From: Candidatus Tiamatella incendiivivens
GTDB lineage: Archaea; Thermoproteota; Thermoprotei_A; Sulfolobales; Acidilobaceae
Assembly (NCBI GenBank): GCA_015522635.1
Contig: WALW01000007.1
Span: forward strand, 124,001-188,000
DNA length: 64,000 nt
Direction: 5' to 3'
Numbering within the stretch: position 1 is the stretch's first letter; each line of letters starts with the position of its first letter. The notes below the pieces were generated by a model. The model saw only the letters and a list, made by a program, of their open reading frames with translations. It was not told where the DNA came from and did no database searches. This document shows, piece by piece, positions 1 through 64,000 of the stretch. The position numbers and the translations under genes were made by a program.

Positions 1-829
1 TACCTAGTACAGCACCTACCGGAAATCCGCCTCCGATTATTTTGCCTAGTGTAACGAGATCAGGCTTAATTCCATAATAACCCGTAGCACCGCTTAGCGC
101 CAACCTAAATCCTGTTATGACTTCATCGAATATTAAAAGCGATCCATATTCCACAGATATCTTCCTCAAAAACTGTAGAAAGCCCTTATCTCCTGGGATA
201 ACACCTAAATTACCCATAACTGGCTCTACAATAATGGCTGCAACTTCATTTCCGTGTTTCTCCATGATTTCCGTGACGCTGTAAGGGTCATTGAATTTAG
301 CAACAAGAGTATATTTAGCAGTATCACCTAAAATTCCATGGCTAGCGGGAACAGAATAGTGCTCTACAGCGCTACCAGATGAGACCAGTAAATAGTCGTT
401 GCTACCATGGTAGCAACCATCGAATTTCACAATGTATTTTCTATTAGTGAAGCCTCTAGCAAGCCTGATAGCGATTAATGTAGCTTCAGTACCACTATTA
501 ACAAACCGGATTTTCCCGTCTGGATACATGTGATCTAAGATTTTCCTAGCCAGCTCTACCTCTACAGGTGCCGGTATACCATAAAGCCATCCATTATTTA
601 ATTGCTCAGATATTCTAGTCAAAACTCTATCATCTCGGTGGCCGAGTATAAGTGGTCCATAACCTAGAACATAGTCAATATATCTGTCTCCATCTACTGA
701 ATAGATGAATGCGTCTTTTGCTTTATTTGCATAGAAGGGATAGGGCTTCAAAGCGGCTCTAACTGGACTGTTTACTCCTCCAGGAAACAGATCTTTGGCG
801 CTTGACCAAAGCTTCCAGGAATAAGCCAT
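1..829 (-). CDS. hemL: Glutamate-1-semialdehyde 2,1-aminomutase (5' part; runs off the window)
   Basis: PLP enzyme that turns glutamate-1-semialdehyde into 5-aminolevulinate, the second step of C5 tetrapyrrole synthesis in the cytoplasm. The first 276 codons are present; the family is about 430 residues, so roughly the last third lies outside the window. Seen: the N-terminal LFPGGVNSPVRA signature at about residues 14-25, NSGTEAT at 111-117, FDEVITGFR at 234-242, and the PLP-binding lysine K263 in LGKIIGGG. The ATG at 829 gives the canonical N-terminus and lies 7 nt after the hemB stop, so it is the third gene of hemA-hemB-hemL. Other class III aminotransferases are unlikely given the signature and context. 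Confidence 0.95.
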   Translation of the reverse strand, partial: MAYSWKLWSSAKDLFPGGVNSPVRAALKPYPFYANKAKDAFIYSVDGDRYIDYVLGYGPLILGHRDDRVLTRISEQLNNGWLYGIPAPVEVELARKILDHMYPDGKIRFVNSGTEATLIAIRLARGFTNRKYIVKFDGCYHGSNDYLLVSSGSAVEHYSVPASHGILGDTAKYTLVAKFNDPYSVTEIMEKHGNEVAAIIVEPVMGNLGVIPGDKGFLQFLRKISVEYGSLLIFDEVITGFRLALSGATGYYGIKPDLVTLGKIIGGGFPVGAVLG

Positions 830-836
830 GAGCAAT

Positions 837-1847
837 TCACCTTTCACGCATGAGTTTCGCGAGAAGCGGAGCGAAATATGTTATGATCAAATCAGCTCCA
901 GCCCTCTTTATCGCAGTAGCAGCCTCTAATACAGCTCCATCAAGCTCTAAGAACCCCTTTCCAGATGCAGCTCTTATCATCATGTATTCACCGCTCACGT
1001 TATATGCCGCTAATGGTATCCTAGGGAACGTTTCCCCTACTAGTCTTATTATATCCAGGTAAAATAGAGCAGGTTTCACCATTACTATGTCAGCACCCTC
1101 ATCAATATCAAGTTGAATCTCTTTTAGAGCTTCCATACTGTTCCTCGGATCCATCTGATAAGATGATCTATCTCCAAATTTAGGAGCAGACTCCATTACA
1201 GATCGGAAGGGTCCATATAACACGCTCGCATACTTTGCAGAGTAAGCCATTATACCTACATCACTGAATCCTGACGAGTCCAAAGCGCTTCTTATACTCC
1301 TGACTTGACCGTCCATCATACCTGAAGGAGCAACAAAATCAGCTCCAGCCTCTGCTTGGGATACAGCTATTTTACCGTAAACCTCAAGAGTCGAGTCATT
1401 ATCTATTATTTTTACCCCGTTTCTCTCAACTGGTAATCCGCAGTGTCCATGTGTTGTATAATTGCATATACACAGGTCAGTAAATATTACTGGTTCGCTT
1501 CCAATGTTATTCCGGACGTATCTAACCGCTCTATATACGGGGCCTTCTGTAGAGTAAGCTCTGGACCCATGGAAGTCTTTCTTACCGGTTATCCCGAAAA
1601 CTAAGAATCCTTTAATACCGAGTTCTAGATTTGATAGAATAAAGTCGGCTAAATCACTTGATTCAGGAGGATAATAGAAATGTCCCTCTAAACCTTCAGC
1701 CGGCTTCTTTTCACTTATTGCCTCGTTTACGAATATAGGTAAGATTAAATCATCAGTTGATAGATGGGTTTCCGCGAGCATGTCACGTAACTCCTTTTTT
1801 GAACGGAGTCTTCTTAGCCGTGTGACTGGGTATTCCAATTCGACCAC
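837..1847 (-). CDS. hemB: Porphobilinogen synthase (5-aminolevulinate dehydratase)
   Basis: Condenses two 5-aminolevulinate molecules into porphobilinogen. The 336-residue length is normal. The two Schiff-base lysines are visible: K205 in MAYSAKYAS and K258 in MVKPALFYLD. The cysteine-rich metal site (C125, C127, C136 in DLCICNYTTHGHCG) marks the zinc-dependent subtype rather than the Mg-only, Asp-rich one. It starts immediately after the hemA stop and is followed 7 nt later by hemL, so the three precursor genes are almost certainly one transcript. Confidence 0.97.
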   Translation of the reverse strand: MVELEYPVTRLRRLRSKKELRDMLAETHLSTDDLILPIFVNEAISEKKPAEGLEGHFYYPPESSDLADFILSNLELGIKGFLVFGITGKKDFHGSRAYSTEGPVYRAVRYVRNNIGSEPVIFTDLCICNYTTHGHCGLPVERNGVKIIDNDSTLEVYGKIAVSQAEAGADFVAPSGMMDGQVRSIRSALDSSGFSDVGIMAYSAKYASVLYGPFRSVMESAPKFGDRSSYQMDPRNSMEALKEIQLDIDEGADIVMVKPALFYLDIIRLVGETFPRIPLAAYNVSGEYMMIRAASGKGFLELDGAVLEAATAIKRAGADLIITYFAPLLAKLMRER

Positions 1848-3011
1848 CTAAACCCGAGAATATTGTTTAAGGAAAACGTTTAATGCTTGATCATTATCAA
1901 GACGGGCTAGTTCCTTAAGAGATATGATTAGGGGATGAGCCATTTTTTTCAGGGAAGCATTTAGCGCCAGTCTAACATAGCCATGATATTCTGTGGGTAT
2001 TTTTCCATTGATCCATTCCATTTCTTCGTTAATTATATTTTCAATAGCGTAATTTACAACGGATACTGCGATATCAGCGTTACGTGATTTCAATCTATTT
2101 AATAAATTAGAGAGTTCCTCTCTTACGATATCCTCGGTAATTGAAATCCATTTCTTTCTCTCGGATATACCTTTCTCCACTATTTCCTCCAACTGAAATA
2201 CATCGATAACTTTATCTCCCCTGGCTATAGGGGGGATAGAAATATCAATGATGAGATTTGATGAATTGATCAAGGATTCTACTATACTATTACCGGGTCT
2301 ATCATTAATGGCGATGAAAGCAATATCATATGTGTGAAGCCTTATATCATTCAGGCTAATAGGTTCGGCTAATTGACAAATATTAGATAAAAACAGAGCT
2401 TTATCTCTACTTCTATTTGCGATGAATATTTTTCTTGGTCTATGCTTGCAAGTTTCCTCTAATATTATTCGTCCTGCCTTGCCAGCTCCTATGATTATGA
2501 CATTCTTATCTTTGAGTGACCCCGCTTCTTTTAAACCGGCAATCAAAGCAGCCTTGGGATATCCGATAACTCCTTCACTGATTCCTGTTTCTTCTCTAAC
2601 TCTTCTACCAGTCTTAATGGCATACATAAACACTAAATCAAGTAATTCTGTGGAATAAGAGTTCTCCCTCGCATATTTCCATGCTTCTCTCACCTGTCCA
2701 AGGATTTCATTTTCCCCTATTATCTTTGACTCGATTCCTGATGCTACTCTAAACAAATGTCTAATGGTATCTACTCCGGTTTGTATCAAAGGAGTCTGAC
2801 CTGTTAGCTGGATAAAGGTTTCAACTGTTTCTATCCTAGAAACAGGTTTATCAAGGTAAATCTCGAAACGATTGCATGTGGGAAGCACTACAACCCCGGA
2901 GGCTAGCTGGTAAAATCTCTGGTAAGCGTTGGAGGCTATTCTTGAAAGCAAGCCTATCTTATTGAGGCTACTGTTTTTGTGGTCAACAAATAATAACAAG
3001 AGGTTATCCAA
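1848..3011 (-). CDS. hemA: Glutamyl-tRNA reductase
   Basis: NADPH-dependent reduction of glutamyl-tRNA to glutamate-1-semialdehyde, the committed step of C5 tetrapyrrole synthesis. The catalytic cysteine is in LPTCNRFEIYLD (residue 46 from this start). The Rossmann motif GAGKAGRI and the C-terminal dimerisation helices follow. The frame is open up to 3152, but that extension does not resemble the family. The TTG at 3011 gives MDNLLLLFVDHKNSS, matching the usual first strand, and has an upstream GAGG, so I prefer it (387 residues). A TATA-like element near 3166-3173 read on the minus strand would put the transcript start just downstream of 3152, arguing against the longest form. First gene of hemA-hemB-hemL. 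Confidence 0.93.
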   Translation of the reverse strand: MDNLLLLFVDHKNSSLNKIGLLSRIASNAYQRFYQLASGVVVLPTCNRFEIYLDKPVSRIETVETFIQLTGQTPLIQTGVDTIRHLFRVASGIESKIIGENEILGQVREAWKYARENSYSTELLDLVFMYAIKTGRRVREETGISEGVIGYPKAALIAGLKEAGSLKDKNVIIIGAGKAGRIILEETCKHRPRKIFIANRSRDKALFLSNICQLAEPISLNDIRLHTYDIAFIAINDRPGNSIVESLINSSNLIIDISIPPIARGDKVIDVFQLEEIVEKGISERKKWISITEDIVREELSNLLNRLKSRNADIAVSVVNYAIENIINEEMEWINGKIPTEYHGYVRLALNASLKKMAHPLIISLKELARLDNDQALNVFLKQYSRV

Positions 3012-3165
3012 GCTATTGTGTCCTCTAATAGTTTCTGTTCTCCGGCTTCCTAGGATACCAGCATTTACTTCCAAAGCTTTCTCACACCGTTCTAATCCGA
3101 TTATTGCCCTCGTATAAAACAAAGTGTATATGATGGAAATTATACGTCTCAATACTAGTATAATC

Positions 3166-3173
3166 TATAAATA
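3166..3173 (+). promoter_or_regulatory. TATA box between divergent hemA and the chelatase-like gene
   Basis: TATAAATA lies about 30 bp ahead of a GGTGG Shine-Dalgarno site (3196-3200). In archaea transcription starts about 25 nt downstream of the TATA centre, so the + strand transcript would begin near 3195 with an almost absent leader. The element also reads as TTTATA on the minus strand and could serve hemA. Inference from spacing only. Confidence 0.45.
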
Positions 3174-3206
3174 CATATTCTCCAACGTTAATACCGGTGG
3201 ATAGAG

Positions 3207-3785
3207 ATTAGGCAGGCATGGATAGTATATCATAGACCCGGCTTCAGGGAATCAGAAAAGGAGCTATTTAACTTTCTCACCGAATTACGGGGATCCGTAC
3301 AGACTAAACTTAGATCAATTACTATAGATGAATTCGCTAAGGAGTACAATGGAGGCCAAGTTTTCCTACTGTTACTCTACCGAGGAGGACATTATTGCAG
3401 TATCATAGAAAACATTCATGCCAAAAACGGGTGCTTCATAGGAATAATCCCACTTGATTTAACCAGTATTACACTGGCTAGCATAGCTTTAAGAAATAGG
3501 GATTGCGGTAAAATAAAACTGCTACACCATAAGCCAAAGAGGTGTCTAACATATTATAACCAAGACTTATCCCGCATTACATCAATCACTCAAAACATAA
3601 CTGGGATAAAGATCGAACCCGCATCACCTGAGGATGTCTCACAAAAAGATTGTATCATTCTCTTTACTCTCCTTAAAAGCAAAATGATCCAAAACTCGGG
3701 AAATACAAGGATTCTAGCAAATGGACTATTCCCTCAACTGAAAAGTGGATTAGTCTGGTGGATTACTCAAGCACTCGGCAGGTAA
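3207..3785 (+). CDS. CbiX/SirB-like sirohydrochlorin chelatase, apparent ATT start
   Basis: Open for 197 codons between TAA at 3189 and TAA at 3783, yet with no ATG, GTG or TTG until near its C-terminus. GGTGG at 3196-3200 stands 6 nt before ATT at 3207, which would give MRQAWIVYHRPG. The first strand ends in VYHRPG where CbiX proteins have GHGS, and VFLLLLYRGGHY matches the second CbiX metal-site strand (PLFL..GGH). That places histidines H9 and H62 where class II chelatases bind metal. CbiX/SirB enzymes insert Fe or Co into sirohydrochlorin. Iron insertion is the step needed between SirC (3750) and the siroheme decarboxylase, so context supports the call. It overlaps the convergent sirC by 36 nt. 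Alternatives: a pseudogene that lost its start, or an unrelated protein. Confidence 0.55.
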   Translation: MRQAWIVYHRPGFRESEKELFNFLTELRGSVQTKLRSITIDEFAKEYNGGQVFLLLLYRGGHYCSIIENIHAKNGCFIGIIPLDLTSITLASIALRNRDCGKIKLLHHKPKRCLTYYNQDLSRITSITQNITGIKIEPASPEDVSQKDCIILFTLLKSKMIQNSGNTRILANGLFPQLKSGLVWWITQALGR

Positions 3786-4451
3786 ACCTGAAACTTCTAG
3801 AGCTCTAGCTAGAGCCTCTTGTAGAAACCCTTTTTTGATAAGCTCATGGAAACTCCCATCAGAGTCAACCTTAAAGTACAGCGGGACTCTTTCCTTTGGA
3901 TCACTAATACATTCTATCAGAATTTTCTTAAACAGAGACATAACATTAAACAGATTCCTAAGATACTCATTGTTCTCCAAATAACTTGTACAATGCTCTA
4001 AAGCTATTCTCGAAGCTATACCAGTTCTACCCAAACTAGTTATAGCAAGCTCCAACCCTCCATCATATACCTCCGAATGGAAGGGGAAAACAACATTGCC
4101 CGTGGAGGCCTTAGTAGCATTGTTTACAAGAACACCTTTTTTACGTAAGAGATCCGATAATTTGCTATTGAACTGTAAGTCATCAGTCGCTATGACTATT
4201 AGAGAATATTTTCCATGAAGTTCTCTAGCGAGATCCTCAGGTGTCGTATCGTCATCGATGTATTTAAGTTTGAGAATTCCTGAAGCGTCGAGATCCCTTA
4301 AATCTGGAGAAAAATCCTTTGAATAGACTACTACATTAGCACCCTTACTGGATAAGTACCTCGCTCTCCTAGTTCCTACATTTCCGCCTCCTATCACTGC
4401 AATTCTCATTCCCTCAACATCAATGTAAAGTGGGATGTACAATGATATCAA
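3750..4451 (-). CDS. sirC: Precorrin-2 dehydrogenase / siroheme synthase N-terminal domain (SirC/Met8 type)
   Basis: NAD-dependent oxidation of precorrin-2 to sirohydrochlorin. At 233 residues it is the short single-function form, without the SUMT domain of CysG. The Rossmann motif GGGNVGTRRA sits at residues 21-30, followed by LIVIATDDLQFN and the NATKASTGNVVFPFHSEV segment typical of the family's substrate face. Its start overlaps the ahbC stop (ATGA, 4 nt), giving translational coupling at the end of the ahbD-ahbAB-ahbC-sirC operon. Some Met8 proteins also chelate iron, but the separate CbiX-like gene next door makes that less necessary. Confidence 0.9.
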   Translation of the reverse strand: MISLYIPLYIDVEGMRIAVIGGGNVGTRRARYLSSKGANVVVYSKDFSPDLRDLDASGILKLKYIDDDTTPEDLARELHGKYSLIVIATDDLQFNSKLSDLLRKKGVLVNNATKASTGNVVFPFHSEVYDGGLELAITSLGRTGIASRIALEHCTSYLENNEYLRNLFNVMSLFKKILIECISDPKERVPLYFKVDSDGSFHELIKKGFLQEALARALEVSGLPAECLSNPPD

Positions 4452-5626
4452 CTCCTGGTGTCATCAATGAATTTACCTAGTAACTTAATATCCAACGGAC
4501 ACAACGGGTCATCCCCCCAGTAATCTCCATTAATAGCGTACGCCCTATTCCGACTACCTCCACCACACACTTGTTTGAATGGACACATAGAACATTTAGG
4601 CCCTCTCAAGTGTTTCGAAATATTCAGGAAGGGGCGTAGCCTGGGGTTACTCGCATTTAATATATCCCTCAACTGATCCTTCCTAAGATCTCCTATCACC
4701 ACATGATCTATAAACTGACAGGGTCTAACAGTTCCATCCGGATATATGCTAGCTGTCTTCCTCCCACAATCACCTTGCGCTTCAATAAGCGATAAGTATT
4801 CCATGAATTCCTCCTTACTACTAGCAAGCTTCCAAGCTATATAGATACCGACAAAGTTTCCTCTGACTATCAGTATTTCCAAAGAATCCTGATACATTTC
4901 TGCAAGCTCTATGAGATTATCAGCCCATTCAGCCACCATTCCAGGTGTAAGTAGTTCCCTCCCCAACTTCAATCCTCTTCCTACAGTATCAAGCAGGTAA
5001 AGGCTTACTCTTCTTACTCCAAGCCTATAGGCTAAATCCACGATTTCCCCTGTTTCCTTGTAGTTATTAGCGGTTATCGTCGTCCTTATTCCAGCAGGTA
5101 TTCCAGCATCAACTACATTTCTAATACCTTCAATCGCCTTTTCATAAGCACCTTTTACCCCTCTAAAACTGTCATGCCTCGCAGGATTCGCACTGTCAAT
5201 ACTTATTCCAACATACCTGAAACCCAAATAAGCTAGATTACTGGCTATCTTCCTTGTAATCAGAGTTCCATTACTGCTAAGACTCAATGTAGGCCTACGA
5301 TAATATGATAAATACTTTACAATATCCCAGAACTCTTCTTTAATGAGTGGTTCCCCGCCTGTAAACACTATCAGCGGAGATTCCTGGTCTACAATTTGTG
5401 ACGCTATATGCAATAATTCATCTTTATTAAGTTCAGGATAATTTACCCATGGACCACTCCTCATGTAACAATGCTGACACTGTAGGTTGCACTTATAGGT
5501 AATGTTCCAGAATATAACAGGCTTTACGATATCAGTAAATCTCGAAGGCTTCTCCTTGTTGTATTCACCTTTTAATCTCTTTGAAACAGTCCCCTTTCCC
5601 GTCACCATAACTGTAACAGGTATCAC
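4448..5626 (-). CDS. ahbC: Radical SAM protein AhbC (12,18-didecarboxysiroheme deacetylase)
   Basis: Removes the acetate side chains of 12,18-didecarboxysiroheme to give Fe-coproporphyrin III in the alternative heme pathway. The radical SAM cysteines C46, C50 and C53 lie in PVIFWNITYKCNLQCQHC, a context closer to AhbC/NirJ than to AhbD. FTGGEPL follows. A C-terminal SPASM/twitch region carries CSMCPFKQVCGGGSRNRA and a late DDPLCPLD cysteine for a second Fe-S cluster. The GTG start is preceded by AGGTGA and lies 6 nt after the ahbA-ahbB stop. The AhbC/AhbD assignment rests on remembered family differences in the first motif; the two could be exchanged. Confidence 0.85.
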   Translation of the reverse strand: MIPVTVMVTGKGTVSKRLKGEYNKEKPSRFTDIVKPVIFWNITYKCNLQCQHCYMRSGPWVNYPELNKDELLHIASQIVDQESPLIVFTGGEPLIKEEFWDIVKYLSYYRRPTLSLSSNGTLITRKIASNLAYLGFRYVGISIDSANPARHDSFRGVKGAYEKAIEGIRNVVDAGIPAGIRTTITANNYKETGEIVDLAYRLGVRRVSLYLLDTVGRGLKLGRELLTPGMVAEWADNLIELAEMYQDSLEILIVRGNFVGIYIAWKLASSKEEFMEYLSLIEAQGDCGRKTASIYPDGTVRPCQFIDHVVIGDLRKDQLRDILNASNPRLRPFLNISKHLRGPKCSMCPFKQVCGGGSRNRAYAINGDYWGDDPLCPLDIKLLGKFIDDTRS

Positions 5627-5632
5627 GTCTAT

Positions 5633-6604
5633 TCACCTAATAGTACCCGGCTTCAAATCTCCTACACTTCTAATCAATAGCCATTTTCTAGGATGGCAAT
5701 GGGATACAACTTGATCCTGTAAAAATTCTAGTTTCTCTCTATTTACAGCATGTATCATCGCGTAACAACTCGTTTCAAATGATCCGGGCGGATAAGCTTC
5801 CCTCTGAACTACATGTGTAGTATATTCATTACGAGCGAGGCATCTACATAAATCGCCATAGCCGTTATATAGAGTCATCATTAACATTCCGTTTTCAATA
5901 AACCCTAGTTTTCTACCGTCTAACACAGCACCGGGATCTCCGAGAACTCCTTTTTTAACCAAAGACAACATTCTATTGTAAACAGTTTTTTCACTTAGGC
6001 CAATCGAACGTGAAACAGCATCATATGGTTGAGGTTCCAATGGAAGACTTTTCAGTCTCTCTGCTACAACGAGTTCATGTTCCCTCAAAGTAGGAATGCT
6101 ATCAGGGGGGTCTGTATATTTCTGGGATGACCTTGAGATACCATTGATGAGATCGTATTTAACGCTAAGCTTCCATGTTTTTGTTCCAAACAGTACAATC
6201 CAATCCTTCACATGATATTTATTAGCTAAATATCTAGCAAAATCGATAAGCTCCTTCCTATCTCTTCTCTTGCTAACTATCCATAAGTCATACGATGGAT
6301 GATCACGTATGTAGGCGTGGGAAGTGCCTGTATCTCGTATTAAATAACTGGATATCTCACTATAGTTACCGTTGGTAGATAGGGCAATCAAAGCGGCTTG
6401 CTGGTTCTTAGCTCTATAGTTTAAATAAAAGCCTATTCTTTTAATTATACCAAGTGACTTCAACTTTCTCAGTCTATCTAGCAACAGATCAACTTGAATA
6501 CTAAGTCTAATAGAAATATCTTGGTAGGGGGTTTTAGAAAACGGGAAATTATATTGAAGTTCGTTAAGCAACCTTACATCAAACAAGGTGAGACTAGGCA
6601 TCAC
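5633..6604 (-). CDS. ahbAB: Fused siroheme decarboxylase AhbA-AhbB (two Lrp/AsnC-like halves)
   Basis: Siroheme decarboxylase converts siroheme to 12,18-didecarboxysiroheme and in best-studied organisms is a heterodimer of two about 150-170 residue Lrp-like proteins. Here one 323-residue chain holds both. Residues 5-60 are a helix-turn-helix (LFDVRLLNELQYNFP) followed by an AsnC-like domain containing HPSYDLWIVSKRR. A second helix-turn-helix starts at about 170 (REHELVVAERLKSLPLEPQPYD) with its own AsnC-like domain ending near 320. The start codon overlaps the ahbD stop and ahbC follows 6 nt later, so this is an enzyme subunit rather than a true Lrp regulator. NirDL fusions in heme d1 synthesis are a known parallel. 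Confidence 0.87.
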   Translation of the reverse strand: MMPSLTLFDVRLLNELQYNFPFSKTPYQDISIRLSIQVDLLLDRLRKLKSLGIIKRIGFYLNYRAKNQQAALIALSTNGNYSEISSYLIRDTGTSHAYIRDHPSYDLWIVSKRRDRKELIDFARYLANKYHVKDWIVLFGTKTWKLSVKYDLINGISRSSQKYTDPPDSIPTLREHELVVAERLKSLPLEPQPYDAVSRSIGLSEKTVYNRMLSLVKKGVLGDPGAVLDGRKLGFIENGMLMMTLYNGYGDLCRCLARNEYTTHVVQREAYPPGSFETSCYAMIHAVNREKLEFLQDQVVSHCHPRKWLLIRSVGDLKPGTIR

Positions 6605-7764
6605 GGTAACGCCTCATTTAAACCTAGTTTATTCACTAGTTCACTATACTCTCCGGGCTTGTAGTCGCATGCAGGATCAGACTCGAACGGATCTCCATAT
6701 ACTGAGAAGGCCCTTGCCCTACTCCCCCCGCAAATATTTCTGAACTCACATTCACCGCATCTACCCTTGAACATTGCTTCTCTAAGCAACTTGAATATCC
6801 TTGAATTCCTATAGATGTCTGATAAACTTCTAGACCTGACATTTCCGGCAGAAAGTTTAAGGAATCCGCTTGGATAGACGTTACCATCGTATGATACGAA
6901 AACTATTCCAAGACCATCCCTAGTGAACATCCTTGGTATATTGGGTTTCGATGAAGGTTTACCTAGTATGCTCCTCAGCCTCCTAACTAGGCGAGTATAG
7001 ACTTCTCCTGTACCCAATAATTCATCAGGATTGTAACCATATTCCTCGAGTTTACTTCGAATCCATGTAACACGCCTGTACATAGGTCCTTCTGTAGTTC
7101 TAATAATTACACTATACTTAGAAGCTTCATATAGAAAATGTGAAATATCCTCCCAATCACGGGGGGAAAGCATTTCCTCAAAGCTAGCTCTTCCAGTAGG
7201 TACGAGGTAAAAAACTTCCCAAACATTTATACCTAACTTCTTTACAAGTGCAAAAAGGTCAGCCAGACCTTCTTTCGTAGAATTCATCACAACACTGTTA
7301 ATTTGAACGTTTACACCTTTATTTAGCAATTCTCTTATAACCATAATGCTCTTTCTCCATACGCCCGGAACACCACGTATCTCATCATGAATGTGTGGCG
7401 AAGCTGAGTCAATGCTGATTGAAACAGCATTGACCCCGGACTTTACAATCCAGTTTATACTCTGCTCTAAAAGTTCGGTGACGGCAGGAGATAAAGCTGT
7501 TTTTACTTTTTTGTTCACACCATATTCTATTATTTCCTTTATATCTTTCCTCATTAATGGATCTCCGCCTGTTAATACTAGTATGGGATAGGGTCGGCTG
7601 AATTCTGTGATCATATCAATTAACTTAAACGCCTCATCAGTATCGAGTTCACCGGGTAAAGGATTTTTTATAGCTTCAGCCCGGCAATGTTTGCATGATA
7701 GCATACAGGCTTTAGTTGTTTCCCAGAATACTAGAAGAGGCTTTTCCTGCGCTGGCCAACTCAT
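6601..7764 (-). CDS. ahbD: Radical SAM protein AhbD (heme synthase from Fe-coproporphyrin III)
   Basis: Catalyses the last step of the siroheme-dependent heme pathway, oxidative decarboxylation of two propionates of Fe-coproporphyrin III to vinyl groups. Cysteines C20, C24 and C27 lie in FWETTKACMLSCKHCRAEA, and LVLTGGDPLM is the glycine-rich SAM strand; both are typical of AhbD. The C-terminal CGECEFRNICGGSRARA plus DPACDY supply the auxiliary cluster. First gene of the ahbD-ahbAB-ahbC-sirC operon, transcribed divergently from the regulator at 7892. Confidence 0.87.
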   Translation of the reverse strand: MSWPAQEKPLLVFWETTKACMLSCKHCRAEAIKNPLPGELDTDEAFKLIDMITEFSRPYPILVLTGGDPLMRKDIKEIIEYGVNKKVKTALSPAVTELLEQSINWIVKSGVNAVSISIDSASPHIHDEIRGVPGVWRKSIMVIRELLNKGVNVQINSVVMNSTKEGLADLFALVKKLGINVWEVFYLVPTGRASFEEMLSPRDWEDISHFLYEASKYSVIIRTTEGPMYRRVTWIRSKLEEYGYNPDELLGTGEVYTRLVRRLRSILGKPSSKPNIPRMFTRDGLGIVFVSYDGNVYPSGFLKLSAGNVRSRSLSDIYRNSRIFKLLREAMFKGRCGECEFRNICGGSRARAFSVYGDPFESDPACDYKPGEYSELVNKLGLNEALP

Positions 7765-7811
7765 ATTTCAAACCCTAGGACTCATCGGGTAGTATTGAAG
7801 GTTTTATGAAT

Positions 7812-7832
7812 GTATATTTGACCTGGATATAC
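7812..7832. promoter_or_regulatory. Inverted repeat in the divergent promoter region, possible operator
   Basis: GTATAT - 9 nt - ATATAC is a perfect inverted repeat. It sits just upstream of a TATA-like stretch (CATATATAT, about 7841-7850) serving the 7892 gene and inside the 127-bp gap divergent to the heme operon. An AbrB-type DNA-binding protein is encoded immediately downstream, so autoregulation or control of ahbD is possible. Inference only; AT-rich promoters give short repeats by chance. Confidence 0.3.
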
Positions 7833-7891
7833 AGATGTATACATATATATTCCAATCAATATATTATTATTAGTGTATAAGGTGTATATCA

Positions 7892-8860
7892 ATGATCGCT
7901 CATCCTAGGAGAGTGCAAAAGCTCGGGACGAGTAGCCTCGTATTAGCCTTGCCGAAAGAATGGGTTAAGAAGCAAGGAATAGACAAGGGGGACGTATTAT
8001 ATGTGGTTGAGGAAGGCGAGTCCCTTAGAATTATAAAGCCAATAGAAGAAAAGGTAAGTGAGCCACCAGCACTGGAAGCTTACAAACTTAAGGATTCCAC
8101 ACTAGTGTCAATAGCAGCCAACTGCCTCTACATCCTAGGCTATAATGATTACATGATAGACCTAAAGAATCTGCCGGCAGAAGTCCAATTACTGCTTAAG
8201 AGGCATGCTTCAAGGCTAATAGGAATAGAGTTCTCATACGTTGACAAGGATAAGATTAGGGTAAAGAATATTATGAATATGGAAACCATAAATCCATATA
8301 CAAGTATAAAAAGCATGGGTATATCTGTTTCACAAATATTCGAAATCCTATCGAAGGCAACAAAAGGCGAATGGGATATTCTATCTTTAACAGATGAGCT
8401 CAGAGAGGAGATATTCAGGTTGCAACACCTAATAGTTAAATATCTCAGCTCAAGAATGTTGCCTGGAACAGATGATAGCAGAACGTATAGCTTACTTCTA
8501 GGAACGAGTCTTCTAGGGATAATTTCAGAAGACTCCTATAACGTGACGAAGGTGCTTATGATGAGAAAGGAAACTCCCGGTAGGGATGTTCTTGCGATAA
8601 TTGATAGACTAACAGCAATTATGCCACAAGTATCTTCAAATTTAACAAACCCTAGTATATCTAGGTCTAAGGAGCTCATAAAAGAAACATCTAATATAAG
8701 GCAGAAGTTAAATAAGGTAGTTCTGGAAACGAATACAGTTATAGATGCTATTCTAGCACAATTTCTATTGACAGTTGTAAGCATACTATGGATAGTATCA
8801 ACAATATCCGTATGCAATTCTTTGGCATGCGAAGATATCTGGAGAAAGAAGGAAGGGTGA
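7892..8860 (+). CDS. AbrB/SpoVT-domain regulator with PhoU-like helical domain
   Basis: Residues 5-50 are a SpoVT/AbrB swapped-hairpin DNA-binding domain (RRVQKLGTSSLVLALPKEWVKKQGIDKGDVL). The rest is largely helical and resembles the PhoU-like half of archaeal phosphate-uptake regulators. Such proteins are usually annotated PhoU, but no pst genes are nearby, so the phosphate link is not supported here. It is divergent from the heme operon across an AT-rich gap with an inverted repeat. GGTG lies 7 nt before the ATG. The next gene starts 9 nt after its stop. Confidence 0.75.
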   Translation: MIAHPRRVQKLGTSSLVLALPKEWVKKQGIDKGDVLYVVEEGESLRIIKPIEEKVSEPPALEAYKLKDSTLVSIAANCLYILGYNDYMIDLKNLPAEVQLLLKRHASRLIGIEFSYVDKDKIRVKNIMNMETINPYTSIKSMGISVSQIFEILSKATKGEWDILSLTDELREEIFRLQHLIVKYLSSRMLPGTDDSRTYSLLLGTSLLGIISEDSYNVTKVLMMRKETPGRDVLAIIDRLTAIMPQVSSNLTNPSISRSKELIKETSNIRQKLNKVVLETNTVIDAILAQFLLTVVSILWIVSTISVCNSLACEDIWRKKEG

Positions 8861-8869
8861 ACTATTAGT

Positions 8870-9973
8870 TTGAAGAACATTGCCGTCGTTGGCCTCGGCA
8901 ATATAGGCCTGCGCACTCTTTGGAGGCTTAATAAGCTAGGCTATAAGGCTGTTGGCCTCGACTCGTCTTCATTATCTGTTAAAAAAGCAATGGAGCTAGG
9001 ATTGAAGGCAATTCTAGGGGACGCGTCTAATCCTTCTGCAATTAGTGACGCAATGGGATTTAACGTTGATGTTGTAGTTACAGCTCTACCAGGAAGCATG
9101 GCTTATGAAATAGTTAAAGGAATATTAAACCACGGATATAATATGGTAGATGTGTCCTTCTTCCCTCAAGACCCTTTGGAATTGCGTGAAATAGTAAGGG
9201 GAAAGAACTCGACTGTTGTAATTGACACAGGGATTGCACCCGGGTACTCTAACTTCCTCATAGGCAGAGCTATACGAGTGATTAAAGCAACTAAAGCTCA
9301 CATATATGTAGGGGGATTATCAGGAGAACCCCATCCGCCTCTCGGAATAGCAGCAACATGGAGTACATATGACCTATTAGAGGAGTATATAAGACCTGCA
9401 AGGCTAATAGTAGATGGAAAAACTGTAAGCATTAACCCATTGGAAGCGGGAATATCGTACCTGGACTTCCCGGGGACAGGTAGGCTTGAAGCATTTCCTA
9501 CTGATGGGCTTAGAACACTTCTATACAGCTACCCATATATGAGTGAATTAGCCGAGTATACCTTGAGGAGACCAGGGCATATAGATTTCATCAAGTCCTT
9601 AGCTAAACTGGGTTTCCTAGAAGATTCACCATTAAAGCTTACAGGATGCACTATATCCCCGAGGGAATGCCTAGCAAGAATGATCGAGAAGGGTGTCTCT
9701 AATATTGCGGATGTTGTAGTTATGAGCGTTGAGGCAGAAGGTGAAGATGGCCTCTATAGAGCATTCCTAAAAGTTAAACCTGAAAACGACTGGTCTGCGA
9801 TGGCCAGAGCTACAGCAGCTTTCCAAGTAGCTGTCACCCGTTTATTAGTTGAACATGGTTTACCTAAAGGCCTATTGTTCCCTGAAAACCTGGGAGAAAA
9901 TGCAAGCTTAGCGGGTATACTGGAAACATATTTAAATGAAGAGGAATTGACGCCGCTAGAGGCTTGGAGCTGA
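8870..9973 (+). CDS. Saccharopine dehydrogenase-like NAD(P) oxidoreductase
   Basis: An N-terminal Rossmann fold (VVGLGNIGLRTLWRLNKLGYKAVGLD, shown by GLGNIG at residues 7-12) is followed by the VDVVVTALPG strand and IDTGIAPGYSNFLIGRA, typical of saccharopine/lysine-6-dehydrogenase-like enzymes. The substrate cannot be read from sequence; amino-acid dehydrogenation is the best general guess. The TTG start follows GGTGA, which overlaps the end of the upstream regulator gene, so the two are probably co-transcribed. Length of 367 residues is normal for the family. Confidence 0.8.
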   Translation: MKNIAVVGLGNIGLRTLWRLNKLGYKAVGLDSSSLSVKKAMELGLKAILGDASNPSAISDAMGFNVDVVVTALPGSMAYEIVKGILNHGYNMVDVSFFPQDPLELREIVRGKNSTVVIDTGIAPGYSNFLIGRAIRVIKATKAHIYVGGLSGEPHPPLGIAATWSTYDLLEEYIRPARLIVDGKTVSINPLEAGISYLDFPGTGRLEAFPTDGLRTLLYSYPYMSELAEYTLRRPGHIDFIKSLAKLGFLEDSPLKLTGCTISPRECLARMIEKGVSNIADVVVMSVEAEGEDGLYRAFLKVKPENDWSAMARATAAFQVAVTRLLVEHGLPKGLLFPENLGENASLAGILETYLNEEELTPLEAWS

Positions 9974-10028
9974 ACGTCCGACCAGCTATAAAGGGTTAGC
10001 TGTTTACCTGGTTATTGGTGGAGAATTA

Positions 10029-10526
10029 TTGGTGCAATTCTTACAGCTAGATCTAGGGATGATAGAAGAGAATATCGTGTTGGTAGCTGGAGTAATTATA
10101 GGAATATACTTACTCCTCCTTATATTAGCCTTAAGGAAGCCGGGTGCACGCATTCCTCTTTACCGCCTATCCGTGATATTAATTATAGTTGGCTTTGTGG
10201 CAATTAACTTCCTTATGCAACTACCGAAAGTCATAGTTGCTGAAAACCTGACTTATGCAACACTATTCACTATATCACTAGTCTTCAGCGACGGTAAAGG
10301 AGGCAAGCTTCTCTCTATGCTTCTCTCTATGTTTATAGCCGGAAGGATATCGAGGAGTATATTAACACCTAGAGGAAGCATTATGCCTCTCACAGTTAAC
10401 CATATCCTCTTAGAAGTCCACTTAATATTCATAGGTATAATTTCATGGGTACTCCTATCTATGCCTAGAAACACATGGGAGATCCTAGAAAAAGAATTCG
10501 CAGAGCCACCGCCAGATTCTGTCTAA
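10029..10526 (+). CDS. Small integral membrane protein, unknown
   Basis: 165 residues with about four hydrophobic helices (residues 14-34, 46-64, 75-100 and 120-145) and a short charged C-terminus. No family recognised. GGTGGAG precedes the TTG/GTG start. It converges with the membrane protein at 10523 with a 4-nt stop-codon overlap. A membrane role is supported only by hydrophobicity. Confidence 0.65.
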   Translation: MVQFLQLDLGMIEENIVLVAGVIIGIYLLLLILALRKPGARIPLYRLSVILIIVGFVAINFLMQLPKVIVAENLTYATLFTISLVFSDGKGGKLLSMLLSMFIAGRISRSILTPRGSIMPLTVNHILLEVHLIFIGIISWVLLSMPRNTWEILEKEFAEPPPDSV

Positions 10527-11668
10527 GGAGACTCGGTTATCTGCACACAGGGACCAGCCCCTCGTTCTACCAAGGTTACATTCATTAATGGATGTACTTC
10601 AGCCCACATACCATGGTCAGTATCCACTACAAGTGGACCGGACACTACTAGTTTATCACCCTCACAGACCTTACCGCTTAAGGCATTGTAAAGTAACCGG
10701 CTTCTATCGTGTGGCTGTATCTCTACGTGAATATGGCTATAACGTAGTACTATACTCCCTCCACTTAGAACCGCCGATTCATTCAGATGATTCAAGTCGA
10801 AGCAATAATCGCCATCCTCAAACATTTTTGGAATATTCGCTACTGTTCCCTCAAGTGTAACACAGCTTTCGGCTATCCGGAGTCTTTCAGGGTCATGAGT
10901 ATATTTGAAGACGTTTTGCGTGGTTCCGCAGGGAGTGTTCTGTATACTCCACCTATTACTCGTCCAGCTGGATGGTTTAAATGGGTAGGAAAGGATACTA
11001 GCGTTTACACCGATCGTCCCTATTGCTGGTACCGCTACCAGTATCACTAGTATGAGACTAGCTATGGAGGTAGCTTTATGATGACTAGAGAAGAATGGTA
11101 TAACAGTAGCTAATAGTGAAAGGACTCCGATAGGTGAGAGATAAAATACTGTCGAGAGAAGGAATACTATTACCCCTAATGCACTTGCAACACCAGCTAG
11201 GACTCCTTTCTCAATCCATGCTTTGACGCTTAATGCTGTTGCAACGCCCGTCACTATTCCGAAGACGCTTAGAGCTGTATGTATCCCGTCATTCCCATAG
11301 TAGAGTACACCAATGATGGTTGCGAACACTCCATCAAACCCACCTGCCACTATTCCCATGCAAGTATAACCGCATCTCTCTTTAGTATAGCTTGATAGAT
11401 ACGCCTCTATGCTCCTCAGGATAAGGCTCAGATATGCTACTAGTGGGAAAATAGCGTGTGTTTCAATAAGGATTGGAGTCGCTATAATGCTAGATATCAG
11501 GATCGCCAAAAAGGATTCAGCAGGTGATAATAATGCTGCAGCGATCACCACTGCTGCTATTTGAGGCCCGTATCCTTGGAATAAGCTTGGTGCATTAACC
11601 ATTATCGAGAAGCCTATGATTCCAGTTACTATTGAAATTATCCACTGTTTCCATCCAGTGAAATGCAA
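10523..11668 (-). CDS. Multi-spanning membrane protein with exported C-terminal OB-like domain
   Basis: Residues 1-225 form about seven or eight hydrophobic helices. The remaining 155 residues are soluble and contain CVTLEGTVANIPKMFEDGDYCF, an internal HIHVEIQP and GPLVVDTDHGMWAEVHPL. The last motif recalls a small beta-rich (OB-like) domain seen in many secreted proteins, in which a D-H-G-x-x-E-x-H-P string closes the fold. Four cysteines in this part could form disulfides outside the cell. GGTGG precedes the TTG start. No function is evident; it lies 20 nt downstream of the M55 peptidase gene on the same strand. Confidence 0.65.
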   Translation of the reverse strand: MHFTGWKQWIISIVTGIIGFSIMVNAPSLFQGYGPQIAAVVIAAALLSPAESFLAILISSIIATPILIETHAIFPLVAYLSLILRSIEAYLSSYTKERCGYTCMGIVAGGFDGVFATIIGVLYYGNDGIHTALSVFGIVTGVATALSVKAWIEKGVLAGVASALGVIVFLLSTVFYLSPIGVLSLLATVIPFFSSHHKATSIASLILVILVAVPAIGTIGVNASILSYPFKPSSWTSNRWSIQNTPCGTTQNVFKYTHDPERLRIAESCVTLEGTVANIPKMFEDGDYCFDLNHLNESAVLSGGSIVLRYSHIHVEIQPHDRSRLLYNALSGKVCEGDKLVVSGPLVVDTDHGMWAEVHPLMNVTLVERGAGPCVQITESP

Positions 11669-11688
11669 TTAATACCACCCGATCAAGC

Positions 11689-12543
11689 CTATGCCCTCAT
11701 GCCTTGCATTAAATATGCAGCCGAAGAACCGATCCATGCGACTAGTTCAACAAACCTAAGCGCGTCCTCACTGGACTTTGCTTTATATGAAAGTCTATAG
11801 CCGTCGACTCGTACTGCACCAGGAATCATCTCTGCCATATCTGCGAAAATAGGTTCTTTGACCCATAACTCGACATTAATTGGGGGGTTCCACGTTATGG
11901 GGGAGATCTTACCATCATTAAACTTTTCTAGTGACGTGCTAATGGCTTTCCAAACAGCTGACTCTATCCTGGCCTTATCTTGATACCATGCAGCTAATCT
12001 ACCAGCACCTTCCTTTAAAGCTAAGAAAACTATATCCCTAGAGATGCTCTCAACTTGATTCCTAAGTTTCTCGTCTCCAGCAACCATAATCACTGGAACA
12101 CCTTTCTCCCCTGCATAAAGAGCATTCAATAGGAACTCGCTTGCATGAATGCCATTGAGTTCGACTTTATGAATAGTCCTTGAGCTATATGTGTGGTCCA
12201 AGAAGCCTCCTCTTGTTCCAGCGGCTGAATGATATCCTATGAACAATGATACATCAGCTTTTTCCACCCCTAAAACCATGCTATAAGGCCTAGGATAGCC
12301 TTGAAGTAATGTAACTCCTTCTCTAACCTTCATATAATCAATATTTCCCATGTATCCGTGGCTGTCTGCCATAAAAACCTCGTCACATCCGTTAGCCAGT
12401 AGGGCTTCGGAAACAAGGTTAGCCATCCATGTCATAATTTCTCTTGCATCACGATACAACGGGTATGCAGGACCTACTTGGGATAAACCATTAATCCCGG
12501 GGAGGCCTTCCAAGTCTATAGAAAGGTAGGCTTTCAATTTCAA
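11689..12543 (-). CDS. M55 family D-aminopeptidase (DppA-like)
   Basis: Zinc-dependent peptidase family that releases N-terminal D-amino acids. The motif SIDLEG (D10, E12), DSHGYMGN (H62), FIGYHSAAG (H105), FLDHTYS (H117) and NGIHASEF (E136) reproduce the metal-binding and catalytic residues of DppA in order. The 284-residue length is typical. In archaea the physiological substrate is unknown. It is divergent from the aminotransferase at 12617, with a shared 73-bp promoter gap. Confidence 0.88.
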   Translation of the reverse strand: MKLKAYLSIDLEGLPGINGLSQVGPAYPLYRDAREIMTWMANLVSEALLANGCDEVFMADSHGYMGNIDYMKVREGVTLLQGYPRPYSMVLGVEKADVSLFIGYHSAAGTRGGFLDHTYSSRTIHKVELNGIHASEFLLNALYAGEKGVPVIMVAGDEKLRNQVESISRDIVFLALKEGAGRLAAWYQDKARIESAVWKAISTSLEKFNDGKISPITWNPPINVELWVKEPIFADMAEMIPGAVRVDGYRLSYKAKSSEDALRFVELVAWIGSSAAYLMQGMRA

Positions 12544-12616
12544 TCGCCCAGCTAATAATTAATTGAGTCCGAAGCAATAAAAACAGCAATCACATTTATA
12601 TGAGTATCTGAGGTAC

Positions 12617-13765
12617 TTGTTTAAAACTACTTTGATGAAAAAATCCAGTAGGTGCATGCAATTGCGGATACCAATTTCCAAACCCTTTCTAGGTCGAGAT
12701 GAAGAAGAGGCTGTTAGAAAAGTGATTGAAACTGGAATACTGACTCATGGCCCTGAAGTAGAGAAATTCGAGATGGAATTTGCTGAATATTTAGGTGTTA
12801 AACACGTTATTGCGGTTTCGAATGGCACAGTAGCCCTAGATGTTGCCCTGAAAGCTGCCGGAATAAAGAACGGAGACGAAGTTATCACAACACCGTTCAC
12901 GTTTATAGCAACAGCAAATGCTGTTCTTTATCAGCGTGCGAAACCCATATTCGCAGATATAAAATACGATACATACACTATCGACCCCGACAGCGTCCTG
13001 GAACTAGTAAACAATAAAACGAAGGCAATATTGGTGGTTCACCTGTATGGGCACCCCGTTGATATCGATCCGATAAGAGAAATAGCAGAAGATCACAAGC
13101 TCCTTATTATAGAAGATGCGGCTCAAGCACATGGAAGCATGTATAAAGGAAGAAAAGTCGGGTCTATAGGCGATGTTGGGGCTTTCAGTTTCTACCCCAC
13201 TAAAAATATGACTACTGGAGAGGGAGGGGCTGTAACAACTGATAACGATGAAATAGCTAGGAAAGCTAGATTAATCAGGAATCATGGGCAGGAAAAGAAA
13301 TACTATCATACCGTTCTAGGCTATAATTATAGGATGACAAGTATAGGCGCTGCCATAGGGCGTGTACAGCTCAGGAAACTGGATAATATGAATGAAGCTA
13401 GAAGGAAGAATGCGGATATGTTAAACAGAATAATAAAAAATATATCAGGCTTCGAGCCTCCGATAGAGAGCGAATGGGCGTACCACGTTTACCACCAATA
13501 TGTTATCAGAGTTAAGAGCAGTTGCCGTTACAGTAGAAATAGGCTAAAGGAGTTACTCGAGGAAAAAGGGATTGGTACAAATATTCATTACCCGCTAACG
13601 ATCCCGGAGCAACCTTTATACAGAAACTTAGGAATAGGATGCATCAAGCCTTGCGAGAATGCTGTAAATGCTGCTAAAGAAGTTCTTAGCTTACCAGTCC
13701 ACCCGCTGGTAAGTCCTGAGGATATAGAATATATAAGGAGAGTTTTAGGAGAATTATGTGGATAA
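12617..13765 (+). CDS. DegT/DnrJ/EryC1/StrS family sugar aminotransferase
   Basis: PLP-dependent aminotransferase acting on keto-sugar nucleotides. Seen: ISKPFLGRDEEEAV at the N-terminus, SNGTVALDVALKAAG, TTPFTFIATANAV, IIEDAAQAHGS, and the lysine loop FSFYPTKNMTTGEGGAV holding the Schiff-base lysine. The start is ambiguous: TTG at 12617, ATG at 12635, or ATG at 12656; the last gives the usual N-terminus. It converges with a Gfo/Idh oxidoreductase (12-nt overlap). The pair is typical of amino-sugar nucleotide synthesis for surface glycans, though no other sugar genes are adjacent. Confidence 0.9.
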   Translation: MFKTTLMKKSSRCMQLRIPISKPFLGRDEEEAVRKVIETGILTHGPEVEKFEMEFAEYLGVKHVIAVSNGTVALDVALKAAGIKNGDEVITTPFTFIATANAVLYQRAKPIFADIKYDTYTIDPDSVLELVNNKTKAILVVHLYGHPVDIDPIREIAEDHKLLIIEDAAQAHGSMYKGRKVGSIGDVGAFSFYPTKNMTTGEGGAVTTDNDEIARKARLIRNHGQEKKYYHTVLGYNYRMTSIGAAIGRVQLRKLDNMNEARRKNADMLNRIIKNISGFEPPIESEWAYHVYHQYVIRVKSSCRYSRNRLKELLEEKGIGTNIHYPLTIPEQPLYRNLGIGCIKPCENAVNAAKEVLSLPVHPLVSPEDIEYIRRVLGELCG

Positions 13766-14803
13766 CTCATTGATATAGCTAATATATCCTCTAAGCCCCT
13801 TATCTAAATACTGTTTCAGATTCTCATAGCCAGAAGACTCCTCTAATATTATTTCTCTATTTAACTCAGTTGACTCAAGTATTTTATCACATAAGTATAT
13901 GGAAACTATTGCTTGGTAAACATCTACGGGCGGCTCCCTCTTTTCTATGTATCGTTTAACAGTCTCCAAGTCCTCCAAGTAGAGTGGTTCCTCCTTTCTA
14001 ACACTAACATTAATCTCCTCATCACCTCTGTAAACCTTTAATTCCTGCTTCATGTAGTCTAGGAATACTACTCCTTTTGTTGTTGTTAAATACATAATTC
14101 TAAGCTTAAACGGAGTTATCCTGTTAACCTCAATGCTTGCAAATCCTTCGTCAGCATAACTAAATATGCCAAGACTATGGTCTGTTAACCCAGACACTAA
14201 TCCTTTAATGGTATACCCACGGATTCTAACGGGGAGGCTCTTAAATATAGTTAGAGCATTATCAGTCTCATGCACACCTAAATCATATACAACATCGACA
14301 TCCGCTACCCTAGGAGTATACGGACCGACTCTTCTTGCAAGGTAAGTTAGAACTTTCCCGAGTTCACCTTTACTCAAACGTGTATGGAATGATTTAACAG
14401 CCGGATTAAACCGTTCTATATGACCTACGCTAACCCATAAACCCGTATCTTCAACAATATCGGCAAGCCTTATAGAGGACGAAGTAGCGTTCGTCAATGG
14501 CTTCTCGATCAGGAATCCATTCACACCTTTATCTACTAGTTCCTCAAATACTTGCATATGTAATGTAGTTGGAACAGCTATAACAGCAAAGTTAACAACA
14601 CCCTTTTCTATTTCACTCACGCTTCTAACAGGTTCCCCCCCGAATTTCTTGGATGCTAGTACTGCTTTATCATAATATGTATCGGCAATATAGGACAGTT
14701 CTATGGATCCAGGAATTTCCTCACTTATTCTTTTAAGAACGCGAGCATGTGCTCTACCCATAAAGCCAGCTCCAACAATAACGACTCTTATAGTATTCTT
14801 CAA
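13754..14803 (-). CDS. Gfo/Idh/MocA family NAD(P) oxidoreductase
   Basis: The N-terminal Rossmann motif VIVGAGFMGRAHARVL, the EKPLTN motif at about residues 99-104 (with the conserved lysine) and GVHETD in the C-terminal domain identify the family. It probably oxidises a sugar or sugar nucleotide. Pairing with the convergent DegT aminotransferase recalls WlbA/WlbE-like 3-keto then 3-amino sugar chemistry, but that assignment is inference. The TTG start is preceded by GGCGGTTGA. Confidence 0.88.
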   Translation of the reverse strand: MKNTIRVVIVGAGFMGRAHARVLKRISEEIPGSIELSYIADTYYDKAVLASKKFGGEPVRSVSEIEKGVVNFAVIAVPTTLHMQVFEELVDKGVNGFLIEKPLTNATSSSIRLADIVEDTGLWVSVGHIERFNPAVKSFHTRLSKGELGKVLTYLARRVGPYTPRVADVDVVYDLGVHETDNALTIFKSLPVRIRGYTIKGLVSGLTDHSLGIFSYADEGFASIEVNRITPFKLRIMYLTTTKGVVFLDYMKQELKVYRGDEEINVSVRKEEPLYLEDLETVKRYIEKREPPVDVYQAIVSIYLCDKILESTELNREIILEESSGYENLKQYLDKGLRGYISYINELST

Positions 14804-14860
14804 TTCAACCGCCTATATAGAATCTGGTATCGAGATGGGTTAAATTAATCAATCTATTTC

Positions 14861-15373
14861 TCAGAGCGACCTTAGTGCAAATCCCATATACTCTCCTAAA
14901 TCCGAAGAGCTTTTAACAGCTCCAAGTATATCTTGAGGGTTTATACCTGTCGAGATTAGTCTCCATGTGATATCCAGAAATTTATGCTGATCCCATGACT
15001 CTGGGCCACATCCTCTCTTATAATAATAAAGGCGTAAAGCATTCTCCAGGGTATATCCTTGGAAGAGGATAAGGTAGGAAACAACAACAGTCCCTGTTCT
15101 ACCGCATCCAGCATAACAATGTACATATACTCTTTTTTTCTTTATAAGGTGGTTCAAATGGATTTTTTCAATTGCCTTACCAGCATTGTATACTGGTTCA
15201 ATGCTCAGGTTGTTGATAGGAATTACTTGACGTGGTGCTCCTCTAACATGACAGTTATTATCTAATGACACTACTAAGTCTACATTCACATCATACTTCC
15301 TTAGATCAATGCAACCCGGACCGGCTAAGAGTCTTTCAATTATCATTGCTGGCTTGTTCAAGTGTAGAGACAC
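14861..15373 (-). CDS. Dual-specificity / tyrosine phosphatase-like protein
   Basis: Cysteine-based phosphatase with the P-loop HCYAGCGRTG at residues 85-94 (C86 nucleophile, R92), that is CX5R followed by TG as in archaeal and atypical dual-specificity phosphatases. 170 residues, single domain, no membrane segment. Substrate could be phosphoprotein, inositol phosphate or a nucleotide. It lies downstream of the Liv importer but on its own, with a 67-bp gap. Confidence 0.85.
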   Translation of the reverse strand: MSLHLNKPAMIIERLLAGPGCIDLRKYDVNVDLVVSLDNNCHVRGAPRQVIPINNLSIEPVYNAGKAIEKIHLNHLIKKKRVYVHCYAGCGRTGTVVVSYLILFQGYTLENALRLYYYKRGCGPESWDQHKFLDITWRLISTGINPQDILGAVKSSSDLGEYMGFALRSL

Positions 15374-15440
15374 CTATCTGACGAGTGTAATGGGGATCAG
15401 TTAAAAGATAGATATTGGGGAAAAGAAGGAGAAGAGCTGT

Positions 15441-16772
15441 TCATATTATATAGACTATCCATATAGCAAGTATTATAAGGATTATAAGCCACATTAACAT
15501 CTCTTTTCTTCTTTCCTTTCTAAGGAACTTCTTACCGATATTCTTGGGATGTTCTTGTATTTTGCTATGCTCCAATCTCCACGATACATCAGCTAGTTCC
15601 TCGAAGTCTGTAGTCTTACTCATCTTTTCAGGCACGATACCTTCCGGTCTAGTGTAAAGTATTAGGAGCATTAATACGCCTAAGAGTATTTTATCTAATT
15701 GAGTTACGGCATCCAAGGGCATGTGAAACAGGTTACCTATTGTTACTTGATAGACATTGATTAATCTCACACCTAACCATATGACAACAACACCTATAAC
15801 GGTTCCAATGTTATTACCCATTCCACCAACTATCATCATAGCCCAAGGGTAGAATGTATAGTATATTCTGTGGAAATTTAAGGCTTGCACAGTTTGGCTC
15901 TTTACTGCTACAAAGAAACCTCCTAATGCAGCCATTGCACTAGTGAATATTATTACTTTCTTCCGGATTGATACAATGTCTTTTCCGAAGGTTTCAGCGG
16001 CAAGCTCGTTATCCCTTACAGCTCTCATAAGCCTACCCATCGGACTGTTAGCTAGTCTCTCTGATAGCATAAATATTAGAATAGCAGCTATAATAGCAAA
16101 TGCTATCATGGTATTAGCCATCTTGGGTGTTGTTTTAAAAATAGCCAAATAATAGGGTACCCATAAACCCTGTGGTCCTAGTAGGCTAGGTGTTTGATAG
16201 AATATATTCATCACAGTGAGTTCGGAGAAGCTGAGGAGTAGTATTGCAAGATAGTCTTCTCTAAGCCTTAGAGCTGGATACGCAGCAATTAGGCCGAGTA
16301 CTCCTCCAATGGCAATAGCTCCGAGTAACGCCACAAGTAGCATGGCTAGACCTAGATATGGATGCATTAGGAGGTATTTATTCATTAGTTGAACGGTGAG
16401 AGTTGAGTAGCTGTGATCAAGGTATGCTGCTAATAGACTTGAGTGTGAACCTCCTGTTATTTTCAGAACCTCCTGCGTAGTTTCTGGGTATAAATGCTGT
16501 ATTGTAACAGCTGTAATATTCCCGCCTATACCGACTGCTGCCCATGCACCTATGAAAGCGAACACTGCCTTACCGAAGTTAGGTATATCGAAGAACCCGG
16601 CTTCCAGGTTAAGGCTGAGAGCAACTATAGTATATACAGCCATCAGGAAAAGCAGTTCAAGTAATGAATTAACTGTTGACCTTATACCGATGCCTATTGC
16701 TGATAAGATAACAAGGATTATTACAGTTATCCAGCCCCAAGAAACCCTAAACCCTTTTTCCCCTTCACTCAC
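15441..16772 (-). CDS. livM: Branched-chain amino-acid ABC transporter permease LivM
   Basis: Membrane permease of the HAAT-type ABC importer, about ten hydrophobic helices. LivM signatures seen: LSLNLEAGFFDIPNFGKAVF near residue 53, YPALRLREDYLAILLLSFSE, and RAVRDNELAAETFGKD (the coupling-helix EAA-like loop). The 443 residues exceed the bacterial length because of a charged C-terminal cytoplasmic tail ending in a further hydrophobic helix. It overlaps livH by 8 nt and is the last gene of livK-livG-livF-livH-livM. Confidence 0.92.
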   Translation of the reverse strand: MSEGEKGFRVSWGWITVIILVILSAIGIGIRSTVNSLLELLFLMAVYTIVALSLNLEAGFFDIPNFGKAVFAFIGAWAAVGIGGNITAVTIQHLYPETTQEVLKITGGSHSSLLAAYLDHSYSTLTVQLMNKYLLMHPYLGLAMLLVALLGAIAIGGVLGLIAAYPALRLREDYLAILLLSFSELTVMNIFYQTPSLLGPQGLWVPYYLAIFKTTPKMANTMIAFAIIAAILIFMLSERLANSPMGRLMRAVRDNELAAETFGKDIVSIRKKVIIFTSAMAALGGFFVAVKSQTVQALNFHRIYYTFYPWAMMIVGGMGNNIGTVIGVVVIWLGVRLINVYQVTIGNLFHMPLDAVTQLDKILLGVLMLLILYTRPEGIVPEKMSKTTDFEELADVSWRLEHSKIQEHPKNIGKKFLRKERRKEMLMWLIILIILAIWIVYII

Positions 16773-17820
16773 TTGTCTCCACCTCCTCTCCCTTCATTCC
16801 AAGGCTTTTTTCTCCTTTACCGCGAATTTTCCTCCACCATGCACCATAATTTACACCCCCCAATCCTTGTGGGAGGACTAATAATACGATTATAATTACA
16901 CCAAGACTGAAAACCTTCGGGTAATTGACTAACACAATGTTTTCAGGTCTATGATATATGCTGGAGAACATCCATGATAGGAAGTCCCCTGTATACTTGC
17001 TCCCAAGTAATTCGAAAATGCCTATGAGGAATCCACCTATGACTCCTCCGAAAATGCTTCCAAGCCCCCCTGCTATGCTTCCAGCGAATATACTGACTAT
17101 TAGTAGATTGCTAGTATTCGGGTTCACGGGAACATGGAAGGCTAGTATGACGCCAGCCATTCCTGCTAGTCCTCCAGCTATAATCCAGGCTACTATTTGC
17201 ACTAAATTCACATTTACTCCGACTACTTCAGCTAAATGAGGGTTCTCTATTGAGGCTCTCATAGCTGTACCAAACTTGGTGTATTTAAGGAAAGCCCAGA
17301 ATATTGTAGCAATGACGAATAGAATTATAGGACCTATAATTGCTGTTGCTAATATAGGTTGTCCGTGGATATTAATCGTGGGCTCATAGCTTAAAGGGTA
17401 TCTTGAAAGGGTGTCTAACCCTTCTCTACCGTATTCCGGCCTTTTGATACTAGCATAGATAGTGTATGATGCAAAAAGCATGAGATCCACAGCGAAAGTC
17501 GCTATCATCAGCCCAGTTATGGTATTCCCTTTATTAGCTAACGGCCTGAGGACGAATATGTACATTCCAACAGCGATAAGGGATCCTATGATGAAAGCTA
17601 GTGGGAAGCCGTAGAGGAAATAGTTGTATGTCAGCTTTTTATGGAATATTTTTACAAGCCAAAGCAAGCTATACATTCCGGCTACAGCGAAGTCTGCGTG
17701 AGCAAAATTCGGTACCTTTGTTGTTATATATGTAAGTGACAAACCTAAACTCAGGAATCCTAGGCTAGATGCGTAAGCAAGAGTTTCAAGTATTAGTCTG
17801 CTCACCACGAGAATTAACAC
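16765..17820 (-). CDS. livH: Branched-chain amino-acid ABC transporter permease LivH
   Basis: Second permease of the importer. The family strings SLGLSLTYITTKVPNFAHAD, MRASIENPHLAEVVGVNV and the glycine-rich SIAGGLGSIFGGVIGG are present. 351 residues with about eight hydrophobic helices and a basic cytoplasmic C-terminus. It begins 1 nt from livF and overlaps livM by 8 nt, so it is translated in a tightly coupled operon. Confidence 0.92.
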   Translation of the reverse strand: MLILVVSRLILETLAYASSLGFLSLGLSLTYITTKVPNFAHADFAVAGMYSLLWLVKIFHKKLTYNYFLYGFPLAFIIGSLIAVGMYIFVLRPLANKGNTITGLMIATFAVDLMLFASYTIYASIKRPEYGREGLDTLSRYPLSYEPTINIHGQPILATAIIGPIILFVIATIFWAFLKYTKFGTAMRASIENPHLAEVVGVNVNLVQIVAWIIAGGLAGMAGVILAFHVPVNPNTSNLLIVSIFAGSIAGGLGSIFGGVIGGFLIGIFELLGSKYTGDFLSWMFSSIYHRPENIVLVNYPKVFSLGVIIIVLLVLPQGLGGVNYGAWWRKIRGKGEKSLGMKGEEVETSE

Positions 17821-17821
17821 C

Positions 17822-18541
17822 TCACTTCTTAATTCCTAAATAGAGTTTCCCTAGCTCTGGGTTACGCAATAGGTCAATTGCCTTACCCGTATAACGCATG
17901 TGTCCACTGACCATGAGTATGGCTTCCTCACCCATCTGTAACGCGACCTTAGCATTCTGCTCGACTAGAATTATGGTTATATCCAATTCATCTCTTAGCT
18001 TTTCAATTCTGTTGAGAATCATTTTAGAGAGTCCAGGGCTTAGGGCTCCAGTAGGCTCATCGAACATCATTAATTTGGGCCTCCGCAATAAAGCCATACC
18101 CATAGCTAGTAACTGCCTTTGACCACCACTAAGAGTCCCTGCCCGCTGGTTCCACCTTTCCTTTAGTAGTGGAAACCTGGACAGTATCTCTTCAATTCTA
18201 TCTCGAAGAACATTACTATCAAGAGTATATCCAGCCATCTTCAAGTTTTCGGCTACAGTAAGTTTGGAAAAAACATTATCTAACTGAGGTAGATAGGCTA
18301 TTCCTAGTTTAGTCCTCTCGTGGGGCGGGACTTTAGTTATATCATCTTCATCGAAGATTATATTTCCACTATAAATATTCGTCAAGCCAAATACTGTTTT
18401 CAGAAATGTAGATTTACCGCTACCGTTAGGGCCTACGATAACAGTAATATATTTCTCTTTAAACTGGTATGATATATCATATAAAATATGTAGTTTACCA
18501 TATCCTGAATGAACATTTCTTACTTCCAATAAAACCTTCAT
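17822..18541 (-). CDS. livF: Branched-chain amino-acid ABC transporter ATPase LivF
   Basis: Cytoplasmic ATPase. Walker A GPNGSGKST at about residues 38-46, signature LSGGQRQLLAMG, Walker B LMMFDEPTGALSP and the switch histidine position (VEQNAK, with Q as usual in LivF) are all visible. 239 residues is normal. It follows livG by 2 nt and is followed by livH. Substrate could be branched-chain or other amino acids, amides or urea; the HAAT family does not resolve this. Confidence 0.92.
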   Translation of the reverse strand: MKVLLEVRNVHSGYGKLHILYDISYQFKEKYITVIVGPNGSGKSTFLKTVFGLTNIYSGNIIFDEDDITKVPPHERTKLGIAYLPQLDNVFSKLTVAENLKMAGYTLDSNVLRDRIEEILSRFPLLKERWNQRAGTLSGGQRQLLAMGMALLRRPKLMMFDEPTGALSPGLSKMILNRIEKLRDELDITIILVEQNAKVALQMGEEAILMVSGHMRYTGKAIDLLRNPELGKLYLGIKK

Positions 18542-18543
18542 TT

Positions 18544-19317
18544 TTAGCCCTCCAAATAACTCTGTATTACCTTAGGATCATTCATGACTTCTTCAGGGGT
18601 GCCTTCGCTGATAACCTTACCTTGAGCCATAGCATACGTATAATCAGCATATGGAGCAGCTATATCTAGTCTGTGCTCAATAATAAGCATAGTATAACCC
18701 ATTTCATCTACCATCCTCCTGAGGAAATCGAAAATTTCAATAGCTAATGTAGGATTAACGCCTGCAGTCGGTTCATCCATTAAAACCATCTTCTTATCGC
18801 CGAGCAAAACCCTGGCAACCTCTAGAAGCTTCATTTGACCACCGCTTAAAGCAGTCGCTCTAGAATCCCATAGATGATTTAACTTAGTCATTCTCAAAAT
18901 TTTGAATCCGTCAATGACAAGATTATTCTCAAATTTAAACCATTTACTTCTTCTAGGCCCGGTGATAAGTCCTTCACCTGGATGGTTTGATTTTGCTACA
19001 ACCGAGTTTTCTAGAACAGCAAGTTTATCAAACAAATGCGGTATCTGGAAACTTCTAGCAATACCTTTCTCGAATACCCTATGAGGCGGTAGTCCTGTGA
19101 TATCTTCGCCATTGAATAGTATTTTCCCATCATCTGGCTTATATACTCCTGATATCACGTTTATCAAGGTGGTTTTACCGCTCCCATTTGGGCCTATTAG
19201 TAAAGTTATCTTATTCTCGGGGACACGTAAGGTCGCCTTATCTAGAGCTCTAAGGCCTCCGAACAGTTTTACAACATCATACGCCTCCAGCAAATAGTTC
19301 CCCGTCATTGAATTCAC
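18544..19317 (-). CDS. livG: Branched-chain amino-acid ABC transporter ATPase LivG
   Basis: The partner ATPase to LivF. Walker A GPNGSGKTT, the LivG-type insertion after IARSFQIPHLFDKLAVLENS, signature LSGGQMKLLEVARVL, Walker B MVLMDEPTAGVNP and switch IIEHRLD are present. 257 residues. It is separated from livK by 143 bp, which is unlike the 1-3 nt spacing elsewhere in the operon. A separate promoter or a processing site there would allow excess binding protein over transporter. Confidence 0.92.
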   Translation of the reverse strand: MNSMTGNYLLEAYDVVKLFGGLRALDKATLRVPENKITLLIGPNGSGKTTLINVISGVYKPDDGKILFNGEDITGLPPHRVFEKGIARSFQIPHLFDKLAVLENSVVAKSNHPGEGLITGPRRSKWFKFENNLVIDGFKILRMTKLNHLWDSRATALSGGQMKLLEVARVLLGDKKMVLMDEPTAGVNPTLAIEIFDFLRRMVDEMGYTMLIIEHRLDIAAPYADYTYAMAQGKVISEGTPEEVMNDPKVIQSYLEG

Positions 19318-19460
19318 CCACTATTAGCCCACTGTATTGAATCCACTAATAGAAAGCTCAATATAAAAAGTCACCTTTAACGATTTAAACTAATCTCACT
19401 TAGTTCCTATTAATTGTGGGTCATACTTTAAAGAAAAATTTAAAAAGGTTATATAAGAGG

Positions 19461-20906
19461 TCACTTTTTCATAGCCCACCAAGCAGCTCCTATGATTATT
19501 ATGATTATTATGATTACAGCAGTCCATAGCAGTGCGGAGCTTGTCCCCTTATTGGTAGTCGTACTTGATGAGGATGAAGTCTGTGTTGTTGATGTCGTAC
19601 TTGTCGTCGTTGAAGTGGTTTGTGTTTCTACCGGAGGCTGTAATTTCCATACGATCTTATCTTCCTTATGGAGGTACATTCCTGCCTGTTCCCATTGGTA
19701 TTGTGTGCCGTTTTTCTTAACTACCCATAGAGCATAGTCTGCAGATGCCCTGTCACCGTTCTGATTTAGTTCGATGAATCCTGTTGCTCCTAGCCCGGTG
19801 TTCTTATAGTTATTTGGATCTGAAACGACTTGCGGTAAGTATTTTGCTATGAGGTCGGCATCGTATTTGCCTGCTTTAATTAAAGCTAGTGTAGCAGCCC
19901 AAACAATATCATATGCCGCTAACGCATATGTGTCAGGAGCGTTTCCTGTTGTTTTTATGATATAGTTAGCCACTCTCGTCTGCTTCTCATTGTTTGGAGC
20001 ACTGAATATAGGGTTCAGGAAGAACGTCTTTTCAGCGAAGGCAGCCGCTGTAGGATCGCTTGTTATTTCCGATAGTAATGCTGTTCCATCACTACCAAAC
20101 CATTTCACTTCTCCGAGGGCTTTATAGCTTGATGCTATGTCTCCTATTTGAACCCACTCATTGAAGCTGATTGATAGAACTCCTATCTGGCTTGCCTTGT
20201 AACCGCTGTTCAAGAGTTGCTGAACTTCCGTGTTTGCCTGGTCTACCACATTCGCGAAGTTAGGTGCTTTTGGATCATACTTAACGGGAGTAGCTACTTT
20301 ACCGTCTGGAACTATTTGCTGGAATGTCTTAATAGCTTCTGTGTATAGACCGATTCCCCAGTCATCATTCCTAACAATGGGAACAACTGCCTTTATGCCA
20401 AGGGCATTCATTGCTTTGGCAATCACAGGACCTTGTATAACGTCAGTAGGGCAGAACCTATAAACCATATCATTAGGTATAGCAAGGCTTGGGGCTGTGC
20501 TGCTCTGGCTTATAATGAGGACGTGGTTCTGATCAGCTATCTGTTTGACTTGAGCTACTTCTGCACTAGTCTGAGGTCCTATTACTACTTTCACTCCTAG
20601 GCCAATTAACGCGTTTAGCTTTGCTACTGCTTGAGTAGGCTGTGTACCAGTATCCTCGATTATAATGTCTATCTGGAAGTTGTATCCATTATCCTTAAGC
20701 CATTTATTAACATCATCCTTAGCTAATAGTACGGATGCTTTACTGCTTGCACCATAGCTTGCTAGGTCTCCTGTTAGAGGTAGTAGTGCTCCGAACTGGA
20801 TAGTCCCAGTGAGACCTCCCTGAGCTCTTGCTGGCACCAAATTATATGAGAATGGTAGCATTAGCATAACGAGAAGAATGCTTGCGATTAGGAGTTTCTT
20901 GTCCAT
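19461..20906 (-). CDS. livK: Amino-acid ABC transporter substrate-binding protein, C-terminally anchored
   Basis: Periplasmic-binding-protein fold of the leucine/isoleucine/valine type (IQFGALLPLTGDLASYGASSK; VVIGPQTSAEVAQVKQI). A cleavable signal peptide occupies residues 1-28, ending near ARAQGG. After about residue 420 comes a Thr/Ser-rich stalk and then a hydrophobic helix with a KK end, so the mature protein is held in the membrane by its C-terminus, a common archaeal arrangement. GGTGGGAT precedes the ATG. First gene of the liv operon. Confidence 0.92.
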   Translation of the reverse strand: MDKKLLIASILLVMLMLPFSYNLVPARAQGGLTGTIQFGALLPLTGDLASYGASSKASVLLAKDDVNKWLKDNGYNFQIDIIIEDTGTQPTQAVAKLNALIGLGVKVVIGPQTSAEVAQVKQIADQNHVLIISQSSTAPSLAIPNDMVYRFCPTDVIQGPVIAKAMNALGIKAVVPIVRNDDWGIGLYTEAIKTFQQIVPDGKVATPVKYDPKAPNFANVVDQANTEVQQLLNSGYKASQIGVLSISFNEWVQIGDIASSYKALGEVKWFGSDGTALLSEITSDPTAAAFAEKTFFLNPIFSAPNNEKQTRVANYIIKTTGNAPDTYALAAYDIVWAATLALIKAGKYDADLIAKYLPQVVSDPNNYKNTGLGATGFIELNQNGDRASADYALWVVKKNGTQYQWEQAGMYLHKEDKIVWKLQPPVETQTTSTTTSTTSTTQTSSSSSTTTNKGTSSALLWTAVIIIIIIIIGAAWWAMKK

Positions 20907-21080
20907 AATATCCCACCTTTTCTTTTATATCTAGCTTTAAGGTTTGTCTAATACTTTAAATAGTATGTGCTTAATTAAAAAAGATTGTTTTTATATATGC
21001 AAATTATGGGAAAACATTCCCAACTAAACTAGTTAAATCTAAAAACCTTTACGTAGGTAATGGCTATTCGGGATTAAGGA

Positions 21081-21998
21081 TTGACTGAAAAAACGGCGGA
21101 ACATAAAAGCCTCTTAATGTATGACGCTTATCGTCCCACGACATTCTATAGTGTTGTAGCGTTGTTGATAGTGTTAACTGTTATTATATACGTTGTACTT
21201 GCAAGGGATGTAATATCTCTTATTTTATTAGTGGTTCCATTGTGGCTGTATAATTATGTCCAGAAAAAATTCAAACCTCTATATGATAGTAGATTTAAAA
21301 TTAAAGATGGTAGGTTGATTATAGAGTTTCCTAGGCTTCCGCGAATTAAGAAAATTAGCATGGGAAGACTATCTATTGTTCATCAGGTTAGTAAGGCAGG
21401 TGAAGACATTCACGTTGAATTTGAAGAGAGGTCTAGTGTGGTTTATAAATTAGAGAAGCCTACGACCATATCTATGAGATCATTGGGAAGCAAGTTTTAT
21501 ACTGGTGCTAGGATTGAACCCACTTATCTTACAGCGTTATTCGAAGAAGCATATAGGCTAGAGTATAGTGATCGTATTGTCTATTTAGGATTAATAAAAC
21601 CTAGGGAGCTTATAGTTGCAGACAATGCGGGTTTTGATGTATCGCTAAATAATAGTACTCTCAAGGTTAAAGTCAGAGGTTTTGAGCCGCCGATAACAGT
21701 TAAATCTTATAGCAGATGCTGCGGTTTCCATTCTAAAGAGGTTCTGGTTGGCAAAGTAAATGAGCTTAAAGACGAGCTTGCAATTAAACTTGGAGTACCT
21801 GAGATGACAGGAATAGCAATCATACCGGACAAACCCTACCTACCAAGCCTTCTAGGAGGCATGCTCTCCTCCGTAAACTACCCTATTTCATATATGTCAA
21901 ATCATCCTGACTCAGAGCTTGTTGTAGAGATTAATGATTCAACAGAGAATAATGGAGAGATTATTATTAAGCCGAAAAATAACCAAGATAAAAACTAG
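21081..21998 (+). CDS. Membrane-anchored protein of unknown function
   Basis: 305 residues. Two closely spaced hydrophobic helices (about residues 24-58) are followed by a soluble, beta-rich region and a Lys/Asn-rich end. A CC pair (SRCCGFHSKEV) is the only cysteine feature. No family recognised. The stop abuts the start of the MBL hydrolase, so the two genes are probably one operon. TTG start. Confidence 0.65.
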   Translation: MTEKTAEHKSLLMYDAYRPTTFYSVVALLIVLTVIIYVVLARDVISLILLVVPLWLYNYVQKKFKPLYDSRFKIKDGRLIIEFPRLPRIKKISMGRLSIVHQVSKAGEDIHVEFEERSSVVYKLEKPTTISMRSLGSKFYTGARIEPTYLTALFEEAYRLEYSDRIVYLGLIKPRELIVADNAGFDVSLNNSTLKVKVRGFEPPITVKSYSRCCGFHSKEVLVGKVNELKDELAIKLGVPEMTGIAIIPDKPYLPSLLGGMLSSVNYPISYMSNHPDSELVVEINDSTENNGEIIIKPKNNQDKN

Positions 21999-22898
21999 GT
22001 GTACTTCTTAATGAATGATAGAGAGAAACCTCCCCGGAATCTTACTCGTCTAGCAGGGAGTACATACCTGTTAAGAGGAAGTCCTGTGACTATAGTTTAC
22101 AAAGACAATGATACAGCCTATGTTATAGACCCCGGACACGGCAGTAGGAGAACTAAACAGTTAAGACAAGCACTAAATGACCTAAAAGTCAACAGGATTA
22201 TCGCATTGATCACTCATTATCATAGTGATCATCTGGGTATAACCAGCAAACTTAATCCCGATGAAACTGTTGCACCAGAACAAGACGCCTTATTCGTGAA
22301 GGATCCAGAGCTCAGAATTCTTGTAACATTCGGCTATCCTATACCACCTGGCCATCCATCCTTACCATTTGATGCTCCCGGAGTAAATGTTTCCACATCA
22401 TTTACACCAGGAGCACATATAGGTCCCTTAGAGACTGTTCATTTACCCGGGCATACACCAGGCCAAGTAGGCGTTGTCACACCTGATAACGTTCTCTACT
22501 TAGCTGATGCTGCATTCGGTTTAAGAGTATTAGAAAACTATTACATCCCTTACCACCTAGACTATCCCAAGGCTGTAAATACGCTTCACAAGATAAGAGA
22601 TGAAATAGCTAGGGATGTGAATATTATAGTTTTTGGGCACGGTCCACTGGTAAGTAAATCTGAAGCTGTGTCAATAATTGAGGAAAATATAAGGCATCAC
22701 GAAAAGGTCAGTTCTAAAATAATTGAGAGTGCTCCTACCCGCAGTGTAGAAGAGCTTGTTATTAATATACTTAGGAAAGCTGGGAAGCAACCAACTCTTC
22801 AACTTGTTTTATTAGCCACGGGGTCTGTTAAGAGTATCATAGCTAGAGAATACGGATTAGACCTTGCTGATGACAGAGTTATTGCGAAGGATGCATAG
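21999..22898 (+). CDS. Metallo-beta-lactamase fold hydrolase
   Basis: The HxHxDH motif is in THYHSDHLG at about residue 68, followed by HLPGHTPGQVG, LYLADAAF and FGHGP, giving a full dinuclear metal site. The C-terminal 80 residues form a helical extension (LVINILRKAGKQPTLQLVL) like the winged-helix tail of LACTB2-type or glyoxalase II-like proteins. Substrate unknown. GTG at 21999 or ATG at 22011 may be the start. Confidence 0.85.
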   Translation: MYFLMNDREKPPRNLTRLAGSTYLLRGSPVTIVYKDNDTAYVIDPGHGSRRTKQLRQALNDLKVNRIIALITHYHSDHLGITSKLNPDETVAPEQDALFVKDPELRILVTFGYPIPPGHPSLPFDAPGVNVSTSFTPGAHIGPLETVHLPGHTPGQVGVVTPDNVLYLADAAFGLRVLENYYIPYHLDYPKAVNTLHKIRDEIARDVNIIVFGHGPLVSKSEAVSIIEENIRHHEKVSSKIIESAPTRSVEELVINILRKAGKQPTLQLVLLATGSVKSIIAREYGLDLADDRVIAKDA

Positions 22899-23331
22899 CT
22901 TCAATATGTTTTTCCTTCCCGCATCCTCGTATGCCGGCAAAACCGCCTATTACCCCTGTGAACGATGCAGCTATAATGGAAGATGTGAGTGAGATTCCAG
23001 CGGTAATAGCTCCTATTGTTATACCTATTACTGGAGATCCTAGCATGCTTGTTAGAAAAGTTACTAACCCAAAATATAATACTGAGGCCAGTATTGATGA
23101 TGTAAGTCCAGCCAAGACTCCCTTCATCGGACTACAAGCATAGTATCCAGCTAGAAAGCCGCCTATGAGGCCGGCGAGAACGAATCCTCCGATAAACCCA
23201 ATTGGTATTATTGTAAAAACTATGAATAATACAAATAGTATGGTTGTACCTACGAGTATAGCTTTTCCTAGCAAAGCAAACCACCTTACTGTAGTTTCTC
23301 TACCCTGCATGTGTAATAAAAATTCTATCAT
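22879..23331 (-). CDS. Small glycine-rich membrane protein (DUF5518-like)
   Basis: 150 residues with four hydrophobic helices rich in Gly, Ala and Ile (GFIGGFVLAGLIGGFLAGYY; GGFAGIRGCGKEK at the end). The pattern resembles archaeal DUF5518-type proteins. It overlaps the DUF401 gene by 4 nt upstream and the convergent MBL gene by 20 nt at its 3' end. Function unknown. Confidence 0.6.
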   Translation of the reverse strand: MIEFLLHMQGRETTVRWFALLGKAILVGTTILFVLFIVFTIIPIGFIGGFVLAGLIGGFLAGYYACSPMKGVLAGLTSSILASVLYFGLVTFLTSMLGSPVIGITIGAITAGISLTSSIIAASFTGVIGGFAGIRGCGKEKHIEAMHPSQ

Positions 23332-24539
23332 AGGAGAAATATGTAAGCCATAACTATAATCGTCGTTATAAAGGCTGCAATAGAACTTAATAGGATAGAC
23401 TTACTTAATTTAGCCTGGAAATATTCGACAGTTAAAGCAAGGCAAAGATGTACTGGGCTAACCATTACTCCCATGTATCCTCCTGTAAATGCTGCTAGAA
23501 GAGTTGGAGCGCTTATAAGTCCTTTACTTGGTTCAATTAAAGGTAAAAGCAATGGTATTGCTGTCGCAGCAAAGAATGCTTCGCCTCCCGCTGCAATACC
23601 TGCTATAAATGTGACTAAATAAGAAACTATATATGGATTAAGCCCGGATGATTCTGCCAAGTGTAGTAGGTCGGTAGGTGCACTTGTCCTAACGAGTAGT
23701 TCCTTGAAAATAAGGCTTAGTACTATCACACCTATAATTGTTGGAGTAGAGGCGAATAGTACGGCTTTCATTATTTTCTCCATACTAGGTTTATAGTAGA
23801 ATACCACTAGGATTAATGTAATTATTATGCTAATTACCATGTTTATGTTCAGAAATATTACAAGTGTTGCTATAAGAATAAATGGCCATAACCCGTAAAG
23901 TAAGTCTAGTAGTGATCCTCTTTCATTTAAATGGCAAGTTTTGCTTCTAAGTAGAACTAATGCAACTAATACTCCTGCTATTAACGATGCTATCCCCGCA
24001 GGCCAAGTTATTCTTATTATACTTCCTTCTTTTACCCCTAGTACTGCTGCAGATATTATGAGAGCTTGAAAAAGCGGCCATACTGGAACCCATATATGTC
24101 TAAACCAGAAATTAAGGTATACAGATGTTTCTTTATCTAGCTTAAGCTCCTCGAGATACCTATCTCTTACAATGATAGCTGAAACCAAAGCACCTCCAGG
24201 CATAGGAAGCAATCCTACCAGACTAGGAACAGCTATTCCTCCGAAACGGCAGCCGCCTTTGCTAGCACCTTTTAATAGTCTATCTAACACTCCTACTTCT
24301 TTCAAAATCCCGGCAGTCATTAGGGAAAAGTAGAGTATAACAATGGCTCTAATATCATTCCATGAGAAGAAAGCTATAACTGAGCTTTCAATTATTCCAG
24401 GTGTTGTCGCTAGAATAATAAATGAAACAACCATAGTTAGTATACTATAAAATGCTTTTGCCCCCCTGCTTGATGCCGCAACAAGTAAGGCGTAAGATAC
24501 TATAAATGCTGTTAATCCATGGAGCAGGGGTAAATGCAC
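23328..24539 (-). CDS. DUF401 family integral membrane protein (ion-transporter-like)
   Basis: 403 residues and about eleven hydrophobic helices. The strings LLPMPGGALVSAIIVRD, LNFWFRHIWVPVWPLFQALI and a late GGYMGVMVSPVHLC are characteristic of DUF401, a family distantly related to anion/sodium symporters. Substrate unknown. It is translationally coupled to the small membrane protein downstream and divergent from the 24662 gene. Confidence 0.8.
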   Translation of the reverse strand: MHLPLLHGLTAFIVSYALLVAASSRGAKAFYSILTMVVSFIILATTPGIIESSVIAFFSWNDIRAIVILYFSLMTAGILKEVGVLDRLLKGASKGGCRFGGIAVPSLVGLLPMPGGALVSAIIVRDRYLEELKLDKETSVYLNFWFRHIWVPVWPLFQALIISAAVLGVKEGSIIRITWPAGIASLIAGVLVALVLLRSKTCHLNERGSLLDLLYGLWPFILIATLVIFLNINMVISIIITLILVVFYYKPSMEKIMKAVLFASTPTIIGVIVLSLIFKELLVRTSAPTDLLHLAESSGLNPYIVSYLVTFIAGIAAGGEAFFAATAIPLLLPLIEPSKGLISAPTLLAAFTGGYMGVMVSPVHLCLALTVEYFQAKLSKSILLSSIAAFITTIIVMAYIFLL

Positions 24540-24661
24540 AGCTCACTCCTCCAGGAATTGGATTCCATTGCAAAGTGGTATATATCGATTACTCAAATAC
24601 TCCTTCGAATAAATTCAAATCCAAAGGATGATGAATCATCATAACTAGTAGGTGGATAAAT

Positions 24662-25771
24662 GTGAAACCCTCTACATTAAGAAAAATTAGTAGTATAGGG
24701 ATAATAGAAACCCTAGCTATACTAGCAGTTTCACTAGGTATTCTACCCATAGGATATCCGAAGATACATGCAAAGCTAATAGTATACGGGCTTATGCCTG
24801 TATTCGTGTATTCAATAGCTATGGTCTACCTTGCATCATCAAAGCCAAAGTTCGATAGGATAATCCTCCCATGGCTGCTCATAACATACCCCTTTATCCT
24901 GGTGGCTCCTTTCGTTTCACTGTTAGGGAATTTTAATGTTCTCATGTATTATTGTGGAGCTACTATGATATTTGCATCAATACCCTTCTTCCTAGGAGGA
25001 ATAGTTAAGAAGGGCAGTTTACGCATTAGCCTATTCCTACTAGGCCTCTCAATGCTTCAGACAGGTATAATATTATTAGCAAACGTTTTGACCTATAACC
25101 TGAAGCTTCAGCCGTCTGAAATGGGAGTAGCTGCTCTAATAGCCTTTCCTGTAACTGCCATATACGCCGTTTCTGTCCATGCTGTTCCAAAGACCTATAG
25201 ACTAGAACCTGAAAAATTGTCGACAGCCATATTAATCGCGAGCCTTTTACTGGGAACAATATTTTATACAACTGGATATTATGAGTATGCGTTGATGCTT
25301 TACGCTATATCATTCTTAGCTTACCCTGTATCTACTCGCCTATACAGGCTTAGGGAATGGGAGAAAAGCATTAAAGCCAAAAAGGATACTCCAGGCAGGC
25401 CAGGAAACCTATACTTCATATATAGCCACTACTATGTAGTGTTTTTCACTATCTTAACCCCGATTAGCCTATACCTATATACGAACGGATTAATCGGGAA
25501 TATCTTTACATTAATACACGTGCTAACAGTCGGCTTTATAGGAATCCACATCTATATACACGCTCCAATGATGGTTCCTGTAGTAGTTGACGTTAAAACG
25601 AAGAGAAGATACACAGTGCTACCACCACTACTACTAACACTAGCAGCAATAATATGGCCTTTCTCCGGTATACTATCCTATGTGCTAGTAATACTGAGCC
25701 TCTGCAGGCTATTTGACGTGATCCTAGGATATATACCTGAGAAACTTTATGCTCCATTCCGAATCAAATAA
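24662..25771 (+). CDS. Polytopic membrane protein, NnrS-like / heme-copper-oxidase-like
   Basis: 369 residues with about eleven hydrophobic helices and conserved-looking histidines inside them: VSVHAVP, IYSHYYVV, and LIHVLTVGFIGIHIYIHAPMM. The last is reminiscent of NnrS and of subunit-I-like proteins, where such histidines bind heme or copper. This is resemblance, not a firm family call. A short palindrome-like element (ATGATG AAT CATCAT, 24628-24642) and GGTGGAT precede the GTG start. Confidence 0.55.
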   Translation: MKPSTLRKISSIGIIETLAILAVSLGILPIGYPKIHAKLIVYGLMPVFVYSIAMVYLASSKPKFDRIILPWLLITYPFILVAPFVSLLGNFNVLMYYCGATMIFASIPFFLGGIVKKGSLRISLFLLGLSMLQTGIILLANVLTYNLKLQPSEMGVAALIAFPVTAIYAVSVHAVPKTYRLEPEKLSTAILIASLLLGTIFYTTGYYEYALMLYAISFLAYPVSTRLYRLREWEKSIKAKKDTPGRPGNLYFIYSHYYVVFFTILTPISLYLYTNGLIGNIFTLIHVLTVGFIGIHIYIHAPMMVPVVVDVKTKRRYTVLPPLLLTLAAIIWPFSGILSYVLVILSLCRLFDVILGYIPEKLYAPFRIK

Positions 25772-25839
25772 TTCTTTTCTCGATAGAATATTGTTTATAC
25801 TCCATTGGGAGCACATCATTACTTAATGGTTGATGCGAT

Positions 25840-26313
25840 TTGCCAAGATACCCTGATAGGCCTCACATAGGAGTAGGAGCCTTGGTAGTGGAGAAGAGTA
25901 AGGTATTGATGGTTAAGAGGAAGTATCCGCCGAGGGAAGGTTATTGGAGCATTCCAGGCGGACATGTGGAACTTGGTGAAAGACTGGAAGAAGCTGCAGC
26001 CAGAGAATTAATGGAAGAAACGGGTTTAGAGGCAGAACCAATAGGTGTAGTGAATCTCGACGAGCTTATAGTTTATGATAGAGATGGGAGCATTGAATAC
26101 CATTATGTTCTCGTAGACGTTTTGCTTAGGCGGAAAGGAGGAACGCTGAGGCCAGGTAGTGATGCACTTGATGCTACATGGATGAATGTTCAGGAAGTCG
26201 TGGATCGAGAGGATGTCACGATGAGTACTAGGGGGCTTATAGACAAGATTATTAAAGGAATAGTGAGACTGGATAAACCCTTCAAGCCAAAGCTTACAAG
26301 CTATACTTCTTAG
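25840..26313 (+). CDS. NUDIX hydrolase
   Basis: 157 residues with a full NUDIX box GX5EX7REUXEEXGU (from GHVELGERLEEAAARE to LMEETGL) at about residues 41-63, preceded by WSIPGG. The short form resembles ADP-ribose pyrophosphatase or 8-oxo-dGTP-type hydrolases; the substrate is not decided by sequence. The TTG start follows a GGTTGAT site. It converges on gatB with a 4-nt overlap. Confidence 0.9.
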   Translation: MPRYPDRPHIGVGALVVEKSKVLMVKRKYPPREGYWSIPGGHVELGERLEEAAARELMEETGLEAEPIGVVNLDELIVYDRDGSIEYHYVLVDVLLRRKGGTLRPGSDALDATWMNVQEVVDREDVTMSTRGLIDKIIKGIVRLDKPFKPKLTSYTS

Positions 26314-27749
26314 ATCAAACCTTTGAGTTTATGTCTCAATACTTCAGCAATCTCTCTAGGATCGCCTTTCCCACCTAATTTCCTCATAACTCTACCTATC
26401 AAATAGTTGAAAGCTTGCTTCTTCCCCATTAATAAGTCATTGACAGCCTTAGACTCCTCAATTAGAACTTCTTCAACAGCTCTCTCCAAAACCTCGCCAC
26501 GCGGTAAACCTCCCTCTATTTCCATTATCTTCTTTACACTCTCACCAGTCTCCATCGCCCTAGGCAAAATCAAGTATTTCACAATCTCACGATGAACAAT
26601 ATTTTTGTCAAGTAATTCTGCAAGATAAGCTAGATCTGTTGCAAGAGGAACATACTCTAGTCCTTTCTTTTCCCTAAGTCCCTTAACAACATTGCCTAGC
26701 ATCCATGCAATTAAACCAGGGTTCCTATATATAGATACAGCTGTAATGAACGTCTTAGCTAGATCGAGTTCCCTTATGATACTCCATGCAAGTCCATTAT
26801 CAACGCCATATTTATTCATGTCGCTCCAAAGCTTTAGTGGAGTGAATCCTAATGCCTTCTCAGCCTTAACCATCATTGACCGGGTAACTCTCAGCGGTGG
26901 AAGATCAGGGTCAGGAAAATACATGTAGTCAGTTTCCTCTTCCTTGCTTCTAGTAGCTTTACTGACTCCTTTAACAGCATCCCAATGCCTCGTCTCTCTA
27001 GCTATCTTCCCCCCAGCCTCCACTATCTTAGTCTGCCTTAAAATCTCGTATCTTAATCCTCTTTCAACCTCGATAAGGCTACCGATATTCTTCAATTCAA
27101 CTCTTCCATCGCCGCCTTCAACACTGATATTGGCATCGACTCTAAATGCCCCTGAAAGCCTTGGATCAGTTACCCCTAGATACCAGAGTGTAAGAAGTAG
27201 GTTTTCTACAGCTATCCTAGCCTGCCTAGCATCATGTAACTCCGGCCTTGTAACTATCTCAAGTAATCCTACACCACTCCTATTATAGTCGATTAGAACC
27301 CGGTTGCTCCCAATTATTCCCCCTCTCTCGTAAACAGCTTTACCAGGATCCTCCTCTATGTTGATCCTATCCAACCCCACACTATGTATGCTCCAATCAA
27401 AGGGGTCTATATAATCGAGTCTCCCCCCAAGACATACTGGGGCACCTGCTACAGTCTTGTACTGGGTTATTTGATAATTCTTCGGGAGATCAGGATAAAA
27501 GTAGTGTTTCCTAGTAAACACCAGCCATTCAGGTATCTCACAATTCAATGATTTAGAAGCTGTCACAGCTAGTTCAACTGCCTTCCTATTAACCACAGGC
27601 AGAGCTCCTGGGAACCCCATACATACCGGGCATACATTTGTATTCGGGGCCTTATCCCGATAATCTACTGGGCAGTTGCAGAAAAGCTTGGTTTTTGCCC
27701 CAGTTACCTGTACATGCACCTCCAAGCCTATCTTCACTTTCCCAACCAT
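26310..27749 (-). CDS. gatB: Aspartyl/glutamyl-tRNA amidotransferase subunit B
   Basis: Kinase/tRNA-binding subunit that activates mischarged Asp-tRNA(Asn) or Glu-tRNA(Gln) with ATP before amidation. Seen: GLEVHVQV at the N-terminus, the zinc site built from CNCPVDYRDKAPNTNVCPVC, NRSGVGLLEIVTRPEL and the C-terminal YqeY-like tail. 479 residues, normal. Archaea usually use GatDE for glutamine, so GatCAB here most likely makes Asn-tRNA. The gene follows gatA by 10 nt. Confidence 0.97.
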   Translation of the reverse strand: MVGKVKIGLEVHVQVTGAKTKLFCNCPVDYRDKAPNTNVCPVCMGFPGALPVVNRKAVELAVTASKSLNCEIPEWLVFTRKHYFYPDLPKNYQITQYKTVAGAPVCLGGRLDYIDPFDWSIHSVGLDRINIEEDPGKAVYERGGIIGSNRVLIDYNRSGVGLLEIVTRPELHDARQARIAVENLLLTLWYLGVTDPRLSGAFRVDANISVEGGDGRVELKNIGSLIEVERGLRYEILRQTKIVEAGGKIARETRHWDAVKGVSKATRSKEEETDYMYFPDPDLPPLRVTRSMMVKAEKALGFTPLKLWSDMNKYGVDNGLAWSIIRELDLAKTFITAVSIYRNPGLIAWMLGNVVKGLREKKGLEYVPLATDLAYLAELLDKNIVHREIVKYLILPRAMETGESVKKIMEIEGGLPRGEVLERAVEEVLIEESKAVNDLLMGKKQAFNYLIGRVMRKLGGKGDPREIAEVLRHKLKGLI

Positions 27750-27759
27750 AAGCGTCGCC

Positions 27760-29175
27760 TCAAGATATAGGAGTCATAAACCCAACCTCATCCTCTACTA
27801 TACTAGCAAGTCCGAAAAGCCTTGACTCTGAGAAGATAGGGCCCATCCATTGTATTCCAACAGGGAATCCCTTGATGATACCTGCAGGCTGAACAAGAGC
27901 AGGAATACCCGCTAAGTTGGCTGTCACAGTCATGACATCCATACTATACATTTTTACAGGATCCTCTAATTTATCACCAAGCTTCGGAGGAAGAATGGGG
28001 CTAACCGGACTTAGCACCGCTTGATAATCTCTGAACAATTTAATCATTGAGTCTCTGATCACTCTCCTAAGCTTCGTCGCCTTAACATAGTACTCCCTAC
28101 TATACCCCTCCATAAGCATGTATGCACCCATAAGGATCCTCATTTTAACCTCAATACCAAAGAACTCGCCTCGAGCCTTCGCAGCACAATCCCAGTAGCC
28201 ACGACACTTCTTTACCCTATTGCCATGGATAACGCCATCATATCTTGCTAAGTTACTTGATGCTTCAGCCATCGCTATAACATAGTATGCCGGTAGTGAG
28301 TGCTTCAGGGTTTCAATACTGACCATGTCGACGGTGAAACCCTTTGATTCTAGGAAGCTTACAGTATTCCAGAATATTTTAAGTATCTCTTCATCTGCTT
28401 CTTCAACGAGTTCCTTGATTATTGCTATTCGTGTTTTCTCCGCCTCCACGCTCGCCACGGAATACTCTTGATCCACACCTATTGTAGTAGAGTCTTTGGA
28501 GTCGTCTCCTTTGATAACGTTGTATAGAAGCGCCAGATCCTTTACCGTTCTGGCCATCGGAGATATTTGCTCCAAGCTATTAGCGTAAGGGATCAAACCG
28601 TACCTGCTCACTGTGCCATATGTAGGTTTAAGAGCTACAGTACCCGTATAAGCCGCGGGTAGCCTAACGCTTCCACCGGTATCGCTTCCTAATGCCAAGT
28701 CAGCTCCTCCATATGCTAAGACTGCACCGCTTCCACCACTACTGCCTCCAGCCGTGCAGTCTAAGCACCATGGATTATGCACTGGCCCGTAAAGTGTATT
28801 TTCACTTGTGGATCCCATCGCGAACTCGTCCATATTCGTCTTACCTATAATTACGGCTCCCTCCCGTATTAGTTTCTCTATTACCGTAGCATTGTAAGGT
28901 GGGATATACTTCTCGAGTATTCGGGAGGCGGCAGTTGTCGGCATCCAGTTTGTAGATATGTTATCTTTTACTGCGATAATTACTCCTGTGAGTCTCCCCT
29001 TCAACTTTACTTGCCTATCCAGAGATTCTTCTAGTTTCTCCTTTTCATCTATGTGAATGTATGCATTTACCTTAGATTCCCATCTCTCAATTCTATCTAG
29101 GATCTCTTCTAAGTGATCGTAAGGGTTTATTTGACCGTTCTGTATCCCCCTAGCTATCGCTGTAGCCGTCTTCAT
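27760..29175 (-). CDS. gatA: Aspartyl/glutamyl-tRNA amidotransferase subunit A
   Basis: Amidase-signature subunit that generates ammonia from glutamine. The catalytic Ser-cisSer-Lys triad is visible: lysine in IIAVKDNIS, GGSSGGSGAVLAYG, and SDTGGSVRLPAAYTG with the nucleophilic serine region. 471 residues, normal. Its start overlaps the gatC stop by 4 nt. Middle gene of gatC-gatA-gatB. Confidence 0.97.
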   Translation of the reverse strand: MKTATAIARGIQNGQINPYDHLEEILDRIERWESKVNAYIHIDEKEKLEESLDRQVKLKGRLTGVIIAVKDNISTNWMPTTAASRILEKYIPPYNATVIEKLIREGAVIIGKTNMDEFAMGSTSENTLYGPVHNPWCLDCTAGGSSGGSGAVLAYGGADLALGSDTGGSVRLPAAYTGTVALKPTYGTVSRYGLIPYANSLEQISPMARTVKDLALLYNVIKGDDSKDSTTIGVDQEYSVASVEAEKTRIAIIKELVEEADEEILKIFWNTVSFLESKGFTVDMVSIETLKHSLPAYYVIAMAEASSNLARYDGVIHGNRVKKCRGYWDCAAKARGEFFGIEVKMRILMGAYMLMEGYSREYYVKATKLRRVIRDSMIKLFRDYQAVLSPVSPILPPKLGDKLEDPVKMYSMDVMTVTANLAGIPALVQPAGIIKGFPVGIQWMGPIFSESRLFGLASIVEDEVGFMTPIS

Positions 29176-29477
29176 TCATAACCACCTTTCCATGGGGCAA
29201 GAATATAGCCGTCCTTAAGCCTCATCCTAAGGCTTTTCCTAATTTCTTCGCTACCATAAGGTTCAGGCTCGTCTTCTCTTGTTTTACCAGATACCTCGAG
29301 CACGTGATACAGCGGCCTTATCTCTTCAACATTAACTGAGTCAAGCTGCGAGAAAAATTCTCTTACACTTGTTAACCTTCTGCACATTTCCTTTTCTTCG
29401 TTCAGAGATAAATGAAGCCTTGTTCTTTCAGCTAGTTTATTTAGGATGATGCATTCATTTTCAGTTAAAACGCACAC
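29172..29477 (-). CDS. gatC: Aspartyl/glutamyl-tRNA amidotransferase subunit C
   Basis: Small subunit that stabilises GatA and wraps GatB. 101 residues with the N-terminal helical region (LNKLAERTRLHLSLNEEKEM) and the PLYHV ... TREDEP signature. It leads the gatCAB operon; the following gene gatA overlaps by 4 nt. The region upstream holds only gene remnants. Confidence 0.93.
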   Translation of the reverse strand: MCVLTENECIILNKLAERTRLHLSLNEEKEMCRRLTSVREFFSQLDSVNVEEIRPLYHVLEVSGKTREDEPEPYGSEEIRKSLRMRLKDGYILAPWKGGYE

Positions 29478-29535
29478 CTCGCACCCCGAATTAATGGCTC
29501 ATGGGATGGGGTTGGAGTTACATAGTATATAAGAA

Positions 29536-29868
29536 TCACGTTGATTCTAGAGCTAGTATGGCTATTGTTGTGTAAACCATGAATCTAGCGAATTCACGCC
29601 ACCCTAAACTCTTAACCTCCGGGGGAGAGGCTTCTATAGTTCTTGGGCGTGTATCTTGAAGTAAGAATTTGATGGTTGGTTAAAGGATACCTATTGTAAT
29701 GTAGGGATTATATAATGGGGTTAGGAGGGCTAGAATCCACAGTAGAAGGCTTATCTATGCATTAATCCTTCTGTAGGGTAGGATTGATTCTGTGTAGGCT
29801 GATGTAGCTACCACGTGTATGGTGGTTAGTCCCTCAGCCTCTCTTTGTAGCTTGGCAGGAGTACTCAC
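29536..29868 (-). pseudogene. Remnant of a small membrane protein gene with two in-frame stops
   Basis: Reading the minus strand from GTG at 29868 gives a continuous 110-codon frame interrupted by TAG at codon 38 (29755-29757) and TAA at codon 63 (29680-29682). Each piece looks protein-like: LTTIHVVATSAYTESILPY, then a hydrophobic helix (ISLLLWILALLTPLYNPY), then ASPPEVKSLGWREFARFMVY. A single frame with sensible amino-acid composition around both stops points to point-mutation decay rather than chance. I do not recognise the family. Confidence 0.45.
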
Positions 29869-29900
29869 CTATGCTCTGGTCTATCTGTGTAGTTATTAAC

Positions 29901-30128
29901 TTAAACCTGATACATGGGGGACTCGGATAGAGCTGCTAGCAACACAGCACTGTCAATACTCCCGATATCGTCGCTATTACCCAAGACCTTACAAGCCATC
30001 CTATGTCTTCTCAGGATTTTATCCATTTTATACTCCACAAGCTTTATGAAATGCCTTCTGCACAGATACCTCGTCTGATAGCCGATGTAGGCAATGGCAG
30101 GGGACTTATATATGCTACTTCCGCTCAT
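29901..30128 (-). pseudogene. Truncated remnant of a TtuA/NcsA-type tRNA thiolase gene
   Basis: 75 codons that follow the N-terminal plan of TtuA/Ctu1-type PP-loop tRNA sulfurtransferases: a zinc-finger start, YLCRRHFIKLVEYKMDKILRRHRM, then GSIDSAVLLAALSES in place of the SGGxDS PP-loop. The first zinc-finger cysteine pair appears lost (SSIYKS where CxxC is expected, each a one-base change from a Cys codon), the PP-loop is degraded, and the frame stops where about 220 more residues should follow. It is therefore probably a relic. The family call is from memory of conserved motifs. Confidence 0.45.
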
Positions 30129-30215
30129 CTAATGATCCTATGGACATCCAAGGCTCCCTTACCGCATGATGTTATCACTGAGGTTATTATGTTAAGTTTT
30201 ATTATTATAGAGCTA

Positions 30216-30257
30216 TAGTATAGATAGTAGGGTTAATTAACCCTACTATCTATACTA
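30216..30257. repeat. 42-bp perfect palindrome upstream of the CoA-transferase operon
   Basis: Two 21-bp arms with no loop, centred between 30236 and 30237 on TTAATTAA; every base pairs. It ends 11 bp before a GGTG Shine-Dalgarno site and 23 bp before the ATG at 30281. A TATA-like stretch at about 30197-30207 would place the transcription start inside it, which favours an operator over an RNA hairpin. A relic of a mobile element's terminal repeats is another option. Confidence 0.85.
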
Positions 30258-30280
30258 GGATCATGATAAGGTGTTCATGG

Positions 30281-31102
30281 ATGCCTTCTAGTAAGCTAGT
30301 TAGATTAGATGAAGCACTGGAGCTTGTTGAGGATGGGATGAGTATAACCATTAGTGGAATAACTTTCAGTAGGAACCCTATGACGTTCATTGCAGGCCTC
30401 ATTAAGACGGGCAAGAAAGACCTTTATTTCATAGATAGAGAGCCTGGTTTCGGCCTTGATATCCTTGTAGCGTCTGGCGCGGTTAGAGGAGTTAGGGCAG
30501 CAATGGCTACCTTTGAACTCTACGGTCTGGCTCCTAGCGTTAGAAGCGCTGTTGAGCATGGGAGAATAGAGTTTTTGGAGGATACTTGCGGAGCTATTAT
30601 AGCTGGTTGGAAGGCAGGCGCATACGGTATACCCTTCATGCCTGTTAGAGGGGTTCTGGGATCTGACCTAGTTAAATTACATGAGGAGGCTGGTACATGG
30701 AAGGTGATAAAGGACCCCTTCGATGGAGAGGAGGTATTGGCTGTCAGGTCCGTTGAGCCCGACGTGGCTGTGGTACATGTGCATTATAGTGATGAGTATG
30801 GAAATGCTATGATAGAGGGTCCTCGCTATGAGGATGAGCTCAAAGTAAGGTCTTCCAAGAAGGTCATATTGACTGCTGAGAAGATAGTACATAGTGACTA
30901 TCTAAGAATGGTTCCCCACGTCTTATCCGCGTCAACGCTTCACGTTGACGCTGTAGTATACGCTCATATGGGAGCCTGGCCTACTGCGATGTATGGGCTA
31001 TACCAGGCTGACTATGATTCAATAGGAGAATACTATAATTCTGTCAAGAAGGGTAAGGCCATGGAGTGGATAGAGTCTAGGCTTCTAAAGAGGTGGTTGT
31101 AA
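30281..31102 (+). CDS. Family I CoA-transferase, subunit A
   Basis: Alpha subunit of a glutaconate/3-oxoacid CoA-transferase-like enzyme that moves CoA between carboxylic acids. Seen: LVEDGMSITISG near the N-terminus and the well-conserved VEPDVAVVHVHYSDEYGNA at about residue 155. The open frame begins at 30263, but GGTG at 30270-30273 favours the ATG at 30281. The B subunit starts 1 nt after its stop, so a heterodimer is expected. Substrates cannot be read; the enoyl-CoA hydratase and AOR genes further on suggest organic-acid catabolism. Confidence 0.88.
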   Translation: MPSSKLVRLDEALELVEDGMSITISGITFSRNPMTFIAGLIKTGKKDLYFIDREPGFGLDILVASGAVRGVRAAMATFELYGLAPSVRSAVEHGRIEFLEDTCGAIIAGWKAGAYGIPFMPVRGVLGSDLVKLHEEAGTWKVIKDPFDGEEVLAVRSVEPDVAVVHVHYSDEYGNAMIEGPRYEDELKVRSSKKVILTAEKIVHSDYLRMVPHVLSASTLHVDAVVYAHMGAWPTAMYGLYQADYDSIGEYYNSVKKGKAMEWIESRLLKRWL

Positions 31103-31103
31103 G

Positions 31104-31856
31104 ATGGCGGCTAATCCTAGGCCCACTGATTATATGATAAAGTGTATGGCTAGCCTAATAGAGGATGGGGAGTCAGTATACCATGGTCTAACAAGCCAGC
31201 TTCCAGTGCTTGCAATGGTCTATGCAGCTAGGGTGCTTAAAAGAGACTTCGTATGGATAAGTGTGATAGAGTCTAATATGCCCGTGGTCGAAAGGGTTAG
31301 GATAACTCCTTCAACTGGGGACCCGTATTCCCAGCCCTATAGCGTTAGCGATTTGACGACAATAGATGTCTTCGATCTAGCAGCTAGGGGAAGGGTAGAC
31401 GTAATGTTCTTCGGAGCAGCTCAAGTCGATGAGAGAGGCAATACTAATCTGACGGTTATAGGCGATTACAAGAAGCCGAGGGTGAAGTTGCCAGGTGGAG
31501 CGGCGACTGCATTCCTCTTCCCTCTTATTAAGAAGCTCATAATCTGGTCACGCCATGATAAGAGGAACTTGGTGAAGAAGGTGGACTTTATAACAGGGCA
31601 TGGAGGAGGTAGAGTTGAGAGGAGCATGCCGCTCTATCTCTGCACTAGCAAGGCACTAATAGAGTATGTCAAGGAGGGCCCTGTCCTAAAGGCTATATTT
31701 GAGGGTGTTACAGTGGGTGATGTACTTGAGAACTCTTCGATGAATATAATAATTAGGGGGGAGCCGGAGATTATAAAGGCTCCCGACAAGGAGGCTATGA
31801 CCATAATAAATGAGCATGATCCCCGAGGCCTCAGGTATCTCCAGGGATACGGTTAA
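31104..31856 (+). CDS. Family I CoA-transferase, subunit B
   Basis: Catalytic beta subunit, 250 residues. The probable nucleophilic glutamate that forms the glutamyl-CoA thioester is E56 in WISVIESNMP, at the position of the E-N-G-like motif of family I. GAAQVDERGNTNLTVIGDY and LPGGAATAFLFP are further family strings. It follows subunit A by 1 nt. A 494-bp gap follows. Confidence 0.87.
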   Translation: MAANPRPTDYMIKCMASLIEDGESVYHGLTSQLPVLAMVYAARVLKRDFVWISVIESNMPVVERVRITPSTGDPYSQPYSVSDLTTIDVFDLAARGRVDVMFFGAAQVDERGNTNLTVIGDYKKPRVKLPGGAATAFLFPLIKKLIIWSRHDKRNLVKKVDFITGHGGGRVERSMPLYLCTSKALIEYVKEGPVLKAIFEGVTVGDVLENSSMNIIIRGEPEIIKAPDKEAMTIINEHDPRGLRYLQGYG

Positions 31857-32350
31857 GACCGCGAAATTAACTCCTGAAATCCTTTTTCCTACTCTAGTAA
31901 ACTCAGCTTAAATGCAATCTACCACCCTCAGCGGGCTGAACTATAATAATTAAATCTCTTAGCCTCGACCTTCTCCTTTCTCAGTGGTCTATGAGGGGTT
32001 GCAAAGGGTTAGTATACCTGTCAATATGGGCAGGTATAGGATACTTGCATTGATGTCTGATAAGGGAATTTGAGAATGGAGGTAAATTATTTACAAGGTG
32101 TTATTTCACATGTTGGCTGGGTGATAGTCTTTGACTCTCTTGTCTGGGTTCCTTGGAAACGCTGAAATACTTTGAAGTTACCAGCTAAACCTCTCAATAT
32201 TTGTTTGTTGTATTCATTTGAGTCAATCCTTATTGGATCCGTTCTTGATTTATGTATAACTTGGAGGGCTGATGGGGATCGATGGGCAAACCCTAGACTC
32301 TCCGGTTAAGAAAGGAGGGTGTGAGGAAGCTCTGCAATACTGAAGCCCTC
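31857..32350. other. 494-bp gap without a recognisable gene
   Basis: No convincing coding region or known RNA. It holds one perfect inverted repeat (32013-32038), a hairpin-forming end (32313-32352), and on the minus strand a 72-codon open stretch (32090-32305) with no start codon and no recognised similarity. In a window where most convergent genes overlap, a gap this long is unusual and may be decayed sequence or a small RNA locus. Confidence 0.5.
32013..32038. repeat. Inverted repeat, 8-bp arms and 10-nt loop
   Basis: TATACCTG - 10 nt - CAGGTATA, perfect. It lies in the middle of the gene-free gap, away from any start codon. It could be an RNA hairpin or a transcription-factor site. Confidence 0.4.
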
Positions 32351-32352
32351 CT
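32313..32352. terminator. Possible hairpin at the 3' end of the YjbQ gene
   Basis: AGGAGGG (32313-32319) pairs with CCCTCCT (32346-32352) across a 26-nt loop; the second arm overlaps the YjbQ stop codon. There is no clear following U-run, so a terminator role is only one possibility. Confidence 0.25.
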
Positions 32353-32791
32353 AAAATGCTTCTCCAGCGACTGTGACGATGACACGCCTCATAGACCGGG
32401 GCCCGTCTAGCTCAACTAGGAATATGTTTTGCCATGTACCTCTAACTAACTTCCCGTTCTCGACGGGGAAACTTCTGTCGGCACCTATAATACCAGCAGC
32501 TAAATGGGCATGTGCATTATTATCAATTCTATTATGCATCCAGTCACCCCCGGGCCTGAACAATTCCCTTATCAGCCTAACGTAATCGCCGAGTAGACCC
32601 TGTTCGTATTCATTAGCTATAATGGCTGCCGTTGCATGGGGGACGAAGACATGGGCTAACCCATCCTTGATCCTGCTCTCTTCAACTATTCTCTCTATAT
32701 CCCTTGTCATATCAACGAATTCAATTAGCTTGCTTGTTCTATAGGTTATCTCTTTCCTGTGAATCTTGAATCCAGTCATATGAACCACCAT
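32351..32791 (-). CDS. YjbQ/UPF0047 family protein
   Basis: 146 residues covering the whole family: FVPHATAAIIANE at about residue 48, RIDNNAHAHLAAGIIG and GTWQNIFLVELDGPR. Members have been called secondary thiamine-phosphate synthase from weak in vivo activity; the true role is unsettled. The conserved histidines suggest metal binding. ATG at 32791 or 32779 could be the start. Confidence 0.9.
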   Translation of the reverse strand: MVVHMTGFKIHRKEITYRTSKLIEFVDMTRDIERIVEESRIKDGLAHVFVPHATAAIIANEYEQGLLGDYVRLIRELFRPGGDWMHNRIDNNAHAHLAAGIIGADRSFPVENGKLVRGTWQNIFLVELDGPRSMRRVIVTVAGEAF

Positions 32792-32862
32792 ATTGTTAGA
32801 TTATATCCAGTGAAGACAAAAATAGCATACCTTATAGAATCCTTGAATAGGGTTCCAAGAGA

Positions 32863-33381
32863 TTGAAAGATAGGATTGTACCTTACATACCGTCGACTAA
32901 GAAGGTAGCACAAACTGCTTTGAATGAGGCTTTAGCTCATCGAGCCAAGATTCTGGTTGACCTTGGCTCTGGCGATGGACGCGTACTTGTTATGGCTGCA
33001 AAGTACTTCGGATTAAAGGCTATCGGATATGAGATCGATGAGGATTTATGTGTATTAGCTGAGGTTAACGCGAGGGAGAATGGTGTCGATGATCTAGTCG
33101 AGGTTAGATGTGAGAGTTTTTACAAGGCTGATTTAGGTGAGGCTGACATAATTTATGCTTACCTTTATTCAAGCATACTAGATACACTTAAACCCCTCTT
33201 CAAATCAGCCCCCTACTTCTCTAGAATAGTTGTTGTAGATCTCTTTATTCCTAAGTGGTATCCTATTAGGATTAAAAGATTGTTAGATGAGGCTGGTGTT
33301 GTAAGGAGTATAGGTGTATACTTTCGAGGAATTAGTGATGATCTCATTAAACGGTCTTCGTCCCACATTCAGCCTTCTTAG
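32863..33381 (+). CDS. aKMT-like SAM-dependent protein lysine methyltransferase
   Basis: Class I methyltransferase with VDLGSGDGRVLVMAAKYFG (motif I, about residues 34-52), acidic GYEIDED after strand 2, and motif AYLYSSILDTLKPL. The VPYIPSTKKVAQTAL N-terminus resembles the crenarchaeal broad-specificity lysine methyltransferase aKMT (about 160 residues), which modifies many cytosolic and chromatin proteins. TTG start; divergent from YjbQ. Other PrmA-like targets are possible. Confidence 0.72.
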   Translation: MKDRIVPYIPSTKKVAQTALNEALAHRAKILVDLGSGDGRVLVMAAKYFGLKAIGYEIDEDLCVLAEVNARENGVDDLVEVRCESFYKADLGEADIIYAYLYSSILDTLKPLFKSAPYFSRIVVVDLFIPKWYPIRIKRLLDEAGVVRSIGVYFRGISDDLIKRSSSHIQPS

Positions 33382-33476
33382 ATTTCTATTCTCCTATACA
33401 TGGTTAACCCACTAGTGTAAAATCGTTGGTTAATAAAAACTCTGGGTACTAAATTAATTTGTAGTGGTGAGTAAAT

Positions 33477-33590
33477 ATGAGATATAAGAGGAACTGGTTC
33501 AGGATAGATTACAGGGTAACGTCTATGGATACTGAAGTGCTTATACCAACAGGAAAACTATTGGAGCCTGTAGTTAGGAAGTACAAGTGA
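33477..33590 (+). CDS. Possible 37-residue basic small protein
   Basis: An ATG with GGTGA 6-7 nt upstream opens a 37-codon frame rich in Arg, Lys and Tyr (MRYKRNWFRIDYRV ... VVRKYK). An AT-rich TAATAAAAA element lies 40 bp upstream. The stop overlaps the convergent ArsA-like gene by 17 nt, matching the packed style of this genome. No similarity recognised; could be chance, but the promoter/SD arrangement is good. Confidence 0.4.
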   Translation: MRYKRNWFRIDYRVTSMDTEVLIPTGKLLEPVVRKYK

Positions 33591-34554
33591 TTTTTTCTAT
33601 CAAATCCAGTAACTTCAAGGCTTCGCCGAGTTTTCGCGGTGGAATCTTGTGATGTTTAATTGCAATTATTGGAATATTTTTCTTGCAGGCAGTTTGCTTG
33701 AGTTCTCTTAGGACATTCTCTTGAGTCTCATATATACCTATGTTTTCCGCTGACTCTCTAGATAAGAGCCTGTTAACAATTATCAAGTCAACTCTAGCTT
33801 TCATCTCTTCAAGGAATTTAATAGTATTCCCCGTCTCAAATAACGGCAGAGGCTCTGGTGTTAGAACACTCACATAGGCTGTCCTATTAGGCTTTATAAG
33901 GTTCTCCAGAAGAGTTGAATATTCGCCTTTTAGCTTATAAAGCCTTCTAAGAACAGGGTCACTAGGCTCTATCTCTCTACCCATAGTTCTAGCGATAGTG
34001 TATCGAAGGTTAATTATTCTCTTTCTAAGCTTGATAAGCTCGTCAAACCAAAATAAATATAACCTTGGAAGCCTAAGAATCCTATAGGTAACTCCAGTTG
34101 GAGGAGTGTCAATAACTATATAATCATATTCGTTTTTGTTGAATAGACCGGATATAAATCGTAAGTACACCTCCTCCTCAAAACCCGGATTATGCTTTAA
34201 ACTTTCAACAACATTATCAGCACTAACTATAGATAATCCGGGCATAACACTCCTTATAAGGCTAACATAATCTTTGCTTTCCTTCTTTATAAGCTCCCTA
34301 ACATCCACTTGCATGACATCCAAGTTCTCCTTGATAGAATATGTTTTCATAGGTTTTTCAAGGTTCAAATATTCGAGTAAATGCATAGCTTGATCTAGGC
34401 TAACGAGTAAAACTTTATGATTCATTGATAATTCATGAGCGAACAATATGGAAAGAGTAGTTTTACCTACACCTCCTTTACCGATTACAATTGTGAGCTT
34501 ATTCTTCTCACCTTTTTCTCTTATAAGAGGCTGAGTAAGTAGAGGCTCACTCAA
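33574..34554 (-). CDS. ArsA/Get3-like ATPase
   Basis: Deviant Walker A GKGGVGKTT at residues 25-33, switch YIVIDTPPTG and a nucleotide-contact NRLLSRESAENIG mark the ArsA/Get3/MinD class. 326 residues, single ATPase domain. No arsenic genes are nearby, so arsenite transport is not supported; a Get3-like membrane-protein targeting role or an unknown ATP-switch role is possible. It lies 6 nt downstream of a 100-residue protein gene, suggesting a functional pair. Confidence 0.8.
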   Translation of the reverse strand: MSEPLLTQPLIREKGEKNKLTIVIGKGGVGKTTLSILFAHELSMNHKVLLVSLDQAMHLLEYLNLEKPMKTYSIKENLDVMQVDVRELIKKESKDYVSLIRSVMPGLSIVSADNVVESLKHNPGFEEEVYLRFISGLFNKNEYDYIVIDTPPTGVTYRILRLPRLYLFWFDELIKLRKRIINLRYTIARTMGREIEPSDPVLRRLYKLKGEYSTLLENLIKPNRTAYVSVLTPEPLPLFETGNTIKFLEEMKARVDLIIVNRLLSRESAENIGIYETQENVLRELKQTACKKNIPIIAIKHHKIPPRKLGEALKLLDLIEKITCTS

Positions 34555-34560
34555 AACTAG

Positions 34561-34863
34561 TCACCACTCACCGCCTAAAGTACTGAAATAATCAGCTATA
34601 ACATCAGCACCTAGAAACGCTCTTTTCTCCATAATCTTGATTTCGTCGGTAACTAAGGGTAACAATTCTCTTGCCACACGACCGGGGATCAGTGGAATAC
34701 CTATTATACCACCAAGGATCATAGTGAGAAAAGCCATTTCAAGGTCGAGATATTCTTGCTCTAGTGTTTCAACACTCTGCTCTCTCATAGCTTGAAATAT
34801 ACCCTTATTGAAATTTACGAGTTCACGAATAATTGATTTAAAAAAAGAGAGAATTTCAGGCAT
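34561..34863 (-). CDS. Unknown 100-residue protein paired with the ArsA-like ATPase
   Basis: Amphipathic and helical, with a hydrophobic stretch MAFLTMILGGIIGIPLIP at about residues 43-60 flanked by charged helices. No family recognised. It precedes the ArsA-like ATPase by 6 nt and follows cstA by 22 nt on the same strand. The hydrophobic segment could be a membrane contact or a client segment for the ATPase (inference). Confidence 0.6.
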   Translation of the reverse strand: MPEILSFFKSIIRELVNFNKGIFQAMREQSVETLEQEYLDLEMAFLTMILGGIIGIPLIPGRVARELLPLVTDEIKIMEKRAFLGADVIADYFSTLGGEW

Positions 34864-34885
34864 TTTTATATATCATCTCCAACTG

Positions 34886-36637
34886 TTATTTTCCTCTTTT
34901 ACCCCATAAGCCTTTTACGAATAATACTATCAGCAGGAAGTCTAGAATCAAGCTTATAATCACTATGCTACCAGCTCCTACCTGTTGTACGTGCGGTATA
35001 TGCTGCATGACTGCTACGATCCACCATCCAAGAGCTACTGTTACAGTGATCCATAGGAACCATGCTGGAACCTGTATGAGCCAATTAATAGCTCCGCTTA
35101 CCTTCTGGACCCTATAAGCCCATAATGCTACTGTAAGCAATGCCAAAGCTGCTAGCAATTGGTTAGTTCCAGCGAACGCAGGCCATATTACGTTGTACGC
35201 CGCTACAACCTTCCCGCCTATCTTGACATTTGGATATGCCATTGCAGTACCAAACAATACTGCTAGGAATCCAGCTACCCATCTATTAGCTATTGCTTTA
35301 TAAAGCGTTGGAGCAGATTCCCTGAGCGGATCGAAGAATTCTTGCCATGCGAATCTTGCTAGTCTCGTTGCAGTGTCCAATGTTGTCATAATGAATGTTG
35401 CTAGTGAGACTGCTGCGAATACTACCATAACGTGGTATGCGTCTGGGAAGCTCAGCCCTAGTCTTGCTAGCGCCTTACCTGCCATGTATCCGTAACCTAC
35501 TGTGAATCTATGGACTTTATCTAGCTCTAGTATGGAGTGCTTGAAGACACCCATCTTTATCAGTTCTGGAGCACTCCAAGCTAGGCTGACTGGGAGTATC
35601 ACAGCTAGGCTTGAAACTGCTCCCTCGGTGAGCATTCCACCGTATCCTACGAGTAGTCCTTCCATCTCATTTGATAATTGCTTGCTACTTGTACCGCTAG
35701 CTACAACGCTGTGGAATCCTGAAAGGCTTCCACATGCTATTATTAGTGGTATAGCTGGCCAGAAAGGTGTTGGTTGCCCGGAAAATATTTTTGGCGCCCA
35801 ACTCGTATAAGCTGGACCTGTTAGTTTGAAGTCCGCTACTAGTAGTGAGCCAAATATTGCTATAAAGACAAATGCCCACAAAATATATGCATTGAGATAG
35901 TCTCTAGGTTGTAGTAGATACCATACAGGTAGGCTAGCAGCTATGAAGGCATAGGCAGCTAATATAACGAGCCACCAATGGTAAACGTCTCCACCTAGGT
36001 ATAGAGGGATCTTATAAGCGTAGTAGAATCCTATAACTATCAAGATCAACATAAGTACTGTAGCCTTAGTAAGATTCACACCTACTCTGTAGACCATTAT
36101 TCCGAATATTAGTGCTAGAGGCATGAATATTACTGCTAGTGTCGCTGCGCCAGGTATTCCTTTGAACAGAGAGGCAGCCACGGATTCGAATGCTGCTACT
36201 ACTAGTACTAAAGCGAAGTACACATAGGCTAGGAATATGAATCTGGCTTTACGTCCCATGACGTTCTCGCTTACGCTCATGACTGAGATTCCACCATATC
36301 TTACACTAGACATTAGTGATAGATAGTCGTGAACTGCTCCGATGAATATGTTGCCGAATAATACCCATATGAGTGGTAGAAACCAGCCGTATGACATGGC
36401 TATAGCTGGACCGACTATAGGTCCTGCTCCCGCTATGCTAGCGAAGTGGTGTCCGTATAACACGTACTTGTTGGCTGGCACATAATCTACACCATCGTAT
36501 TTGGTGATTGCAGGTGTAACATTCTCCGGGCTGGCTCTGACTACTTTCTCTTCGAGTACTTTTTTACCATAGTATACGTATGCGAGTCCGTATATGATGA
36601 GGACTGACAGGAGTATCTCAATAGAATATGAGGCCAT
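34886..36637 (-). CDS. cstA: Carbon starvation protein A family transporter
   Basis: 583 residues, about sixteen hydrophobic helices. CstA signatures: YGHHFASIAGAGPIVGPA near residue 61, FGNIFIGAVHDYLSLM, SLSGFHSVVASGTSSKQL and LFGTANQLLA-like FAGTNQLLAALALL. The family imports peptides or pyruvate in bacteria. Its start overlaps by 1 nt the stop of a small membrane protein gene. The bacterial partner CstX/DUF466 is not seen; the 89-residue protein may take its place. Confidence 0.93.
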   Translation of the reverse strand: MASYSIEILLSVLIIYGLAYVYYGKKVLEEKVVRASPENVTPAITKYDGVDYVPANKYVLYGHHFASIAGAGPIVGPAIAMSYGWFLPLIWVLFGNIFIGAVHDYLSLMSSVRYGGISVMSVSENVMGRKARFIFLAYVYFALVLVVAAFESVAASLFKGIPGAATLAVIFMPLALIFGIMVYRVGVNLTKATVLMLILIVIGFYYAYKIPLYLGGDVYHWWLVILAAYAFIAASLPVWYLLQPRDYLNAYILWAFVFIAIFGSLLVADFKLTGPAYTSWAPKIFSGQPTPFWPAIPLIIACGSLSGFHSVVASGTSSKQLSNEMEGLLVGYGGMLTEGAVSSLAVILPVSLAWSAPELIKMGVFKHSILELDKVHRFTVGYGYMAGKALARLGLSFPDAYHVMVVFAAVSLATFIMTTLDTATRLARFAWQEFFDPLRESAPTLYKAIANRWVAGFLAVLFGTAMAYPNVKIGGKVVAAYNVIWPAFAGTNQLLAALALLTVALWAYRVQKVSGAINWLIQVPAWFLWITVTVALGWWIVAVMQHIPHVQQVGAGSIVIISLILDFLLIVLFVKGLWGKRGK

Positions 36638-36906
36638 CAGGCTTCACCTCCCTTCTCTCTAACTTTTTGCTTCACGAGTTCAGGTGCTTCGCCGAATATC
36701 AGTGCAGGTCCTATTAGTATTAGGAACCATCCAATAATTGCCGAATACGATGTTGCATCCCAGTTATATGCGGTACACTTGGCATTAGCACATGTTCCTA
36801 TGTGGCCATTGAGCCATCCAACAGTGAATGAATAGATTAATAGTATTACACCGATTACCACTAGGGTATAACCGAGTGCCTTTACGGCTTTGGACATTTT
36901 GTCCAC
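36637..36906 (-). CDS. Small two-helix membrane protein upstream of cstA
   Basis: 89 residues with two hydrophobic helices (about 8-28 and 52-70). The connecting loop contains GTCANAKCTAYN, two cysteines that could pair outside the cell. The C-terminus is charged and cytoplasmic. The stop overlaps the cstA start by 1 nt, so it is likely a CstA accessory subunit. No family recognised. Confidence 0.7.
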   Translation of the reverse strand: MDKMSKAVKALGYTLVVIGVILLIYSFTVGWLNGHIGTCANAKCTAYNWDATSYSAIIGWFLILIGPALIFGEAPELVKQKVREKGGEA

Positions 36907-37020
36907 CCCTTAATAGATATGATAATTCGTTTAGCTGTTTGATAGTGGGTTCATTATTTTCATATAATTATATACTGCATAATAAAAGCTTATTCAAGGG
37001 ATATTGAGGGGCTGAATGTA

Positions 37021-37689
37021 GTGGGTGTAGACTGGAGTACTGTATTAACATGGACTTTCTGGCTAGTGGTAATAGCTAGCTTCCCATCTGTAATATGGTT
37101 TTACAAGTTCAGGAGAACAATGATTAAAAGGCAGATAGCGATAATTAACACCCTAGAAAGAACCTTTAAACCTAAGGATAAAAGGTATACAGTTCACGGC
37201 TACCTTGTAGGATTTACTGGCAAGTACTGGATCAATAGAGGTAATATCATTAAGGCATGGGCTTATTATGTAACGCCACCATACCACGTTTTCTTCTATC
37301 TGCCGGTAATACAAGCATTCAAGAAAAAGGAGAGGATGGATATTACTGTAGAGCTAAAATCAATAAGATATAGAGGCGAGGCCCACATAGCTGTTCCAAG
37401 AGACGGATACGTCTCTAGGACACTGGGAATCGATATGGCTAAAAAGAAGCCGCAGCCGAAAGAGACTAAGATTATGATTAACTCTAAGAGTTTTAGAGCC
37501 TACTATACTAGCAATGAAACATTGGATGCTGTTGTTGAAGTTTTTAAAGTGCTTAATAGCTTACAAGATGTGAGGAGAATATCGATTGATTCATCAAAAA
37601 AGGGGGTTCATGTCTCTATAGTTCCTAAACTCGAAGCGCTGCAGGAGTTTTTGGATAAGCTTATAAGTATCGCTGATTCTGCCCGTTAG
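37021..37689 (+). CDS. Membrane-anchored protein of unknown function
   Basis: 222 residues: one N-terminal hydrophobic helix (about residues 9-26) followed by a basic junction and a soluble domain of mixed alpha/beta character (MDITVELKSIRYRGEAHIAV ... VHVSIVP). Divergent from cstA and its partner across 114 bp. No family recognised. Confidence 0.65.
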   Translation: MGVDWSTVLTWTFWLVVIASFPSVIWFYKFRRTMIKRQIAIINTLERTFKPKDKRYTVHGYLVGFTGKYWINRGNIIKAWAYYVTPPYHVFFYLPVIQAFKKKERMDITVELKSIRYRGEAHIAVPRDGYVSRTLGIDMAKKKPQPKETKIMINSKSFRAYYTSNETLDAVVEVFKVLNSLQDVRRISIDSSKKGVHVSIVPKLEALQEFLDKLISIADSAR

Positions 37690-37763
37690 TTTGTATATTC
37701 TTTTTAGGTTAATTATGGTGGATAGGATATTTATTCCCGATATACTATTTAACATGTGTTAAT

Positions 37764-38186
37764 ATGTGGAGGAGGTTAGGATCCTTGATGAAAGGTATAG
37801 ATGCTGTGAAGTATATATTAAAGAACCTAGGATGCATCCACCCTTTCCGGCTGAGCAGAATACTTGCATTAGCCGAAATAGCATTTTACAGAGACTACGG
37901 AGAAAGAATGACTGATATCATATACAAGGAGGGCCCAGGGGCTTTCTATATCGAGGGTCTAAAAGAGCTGGTGGAGAAGAACTCTTGCTTCGCTAGACAA
38001 GAGGGAGATCCTGAAAGAGGGAAGAAAGGATGCCTAGAATATATTTGTCAATTGGATGTAGAAATAGAAGGGAAATACCAAAGATACCTAGATGAGGCTA
38101 TAGCTGAAGCAGGGAGTTTAAATGATATGGAGTTGAATGAAGCAGTCGTTAACGATTCATTGTTCAGAAAGCTACTCGAAGAGTAG
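37764..38186 (+). CDS. Unknown cytoplasmic protein upstream of the MinD-ferredoxin genes
   Basis: 140 residues, helical, with HPFRLSRILALAEIAFYRDYG and EGPGAFYIEGLKELV, an arrangement loosely like small winged-helix or SocA-type proteins, and cysteines C24, C75, C89 and C94. No firm family. It lies 57 bp before the first MinD-ferredoxin ATPase on the same strand and may belong to that cluster, possibly as regulator (inference). Confidence 0.6.
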   Translation: MWRRLGSLMKGIDAVKYILKNLGCIHPFRLSRILALAEIAFYRDYGERMTDIIYKEGPGAFYIEGLKELVEKNSCFARQEGDPERGKKGCLEYICQLDVEIEGKYQRYLDEAIAEAGSLNDMELNEAVVNDSLFRKLLEE

Positions 38187-38243
38187 GATTCAGGTAAGGT
38201 ATTCTGTTAGAGGTCACATTGTTCCTATGGAGGTTCAATAGAA

Positions 38244-39128
38244 ATGAGGATTATCTCTGTCACAGGGGGGAAGGGTGGTACAGGGAAAAGCTTTGTCGCA
38301 ACAAATATATCGTATTTGCTATCCAAGAATAAAAAACTACTCTTAGCGGACTTAGACGTTGAGGCTCCTAATGACTATATATTGCTTGGAATAGATAAAT
38401 TAGAGCTGGAGGAACCGATCAAAGTATTCTTTCCAATGATAGACTATTCCAAATGCACTATCTGCGGCGCGTGCGCCAGGGTATGTGATACGGGAGCAAT
38501 AATAATGTCTAAAGGGAAGCCCCCTATGGTAATGCCTAGATTATGCAGTGGCTGTAAAGCGTGTATGTATGCCTGCGTATATAATGCGATACACCCGGGT
38601 GAGAGAGTTATAGGATACACTTATCTCAATGATATTAACATCGGAGAAACTGAATTCAAATTATTAACTGGAATCCTAAGGTATGGTGAGGAACATACTG
38701 CACCAACTGTGAGAGGTGCAAAGGACAAAGCAATGGATATAGCGAAGAAAGAAAAGTCTCTACTCCTAGTTGATACTGGTGCTGGAACAGGAAACAGCAT
38801 ATCCATTGGAATACAATACAGTAATCTAGTCATAGCAGTGACTGAGCCAACACCTCTCGGAAAACATGATCTCGAGTCAATACTCAAAATTACAAGCGGC
38901 CTCGGCTACAAATCATGGGTTGTCATAAATAGACATGGAATAGCTGATGATAAGCCAGTAATTGAGTTATCAAGGGAATACGGTGTAGAATATATCCACA
39001 AAATTCCCTTCCATAAGGATGCAGTTGAAGCTTATACAAAGGGATTGCCAATGCCTCTATATAAGCGGGATTCTCCTGTCACTAGGAGCCTCTGTGAGCT
39101 TGCCTCAATCGTTGAGGGTGTAATCTGA
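38244..39128 (+). CDS. MinD/Mrp-type ATPase with inserted 2[4Fe-4S] ferredoxin module (first)
   Basis: Deviant Walker A KGGTGKS at residues 10-16 with DLDVEAPN following. The ferredoxin insert has C71, C74, C77, C81 and C101, C104, C107, C111, enough for two [4Fe-4S] clusters. LLLVDTGAGTG is the second switch. Such ATPases work in Fe-S or metallocluster assembly; paired copies accompany the bacterial orange-protein (ORP) genes. The second copy starts 10 nt downstream. The pairing and domain plan are seen; the role is inferred. Confidence 0.9.
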   Translation: MRIISVTGGKGGTGKSFVATNISYLLSKNKKLLLADLDVEAPNDYILLGIDKLELEEPIKVFFPMIDYSKCTICGACARVCDTGAIIMSKGKPPMVMPRLCSGCKACMYACVYNAIHPGERVIGYTYLNDINIGETEFKLLTGILRYGEEHTAPTVRGAKDKAMDIAKKEKSLLLVDTGAGTGNSISIGIQYSNLVIAVTEPTPLGKHDLESILKITSGLGYKSWVVINRHGIADDKPVIELSREYGVEYIHKIPFHKDAVEAYTKGLPMPLYKRDSPVTRSLCELASIVEGVI

Positions 39129-39138
39129 GAGGTGGGTT

Positions 39139-40131
39139 GTGATGGTTAATATTGATGAGAGAATTGAACTTGTAGTTGTAAGCGGTAAGGGAGGAGTGGG
39201 AAAATCAACTCTGACATCTAGTATAGCAATAGTAGCAGGGGAGTATAACTACGAGCTAATTGCCGTAGATGCAGATGCAGAAGCCCCTAATTTGCATCTA
39301 GTATTAGGCGTCTCTGATTGGGACGATACCGAAGACTACTATGAGGGTAGAACGGCATATATAGTGGAAGACAAATGTACTAACTGCGGTATATGCTATA
39401 GTGAATGTCCCTTAGGGGCTGTGGAATATAAAGAGGGAAAATACGTTATCAACCAGTACATATGTGAGGGATGTATAACTTGTAGTATAAAATGCCCGGA
39501 AAACGCGATCAGGTATAAGTTCAAGGTAAAAGCAGGGGAAATCCGGGTCAAGGATAGGACATTATACGGGTTCCCCCTGGTTTCGGGGGAAATCCTACCG
39601 GGTAGACCGAACAGTGGGAAACTAGTAACTGAGGTTAAGAATAAGGCATATGCGATGATAGGTGAGAAAGGGTTTGTATTGGTAGATGCTGCAGCAGGAG
39701 TAGGGTGCCAAGTAATATCGAGTCTAACAGGTGCTCACCTAGCAGTATTAGTCACAGAGCCAACTCCGGCTGGTTTCAGTGATTTACAGAGGATACACAG
39801 GCTTACAAAGCACTTCATGATAGCTCCGATGATAGTTATCAACAAATATGATACGAATCCCGGTTTCATCGGTGTAATAGAGGAATATGCAGAGAAGGAG
39901 AATGTGCCGATAATAGGGAAAATACCGTATGATGCTAAGGTACCTGAGAGTATGGCTAGAAACAAGCCTATAATAACAGAATACCCTGATACACGGGCTG
40001 CAAGAGCTATACGTGATGTATCCAGGAAAATAGTAAGTGAAATACTTCCAGGTTGGCGTGACTTCAGGATGAAATATAAGCCGAAGAGACCTGAACCTTA
40101 TATTCCTGTCATAGTGAAACCTGCATTGTAA
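39139..40131 (+). CDS. MinD/Mrp-type ATPase with inserted 2[4Fe-4S] ferredoxin module (second)
   Basis: Walker A GKGGVGKST at residues 16-24 and DADAEAPNLHL. The ferredoxin insert has C80, C83, C86, C90 and C109, C112, C115, C119. FVLVDAAAGVGCQ is the switch and VTEPTPAGFSDL the adenine-side loop. It is about 35 residues longer than the first copy, mostly at the C-terminus (RDFRMKYKPKRPEP). The two probably form a heterodimer, as in ORP-type clusters. A ferritin-like gene follows after 84 bp. Confidence 0.9.
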   Translation: MMVNIDERIELVVVSGKGGVGKSTLTSSIAIVAGEYNYELIAVDADAEAPNLHLVLGVSDWDDTEDYYEGRTAYIVEDKCTNCGICYSECPLGAVEYKEGKYVINQYICEGCITCSIKCPENAIRYKFKVKAGEIRVKDRTLYGFPLVSGEILPGRPNSGKLVTEVKNKAYAMIGEKGFVLVDAAAGVGCQVISSLTGAHLAVLVTEPTPAGFSDLQRIHRLTKHFMIAPMIVINKYDTNPGFIGVIEEYAEKENVPIIGKIPYDAKVPESMARNKPIITEYPDTRAARAIRDVSRKIVSEILPGWRDFRMKYKPKRPEPYIPVIVKPAL

Positions 40132-40215
40132 TATAAGTACACTATATTTATAACTTCAGCTATTTACTTATTATTAGCGATACAAAACTTGATGTATCTT
40201 TTATGGTGAATAGTT

Positions 40216-40686
40216 ATGGCGTTAGATATTAGTAAAATCCTCAATATGGTAGAGGAAGAAAGGAAATATGCAGAAGAACTAGAAAAGCTATCTGCGAGTT
40301 TTAGGCATCCAGTTCTACAAGGATTAATAAAGGGTATATCTATGGATAGTAAAAAACATAGCATTCTATATACTGCAATAGCGAACCTGCTGAAAGAGAC
40401 CCAACCAGGGCTCACTGAAGACGAGCTTGGGATAATCAGGAAAAGCATCGAGAAACACATAGAAATGGAAGCAGAAATGGTTAAACTAACAGGTCAATGG
40501 TCAGAAGAGGTAGATGATCCCAGGCTTAAACTTCTGTTGAAAGCTATACATGACGATGAAATAAAGCATCACAAGATCCTCCTTGACGTAAAAGACAAGC
40601 TGGCCAAAAGAGAAACAATAACTGAGGCAGATATGTGGGATGCTATATGGAAAGATAGCCCCTGGCATGGAACTCCTGGGGGGTAA
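40216..40686 (+). CDS. Ferritin-like (rubrerythrin-superfamily) protein
   Basis: 156 residues, four predicted helices carrying the diiron pattern: EEERKYAEELEKL in helix 1, MDSKKHSIL in helix 2, EKHIEMEAEM in helix 3 and HDDEIKHHKIL in helix 4 (E ... DxxKH ... E ... DExxHH). No rubredoxin domain. Lying between the paired MinD-ferredoxin ATPases and the NifX-like gene, it may store or deliver iron for their cluster, or protect it from oxidants (inference). GGTGA precedes the ATG. Confidence 0.8.
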   Translation: MALDISKILNMVEEERKYAEELEKLSASFRHPVLQGLIKGISMDSKKHSILYTAIANLLKETQPGLTEDELGIIRKSIEKHIEMEAEMVKLTGQWSEEVDDPRLKLLLKAIHDDEIKHHKILLDVKDKLAKRETITEADMWDAIWKDSPWHGTPGG

Positions 40687-40769
40687 TCTATACATATTTC
40701 CTTATTCTTTTTAATGAATTAATGTCCAATAAAGCTTCTTGGTACAAACATGTATATAGGTGGATCGAT

Positions 40770-41114
40770 ATGGTGAAAATAGTTTTCCCAACCGGGAAAG
40801 GCGGATTAGACGACATAGTATATGATAGACTCGGTAGAGCACCTACCTTTACTATAGTTGAAGTAGACGAATCTACTGGTGAAATAAAAAATGTCAAAGT
40901 AACCAGTAACCCCGGTTACTATGCAGGAAGTGGAGCAGGCGTAAAAGCCGCTCAAGTACTAGGTGACCACGGTGTCAATGTTTACTCCGGCCCTAATCCT
41001 GGCCCTAACGCCTATGCGGCCATTCAATACTTAGGTATTAAGGTTATTCCAGGGTTTATCGGGTTGAAAATAAAAGATGCTGTAAAAAAAGTTTTAGAAC
41101 AACTTCACCCCTGA
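40770..41114 (+). CDS. NifX/NifB-type dinitrogenase cofactor-binding fold protein (ORP-like)
   Basis: 114 residues of the NifX/NafY/ORP fold: MVKIVFPTGKGGLDDIVYDRLGRAPTF, shown by strand 1 and the GRAPTF turn, then SNPGYYAGSGAGVKAAQVL, and GPNPGPNAYAAIQYLGIKV. This family binds metal clusters such as FeMo-co precursors or the Mo-Cu cluster of the orange protein. The frame is open from 40722, but GGTGGAT ahead of the ATG at 40770 gives the usual start. Last gene of the MinD-MinD-ferritin cluster; no nif genes are present, so nitrogen fixation is not implied. Confidence 0.85.
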   Translation: MVKIVFPTGKGGLDDIVYDRLGRAPTFTIVEVDESTGEIKNVKVTSNPGYYAGSGAGVKAAQVLGDHGVNVYSGPNPGPNAYAAIQYLGIKVIPGFIGLKIKDAVKKVLEQLHP

Positions 41115-42037
41115 CTTCTCTTGTTTCTGTATGAAATCATGTCCAAAGCTATATTCGCAATGTTTTTAATGGGTTCTGCAGGCATAGCGCCCTCCAGTTC
41201 CATATAAGCTCTGTATATATTCCCAACAACCCTCTCCCTGTCTATCCATATATCGAATTTGCCCAGATCGGTTTCTAGAGCTGCTTGTAACGGAGTAAGT
41301 TTTCTTTCATATCCTTTCTCAGCCGCTTGAACTACAAGTTTCAAATATTCCAGCATCTCTTCTAGGCCGTATTTCCCTGTAACCGGGCCGTGACCTGGGA
41401 TGAATGTATCAATATTCAGCTCCAATAAACTTTTCTCCAAGACATCTATCCAGCCCTTCAAATAACCGTCAAGGGCAAATGGAGTAACCTTATAGAACAC
41501 TAGATCTCCGGTATAAGCTACCCCTTCATCTTCTATCATTACCAGTGTATCGCCAGGAGTATGTGCTGGACCCATATAAATTAATTTGACTTTAATTCTA
41601 TTCGGTAGGTTCAGAATTCCAATGCCACCTTCATATACTATATTGGGCAATGTATACCTGCTGCCTGTGAAGTCGAGGTCAGGGAAGAATGCTTTAAACA
41701 TCCTAGGATCTAAATCCATGTTTTGCTCGATAAGTCTTGCTGTTACTATATGGGCAACAACAATGGCATTCTTAACTACGTGGTTAGTCCATACATGGTC
41801 TCCATGATGATGTGTATTAATGATTATTCTAGGTTCTGGAAGGCCTTTCTCCTCCAGGGTGTTCAGTATATTCTTCATTCTAAGCTCGTTGTATTGTGTG
41901 TCAATTAGAACAGTGTAATTACCGGCATCTATAATACCTGTGTTACTCTTGAACCAGCCTCCTTCAGGGTCTATGTATGCATAGAAACCTGGTTTGACCT
42001 CTACAAGCCCACTCTCCCATTCATTCATGCGGATCAA
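41105..42037 (-). CDS. Metallo-beta-lactamase fold hydrolase
   Basis: 310 residues with NTHHHGDHVW (HxHxDH), GPAHTPGDTL, YTGDLVF and PGHGPV, a complete dinuclear site like that of B3-type/quinoprotein-relay-like MBL proteins. Substrate unknown. Its start overlaps the stop of the alpha/beta hydrolase by 4 nt, so the two are co-translated. It converges on the NifX-like gene with a 10-nt overlap. Confidence 0.87.
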   Translation of the reverse strand: MIRMNEWESGLVEVKPGFYAYIDPEGGWFKSNTGIIDAGNYTVLIDTQYNELRMKNILNTLEEKGLPEPRIIINTHHHGDHVWTNHVVKNAIVVAHIVTARLIEQNMDLDPRMFKAFFPDLDFTGSRYTLPNIVYEGGIGILNLPNRIKVKLIYMGPAHTPGDTLVMIEDEGVAYTGDLVFYKVTPFALDGYLKGWIDVLEKSLLELNIDTFIPGHGPVTGKYGLEEMLEYLKLVVQAAEKGYERKLTPLQAALETDLGKFDIWIDRERVVGNIYRAYMELEGAMPAEPIKNIANIALDMISYRNKRSQG

Positions 42038-42927
42038 CTCAGATACTTTCTAGCAAACTCTACCTCATTCTCCACTGTTTTAGATAAAAGGGGTTCCTCA
42101 TATATATCGAAATGCCCTCCATCAACTTCAAGTAACACTTTCTCTGACCTGATTGCGCTACTAACTTCCTTAATATGTTGCGGTGGTGTAGTCTTATCAC
42201 TACTTGCTAATAGTAAGAAAATAGGTCTGGACAATATTCTAGCGTAAAGCCCTGGAGAATAGATGAGTATCCTTTCCAAGCTATCAACTGTGATGTAATT
42301 CTTGAACTCCGGGAATTTTAAAGCTTTCTCCATGTAATACTTGTAGGCTTCATCACTCCTAATTACACACGGTCCATCCTTCGAGACTATAGGTATTCTA
42401 TTAATCCTCCCCTTACAACAGTCGCCCCTGAAGGCCTCCACAAGCTGCATGTATGGATTGAGGCTTCCTGCATAGCTTATGGCTGTCTTATAGCTGTAGA
42501 GATTAGGTACTTGTGCTATTCCACACTTAACACCAGGCTGTGGGAATGCTAGCTGGAGAATTACATGGCCTCCGCTAAAACTCGTACCCCATATACATAT
42601 ACGAGAAGGATCCACATTATTCAGTGTTTTAACGTAGCTGACAGCACATCTATAATCCTCAATCTGATCCACCGGGTATAATGTCTGCCTCGGAGATCCC
42701 TCGCTCTCCCCAAATCTTCTATAATCGAATATGAGAGTAGTAAATCCTGCTTCAGCGAATTTAGGCCCGTAATCACCGGCGTGAATCTCCTTAATCATCC
42801 CGAAACCGAAAGCCATAACGATCGCAGGAGTTTTCTCTTCTCCAATAGGTTCATATAACAGTCCCGCGCACCTAACACCCATGCAGTTGAAAGAGGTTTT
42901 CTTGACAGTAAACTTCAACACCAACAC
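42034..42927 (-). CDS. Alpha/beta hydrolase
   Basis: 297 residues. Nucleophile elbow GTSFSGG, acid in LASSDKTTPPQH and the catalytic histidine in VDGGHFDIYE are in the usual order. FGFGMIKEIHAGDYGPKFAEAGF resembles dienelactone-hydrolase or X-Pro-peptidase-like members. Four to five cysteines are unusual for the class. First gene of the pair with the MBL hydrolase. Confidence 0.85.
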   Translation of the reverse strand: MLVLKFTVKKTSFNCMGVRCAGLLYEPIGEEKTPAIVMAFGFGMIKEIHAGDYGPKFAEAGFTTLIFDYRRFGESEGSPRQTLYPVDQIEDYRCAVSYVKTLNNVDPSRICIWGTSFSGGHVILQLAFPQPGVKCGIAQVPNLYSYKTAISYAGSLNPYMQLVEAFRGDCCKGRINRIPIVSKDGPCVIRSDEAYKYYMEKALKFPEFKNYITVDSLERILIYSPGLYARILSRPIFLLLASSDKTTPPQHIKEVSSAIRSEKVLLEVDGGHFDIYEEPLLSKTVENEVEFARKYLS

Positions 42928-43029
42928 CTCGAATAGATGTTATGCTTAGAGTAATTGAGAAAGATATGTGCCCAGAATAACTAGCATTTAGATAATAATA
43001 TTTTACCTGGAATAAATAGTTAACTTGAC

Positions 43030-43341
43030 TTGAACGGGGGGACCATTTTGTTCGGTAAGCATCCTTTAGATGTTCCTTCAAACACAAAGCTCAGTGGAGA
43101 AAGATTATGCGATGCGTTAAGACTTGCCATTATAGCGGAAATAGATGCGATCACGTTATATCGGCAGATAGCAGAAGCCGCAGAAAATAAGCTGGTTAAA
43201 CAGGTTTTCAATGAGGTAGCAGAGGAGGAGAAAGAGCACTTGGGAGAATTTATGTATCTCCTGAAGAAATGCGATAAGACTATTGTTAGAATGATGGGAC
43301 ATGGTGAAGAGGAAGTAAAAGAACATGAAGAACGAGTTTAA
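43030..43341 (+). CDS. Short ferritin-like protein resembling encapsulated ferritin
   Basis: 103 residues with only two long helices: ALRLAIIAEIDAITLYRQI and VFNEVAEEEKEHLGEF. The E ... ExxH spacing and half-ferritin length match encapsulated-ferritin (EncFtn)-type proteins, which dimerise to build one diiron site. The C-terminal tail GHGEEEVKEHEERV could be a cargo or metal-transfer tail. A GGGGGGA site lies between TTG at 43030 and TTG at 43048; the second may be the true start. No encapsulin shell gene is in the window. Confidence 0.7.
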   Translation: MNGGTILFGKHPLDVPSNTKLSGERLCDALRLAIIAEIDAITLYRQIAEAAENKLVKQVFNEVAEEEKEHLGEFMYLLKKCDKTIVRMMGHGEEEVKEHEERV

Positions 43342-43359
43342 ACTCGCTATTATTAAGGG

Positions 43360-44136
43360 ATGAAAACTTTGGTTAGCAAAGTAGCTCTAGTTACAGGATC
43401 AAGTAGGGGTATAGGAAGGGCTATATCCTTAGAACTAGCAAAGGCAGGCTATTCTTTGGTTATAAACTATAGGAAGAGGGGCGAAGAAGCGAGGAAGACA
43501 TTAGAGCTTGTGAAAGACTATGGTGTGGATGCAGTAACAGCTAAAGCGGATGTCAGTGACCCAATCCAAGTTCAAAACATGATAGGCATTGCTAATAACC
43601 ATTACGGAAGACTAGATGTGGTTGTCAATAATGCGGGATGGGGGTATCTAACACCAGTAGGTAGCATGGACACTGAATTATGGGACAGGCATATACGAGT
43701 AAATCTCAATGGAGTGTTCTATGTGACGAGAGAATCTCTGCCTCTATTATCGAATTCTCCAAGCGGTAGGGTAATAAACATAACAAGCATAGCAGGAATT
43801 AGGGGTTTACCAGGCCTAGCTGCTTACAGTGCGGCCAAAGCAGGCGTGATATCTTTCACTAGGGCGTTATCACAGGAACTTGCAGGGTCGAGGATAACCG
43901 TGAATGCGGTAGCAGTGGGGTTTGCTCGGACAGATATGGGTCTAAGCTTCTTTAAGGCTACTGGTATAAGTGTAGAGGAGTATGAAGCTAGGTATACGTT
44001 AACAGGTAAGCTAGTTGAACCAGTTGAGGTAGCCAGATTAGTAGTCTACCTGGCAAGCGAGGATGCAAGAAATATAACCGGCCAGGTTTTCGTGATAGAT
44101 TCCGGGCAACTCTTAGCTTTACCGTTCCCAAATTAG
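43360..44136 (+). CDS. Short-chain dehydrogenase/reductase (FabG-like)
   Basis: 258 residues with TGSSRGIGRAI cofactor loop, NNAGWG, the catalytic serine in ITSIAG and YSAAKAG (YxxxK). An arginine-containing strand (INYRKRGEEA) suggests NADPH preference. Possible roles are 3-oxoacyl or sugar/alcohol reduction. It lies 18 nt after the ferritin-like gene on the same strand. Confidence 0.9.
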   Translation: MKTLVSKVALVTGSSRGIGRAISLELAKAGYSLVINYRKRGEEARKTLELVKDYGVDAVTAKADVSDPIQVQNMIGIANNHYGRLDVVVNNAGWGYLTPVGSMDTELWDRHIRVNLNGVFYVTRESLPLLSNSPSGRVINITSIAGIRGLPGLAAYSAAKAGVISFTRALSQELAGSRITVNAVAVGFARTDMGLSFFKATGISVEEYEARYTLTGKLVEPVEVARLVVYLASEDARNITGQVFVIDSGQLLALPFPN

Positions 44137-44141
44137 CTCTC

Positions 44142-44930
44142 TCACAAGAGGAGGTTTTTCACATATCTATCGTAGAGGAATATCCATCCTTCAGGAGCTG
44201 GGTTAGGTGATTTTATGTAGTCGCTGCGTTTAAGGGAGACCTTAGCATATGATGGTATTAGGAAGGCCATATCAGTGTCTTCAAGCATTTCAGCGTCCAT
44301 ATCAGCATCTCCGAATCCCAGTGTAAAGGTGTCTGTGACTGTAAACTTTGATGATAATGTTAGAAGAATATTTATACCTGCTCTTTTACCTGGGATTTTA
44401 CCTATGGTGAGAAATCTACTGCCTATGTGGACAAAGTAGCCTTTAGACCTGTATTTTTCTGCTAATATTTTCAGGCAATCCCTGTCTGTCGAATAAAGGC
44501 TCTCAGTGAATAATCTCATTCTAGCTGCTCTTGCAAACTCGCCTTTAAGCCCAGCAATTTCCCCTAGTTCGTCAAGGCTCATATCCCGATACCCTTTAAT
44601 TCCGCAGTTCAATTGCCTTGCAATCTCCAGATCCTGCTCAACTAGCCTCTCTCCTAACTCGAGAACACGGTAGCCCTTGCAATTCCAGTCGTATTTTAAG
44701 AGATCAACTCCTGCAATCAATCCTCCGGCTTCAGAGATTATGTAAACTTTATTCTTTGGAAGACTCCACTTCTCAGCGTATAGGAGAACCTCGTCTAATG
44801 TTTTAGTTGTAGCGAAAACCAAGTAACCGTCGTGTAATAAGAAGTCTATTAGTTTGGGGGCTGTCGGGGAGAGATCGTAAGTCTGATCGACTAGAGTACT
44901 GTCTATATCGCTGACAATTATCTTGATCAA
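44142..44930 (-). CDS. HAD-superfamily phosphatase, mannosyl-3-phosphoglycerate phosphatase-like
   Basis: HAD type IIB fold: nucleophile motif VSDIDSTLVD, ATTKTLDEVLLYAEKW (motif II region, with EAGGLI), and GFGDADMDAEML (motif IV). The string order resembles mannosyl-3-phosphoglycerate phosphatases, which make the compatible solute mannosylglycerate, but no synthase gene is adjacent. The frame is open to 45020; the TTG at 44930 with an upstream GGAAAGGTG avoids a 65-nt overlap with the preceding gene and starts right before the first motif. Confidence 0.78.
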   Translation of the reverse strand: MIKIIVSDIDSTLVDQTYDLSPTAPKLIDFLLHDGYLVFATTKTLDEVLLYAEKWSLPKNKVYIISEAGGLIAGVDLLKYDWNCKGYRVLELGERLVEQDLEIARQLNCGIKGYRDMSLDELGEIAGLKGEFARAARMRLFTESLYSTDRDCLKILAEKYRSKGYFVHIGSRFLTIGKIPGKRAGINILLTLSSKFTVTDTFTLGFGDADMDAEMLEDTDMAFLIPSYAKVSLKRSDYIKSPNPAPEGWIFLYDRYVKNLLL

Positions 44931-44955
44931 CTTTATTCTACACCTTTCCCAGGTA

Positions 44956-46110
44956 TCAGAGTTTTGGCGACTTGACGGACGCCTTATATGCTTCTCTAAC
45001 CCTTTCCTTTGCAAGGACAAGTCTAGGATGAACTGCGAAGTCTACAACAGTTCCCTTTGCTTCACTTAACTGGTTCATGAATATTATGTGGCTGTACCTC
45101 CCCCCTAGAAGTCCATCAGCCACAAGGGCATATCCTTGTGCTGCTTCCTTAGACAATTTAGCGCCGTCTAAAAGTCCTAACGGTTCTATTGTAAGCTCGG
45201 AAAGCCTTTCAAGTACACTGCTTCTAATTTCATTAACCTTGGATAGTCTCCCAGAAAGTAGAATCGTTCTAATGTTGTGAAGTTTCGATAAACCGTAAAC
45301 TGTCCTGGATAAATCTTCCAGCATTGACTCGATAATACTGTAAGCAGGTTCTCTAGCTTTCATCCACTCTTTCCAGGCACCTAAGGGATCTTCAATTGAT
45401 GCAACTGTAGCTACTCCACCATAGAAGACGTCACTCCTAGCCCATTCTCCTCCTAGGACTACATGCTCTAAATCCATTGGTCCGTGTGTGAGGAAACCTC
45501 TGCAACACATGGTTCCCCCAAGGCCATTTACGATTCGACCCTTCTCAACAACAGTAATGGCATTATATCCATAGCCCATTTCTACCACTATGAAGTCAGC
45601 TTGCCGTGGATCCAGCCCATTATCTCTAGAGTATGTATGTATGCCCAAGAGGGTTAATGCCATCTTATCAGCAGTGCCCATGTCAAGCCTCCCAAGCTTC
45701 CTATAGAACGGGACTGTAGGCAGAAGTATAACACTGGGAATATATACCACGGGAAGTTTTTCCTCCCAAAATTCGACTACAGCCTGTGCAAGCGCTTGGT
45801 ATACCATTACCCCGATTTCTCCAGCAGCTATCCCTCTAGCTATCTGCTCTTCAGTAGATAATAGGAGAACCTCTACCGCAAATCTTCTAGGATCTGTTAT
45901 GTCCTTACTCCAAGTAATAGGAGCGCCATACCCGGAAGGGCCAGCGATTGCATCTACTCTCCCTAACTCTTTAACAGCCTCGAGTAGCAATTCCGGGTCT
46001 TTAGCTATGTCAGGTGTTGATATGCTTTTTTCCCCGACAATATAGCCATCATCTAGTAGTACTATGTCGAAGCTGGCTGTACCTGGGTCAATACCGACAA
46101 CTCTAACCAT
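44956..46110 (-). CDS. DUF1464 family protein (ASKHA-type kinase-like)
   Basis: 385 residues beginning VVGIDPGTASFDIVLLDDG, a phosphate-1 loop of the acetate-kinase/hsp70/actin superfamily. VVEMGYGYNAITVVEKGRIV matches the phosphate-2 strand and TILLSGRLSKV the adenosine motif. DUF1464 is an archaeal family with butyrate-kinase-like character but no proven activity. The frame is open to 46152; ATG at 46110 gives the family start. It may be co-transcribed with the HAD gene. Confidence 0.82.
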   Translation of the reverse strand: MVRVVGIDPGTASFDIVLLDDGYIVGEKSISTPDIAKDPELLLEAVKELGRVDAIAGPSGYGAPITWSKDITDPRRFAVEVLLLSTEEQIARGIAAGEIGVMVYQALAQAVVEFWEEKLPVVYIPSVILLPTVPFYRKLGRLDMGTADKMALTLLGIHTYSRDNGLDPRQADFIVVEMGYGYNAITVVEKGRIVNGLGGTMCCRGFLTHGPMDLEHVVLGGEWARSDVFYGGVATVASIEDPLGAWKEWMKAREPAYSIIESMLEDLSRTVYGLSKLHNIRTILLSGRLSKVNEIRSSVLERLSELTIEPLGLLDGAKLSKEAAQGYALVADGLLGGRYSHIIFMNQLSEAKGTVVDFAVHPRLVLAKERVREAYKASVKSPKL

Positions 46111-46155
46111 TCTTGTTCCCCATGTGAAAGCGTATCCAAGATAGAAATACATAGC

Positions 46156-46181
46156 TGATTGTTAAAATAACTTGACAATCA
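46156..46181. promoter_or_regulatory. Inverted repeat between divergent DUF1464 and MDR genes
   Basis: TGATTGT - 12 nt - ACAATCA, perfect 7-bp arms. It fills the narrow gap between two divergent genes and encloses a TAAAATAA element. Position suits an operator acting on both promoters, but evidence is only the symmetry. Confidence 0.35.
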
Positions 46182-46215
46182 ATACTATTCATATTTGACT
46201 GTGGGGATGGGCGTA

Positions 46216-47151
46216 ATGAAGTTTAAAGCAGCTATAATAGAGGAATACCGTAAGCCTTTCGTAGTTAAACGTATCGAGGTACCTGATGAGCTACGTAAGG
46301 GATGGGTTCGAGTTAGGGTAAGAGCAGTAGGGATGTGTGGCAGAGATCTTGTTGTATGGAAAGGAGGATTCCCTAATTTAAGGCCGCCTATAATTCCAGG
46401 GCACGAGATTTTCGGCGAGTTGAATGGTGAACCCGTATCAGTTTACCCTGCTATACTGGACTGCAGTGCAGGCGAGTGTAAGACACTTATTCTTGGGGAG
46501 AATTTACCCGGAGGATACGCTGAATATGTAGATATTCCTACCGGGAATATAGTAAAGCTAGCCACAAGAGAATATGAGAAATACGCAGCTTCAGTCTGTG
46601 GTGTTGCAACTCTAATACACGCGTCTAAAATAGCTGGCATAAAAACAGGGGATTCTGCACTCGTTACTGGTGGTACTGGCGGAGTCGGCATACACGGTAT
46701 CCAGTATCTCATCAGTATGGGAGTCAAAGTCTACGCTTATACTAGGAGGATAGAGCATAACAGTCTCCTCGAAAGCTTAGGTGCTATACCTGTCAATAAT
46801 CTATTATTCTATAAGGAATACGGTAAAGTAGATTATGTCTTCGAAAATGTTGGGGCTCCAGTAGTAAACGATAGTCTAAGAGGCCTGAAACAGCGTGGAA
46901 CATTAGTATTGATAGGGAACACTGAAGGCACACCGATAACACTATATCGTCCGGCAATGATTGTCCAGAGAGAACTAGTAATTAAGGGTTCCATGGCTTT
47001 CACTCCTAACGAGTGGGTTGAGGCAATCAGGTTAGTTGAGGATGGAAAGATAAAGCCTATATACAAGGCTTTTCGGCTGGAAGATATAAACTATGCAATA
47101 GAAAACGTATTAAAAGGCAGGAGGGTCGGTAGAATAGTTTTACTCCCTTAA
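46216..47151 (+). CDS. MDR-family alcohol dehydrogenase lacking the structural zinc site
   Basis: Medium-chain dehydrogenase with VGMCGRDLVVWKGG (catalytic zinc cysteine) and IIPGHEIFGE, then the NAD loop TGGTGGVGIHGIQYL. The structural-zinc lobe is reduced: only two cysteines (LDCSAGECKT) remain of the usual four. 311 residues, slightly short for the family. Substrate unknown. ATG at 46216 gives the family start. It converges on AOR with a 12-nt overlap. Confidence 0.87.
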   Translation: MKFKAAIIEEYRKPFVVKRIEVPDELRKGWVRVRVRAVGMCGRDLVVWKGGFPNLRPPIIPGHEIFGELNGEPVSVYPAILDCSAGECKTLILGENLPGGYAEYVDIPTGNIVKLATREYEKYAASVCGVATLIHASKIAGIKTGDSALVTGGTGGVGIHGIQYLISMGVKVYAYTRRIEHNSLLESLGAIPVNNLLFYKEYGKVDYVFENVGAPVVNDSLRGLKQRGTLVLIGNTEGTPITLYRPAMIVQRELVIKGSMAFTPNEWVEAIRLVEDGKIKPIYKAFRLEDINYAIENVLKGRRVGRIVLLP

Positions 47152-48993
47152 CCTTACACCTAACCCTGTTAGCCCCAGTTTAATAAGAGTCTCTTTGAAC
47201 GGTACTCCTTTTTCATCCCATCCCCTAAGACTATAGTATTCCCTCTTCATCTTATCCAGCTCATATATATCAACAACTTCACCCTTTTTCGGCCCATCAC
47301 TTATTGGCTGATATAGAAGCCTAGGCGGTAGGGTATCATCCGAAGATTCAAGCATGAATCTCAGATTCACCATACGTTCAAGAGTAATTATTCGTTCCCC
47401 GGTCATGAGCAGGTCTCCAGAATCAAATTTTGTTCCGAGAACAGTGTTAACGGGTTCAACGAGATTTTCTGGTGGCAGTTCTTTTCTACTAAACTTGCAT
47501 ATTCCCAGGGCATCATATACGGCAAAGAGGTTTTCCATAGCCTGTACTATCACAGGTTTACCTTCATATGATAAGGGATCAATATCCTCGTATATCCATA
47601 GGTTGCCGCCCAATTCTAGTGCATACATTCCGCTGGTTAAATGGTCTCCTCCCCTGCTGGCAACAGCGTATCCTAATGCCATCCCTTTTAATCCCCTAGC
47701 GTCATAAGCAGGTAAGTCTAAGCCCTTAACGTTCACAGCCTCATCCATTCCCCGGCTAAACTTCCTAACCGCCCATACAGCTCCGTCAGCTAGTAGTCCT
47801 CCTAGCTTAGACTTTCTATAAGCCATGTCTTCTACGAGCCTCATCAATACTCCAGTAGCACCCCATGTCAGGCCTTCGTATCCCGTAGCGTAGTCCCCCA
47901 GCAGTTCCTTCTCATTCAATTCTATAGCCCATGATAAGGCGGCGCCAAGGCTTATCGCGTCAAACCCTAACTCGTCAGCCATATATGATAGTGATGCAGC
48001 TTGCCACGTATCGCATATTCCAATATTGCTTCCAAGGCTGTATAGAACCTCATACTCAGGTCCATCAACCCTTACTTTACCGCCTCTGAAAGGGTTCATA
48101 ACCTCTATAACCTGACTACAGGGCCTATTACAATGGGGACATGGATTCCTAGAAACCTTATTCTCGGATTCAAATGAAGCAAACTTCTCTCTTACCTCGT
48201 CTCTCTCACCACACCATCCCAAAGTACTCCGCTTCCAGTTGAGAGAGGGGAAAACTCCTTGTGACTCAGTAAGCCTTACTATTCCTGGTGTACCGTACTT
48301 GACGAGTGATTTACCAGATGGAGATTTCGGGAGAATCTTACTCCAATTGGTAATAATCTCCTTCATCAACACAGGATCCTTTGACTTGAATTCTTTACTC
48401 CCTTTTGCTATTATTGCTTTCAACTTCTTTGAACCCATAACGGCGCCTAACCCTGTTCGCCCTGCTTGGCGTCTATTGCAATCTATACTAGCGATCTTAG
48501 AAAGATTCTCTCCTGCTGGGCCAATAACGCATATGCCATATCCCTTGTATTCGTTTTTGAGTGCGTTCTCAACGTCTGATATAAGCAACCCCCACAGTCT
48601 AGCTGCATCTTTTACATAGGTTTCACTGTTGTTTATTACTAGTATTCCAGGGTTATCTAGCGATCCCTTTATCACCACGGCATCTATACTACTCCACTTG
48701 AGATGAGCTCCAAGTAATGCTCCTACAGATGATCTTCCTAAAAATCCAGTTTGCGGGCTTCTAGCGGAGAATATTGTTTTGCTAGCTGTTGGAAATCCTG
48801 ATCCCGTTAAGAGTCCTGGCGAAATTATTAGAGGATTACTAGGAGATAGTGGATCTGTATCTTGGTTCGAGTTAAGGTATAGTAGAAGAGAAGATATACC
48901 CCTTCCGCCGAGGAGTTTCTGTGAATAATCCCTTTCATCTATCCAGCTTTCCCTCTCACTTAAGTCTATATAAAGGATACGGGTGAGAGGCAT
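47140..48993 (-). CDS. aor: Aldehyde:ferredoxin oxidoreductase (tungsten/molybdopterin)
   Basis: Oxidises aldehydes to acids with ferredoxin, using a tungsto-bispterin and a [4Fe-4S] cluster. 617 residues. Seen: LYIDLSERESW and LLGGRGISSLLLY at the N-terminus, CNRRQAGRTGLGAVMGSKKLKAI, the cluster motif NPCPHCNRPC (CxxCxxxC), and the final cluster cysteine in ALGICKFSRK. Several subfamilies (AOR, FOR, WOR) share this plan, so aldehyde range is open. Nearby CoA-linked genes suggest fermentation of amino acids or organic acids. Confidence 0.93.
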   Translation of the reverse strand: MPLTRILYIDLSERESWIDERDYSQKLLGGRGISSLLLYLNSNQDTDPLSPSNPLIISPGLLTGSGFPTASKTIFSARSPQTGFLGRSSVGALLGAHLKWSSIDAVVIKGSLDNPGILVINNSETYVKDAARLWGLLISDVENALKNEYKGYGICVIGPAGENLSKIASIDCNRRQAGRTGLGAVMGSKKLKAIIAKGSKEFKSKDPVLMKEIITNWSKILPKSPSGKSLVKYGTPGIVRLTESQGVFPSLNWKRSTLGWCGERDEVREKFASFESENKVSRNPCPHCNRPCSQVIEVMNPFRGGKVRVDGPEYEVLYSLGSNIGICDTWQAASLSYMADELGFDAISLGAALSWAIELNEKELLGDYATGYEGLTWGATGVLMRLVEDMAYRKSKLGGLLADGAVWAVRKFSRGMDEAVNVKGLDLPAYDARGLKGMALGYAVASRGGDHLTSGMYALELGGNLWIYEDIDPLSYEGKPVIVQAMENLFAVYDALGICKFSRKELPPENLVEPVNTVLGTKFDSGDLLMTGERIITLERMVNLRFMLESSDDTLPPRLLYQPISDGPKKGEVVDIYELDKMKREYYSLRGWDEKGVPFKETLIKLGLTGLGVRLRE

Positions 48994-49052
48994 ATCTAGT
49001 CACCGTATTAAACAGATACCCCCTGGTTTTTATAAGTGGTAATAGAACTAGG

Positions 49053-50237
49053 CTATGTGTTTGATTTAAGGCTTTTGAATATAATTGCGTATAGCATCAA
49101 GTCGAGGATTAACATGATCGTTGCTAACAAGAAAGTGGTGGCGCCGGGTTTAACTCCTATGAGTGATTTGTGATAAGTATAAATGGTGCCTGCAATTAGG
49201 GGGCTTACCATGTTACCAAGATTTGATAAGGTATTTGAAAAGCCTACCATAGTAGACCCGCCTCTACCCACTCCAAGCAAGGCAGCATTTCTAGTTAGAG
49301 GCAATGTAGATCTACCTGCAGTCTGAGCGAAAACAAATCCGAGAGCTGTCATCAAAAATATCCCATCCAAAGACAGTAATGTACCTCCAAGCACTGCAAT
49401 GACTAAAGTTAAAGCTAGTGTTCTCGGTACTCCTATCCTATCACTTAGAGGACCAACAGTAAGACCTCCTATGAGCGCGGCTATTGAGCCTATAGCCAAA
49501 AGACTGCCTAAACCCGATTTATCCATGTGGAATTCTTCATAGACATATACATAGAAATACTCCCTAAGCAGACCTGTAAGGAAGCCCGCAGTAAAGGCCG
49601 AGTAGAGGATCCATCCAACTCTACGGTCTAATATCCTAGTTGCTTCCTTTAAACGAAGCCTTTTATCAGCGGAAGGAGTTATACCTATAGATGAGGCCCA
49701 CAATATTACACCGCTCAAGGCTAGTAGGATAGTACCCATTCTAGCTATTTCAAAGTATGATAGAGGGAGAATTCCAAAAGAATAAACACCTATTGCAACA
49801 CCGAGGGTTCCGGTTGCAAAATAGAGAGAGAGAAGGGTTCCGGGTTTACCTTTTGTAGCATCAACTATTAAGGTTTGAGCAGTAGGCCAAGTTAAACCAG
49901 CTAAAGCCCCCCAAACAGTCATGGCTAAAATAAGTGCAGTAGGACTTGCAGTATAGGTGGAAGCACATATTATAAATGCCGCCGTCACTATTGGAATTAT
50001 AGTTAAAAGTTTCCTTTTCTCCGGACTAATATCTCCTATAAATCCTGCCACTATACTCATAATTGCTCTCCCAGCCATATAGCCGCTAGTGAGACTGGAG
50101 ACGGCGATTACAGTTGCTTTCAAGTTAACTTTGAGTAATAACGCCAAGGAAGGCCTAATAAGTCCTGCTGCGGTACTTGCTAGTAGTACAGCGGTAAGTA
50201 TACCAGCTACACGCCACCTTTCTTTTTCTTTCTCCAT
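49053..50237 (-). CDS. Major facilitator superfamily transporter
   Basis: 394 residues with twelve hydrophobic helices, the A-loop motif GYMAGRAIMSIVAGFIGDISPEK in place of GxxxDRxGRR between helices 2 and 3, and GPLSDRIGVPR in the second half. Substrate not predictable. It overlaps the enoyl-CoA hydratase gene by 31 nt, so it is co-translated with it and may move the substrate or product. Confidence 0.88.
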   Translation of the reverse strand: MEKEKERWRVAGILTAVLLASTAAGLIRPSLALLLKVNLKATVIAVSSLTSGYMAGRAIMSIVAGFIGDISPEKRKLLTIIPIVTAAFIICASTYTASPTALILAMTVWGALAGLTWPTAQTLIVDATKGKPGTLLSLYFATGTLGVAIGVYSFGILPLSYFEIARMGTILLALSGVILWASSIGITPSADKRLRLKEATRILDRRVGWILYSAFTAGFLTGLLREYFYVYVYEEFHMDKSGLGSLLAIGSIAALIGGLTVGPLSDRIGVPRTLALTLVIAVLGGTLLSLDGIFLMTALGFVFAQTAGRSTLPLTRNAALLGVGRGGSTMVGFSNTLSNLGNMVSPLIAGTIYTYHKSLIGVKPGATTFLLATIMLILDLMLYAIIFKSLKSNT

Positions 50238-50971
50238 TCGGTGATCACTCTCCCCATCTCAGCTCTAGCCTCATCAGTCAATGCTTTCTCCGCTAAGGAG
50301 TCAATGGTATATCTTATTTCATCAAGGTATTTCCACACGTCTTTTCTCCGCTTCTTTTCATTAAGACGGGGATCTTTGTTTACTGCTCTGAACCATTCTA
50401 AGATTTTCTTGACGGCTTCATTTATAGACGAGGCGACATCATCGATTATTCCTATTTTAAGGGCTTCTTCTGTTGTTAGCCTTCTTGCTGTCGTGGCAAG
50501 CTCCATAGCAAGCTCTGAGCCAAGTAATCTGCGACCGTGTGTTATTAGCATCGGAGGGTATAATCCTATGTTTACTTCCGGATAGAAAATTTCAATATGT
50601 TTTAACGCGACATTATAGTCTAGGAATAGTATTATTTCACCTCCACCACCGGCTGCTAAACCGTTTATGAGAGCTGCCAAAGGCTTCTTACAGTCGACTA
50701 GTAGCTCTATTATACGGTATATTCTATGAAAAAACTGTTTGGCTTCAGATGGCGACTTGAAGTAGTACATATCATAGATATCGTCTCCGCTTGAGAAGGC
50801 TCTTCCACGACCGGTGAGAGCTATACCTAAATATTCACTGTTGCATGCTTCCTTTAGGTTGGATTCGAGTAGCGTCCATGTCTCGCTGTTCAAAGCATTT
50901 AGCTTGCCGGGTCTGTTGAGGTATATCCAATAAAAATTATCCTTGACTATTGACTCTACGGGACGTTGCAA
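50207..50971 (-). CDS. Enoyl-CoA hydratase/isomerase (crotonase) family protein
   Basis: Crotonase fold: LNRPGKLNALN, GRGRAFSSGDDI (first oxyanion strand), ALINGLAAGGGGEIILFLDY (second oxyanion element) and a C-terminal helical region. The expected catalytic glutamates are not clear in the usual places, so isomerase or hydrolase activity is possible. The frame extends to 51010, but TTG at 50971 with GAGGGATCA upstream starts at the family N-terminus and leaves a promoter gap to the divergent dehydrogenase. Confidence 0.83.
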   Translation of the reverse strand: MQRPVESIVKDNFYWIYLNRPGKLNALNSETWTLLESNLKEACNSEYLGIALTGRGRAFSSGDDIYDMYYFKSPSEAKQFFHRIYRIIELLVDCKKPLAALINGLAAGGGGEIILFLDYNVALKHIEIFYPEVNIGLYPPMLITHGRRLLGSELAMELATTARRLTTEEALKIGIIDDVASSINEAVKKILEWFRAVNKDPRLNEKKRRKDVWKYLDEIRYTIDSLAEKALTDEARAEMGRVITEWRKKKKGGV

Positions 50972-50992
50972 TTCTGATCCCTCTAGCCGGTA

Positions 50993-51010
50993 TTGTTTAT
51001 AGCTAAACAA
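50993..51010. promoter_or_regulatory. Inverted repeat abutting the TATA box of the dehydrogenase gene
   Basis: TTGTTTA - TAGC - TAAACAA, perfect 7-bp arms with a 4-nt spacer. It lies 2 bp upstream of GGTATAAAAT (51011-51020), where the BRE is expected, and 22 bp from the preferred start of the divergent enoyl-CoA hydratase gene. A repressor bound here could block TFB/TBP on both sides. Symmetry and position are seen; function is inferred. Confidence 0.45.
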
Positions 51011-51049
51011 GGTATAAAATCTACATTACTGGGACCGGAGTGGTTTAAT

Positions 51050-52051
51050 ATGAAGGCACTGATGCTTTATTCACCGGGAGATCTTAGACTTGTTGAATGT
51101 GATAATCCTATACCGCGTAAAGACTGGGTAAGGATTAAGGTTGAAAGAGTAGGAATATGCGGTACAGACAAATCATTCTACATGGGATCCTATAAGCTAA
51201 TGAAGAAACCATTGATACTTGGCCATGAGATAGCGGGAACTATAGATATGATAGGAGACGAAGCTTCGAAAGATCTTATTGGTCATAGGGTTACTACTGA
51301 GATAAACGTTCATTGCAGGAAATGCTGGTATTGCCGTCATGATATGCCAACTCAATGCCCGTATAGAGAGACTATCGGTATAACTAGGCATGGAGGGATG
51401 GCCGAATACGTCTTGACGAGAAGTGACTTAGTTCATATAGCTGATGACCTTGATCCTGGATCCCTAGCTCTAGTAGAGCCATTAGCTGCTGTCATGGAAA
51501 TCAGTGAAATGGAGAGGATACCGGTGGACGCTAACATAGCTGTTCTAGGCTTAGGAACAATAGGATTATTATCTACTGCATATTTGAAGACCTTCAATCC
51601 GAAGCTCCTCCTAGGAATAGCGCGAAAAGATACGCCGAAAGCTAGCCTGGCATTATCACTTGGAGCTCATGGAGTCGTAACATACACTGAGGCACTGGAG
51701 ATAGCTTCAACTGAAACCCCAGAAGGACAGGGGTTTGACTATATAGTTGAAGCTACAGGCAGTTCTGAGGGACTAGACATGGCTTTAAACCTGGTAAGAC
51801 CCAGAGGTGTAATAGCAGGAAAATCCACTCAAGGCTCACCCGTAAACTTTGATTACACCAAGCTTGTGGTGAAGGAAGCTAGGCTAATCGGCAGCCGCTG
51901 CGGTCCCTTCGATAAGGCCCTTAGTTTCGTAAGGAAGGAGCGTAATATTCTATCCAGCCTAATAACAAGGGTTTATCCTCTGGAAGAGGGTGTCAAGGCG
52001 TTCATTGAAAGTTTTAATAGAAAAAGCGTGAAAATACAGTTAGAGCCTTAA
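51050..52051 (+). CDS. Zinc-dependent MDR alcohol/polyol dehydrogenase
   Basis: 333 residues with both zinc sites: catalytic site in VGICGTDKSFYMG and LILGHEIAGT, and structural zinc cysteines in CRKCWYCRHDMPTQC. The NAD loop is VLGLGTIGLLSTAYL. It resembles threonine/sorbitol dehydrogenase-like members. The frame is open from 50993; ATG at 51050 with TATAAAAT 30 bp upstream gives the family start. Divergent from the enoyl-CoA hydratase/MFS pair. Confidence 0.9.
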   Translation: MKALMLYSPGDLRLVECDNPIPRKDWVRIKVERVGICGTDKSFYMGSYKLMKKPLILGHEIAGTIDMIGDEASKDLIGHRVTTEINVHCRKCWYCRHDMPTQCPYRETIGITRHGGMAEYVLTRSDLVHIADDLDPGSLALVEPLAAVMEISEMERIPVDANIAVLGLGTIGLLSTAYLKTFNPKLLLGIARKDTPKASLALSLGAHGVVTYTEALEIASTETPEGQGFDYIVEATGSSEGLDMALNLVRPRGVIAGKSTQGSPVNFDYTKLVVKEARLIGSRCGPFDKALSFVRKERNILSSLITRVYPLEEGVKAFIESFNRKSVKIQLEP

Positions 52052-52058
52052 AGATCGG

Positions 52059-52979
52059 TTATTCTTTTATGTAGGGTTTCCCTAATGCACGAGGCATTTT
52101 CACTTTCTTCATTATGGCAGCTACGAAGATTAGAGTTGTCAGGTAGGGAATCGTTAGGAATAAATATGTCTCCGCGGTGAACTGGGTTCCAGTTATTTTC
52201 TGAAGCATTATAGGAAGATAAGTCCCGGACGCATCCGCGAATCCGAATACGAACGCGCCCAATATAGCTATGAGCGGGTTCCAATTAGCGAATGCTACAT
52301 CAGCTAAAGCTATGAATCCTCTTCCAGCTGAGATAGTCCTAGTGAATGATCCTAACCATCCTATGGAGAGATACGCTCCTCCAAGCCCCGCTAGCCCTGC
52401 TCCTATTACAGTAGCATAAAACCTGGTTTTACTCACATTTACACCCATAGCTTCTGCAGCCCTAGGATCTTCTCCGCAGGCTCTAAGCTTTAGTCCCAGC
52501 CCAGTCTTTTCTAGAATGTACCAACTAGCAAAAGCAACTATGAGTGCAACTACAAGTAATTGAGGTATAACCATGTTTGTTCCTGCAATTTCTACGCTCC
52601 ATGGATTTATTTTTGGGATTTTAGGGCTGCTAGAATAGTCTCCCCATAGGAATATTAATGTAAGTATACTTAGGCCGTATGCGAAACTGTTGAAGCCTAC
52701 TCCAGCTATGATCTGATCTCCTCTGAGATACACGCTTATAAATCCGTGGAGAACCCCAGATAGAAGGCCTATGATAACTCCTATCGTCAAACCTATTAAA
52801 GGGTCGTTTGTATAGAATGTCGCTACAGTAGATGTTAAGGCGGTGATCAAGAAAATTCCTTCCAGTCCTATGTTTACAACGCCGGACTTCTCTGCTATCA
52901 CTTCTCCTATTGCTGCTAGGAGGAGAGGGGTCATACTTAGGAAAGTATTCGACAATAGATTAACTATGTCAGCCATCAA
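52059..52979 (-). CDS. Nucleoside-type ABC transporter permease (second subunit)
   Basis: 306 residues, about eight hydrophobic helices, with IAEKSGVVNIGLEGIFLI near the N-terminus and LRACGEDPRAAEAMGVNVSKTR as the coupling loop, both typical of the BmpA-NupPQ/YufPQ nucleoside importer family. It follows the first permease by 6 nt. Last gene of the binding protein-ATPase-permease-permease operon. Confidence 0.9.
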   Translation of the reverse strand: MMADIVNLLSNTFLSMTPLLLAAIGEVIAEKSGVVNIGLEGIFLITALTSTVATFYTNDPLIGLTIGVIIGLLSGVLHGFISVYLRGDQIIAGVGFNSFAYGLSILTLIFLWGDYSSSPKIPKINPWSVEIAGTNMVIPQLLVVALIVAFASWYILEKTGLGLKLRACGEDPRAAEAMGVNVSKTRFYATVIGAGLAGLGGAYLSIGWLGSFTRTISAGRGFIALADVAFANWNPLIAILGAFVFGFADASGTYLPIMLQKITGTQFTAETYLFLTIPYLTTLIFVAAIMKKVKMPRALGKPYIKE

Positions 52980-52985
52980 CTTTAC

Positions 52986-53999
52986 CTACCTCCTCCTTAA
53001 TCTGTATAATTGTACAAGTTTCCTGTAAGCGTAAGGTGCTGATAGTGCTATGATGATTATACCTGTTATTGTATCGGAGACGTAAGGAGGTGCTCCAGTC
53101 TCCAATTCTACCCATTGACCGCCGATTATCAGGTCAGCGAAGAAAAGCGCTGAGAAAATTATACCTATAGGATTATTCCTGCCAAGCAAGCCTACTCCTA
53201 TACCTGTAAAGCCTAGTCCGTAGAGGGATGACATTGTAGTATCGATCGCACTTGACTCACCGATCACTAGGAGTGCACCACCAAAACCAGCAAGTCCTCC
53301 TCCTAGTGCCATGGAGAATAAGATACTCTTATCAGGGTTGTATCCAGAGTATAATGCTGTTTTAGGGTTATATCCAGAGACGCGCATCTTATATCCTAGG
53401 TCGGTATAGTATAAAATGTAATAGGCAACTAGTGCGCCTAGAACCGAAAGCCAGAATGCTGTAGTCATGGAGAACATTTCATGTGGACTTAACTGTACAC
53501 TCATATACGGCTTCTCAGGGTTAGGTAGATACTTGATTATAACGTATATAATGAAGTAGTAGGCAGTCCAGTTGAGCATTATAGCTGTTATAACCTCATT
53601 TATCCCTCTGTATACTCTCAGGGCAGCCATTAACCAGCCCCAGAAAGCTCCGGCTATGAATCCTAATGTTAATCCTATGGGAATGCTACCTGTAAAAAAG
53701 GTTCCTACTAATCCGGCTAGTGCCCCCATGTAAAGCTGGCTTTCACCTCCTATATTAAAGACACCAGCCATTAGTGGAATGGAGAACGCCAAGCCCGTCA
53801 TAACTAGCGGTGCACTCTTCCCCGCCAAGTGACTTAGGTCTGAGACCCCGCCTGTAATCATAATATTAAATATATTGAGAGCATTGTAACCCATTAATTC
53901 GAGTATTACCCCTGCTATAAGGAATCCTGTTAGAGCTGATAGGGATACTTCAATTGTACCTGTAATATACTCTGTTTTCTTCGCCCTTAAAGACTCCAT
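52986..53999 (-). CDS. Nucleoside-type ABC transporter permease (first subunit)
   Basis: 337 residues, about nine hydrophobic helices. GVFNIGGESQLYMGALAG and MRVSGYNPKTALYSGYNPDKS are the family strings corresponding to those of the partner permease. It follows the ATPase gene by 14 nt. Together they form the heterodimeric channel. Confidence 0.9.
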   Translation of the reverse strand: MESLRAKKTEYITGTIEVSLSALTGFLIAGVILELMGYNALNIFNIMITGGVSDLSHLAGKSAPLVMTGLAFSIPLMAGVFNIGGESQLYMGALAGLVGTFFTGSIPIGLTLGFIAGAFWGWLMAALRVYRGINEVITAIMLNWTAYYFIIYVIIKYLPNPEKPYMSVQLSPHEMFSMTTAFWLSVLGALVAYYILYYTDLGYKMRVSGYNPKTALYSGYNPDKSILFSMALGGGLAGFGGALLVIGESSAIDTTMSSLYGLGFTGIGVGLLGRNNPIGIIFSALFFADLIIGGQWVELETGAPPYVSDTITGIIIIALSAPYAYRKLVQLYRLRRR

Positions 54000-54013
54000 T
54001 ATACTAGTTATGT

Positions 54014-55522
54014 TTACCCTTCAACACCTCCCATAAGCATGCCAATTCTATCCCTAGTCAGCTCGTCTGGGGTGCCTATACCTATGAACCTTCCCTCATA
54101 TATAACAGCTATCCTATCGGATAACTCGTATATCTCATCGAGATCGCTTGAGATGAGAAGGATTGCTTTCCCCTCACCCCTTAGTTTCAGTAGAGTATTT
54201 CTGATGAACCTAGTTGCAGATATGTCTAATCCTTGAGTCGGCTCTGCTACCACTATTACATCTGATTCCCTAACTACCTCTCTCCCCACCATAATTTTCT
54301 GCTGGTTTCCTCCGCTCAGATACTTTACTATCGCATCTAAACTAGGAGTCTTGACGTCCAGGTACCTCACTATCTTGCCTGAAATACTTCTTGCTTTACT
54401 CCACTGAATCATTCTACCCTTAGATAACACCAAGTGCAAGTTAGTAAGTACAACGTTTTCTGTAACACTCATTTCTGAAACTAGCCCTTTTTTCCTCGAC
54501 TCTGGAACGTAACCAAGACCAAGCCTATATCTGTCTGATGGGCATAAATCAGTAACATCCTCGCTTTTCAGAATTATACTGCCATTTACTGGCTTCAATA
54601 TTCCGGCTATCGACTCTGCTAATTCGCTTTGGCCATTCCCCTGGACACCAGCAACTCCTAATATCTCTCCCGATTTAAGTTCAAAGGAAAGATTGTCTAC
54701 TCTAGTGACTCCTTGCCCATCCAAGACTACCAGGTTCTCAACTTTAAGAAGAGTCTCACCTACAACACCCTCCCTTCCCGCCTCTGTTGGTCGGAGAGAT
54801 TTGCCAATCATCATCTCAGCAAGGATTTTAGGAGTCGCTTTCCCCGCGTCTATGGTTCCTATTCTCTTCCCCTTCCTTAAAACAGTAATACGGTCAGCTA
54901 GCTCAAGGACTTCCCTGAGCTTATGGGTTATGAAGATTATGGTTATACCATTATCCTTTAGTTTTTTTAGTGCTGTGAACAATTCCTCGACTTCAACAGG
55001 TGTAAGCACGCTCGTGGGCTCGTCTAGTATGAGTATTCGTGCATCTCTCGACAAGGCCTTCACTATCTCAACCCTCTGTTGAAGGCCTACCGGTAGATTT
55101 TCAACAATAGTATTGAGAGGAAATTTAAGCCCGGTTTCATCCATTATTTGCCTAGCTTTATCTAAGGCTTCCATTATATTTGCTTTAGGCTTTATGCTAA
55201 GATAACTTAGAAACAAGTTCTCAGCAACAGTGAAGGTAGGTACAAGTGCGAAATGCTGGTAAACCATCCCAATGTCTTTCCTAATGGCTTCCCATGGCCC
55301 GTGGAATGATACTTTCTCACCGAAGACCCTGACTTCCCCTCTGGTAGGTTTTATTTCACCGTAGAGTATTCTCATCAGCGTTGTTTTCCCAGCGCCATTC
55401 TCGCCTAATAACCCGTGTATCTCTCCTTCACAAACTTCGAATTCAACGTTGTCAAGTGCTTTGACACCGTCTGGGTAGACTTTCTCGATTCCACGCATCT
55501 CAACAGCTGAAGTGTGGGGCAA
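54014..55522 (-). CDS. Nucleoside/sugar-type ABC transporter ATPase with two nucleotide-binding domains
   Basis: 502 residues containing two ABC domains as in RbsA/NupO. First: GLLGENGAGKTTLMRIL, ILILDEPTSVLTP. Second: GVAGVQGNGQSELAESI (degenerate Walker A), LSGGNQQKIMVGREV and VVAEPTQGLD. The degenerate second site is usual for the family. TTG at 55522 or ATG at 55498 is the start. It lies between the binding protein and the permease genes. Confidence 0.92.
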   Translation of the reverse strand: MPHTSAVEMRGIEKVYPDGVKALDNVEFEVCEGEIHGLLGENGAGKTTLMRILYGEIKPTRGEVRVFGEKVSFHGPWEAIRKDIGMVYQHFALVPTFTVAENLFLSYLSIKPKANIMEALDKARQIMDETGLKFPLNTIVENLPVGLQQRVEIVKALSRDARILILDEPTSVLTPVEVEELFTALKKLKDNGITIIFITHKLREVLELADRITVLRKGKRIGTIDAGKATPKILAEMMIGKSLRPTEAGREGVVGETLLKVENLVVLDGQGVTRVDNLSFELKSGEILGVAGVQGNGQSELAESIAGILKPVNGSIILKSEDVTDLCPSDRYRLGLGYVPESRKKGLVSEMSVTENVVLTNLHLVLSKGRMIQWSKARSISGKIVRYLDVKTPSLDAIVKYLSGGNQQKIMVGREVVRESDVIVVAEPTQGLDISATRFIRNTLLKLRGEGKAILLISSDLDEIYELSDRIAVIYEGRFIGIGTPDELTRDRIGMLMGGVEG

Positions 55523-55591
55523 GACCGTGCACCGATCAACTATCCTTGGAATAGAAAAAGATGTGGAAGGGTTAAATGAAAAACAGGATTA

Positions 55592-56920
55592 CTAAGATAC
55601 AGTGCCTTTCTCAAGGGCAGCATTTAGATTGCCTTTCTCTAGCTCCTGTACTATAGCATTATACTCTGCTTCACTGGTAGGTGTCTTGAACACTATTTTC
55701 CCCGTCTTTATCTGCTCTTCTAGTTGATTCATTATATTCCATGCTTGCTGAGGGATGTACTTCTGCCTCATTTCCTTGACAGTATTCACTATCTCTGTGG
55801 GAGTCAAGTTAGTTTTATGGTTCTCGTATGCTATTTGTGCAAAGTATTGGACACCATCTAGACCCCATATTCCAACCCCGTTGTCCTTAAGGCCTAGTAC
55901 TTTGATACCGCCTTTCCATGACCCATCTACAACCATCTTTATGGCAGTATAAACAGCGGTATCAACTCTCTTGGCTCCGCTCAATATTATGTAGTGTGGG
56001 TTATACCATTCCTGGCTTGCATCTTCACCTATAGCTAATGCCTTTCCGTAACCTTTTTGGTTCCAGTCTATGACGGCATCGAACATTCCTAGGTGTGTTA
56101 ACCCGGCAACACCGTAAAGTACTTTAGCGCCTTGCTGAAGCATTTGCATTGCAGTCTGGTATCCTTTCTGAGTGTCACCGAATGTTCCGGTGTATTGCCA
56201 TATCACTTCTACATTCTTCCCAGTAATCTTCTCATAGTATTTTGCCCCGAAGAGATATCCAATATGGAACTTCCAGAGTGGAGGTATGTCCATCCCTGCA
56301 ACTGCACCTATGGTGTTTCCACCTAGCTGGTAAGCCATTCCCGCTGCTAGTATTCCTACGAGGGATGCCGCTTCTTGTTCCCTGAAGAGTATATCGACTT
56401 CATTAGGTCTAATGATCCCTGTTGTAGAGTCTATTAGAGCATATTTCTGGCTGGGGAAGTCGCTTGCAGTTTTGTTTAACGCATCGGTCCAGAGGAATCC
56501 AACAAGTACTAGTAGATTATATTGACCTGACTCGGATAACTGTCTGAGGAGAGGTTCCATATCTGTGGTAGATTTAGGTGTAAGGAAGTTAACTGTGACA
56601 CCAAAATCTTTCGCCGCATTCTCAGCTCCCATGTAGGCCATATCATTGAAGCTTAAGTCACCTCTTCCACCTACATCGAATAGAACTGCAATTTTGGTTT
56701 TCTTGCTAGTTGTGGAACTTGACGTCGACTGGGTGGTTGTTGTAGTTGCAGGGCTGGTTGTACCAGTTTCTCCAATGGTGGCTGTTGATGCAATCGGGTT
56801 TTGCTGGTTGTTTTGAGTTGTACCTGTTTTTGATGAGTAATAGTATGCTCCAATACCTATTAGGATGATGATAATGATTACGGTTGCGATTGCAGTTTGA
56901 CTAATTCCCCTCTTATTCAT
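55592..56920 (-). CDS. BMP-family substrate-binding protein, N-terminally anchored
   Basis: Basic-membrane-protein family binding protein, usually for nucleosides: KIAVLFDVGGRGDLSFNDMAYMGAENA, of which DVGGRGDLSFNDMAY is the diagnostic string, then GDTQKGYQTAMQMLQQGAKV. The N-terminus is MNKRGISQTAIATV followed by a hydrophobic helix, resembling a class III (pilin-like) signal peptide, then a Thr/Ser-rich stalk to about residue 75. ATG at 56920 follows GGTG. First gene of the importer operon. Confidence 0.9.
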   Translation of the reverse strand: MNKRGISQTAIATVIIIIILIGIGAYYYSSKTGTTQNNQQNPIASTATIGETGTTSPATTTTTQSTSSSTTSKKTKIAVLFDVGGRGDLSFNDMAYMGAENAAKDFGVTVNFLTPKSTTDMEPLLRQLSESGQYNLLVLVGFLWTDALNKTASDFPSQKYALIDSTTGIIRPNEVDILFREQEAASLVGILAAGMAYQLGGNTIGAVAGMDIPPLWKFHIGYLFGAKYYEKITGKNVEVIWQYTGTFGDTQKGYQTAMQMLQQGAKVLYGVAGLTHLGMFDAVIDWNQKGYGKALAIGEDASQEWYNPHYIILSGAKRVDTAVYTAIKMVVDGSWKGGIKVLGLKDNGVGIWGLDGVQYFAQIAYENHKTNLTPTEIVNTVKEMRQKYIPQQAWNIMNQLEEQIKTGKIVFKTPTSEAEYNAIVQELEKGNLNAALEKGTVS

Positions 56921-57129
56921 GGTTGAATACACCTTGAAGACCTATCGTGTAGAAGTTTTATTTAAGAGTTATTTAAAAATTATTATATGCATTAAACCTG
57001 AAGTAGATCAGTTTTTGAATAAAACGTGAAACATTAGAATAGTATTACACTGCTACCAATTCCAGGATTAGCGTTACCCATCTAGTTCAATAAGCATTTT
57101 ACCTATGAAATTCTTGGTATACACCTAGA

Positions 57130-58539
57130 GTGGCGGTGTGTACTCTATTGGAGGCAACCATACGGTATCCCGCACTGAACCTCATAGTGACAAACTCTGC
57201 ATTACCCAGTTTATTAGTCGAAAATAACATGGTGAAGATATCATATAATCTATTAAAAGCTGATGCATTATACGGTACACTAGGAGAGACAATAGCTTCA
57301 CTACTCGCATATCCCCCTCTGGATTCAAGGGGAGTTTGGAGTGATCTCAGGAAACTAGCGAGTTATTATAAGATGAGAACAGTCCAATTCTCTCTAAATG
57401 ACTTATCAAAAGCTTTTGATATTCTAGCTCTTAAAGTTAGAATAACTCCCCTCTACCCCCTGGCTAGGAAAGCTGAAATAGTAGATGGATTACTTTCAAA
57501 GCTATATTTAAGCATGGAGTCTAACTTAGACGAAAAGGCCAGAGTTACTAGAGAATATAAAACTATTCTAGATGAAGTAGGAGGAGTTTCATACAATAAT
57601 GGATTCTACGCTATAGAAGAACCTGAGAAATTAATCAATAAATCCATAGGCAACCCCCCTATTCCCCCATCGGATATTACGCGTGCAATGGCTGCTAGAT
57701 TACTGAAAAAAGTGAGATCGGAGGTGGAAGGACCAGAATTAAGGATTACAGGTTACCATGCCTTATTAAATTCGACTAGAATAAACCTCAAATGTGGGAA
57801 GCCTGAGGAAATAGTTAAGGAATACCTTAATTGCGAAGGTAAAGTAAAGTGTTCTCAAGGTCATGCAATCTCAAGCAGCATCCTGTGTAAATGCCAGGAT
57901 CTCAAACTAGTAGTAAAGGACTATGCTAGGATGGGTGGTAAATGGATTATCCTCAAAATAATGGCCAAGCCTATGATTGAATACCGTGTAAGCCCTAGGG
58001 CTAGAATGATATCGGAGTATAATGCAATGCAAAGACTGAGTCAAGTAGAAGGCGTGGAAATACCTTTTTTCCACGAGCTGTGCAGTACACAGATCCAGAA
58101 GGCATTGTCAGTGCGAGAGTATTTGGAAGGAAAGATATTGCGGGAAACTAATCATCCGGATTATTGGGTTAAGGCTGGTAAGGCTCTCGGAGCTATCCAT
58201 CATTTTGGAATAACCCTGGGAGACGCTAATTCTGGGAACTTCGTTCTCACAAAGGGCAATAATGTTGGAGTTCTCGATGCGGAACAATCTTATGATTATA
58301 CGTTGAAGACTGGCGTGTGGGATATAGTTACATTCATCTCGACAAGCGTATTCTGGAAAATAGAGCAAAGTCTTATTATACGTTTTCTGGAAGCTTATAT
58401 GGAGAAAGCGCCAGAGCCGTTGAACGTGCTTAAAGAGGCGTCCAAAGCATCTACATGGATAGGTATATTGCCAACTGTGCCTTACGTCTATATTCAATCG
58501 AAAAGGATACTGGATCAACTAGTGAGGACGGTGAATTAG
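57130..58539 (+). CDS. Bud32/RIO-like kinase domain fused to an unknown N-terminal domain
   Basis: 469 residues. The C-terminal half has an atypical kinase pattern: K263 in LVVKDYARMG (strand 3 lysine), E296 in ISEYNAM, H357-H358 then G-D365-ANSG-N370 (catalytic loop), and D383 in VLDAEQSYDY replacing DFG. This resembles Bud32/RIO/APH-type kinases. Residues 235-255 contain a cysteine/histidine cluster (C235, C241, H245, C253, C255) that could bind zinc. The first 210 residues match nothing I know. Substrate may be protein or small molecule. Confidence 0.7.
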   Translation: MAVCTLLEATIRYPALNLIVTNSALPSLLVENNMVKISYNLLKADALYGTLGETIASLLAYPPLDSRGVWSDLRKLASYYKMRTVQFSLNDLSKAFDILALKVRITPLYPLARKAEIVDGLLSKLYLSMESNLDEKARVTREYKTILDEVGGVSYNNGFYAIEEPEKLINKSIGNPPIPPSDITRAMAARLLKKVRSEVEGPELRITGYHALLNSTRINLKCGKPEEIVKEYLNCEGKVKCSQGHAISSSILCKCQDLKLVVKDYARMGGKWIILKIMAKPMIEYRVSPRARMISEYNAMQRLSQVEGVEIPFFHELCSTQIQKALSVREYLEGKILRETNHPDYWVKAGKALGAIHHFGITLGDANSGNFVLTKGNNVGVLDAEQSYDYTLKTGVWDIVTFISTSVFWKIEQSLIIRFLEAYMEKAPEPLNVLKEASKASTWIGILPTVPYVYIQSKRILDQLVRTVN

Positions 58540-58826
58540 AGGGCATATTATAGATTTTAAGTATAAGTTTGAACAGGAAGCTGTCGAAATATTCAAATTC
58601 AATTTGCATAGAAAAGGTTTAACCTTTACTGATGAAGGCGATGGCTACAATAAAAAGTAATACAGATTAACTTTTATCCTATGATGGAAAATCACTTGAG
58701 GGATTATTAGCTAGTATTGTCGGAGTAGAATACTGGAATGGTCTGCCCCTATCAAAGAGGAAAAGAGAATTGAGGTTATTTACCGTAAGATTAGAGTGGT
58801 GTAATCTAGGGAAAAACAAAGCATAA
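58535..58826 (+). pseudogene. Probable decayed gene in two reading frames
   Basis: Within the 373-bp gap after the kinase gene, two protein-like stretches lie in different frames: 58535-58660 (IIDFKYKFEQEAVEIFKFN and GLTFTDEGDGYN) and 58671-58826 (LSYDGKSLEGLLASIVGVE and RKRELRLFTVRLEW). Neither has a start codon and both end in TAA. Composition is coding-like, so a frameshifted remnant is plausible; chance is not excluded. The rest of the gap, to 58912, shows nothing. Confidence 0.3.
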
Positions 58827-58912
58827 ACTTTCATGCAATATTTAATGGCCTCCTGATCTTGAACTCTTCTTTAAATAATCAATATCCCTTGAAAAATGTA
58901 ATACAAGGTAGT

Positions 58913-59653
58913 TTAGGGTGTAAGTGACTTTAATGCAGTTCTATAAGCGATAATGTAAAGTGTAAATGTTATTATCAGTGTTATTATCAATGATGTATAG
59001 GGATCAACTGTTTCCCAGCTATTGTACATTCCATATCTAATCGAATCCGTTATGTATAGTGAGGGGAAAGCAAGGGTAAGCTCTTGCATCCAGTGAGGAA
59101 GAAGTGCTTGTGGTATAATCATTCCGCCGAAGAATATCATTGAGAACCTTGCTATGTTTAGGGTTGCCACAGTCTTCAAAGGATCCAGTGTTAAAGCGAT
59201 TAGGACACTCATGAGAGAGTAGAGCAGTGATCCAAGTATTATTGAGGCAATAAAATATAAGATGTGAATAACTATGAGGTGCCCGGTAAATAGATAGACT
59301 GAGAGTGTAGCTATGAAAACTCCTATGAGGCCGTAAAACAACCCTCCTAGAGTTTTAGAGGCCACAAGATCAAAACCGGTTAGGGGAGCATATACCAACC
59401 TATATATCGATCCATTCATTTTCTCAAAACTCACGGCCACTTGGGCCATGCTTGTTGAGGCAAATAAAAGGCTAACGCTGAACATGGCAGGTACCATAAT
59501 GCTTTCCCCATATGATTTCACAGTCATCGTTAACAGAACGATTATTGCTATAGGGAAGAGGAATCCCCAGCTAAGCACTGGAGCCTTGAGATAGTATTGC
59601 TTTAAATCCTTGAGGAAGATTGCAATGCTCTTACTCAAATTATTCCGCCCCAC
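58913..59653 (-). CDS. ABC-2 type transporter permease
   Basis: 246 residues with six hydrophobic helices and FEKMNGSIYRLVYAPLTGFDLVASKTLGG, a typical ABC-2 cytoplasmic loop. It overlaps the ATPase gene by 14 nt. Likely an exporter of a peptide, drug or lipid-linked molecule; substrate unknown. The divergent FG-GAP surface protein may be functionally linked. Confidence 0.87.
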   Translation of the reverse strand: MGRNNLSKSIAIFLKDLKQYYLKAPVLSWGFLFPIAIIVLLTMTVKSYGESIMVPAMFSVSLLFASTSMAQVAVSFEKMNGSIYRLVYAPLTGFDLVASKTLGGLFYGLIGVFIATLSVYLFTGHLIVIHILYFIASIILGSLLYSLMSVLIALTLDPLKTVATLNIARFSMIFFGGMIIPQALLPHWMQELTLAFPSLYITDSIRYGMYNSWETVDPYTSLIITLIITFTLYIIAYRTALKSLTP

Positions 59654-60650
59654 ATGAACAGGGTTTTCTCTCGGAATCCACTGTAAAAGGAACAGGTTGC
59701 TTTGCTTCAGTCATATACCTCTTAAACACATCCTCCCAGGAAGGAGGCAGGATATCAATGTCAACAATACTGTAGCCTCTAGTGGCTAGGTATCCTTTCA
59801 AGGTATCAAGTAGGAGTAGAGGATCCTTGGTATAGACTTCAAGAAAATCGCCTGTAAACAAGGGTTCTCCTTCGATTGATTTAGCTATCTTATTTTTCAA
59901 AGCCTCCCATAGAGAGTAGTCAAGACTTTGATCGAAAGTTATTTTCACTCTTTTACCGAGTTCAAGTATTTCCCTAAGCCTCCTAGGAGCTCCTTCATAG
60001 ATTTTTGCTCCTTTATAGAGAATTACAACCCTTTGCGATAACTCCATGACTTCATCAATATAGTGAGACGAAATAATGAGTGTTTTACCTGTCGATCTCA
60101 ACTCCCTTATTATGTTTCTAAGGTGGCTCGAGGAGAAGACGTCTAAACCAGCTGTAGGCTCGTCTAAAACAACTATCCTAGGATCATGGATTAGGGCCCC
60201 AGACATATCTGCCCTTCTCTTAAGGCCTTTGCTAAGATGACCATATCTGACTTCGAGATACTCAGTTAACTCCATGAGCTCTGCTGTACGCCTGGCAGCT
60301 TCCTCTGTTTCACTTCTAGCTAGTCCATATATTTTCCCCAGGAACTCTAGGTTCTCTTTAACCGTAAGCTCTGGAAATAGACTGGGCACCTCCGGCATTA
60401 CGCCAATAATCTTCTTAACCTTAGGTGCCTCTCTATACGAGTTTAATCCATAAACAAGTACTTTACCCATGGTAGGCTTTAATGCGCCAGCTATTGCTCT
60501 GAGTGTTGTCGTTTTACCAGCTCCGTTGGGTCCTAGGATACCTAGAATCTCACCTTCACCAGCCTTAAATGTTAGTTGTTTAACAGCTATTACTCGTCCA
60601 TACCTCTTAAACAAGTGATCAACGAAAATAGGGGGCTCCGCCAAATACAT
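59640..60650 (-). CDS. ABC-2 type transporter ATPase
   Basis: Single ABC domain: Walker A GPNGAGKTTTLRAI, signature LSKGLKRRADMSGAL (a KG in place of GG), Walker B IVVLDEPTAGLD and switch ISSHYIDE. A C-terminal domain of about 100 residues ends in KPCSCGAE, an unusual cysteine tail. The frame is open to 60701; ATG at 60650 gives the usual start and leaves 30 bp to the divergent FG-GAP gene. Confidence 0.88.
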   Translation of the reverse strand: MYLAEPPIFVDHLFKRYGRVIAVKQLTFKAGEGEILGILGPNGAGKTTTLRAIAGALKPTMGKVLVYGLNSYREAPKVKKIIGVMPEVPSLFPELTVKENLEFLGKIYGLARSETEEAARRTAELMELTEYLEVRYGHLSKGLKRRADMSGALIHDPRIVVLDEPTAGLDVFSSSHLRNIIRELRSTGKTLIISSHYIDEVMELSQRVVILYKGAKIYEGAPRRLREILELGKRVKITFDQSLDYSLWEALKNKIAKSIEGEPLFTGDFLEVYTKDPLLLLDTLKGYLATRGYSIVDIDILPPSWEDVFKRYMTEAKQPVPFTVDSERKPCSCGAE

Positions 60651-60680
60651 CACGCCAATATTGAGAGAAGAGATAATGAG

Positions 60681-62252
60681 ATGTATATTAAGTATCCTCA
60701 TCTATACCGCTCTACATGGTGTAATGCTTTGAAGACAACTAGCACATTGCTGATCATTCTTGTGTTGATAGGAGCTGTCTCGGGATCATCGATGATTCAT
60801 GCACAAACCACTAATGTGAAAGGTAGTGTTTTATGGCCTACCTATAAGTATACTGACGCTAGATCGGGATTTGTTCCTACACAATGGAGAATGGCTAAAG
60901 CTCTTGACTTCAATGTGGTATGGAATTTTACCGCCAATCTCTGCGTTACATCTGAACCAGCTATTGCTGATGTGAATGGTGATGGTGTGCCTGAAGCTAT
61001 CTTCGATTCATGCGATGGTTACTTATATGTTGTTTCCACACTGGACGGGAAGATGCTTTGGAAGTTTAAAACAGGGGGAGGCTTCGTTGACCCAGTCGTA
61101 GCTGACTTGAACGGTGACGGTAAACTAGAGATACTCAGCGCAGGTGATAGGGGGATTCTGTATTGTCTGTCCGGTGATGGTAAGCTCCTCTGGAGCATAG
61201 ATGGAGGATTCTATAGGGGTGCACCCGTCGTAGCTGACGTCGACGGTGACGGTAGGCTTGATGTGGCTATGGGTTCAGTAGACGGCTATGTTTATATAAG
61301 GCTTGGGAATTCTAGCATAGTGAAAGTCAAGATGGGCGACTTTAACCCTGGGACACTGGATGCAGCAGACGTCGACGGTGACGGCCTACCGGAGATAGTT
61401 GGCGTTGAAGGATCATATATACATGTAATAGATTATAATAAAGGTAAATTTATAGTGTATACCGGGAACATAGGTCATCCATTGATCAGTCCTCCCGCAC
61501 TATACGATTTTGATGGTGATGGTGTGCCTGAAGCTGTTTTCACAACTCGAGACAACTACCTTGGAATCTATAGTCTCAAGGATGGCCGTGTTATCAATAT
61601 TGTAAAGCTCGACACATATGAGACTACATCACCCCCTTCGCTAGGTCGATTATGGAGGAATGGCCCTCCGTTCATTGTCGTTGGTACAATGAGCGGGTTA
61701 TTCATATATTACCCTAACTTGACTCTTTACAAGAGTTTCAAGCTAATCAAAGTCTATACTTCAAGCCCTATAATAGCTGATGTCGACGGTGACGGTCATT
61801 ATGAGATTCTTATTGGAGAGGAAAATGGTCAGTTTGACATAATAGACCCGCTTCTAGGTAATGAGAGTCTTGACGTGTTGGAGTGGGTATTTGTCACTGG
61901 AGGGCCTATCATGGGGTCCGCATCTGTTGCAGACGTCAACGGCGACGGAGTTCCTGAAATCTTTATAGGAAGCAGAGATTACAGACTATATATGATAGAG
62001 CCTATTGGCCAGCAAGCTACTAGCAGCCAAGCTAGTTCTACTGTAACATATACAACTTCTAAAACACCAGTAAATCAAACAGTCGGTTCTACGAGCGGTG
62101 AAAAAACAAGTATGTCTACTGCTAGTGTAAGTATAGGGTTAACTCAAGGCATTGGAAGATATAAACCTGTTATTAATTGGCAATTAGTTGTAGGTGTTCT
62201 TATCGTCTCGTTGGCTATTGTTTTTACCGCTTATCTCTATACGAGAGATTAG
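60681..62252 (+). CDS. Secreted FG-GAP/VCBS beta-propeller protein, C-terminally anchored
   Basis: 523 residues. Signal peptide at about residues 15-35 (STLLIILVLIGAVSG), then seven repeats each carrying a calcium-binding D-x-D/N-G-D-G string (for example ADVNGDGVPEAIF, ADVDGDGRLDVAM, ADVDGDGHYEILI, ADVNGDGVPEIFI), which should fold as one seven-bladed propeller. A Ser/Thr-rich stalk follows and a final hydrophobic helix (VVGVLIVSLAIVFTAYL) with a short basic end anchors it. Acts outside the cell, binding a ligand or another surface protein. Divergent from the ABC-2 exporter. Confidence 0.88.
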   Translation: MYIKYPHLYRSTWCNALKTTSTLLIILVLIGAVSGSSMIHAQTTNVKGSVLWPTYKYTDARSGFVPTQWRMAKALDFNVVWNFTANLCVTSEPAIADVNGDGVPEAIFDSCDGYLYVVSTLDGKMLWKFKTGGGFVDPVVADLNGDGKLEILSAGDRGILYCLSGDGKLLWSIDGGFYRGAPVVADVDGDGRLDVAMGSVDGYVYIRLGNSSIVKVKMGDFNPGTLDAADVDGDGLPEIVGVEGSYIHVIDYNKGKFIVYTGNIGHPLISPPALYDFDGDGVPEAVFTTRDNYLGIYSLKDGRVINIVKLDTYETTSPPSLGRLWRNGPPFIVVGTMSGLFIYYPNLTLYKSFKLIKVYTSSPIIADVDGDGHYEILIGEENGQFDIIDPLLGNESLDVLEWVFVTGGPIMGSASVADVNGDGVPEIFIGSRDYRLYMIEPIGQQATSSQASSTVTYTTSKTPVNQTVGSTSGEKTSMSTASVSIGLTQGIGRYKPVINWQLVVGVLIVSLAIVFTAYLYTRD

Positions 62253-62260
62253 CTGTGATC

Positions 62261-62419
62261 TCACTCTTCTTCCTGGCATTCGCATTCGCTTATTTCTTCT
62301 ATTTCTTCGCATCCTAATTGTGCTTCTTCCTCAGCGTTTTCCATTGCTTCCTCCGGGTCTTCTGCTTCTACGTGTATTATGCATTTTATAATGCAGCTGC
62401 ACTTGTATTCTTTGGGCAT
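62261..62419 (-). CDS. 52-residue acidic, cysteine-rich small protein
   Basis: ATG at 62419 is preceded by a strong GAGGAGATGAGG site. The protein is MPKEYKCSCIIKCIIHVEAE, then a Glu-rich helix with DPEEAMENAEEEA, then ISECECQEEE. Six cysteines (7, 9, 13, 37, 46, 48) are arranged as CxC-x3-C and CxC near each end, suggesting metal or Fe-S binding or a redox role. The CDS begins on minus, 8 nt from the FG-GAP stop. Family not recognised; the VEAEDPEEA pattern occurs in other small archaeal proteins, from memory. Confidence 0.7.
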   Translation of the reverse strand: MPKEYKCSCIIKCIIHVEAEDPEEAMENAEEEAQLGCEEIEEISECECQEEE

Positions 62420-62511
62420 TGCCTCATCTCCTCATGCTGTGCTTTTCTAGTATGGCTATGGGTTTTTATTGTTATTATTATAGTAGCATGACTTCTTCTA
62501 TTTTTTGTTTT

Positions 62512-62520
62512 TATATAAAA
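62512..62520 (+). promoter_or_regulatory. TATA box for the 62567 gene
   Basis: TATATAAAA stands 55 bp before the ATG at 62567, preceded by T-runs (62500-62512) that could end upstream + strand transcripts. Spacing predicts a start near 62545. Confidence 0.45.
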
Positions 62521-62566
62521 TATTGTAATTAATATTTTTTAACTTATATTATTATATTAATAGGTA

Positions 62567-63187
62567 ATGGTGCATCAAAAATTGGCTTCCCTCGCAACAC
62601 AGGAGAAAGTTAGACTAGGTATTCTAAACGGAGAAGTAATGGGCAAAAGCCTTAGAGACTATAATCGAATAGCTGTCCTCTCACAGCTAGGAACTCAATG
62701 CCTTGCTACTTCCTCATCTCTTATATCCACTTTCGAGAGCTTGACAGGAGGAATAGCCAAGTTTTTCCCGTTATCAAGGGAAGAGTTGAAAAAGACTGTC
62801 GATGGAGTCCTGGCCTTCGAGCCGCAGGCTACTATAGTAATTGTAGGTGGTATGGAGAGGATGGAGGAATGCGAAAAATTCCTAAAGATAGTACTTGAAG
62901 AATTTGCTAAAAGAACCTTCAAGTCAGACATAGTGATATGCTTGAGAGGTTATCTATCAGGTTGTCTATCAGACATAACAGTCGCTGATGTTAGTGTATT
63001 AAGCTATATCGAACTATTGAAATACCTCCGATTATGGAGTGTTATGGGCTACGATGTAAATTTAAGCGAAATGACATTCCTATTCGGAAAACTCTCAGTT
63101 TCTAATGGAAATGTATCTTTGGAACGTGTAGCTGAGTTCCCATTGACTGCAGAACATTTTCTATTGTTGAGAAAGCTCTTGGGATAA
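62567..63187 (+). CDS. Unknown protein next to DsrE and TusA genes
   Basis: 206 residues, soluble, mixed alpha/beta, with ATIVIVGGMERMEECEKFLK and LRGYLSGCLSDIT. Three cysteines (C49, C113 and C131-C140 region) could act in a persulfide relay, but no family is recognised. It is followed after 105 bp by the DsrE-like gene on the same strand. GGTA precedes the ATG. Confidence 0.6.
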   Translation: MVHQKLASLATQEKVRLGILNGEVMGKSLRDYNRIAVLSQLGTQCLATSSSLISTFESLTGGIAKFFPLSREELKKTVDGVLAFEPQATIVIVGGMERMEECEKFLKIVLEEFAKRTFKSDIVICLRGYLSGCLSDITVADVSVLSYIELLKYLRLWSVMGYDVNLSEMTFLFGKLSVSNGNVSLERVAEFPLTAEHFLLLRKLLG

Positions 63188-63230
63188 TAAAGTATTATTC
63201 TCTCGTACAAGTCATAAATAAACTTATCTT

Positions 63231-63248
63231 CTATTTTTATAAAAATAG
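63231..63248. repeat. 18-bp perfect palindrome in the promoter of the DsrE-like gene
   Basis: CTATTTTTATAAAAATAG is fully self-complementary and contains a TATA-like core. It lies 45-62 bp before the GTG at 63293, a suitable distance for a promoter that also serves as an operator. It may equally be a hairpin ending the upstream transcript. Confidence 0.45.
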
Positions 63249-63292
63249 CACACAAAAGTTAAAATATAATTAGATGAATAATAACATAACTG

Positions 63293-63712
63293 GTGAAAAC
63301 CTTGCCCGATAAAATATGCCTCACTATAATGTCCGGTAGCATAGACCGTCTCACAGGAGCGGCAATCCTAGCTAGCGGGGCAGTATCAATGGATATGGAA
63401 GTAGAAATATTCCTGCAACTCTGGGGAGTATACGCCTTCAAAAAGGATGTAATGCATCAAAATATGAATTTAAGCGAATTCGGAGAACTGGGAGAGAAAG
63501 TAGCTCAGCGAATTCAAGAACTCAAACTACCAATGTGGTTTGAACTATTGAAGCAGGCGAAGGAACTAGGTAAAGTAAAGATCTACGCGTGCAGCCTAGC
63601 ATCAAACATCTGGGATGTCAAGAAGGAAGACCTAGAGATGGTTGACGATATCATTGGCGCTGGCGAATGGATAGAGAAGATGAGGGAGGCAAAGATCAAC
63701 CTCTTCATCTAA
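63293..63712 (+). CDS. DsrE/DsrF/DrsH-like family protein
   Basis: 139 residues with LTIMSGSIDRLTGAAILASG and VEIFLQLWGVYAFKKD, the typical DsrE fold start, and the reactive cysteine C100 in IYACSLAS with WDVKKEDLEMVDDIIG after it. DsrE-like proteins bind persulfide sulfur and pass it to TusA or other acceptors. TusA is encoded 28 nt downstream, forming a two-protein relay. Confidence 0.88.
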   Translation: MKTLPDKICLTIMSGSIDRLTGAAILASGAVSMDMEVEIFLQLWGVYAFKKDVMHQNMNLSEFGELGEKVAQRIQELKLPMWFELLKQAKELGKVKIYACSLASNIWDVKKEDLEMVDDIIGAGEWIEKMREAKINLFI

Positions 63713-63740
63713 ATAAGCAGCTTATAGAGGTGGATAAACC

Positions 63741-64000
63741 ATGAGTATGAGTCCAGATGAACTCAAGAATCTGAAAGCTGATAAAGTTGTAGATGCCCGA
63801 GGAACATCGTGTCCAGGCCCACTGTTAGCGGCTAAGAGAGCTATTTCAAGCGTACCTGTAGGAGGTATGCTTGAAATATTATCATCTGATCCAGGGACCA
63901 AACGGGATCTACCTCTCTGGGCCAAAAAGATGGGACATGAATTCCTAGGTGTCATAGAGGAGCCGGGGTACTCGCGAATATTCATCAGGAGGAAGAAGTA
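63741..64000 (+). CDS. tusA: TusA/SirA family sulfur carrier (last codon off the window)
   Basis: 86 codons are present; the final bases TA are consistent with a stop split by the window edge. VDARGTSCPGPLLAAKRAI carries the CPxP motif with the persulfide cysteine C24, and SSDPGTKRDLPLWAKKMGH is the family's second signature. Receives or donates persulfide sulfur, here probably with the DsrE-like protein. GAGGTGGAT precedes the ATG. Confidence 0.92.
   Translation, partial: MSMSPDELKNLKADKVVDARGTSCPGPLLAAKRAISSVPVGGMLEILSSDPGTKRDLPLWAKKMGHEFLGVIEEPGYSRIFIRRKK

Follow-up and report, generated by a model that had tools for sequence, protein, structure and literature searches.

A divergent class II chelatase family with a probable ATT-started member is very probably the siroheme ferrochelatase of Candidatus Tiamatella and related archaea

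We analyzed a 64,000-nucleotide stretch of DNA (the window) from Candidatus Tiamatella incendiivivens and found that the frame at positions 3207-3785 of the plus strand is a real, conserved gene that is under purifying selection. We put the probability at about 0.85 that the product of this gene, which belongs to a family that no library models, serves these archaea as siroheme ferrochelatase. The fold of the protein, its aligned histidines, its linkage to a heme gene cluster and its mutual exclusion with CbiX together make this assignment very probable, and they support the chelatase reading that the original prediction had made from the sequence alone. The protein is a new, unmodelled form of a known enzyme type, and the type of system itself is already known. 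The family, which is absent from Pfam and NCBIfam, gives a specific candidate that can be put to the test for a large hyperthermophile group, made up of lineages of the Aeropyrum, Thermodiscus and Tiamatella types together with their relatives. The features of the gene, in window positions, are as follows.

3207-3785, plus strand: coding sequence of a divergent, very probable sirohydrochlorin ferrochelatase of 192 aa, with a probable ATT start and a TAA stop (from homologs, a dN/dS of 0.19, and an AlphaFold2 model matched by Foldseek to SirB/CbiX)
3166-3173, plus strand: TATA box TATAAATA, part of the putative promoter driving the chelatase gene, within the divergent hemA-side spacer (read from the sequence)
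3196-3199, plus strand: Shine-Dalgarno core GGTG, 7 nt upstream of the ATT, which is the modal spacing of the genome
3207-3209, plus strand: probable start codon ATT (modal spacing; ATC at equal spacing in congener G001; ATG one codon on in congener G002)
3231-3233, plus strand: His9, in a YHxPG motif, which profile-profile and CbiX-SirB alignments place at the first metal-ligand His of CbiX/SirB (His10 in SirB)
3381-3392, plus strand: Arg59-Gly60-Gly61-His62 motif, in which the aligned position of His62 is that of the second metal-ligand His (His76 in SirB)
3540-3542, plus strand: Arg112, in the C-terminal half and part of a KPKR/AKR motif, at least 90% conserved and a candidate substrate-binding residue

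Measured from stop to stop, the frame covers 3192-3785 on the plus strand and has 197 codons. This is the length given in the original prediction, and while the frame is indeed open, it has 192 codons when counted from the ATT at 3207. The prediction that the frame lies opposite non-coding sequence is borne out by the opposite strand at 3192-3785, which contains just fragments of at most 48 codons each. The predicted TATA box and the predicted GGTGG site are also where they had been placed. Specifically, the TATA box is kept as CTATAAATACATATTC in congener G002 and almost kept in congener G001, and the GGTG(G) site occupies 3196-3200, so that the ATT at 3207 is found 6 nt past GGTGG and 7 nt past GGTG. 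There is also, as claimed, no ATG, GTG or TTG in the frame upstream of the first histidine motif.

The window protein was not recognized by Pfam, NCBIfam or PDB sequence searches. Above the curated Pfam cut-off, PF01903 matched neither this protein nor anything else in its own genome, and the best of 20 family members gave an E-value of 0.034. This absence of a chelatase match when the translated frame is simply searched against profiles counts against the predicted function taken by itself, but it arises because existing models do not reach a family this divergent, and both structural and profile-profile comparisons do support a chelatase. An AlphaFold2 model of the window protein, made with six sequences, has a pLDDT of 92.8 and a pTM of 0.88, and when it was compared with the PDB by Foldseek, ranks 1-9 were taken by SirB, CbiX and ferrochelatase. 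The top match was SirB 6jv6 (E 4.1e-6), followed by other SirB chains, CbiX 4ccs (TM 0.66) and two ferrochelatase entries. For the Aeropyrum homolog, modelled with a pLDDT of 94.3, TM-scores are highest to 4ccs, SirB and CbiK (0.59-0.69), with the other folds listed reaching about 0.45 or less, and the Foldseek search with this homolog also returned sugar-binding proteins with E-values equal to or better than those of the chelatases.

Profile-profile comparison of the family with 18 archaeal CbiX sequences by HHalign gave an E-value of 1.9e-4, or 4.6e-5 for the N-terminal half alone, with both histidines in register. Six control families gave E-values of 0.1-0.35 with the full profile, and another profile comparison with CbiX that used fewer sequences gave 9.4e-4. 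When the profile-profile alignment is combined with the CbiX-SirB alignment, His9 and His62 superpose on the metal ligands of CbiX and SirB, as expected of the two CbiX-like histidine motifs that were originally noticed. The N-terminal and C-terminal halves of the family are themselves homologous (E 1.3e-8), and the C-terminal half has no equivalent of the RGGH motif. Thus, with aligned halves and a histidine pair confined to the N-terminal half, the protein appears to be a fused, asymmetric chelatase like SirB. Note that the metal site of SirB consists of His10, Glu43 and His76 (PMC11301274), and that no counterpart of Glu43 (Glu42 of CfbA) is conserved in the aligned region of the family alignment. 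This third-site glutamate is not conserved among CfbA proteins either (PMC11301274).

Among known systems, SirB of Bacillus subtilis (PDB 5zt7-5zta, 6jv6) is similar in its two-lobed class II fold, which is the best Foldseek match, in having one His pair in the N-terminal half, in its monomer-type architecture and in its expected substrate, sirohydrochlorin. There are also several differences. SirB has about 260 aa versus about 190 aa in the window family, identity in the structural match is 11-13%, and the window family differs from SirB not only at the Glu43 position but also in its RGGH and AKR signature motifs and in its archaeal heme-cluster context. The small archaeal sirohydrochlorin chelatases CbiX-S/CfbA (PF01903) align at both catalytic histidines with the N-terminal half, and CbiX appears to fill the same role in those AhbAB-positive genomes that belong to the taxonomic families f6 and f11. 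CbiX-S consists of one domain of about 120 aa, and CfbA forms a homodimer, whereas the window family is a fused two-half protein that, unlike these, escapes detection by PF01903. Paracoccus CbiX (4ccs) and CbiK have a similar overall fold (TM 0.66-0.67 to 4ccs), and Paracoccus CbiX, which has been put through an in vivo test in E. coli (PMC4063343), is likewise in the role of a 'missing' siroheme ferrochelatase, but the active-site His of these enzymes is in the C-terminal half (PMC4063343) while that of the window family is in the N-terminal half. Finally, the protoporphyrin ferrochelatase HemH shares the class II chelatase fold (1doz, E 7e-4) but has another substrate and is much larger than the window protein.

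The chelatase gene is embedded among genes for heme synthesis, of which those in the window are all on the opposite strand.

837-1847, minus strand: hemB, porphobilinogen synthase (Pfam PF00490, E 1e-125)
1848-3152, minus strand: hemA, glutamyl-tRNA reductase, divergent from the chelatase gene (Pfam PF05201, E 2.8e-28)
3750-4451, minus strand: Met8/SirC-like precorrin-2 dehydrogenase, convergent with the chelatase gene (PF13241, E 8.5e-21, and CysG N-terminal models)
4448-5626, minus strand: AhbC-type radical SAM/SPASM enzyme (NirJ1/AhbC models best, though below cut-off)
5633-6604, minus strand: AhbA-AhbB fusion, siroheme decarboxylase (PF22451 and PF17805, two stretches each)
6601-7764, minus strand: heme synthase of the AhbD radical SAM/SPASM type (TIGR04053 match over its cut-off; 287 bits to the AhbD model)

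The 3' end of the Met8-like gene overlaps the chelatase gene by 36 bp, and this gene is followed by those for AhbC, AhbAB and AhbD on the far side of the chelatase gene from hemA. To the left of the window the same genome carries hemL, hemC, a tetrapyrrole methylase gene (SUMT) and hemD. With hemA, hemB, hemL, hemC, SUMT, hemD, precorrin-2 dehydrogenase, AhbC, AhbAB and AhbD all present, matches to known enzymes in the genome cover every step from glutamyl-tRNA to heme except iron insertion. The genome has no match to CbiX or HemH (PF00762), and the one to CbiK, elsewhere in the genome, is sub-threshold. This agrees with the original proposal that iron insertion is the missing step, as the other steps are present and none of the three known chelatases has a match over the cut-off. 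In a 2010 survey by Storbeck and colleagues, archaeal heme gene clusters yielded no obvious ferrochelatase gene (PMC3004389), and our literature search found nothing on siroheme chelation in these lineages. In most relatives the gene is located between met8 and hemA or adjoins hemA/hemB, and in f7 it is mostly beside hemB. HemD, which is likewise two-lobed, was considered as an identity for the window protein and rejected, the protein having no PF02602 match and the genome having a separate HemD at G000:C7:121261-121857.

We also compared the occurrence of the family with that of CbiX in the 98 AhbAB-positive genomes of the order. The family alone is found in 55 of these, CbiX alone in 33, both in none and neither in 10 (Fisher p 1.5e-17, a value that overstates the number of independent events because the exclusion pattern follows family lines). 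Counted the other way, AhbAB is present in 55 of the 56 family-positive genomes and CbiX in 0 of 56, and the sole family-positive genome without detected AhbAB is 61% complete. Several of the 10 genomes with neither chelatase are incomplete. Four genomes of the taxonomic family f5 (G049, G059, G060 and G061), with AhbAB but without CbiX or the new family, seem to form a genuine third group, which may have a third route to siroheme. A separate case is genus g5 of f1, in which AhbAB and the chelatase of the window family are both absent from all six genomes searched (G006, G025, G033, G068, G069 and G070), which suggests that the heme pathway was lost jointly with the chelatase.

These patterns bear on two other explanations for the gene product. 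It is very unlikely that the Met8-like protein is bifunctional and inserts the iron itself, leaving the window protein an accessory role in binding tetrapyrroles, for example as a carrier from one enzyme to another. A Met8/CysG-N-like gene does adjoin the window gene, and the yeast protein Met8p performs both steps (PMC4063343); however, the fold and histidines of the family are those of a chelatase, and it is swapped for CbiX across taxonomic families. Sulfolobales are also listed with a precorrin-2 dehydrogenase (PMC3004389 Table 1), and these are the kind of genomes that also carry CbiX, which suggests that the dehydrogenase alone is insufficient there. We consider it very unlikely that the protein is a class II chelatase for cobalt or nickel and not for iron. 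Metal specificity is unreadable from sequence, class II chelatases show promiscuity in vitro, and a two-His site is common to SirB and CfbA (PMC11301274), but occurrence of the family tracks that of the siroheme decarboxylase nearly one to one (the 55 of 56 genomes above) and the gene is located in a heme cluster. We infer that the metal is iron.

Homologs of the window frame were found by protein search in 31 of 60 relatives, including Acidilobaceae, Thermodiscus, Aeropyrum and Candidatus Tiamatella MAGs. A profile built from these homologs, seeded with a five-row alignment, matched 56 of the order's 214 genomes strongly, with the matches concentrated in the window's own taxonomic family f1, plus f7, f8 and f10. 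Outside of the order, a phylum-wide sample of 349 genomes contained no convincing match to the family, and one marginal match there covers 34 positions (E 9e-4). Three genomes of genus g12 (G013, G021 and G071) have second, divergent paralogs with an open frame of about 248 aa on other contigs. Identity of the frame is 76-77% with a congener and falls to about 20-35% across 50-odd other genomes. Near-invariant positions of the family alignment include Y8, H9, P11, G12, G60, G61, H62, P82, C100, R112, D120 and C149, with H9 and H62 conserved at 90% or above, and the window copy keeps 12 of the 13 columns that are conserved at 85% or above, the exception (a Pro) being common to G002.

Relative to the nearest congener, the dN/dS is 0.19, which is equal to that of AhbAB and Met8 of the same cluster, and the differences, counted without gaps, fall 23/20/62 across the codon positions. 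Divergence from the outgroup is symmetric, with 5 vs 3 unique changes. Decay of the gene into a pseudogene with loss of its start codon, which the original prediction raised as the opposing outcome and which would account for the absence of an in-frame ATG, GTG or TTG before the first motif, is therefore highly improbable at this dN/dS, the more so with no stops in the frame, symmetric divergence, retained conserved residues and no other chelatase over the cut-off in the genome.

Our reading of the protein as a siroheme ferrochelatase leads to the following model. The product would be a class II chelatase of monomer type, compact at about 190 aa and built of two related halves, that inserts Fe2+ into sirohydrochlorin to form siroheme, which the AhbAB, AhbC and AhbD enzymes encoded alongside would then convert to heme. 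In the N-terminal half, His9 and His62 would correspond in function to His10 and His76 of SirB, serving as metal ligands and/or as acceptors of the pyrrole protons, and the C-terminal half would supply basic residues, for example Arg112, for the substrate carboxylates. The GGTG Shine-Dalgarno site 7 nt upstream would place the start of translation at the ATT.

Start statistics were drawn from 387 kb of the genome, taken in stretches. Among 305 non-overlapping ORFs of at least 150 aa, the chelatase frame is the sole one with no ATG, GTG or TTG in its first third, indicating that the absence of a standard start is not due to chance. In the same 387 kb, 21 of the 36 unambiguous starts with GGTG lie 7 nt after it, which fits the predicted ATT start. 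Congener G001 (L085, reverse strand near 5916) has GAGGTG followed 7 nt later by an ATC. The one standard candidate there, a GTG that is a possible start, comes 16 nt after the Shine-Dalgarno core and so outside the usual spacing; this suggests an ATC start in G001. The G181 member (L119:4979-5520) has no ATG, GTG or TTG before the first motif and has a CTG 7 nt after GGTG. Near-cognate codons at the modal spacing in several members thus favor real non-standard initiation. We infer that translation of the window gene probably begins at the ATT at 3207, which is the best-supported start of the gene.

The start codons of relatives do not all agree with this, as congener G002 has an ATG one codon beyond the ATT position, where the window has AGG (3210-3212). 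An error in the draft consensus (27 contigs) is therefore possible, in which case the gene would have an ordinary ATG start. We consider this unlikely, though by no means negligible, given that the region just upstream differs from G002 too, with GGTG at the modal distance from the ATT, and that G001 has ATC at equal spacing and the third genome has CTG there with no standard start. A start at the out-of-frame GTG at 3197 (GTG GAT AGA GAT TAG), with a +1 shift at the TAG into the chelatase frame, would put initiation about where a leaderless start is expected from the TATA box, but G001 has a GTG at that place without the stop after it, so the arrangement is not conserved and this origin of the protein is highly improbable.

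With initiation at the ATT, the gene may represent a rare archaeal case of AUU initiation, and gene finders limited to ATG, GTG and TTG would skip such a gene. A survey of prokaryotes found an AUG to AUU switch in 1 of 61,358 reconstructed ancestral AUG starts (PMC5622118), and our literature search found nothing on natural AUU starts in archaea. A more speculative possibility, which we hold as doubtful, is that a domain duplication of their own gave these archaea a new two-half class II chelatase lineage, separate from SirB/CbiX-L, in which near-cognate starts (ATT, ATC and CTG) have been repeatedly tolerated or exploited for low expression. On the other side of the intergenic spacer, the hemA frame stays open upstream as far as 3164, and the TTG called as its start is near the chelatase promoter (window 3153-3206). 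Translation of hemA probably starts at a more internal codon than the one called, leaving a short divergent promoter region.
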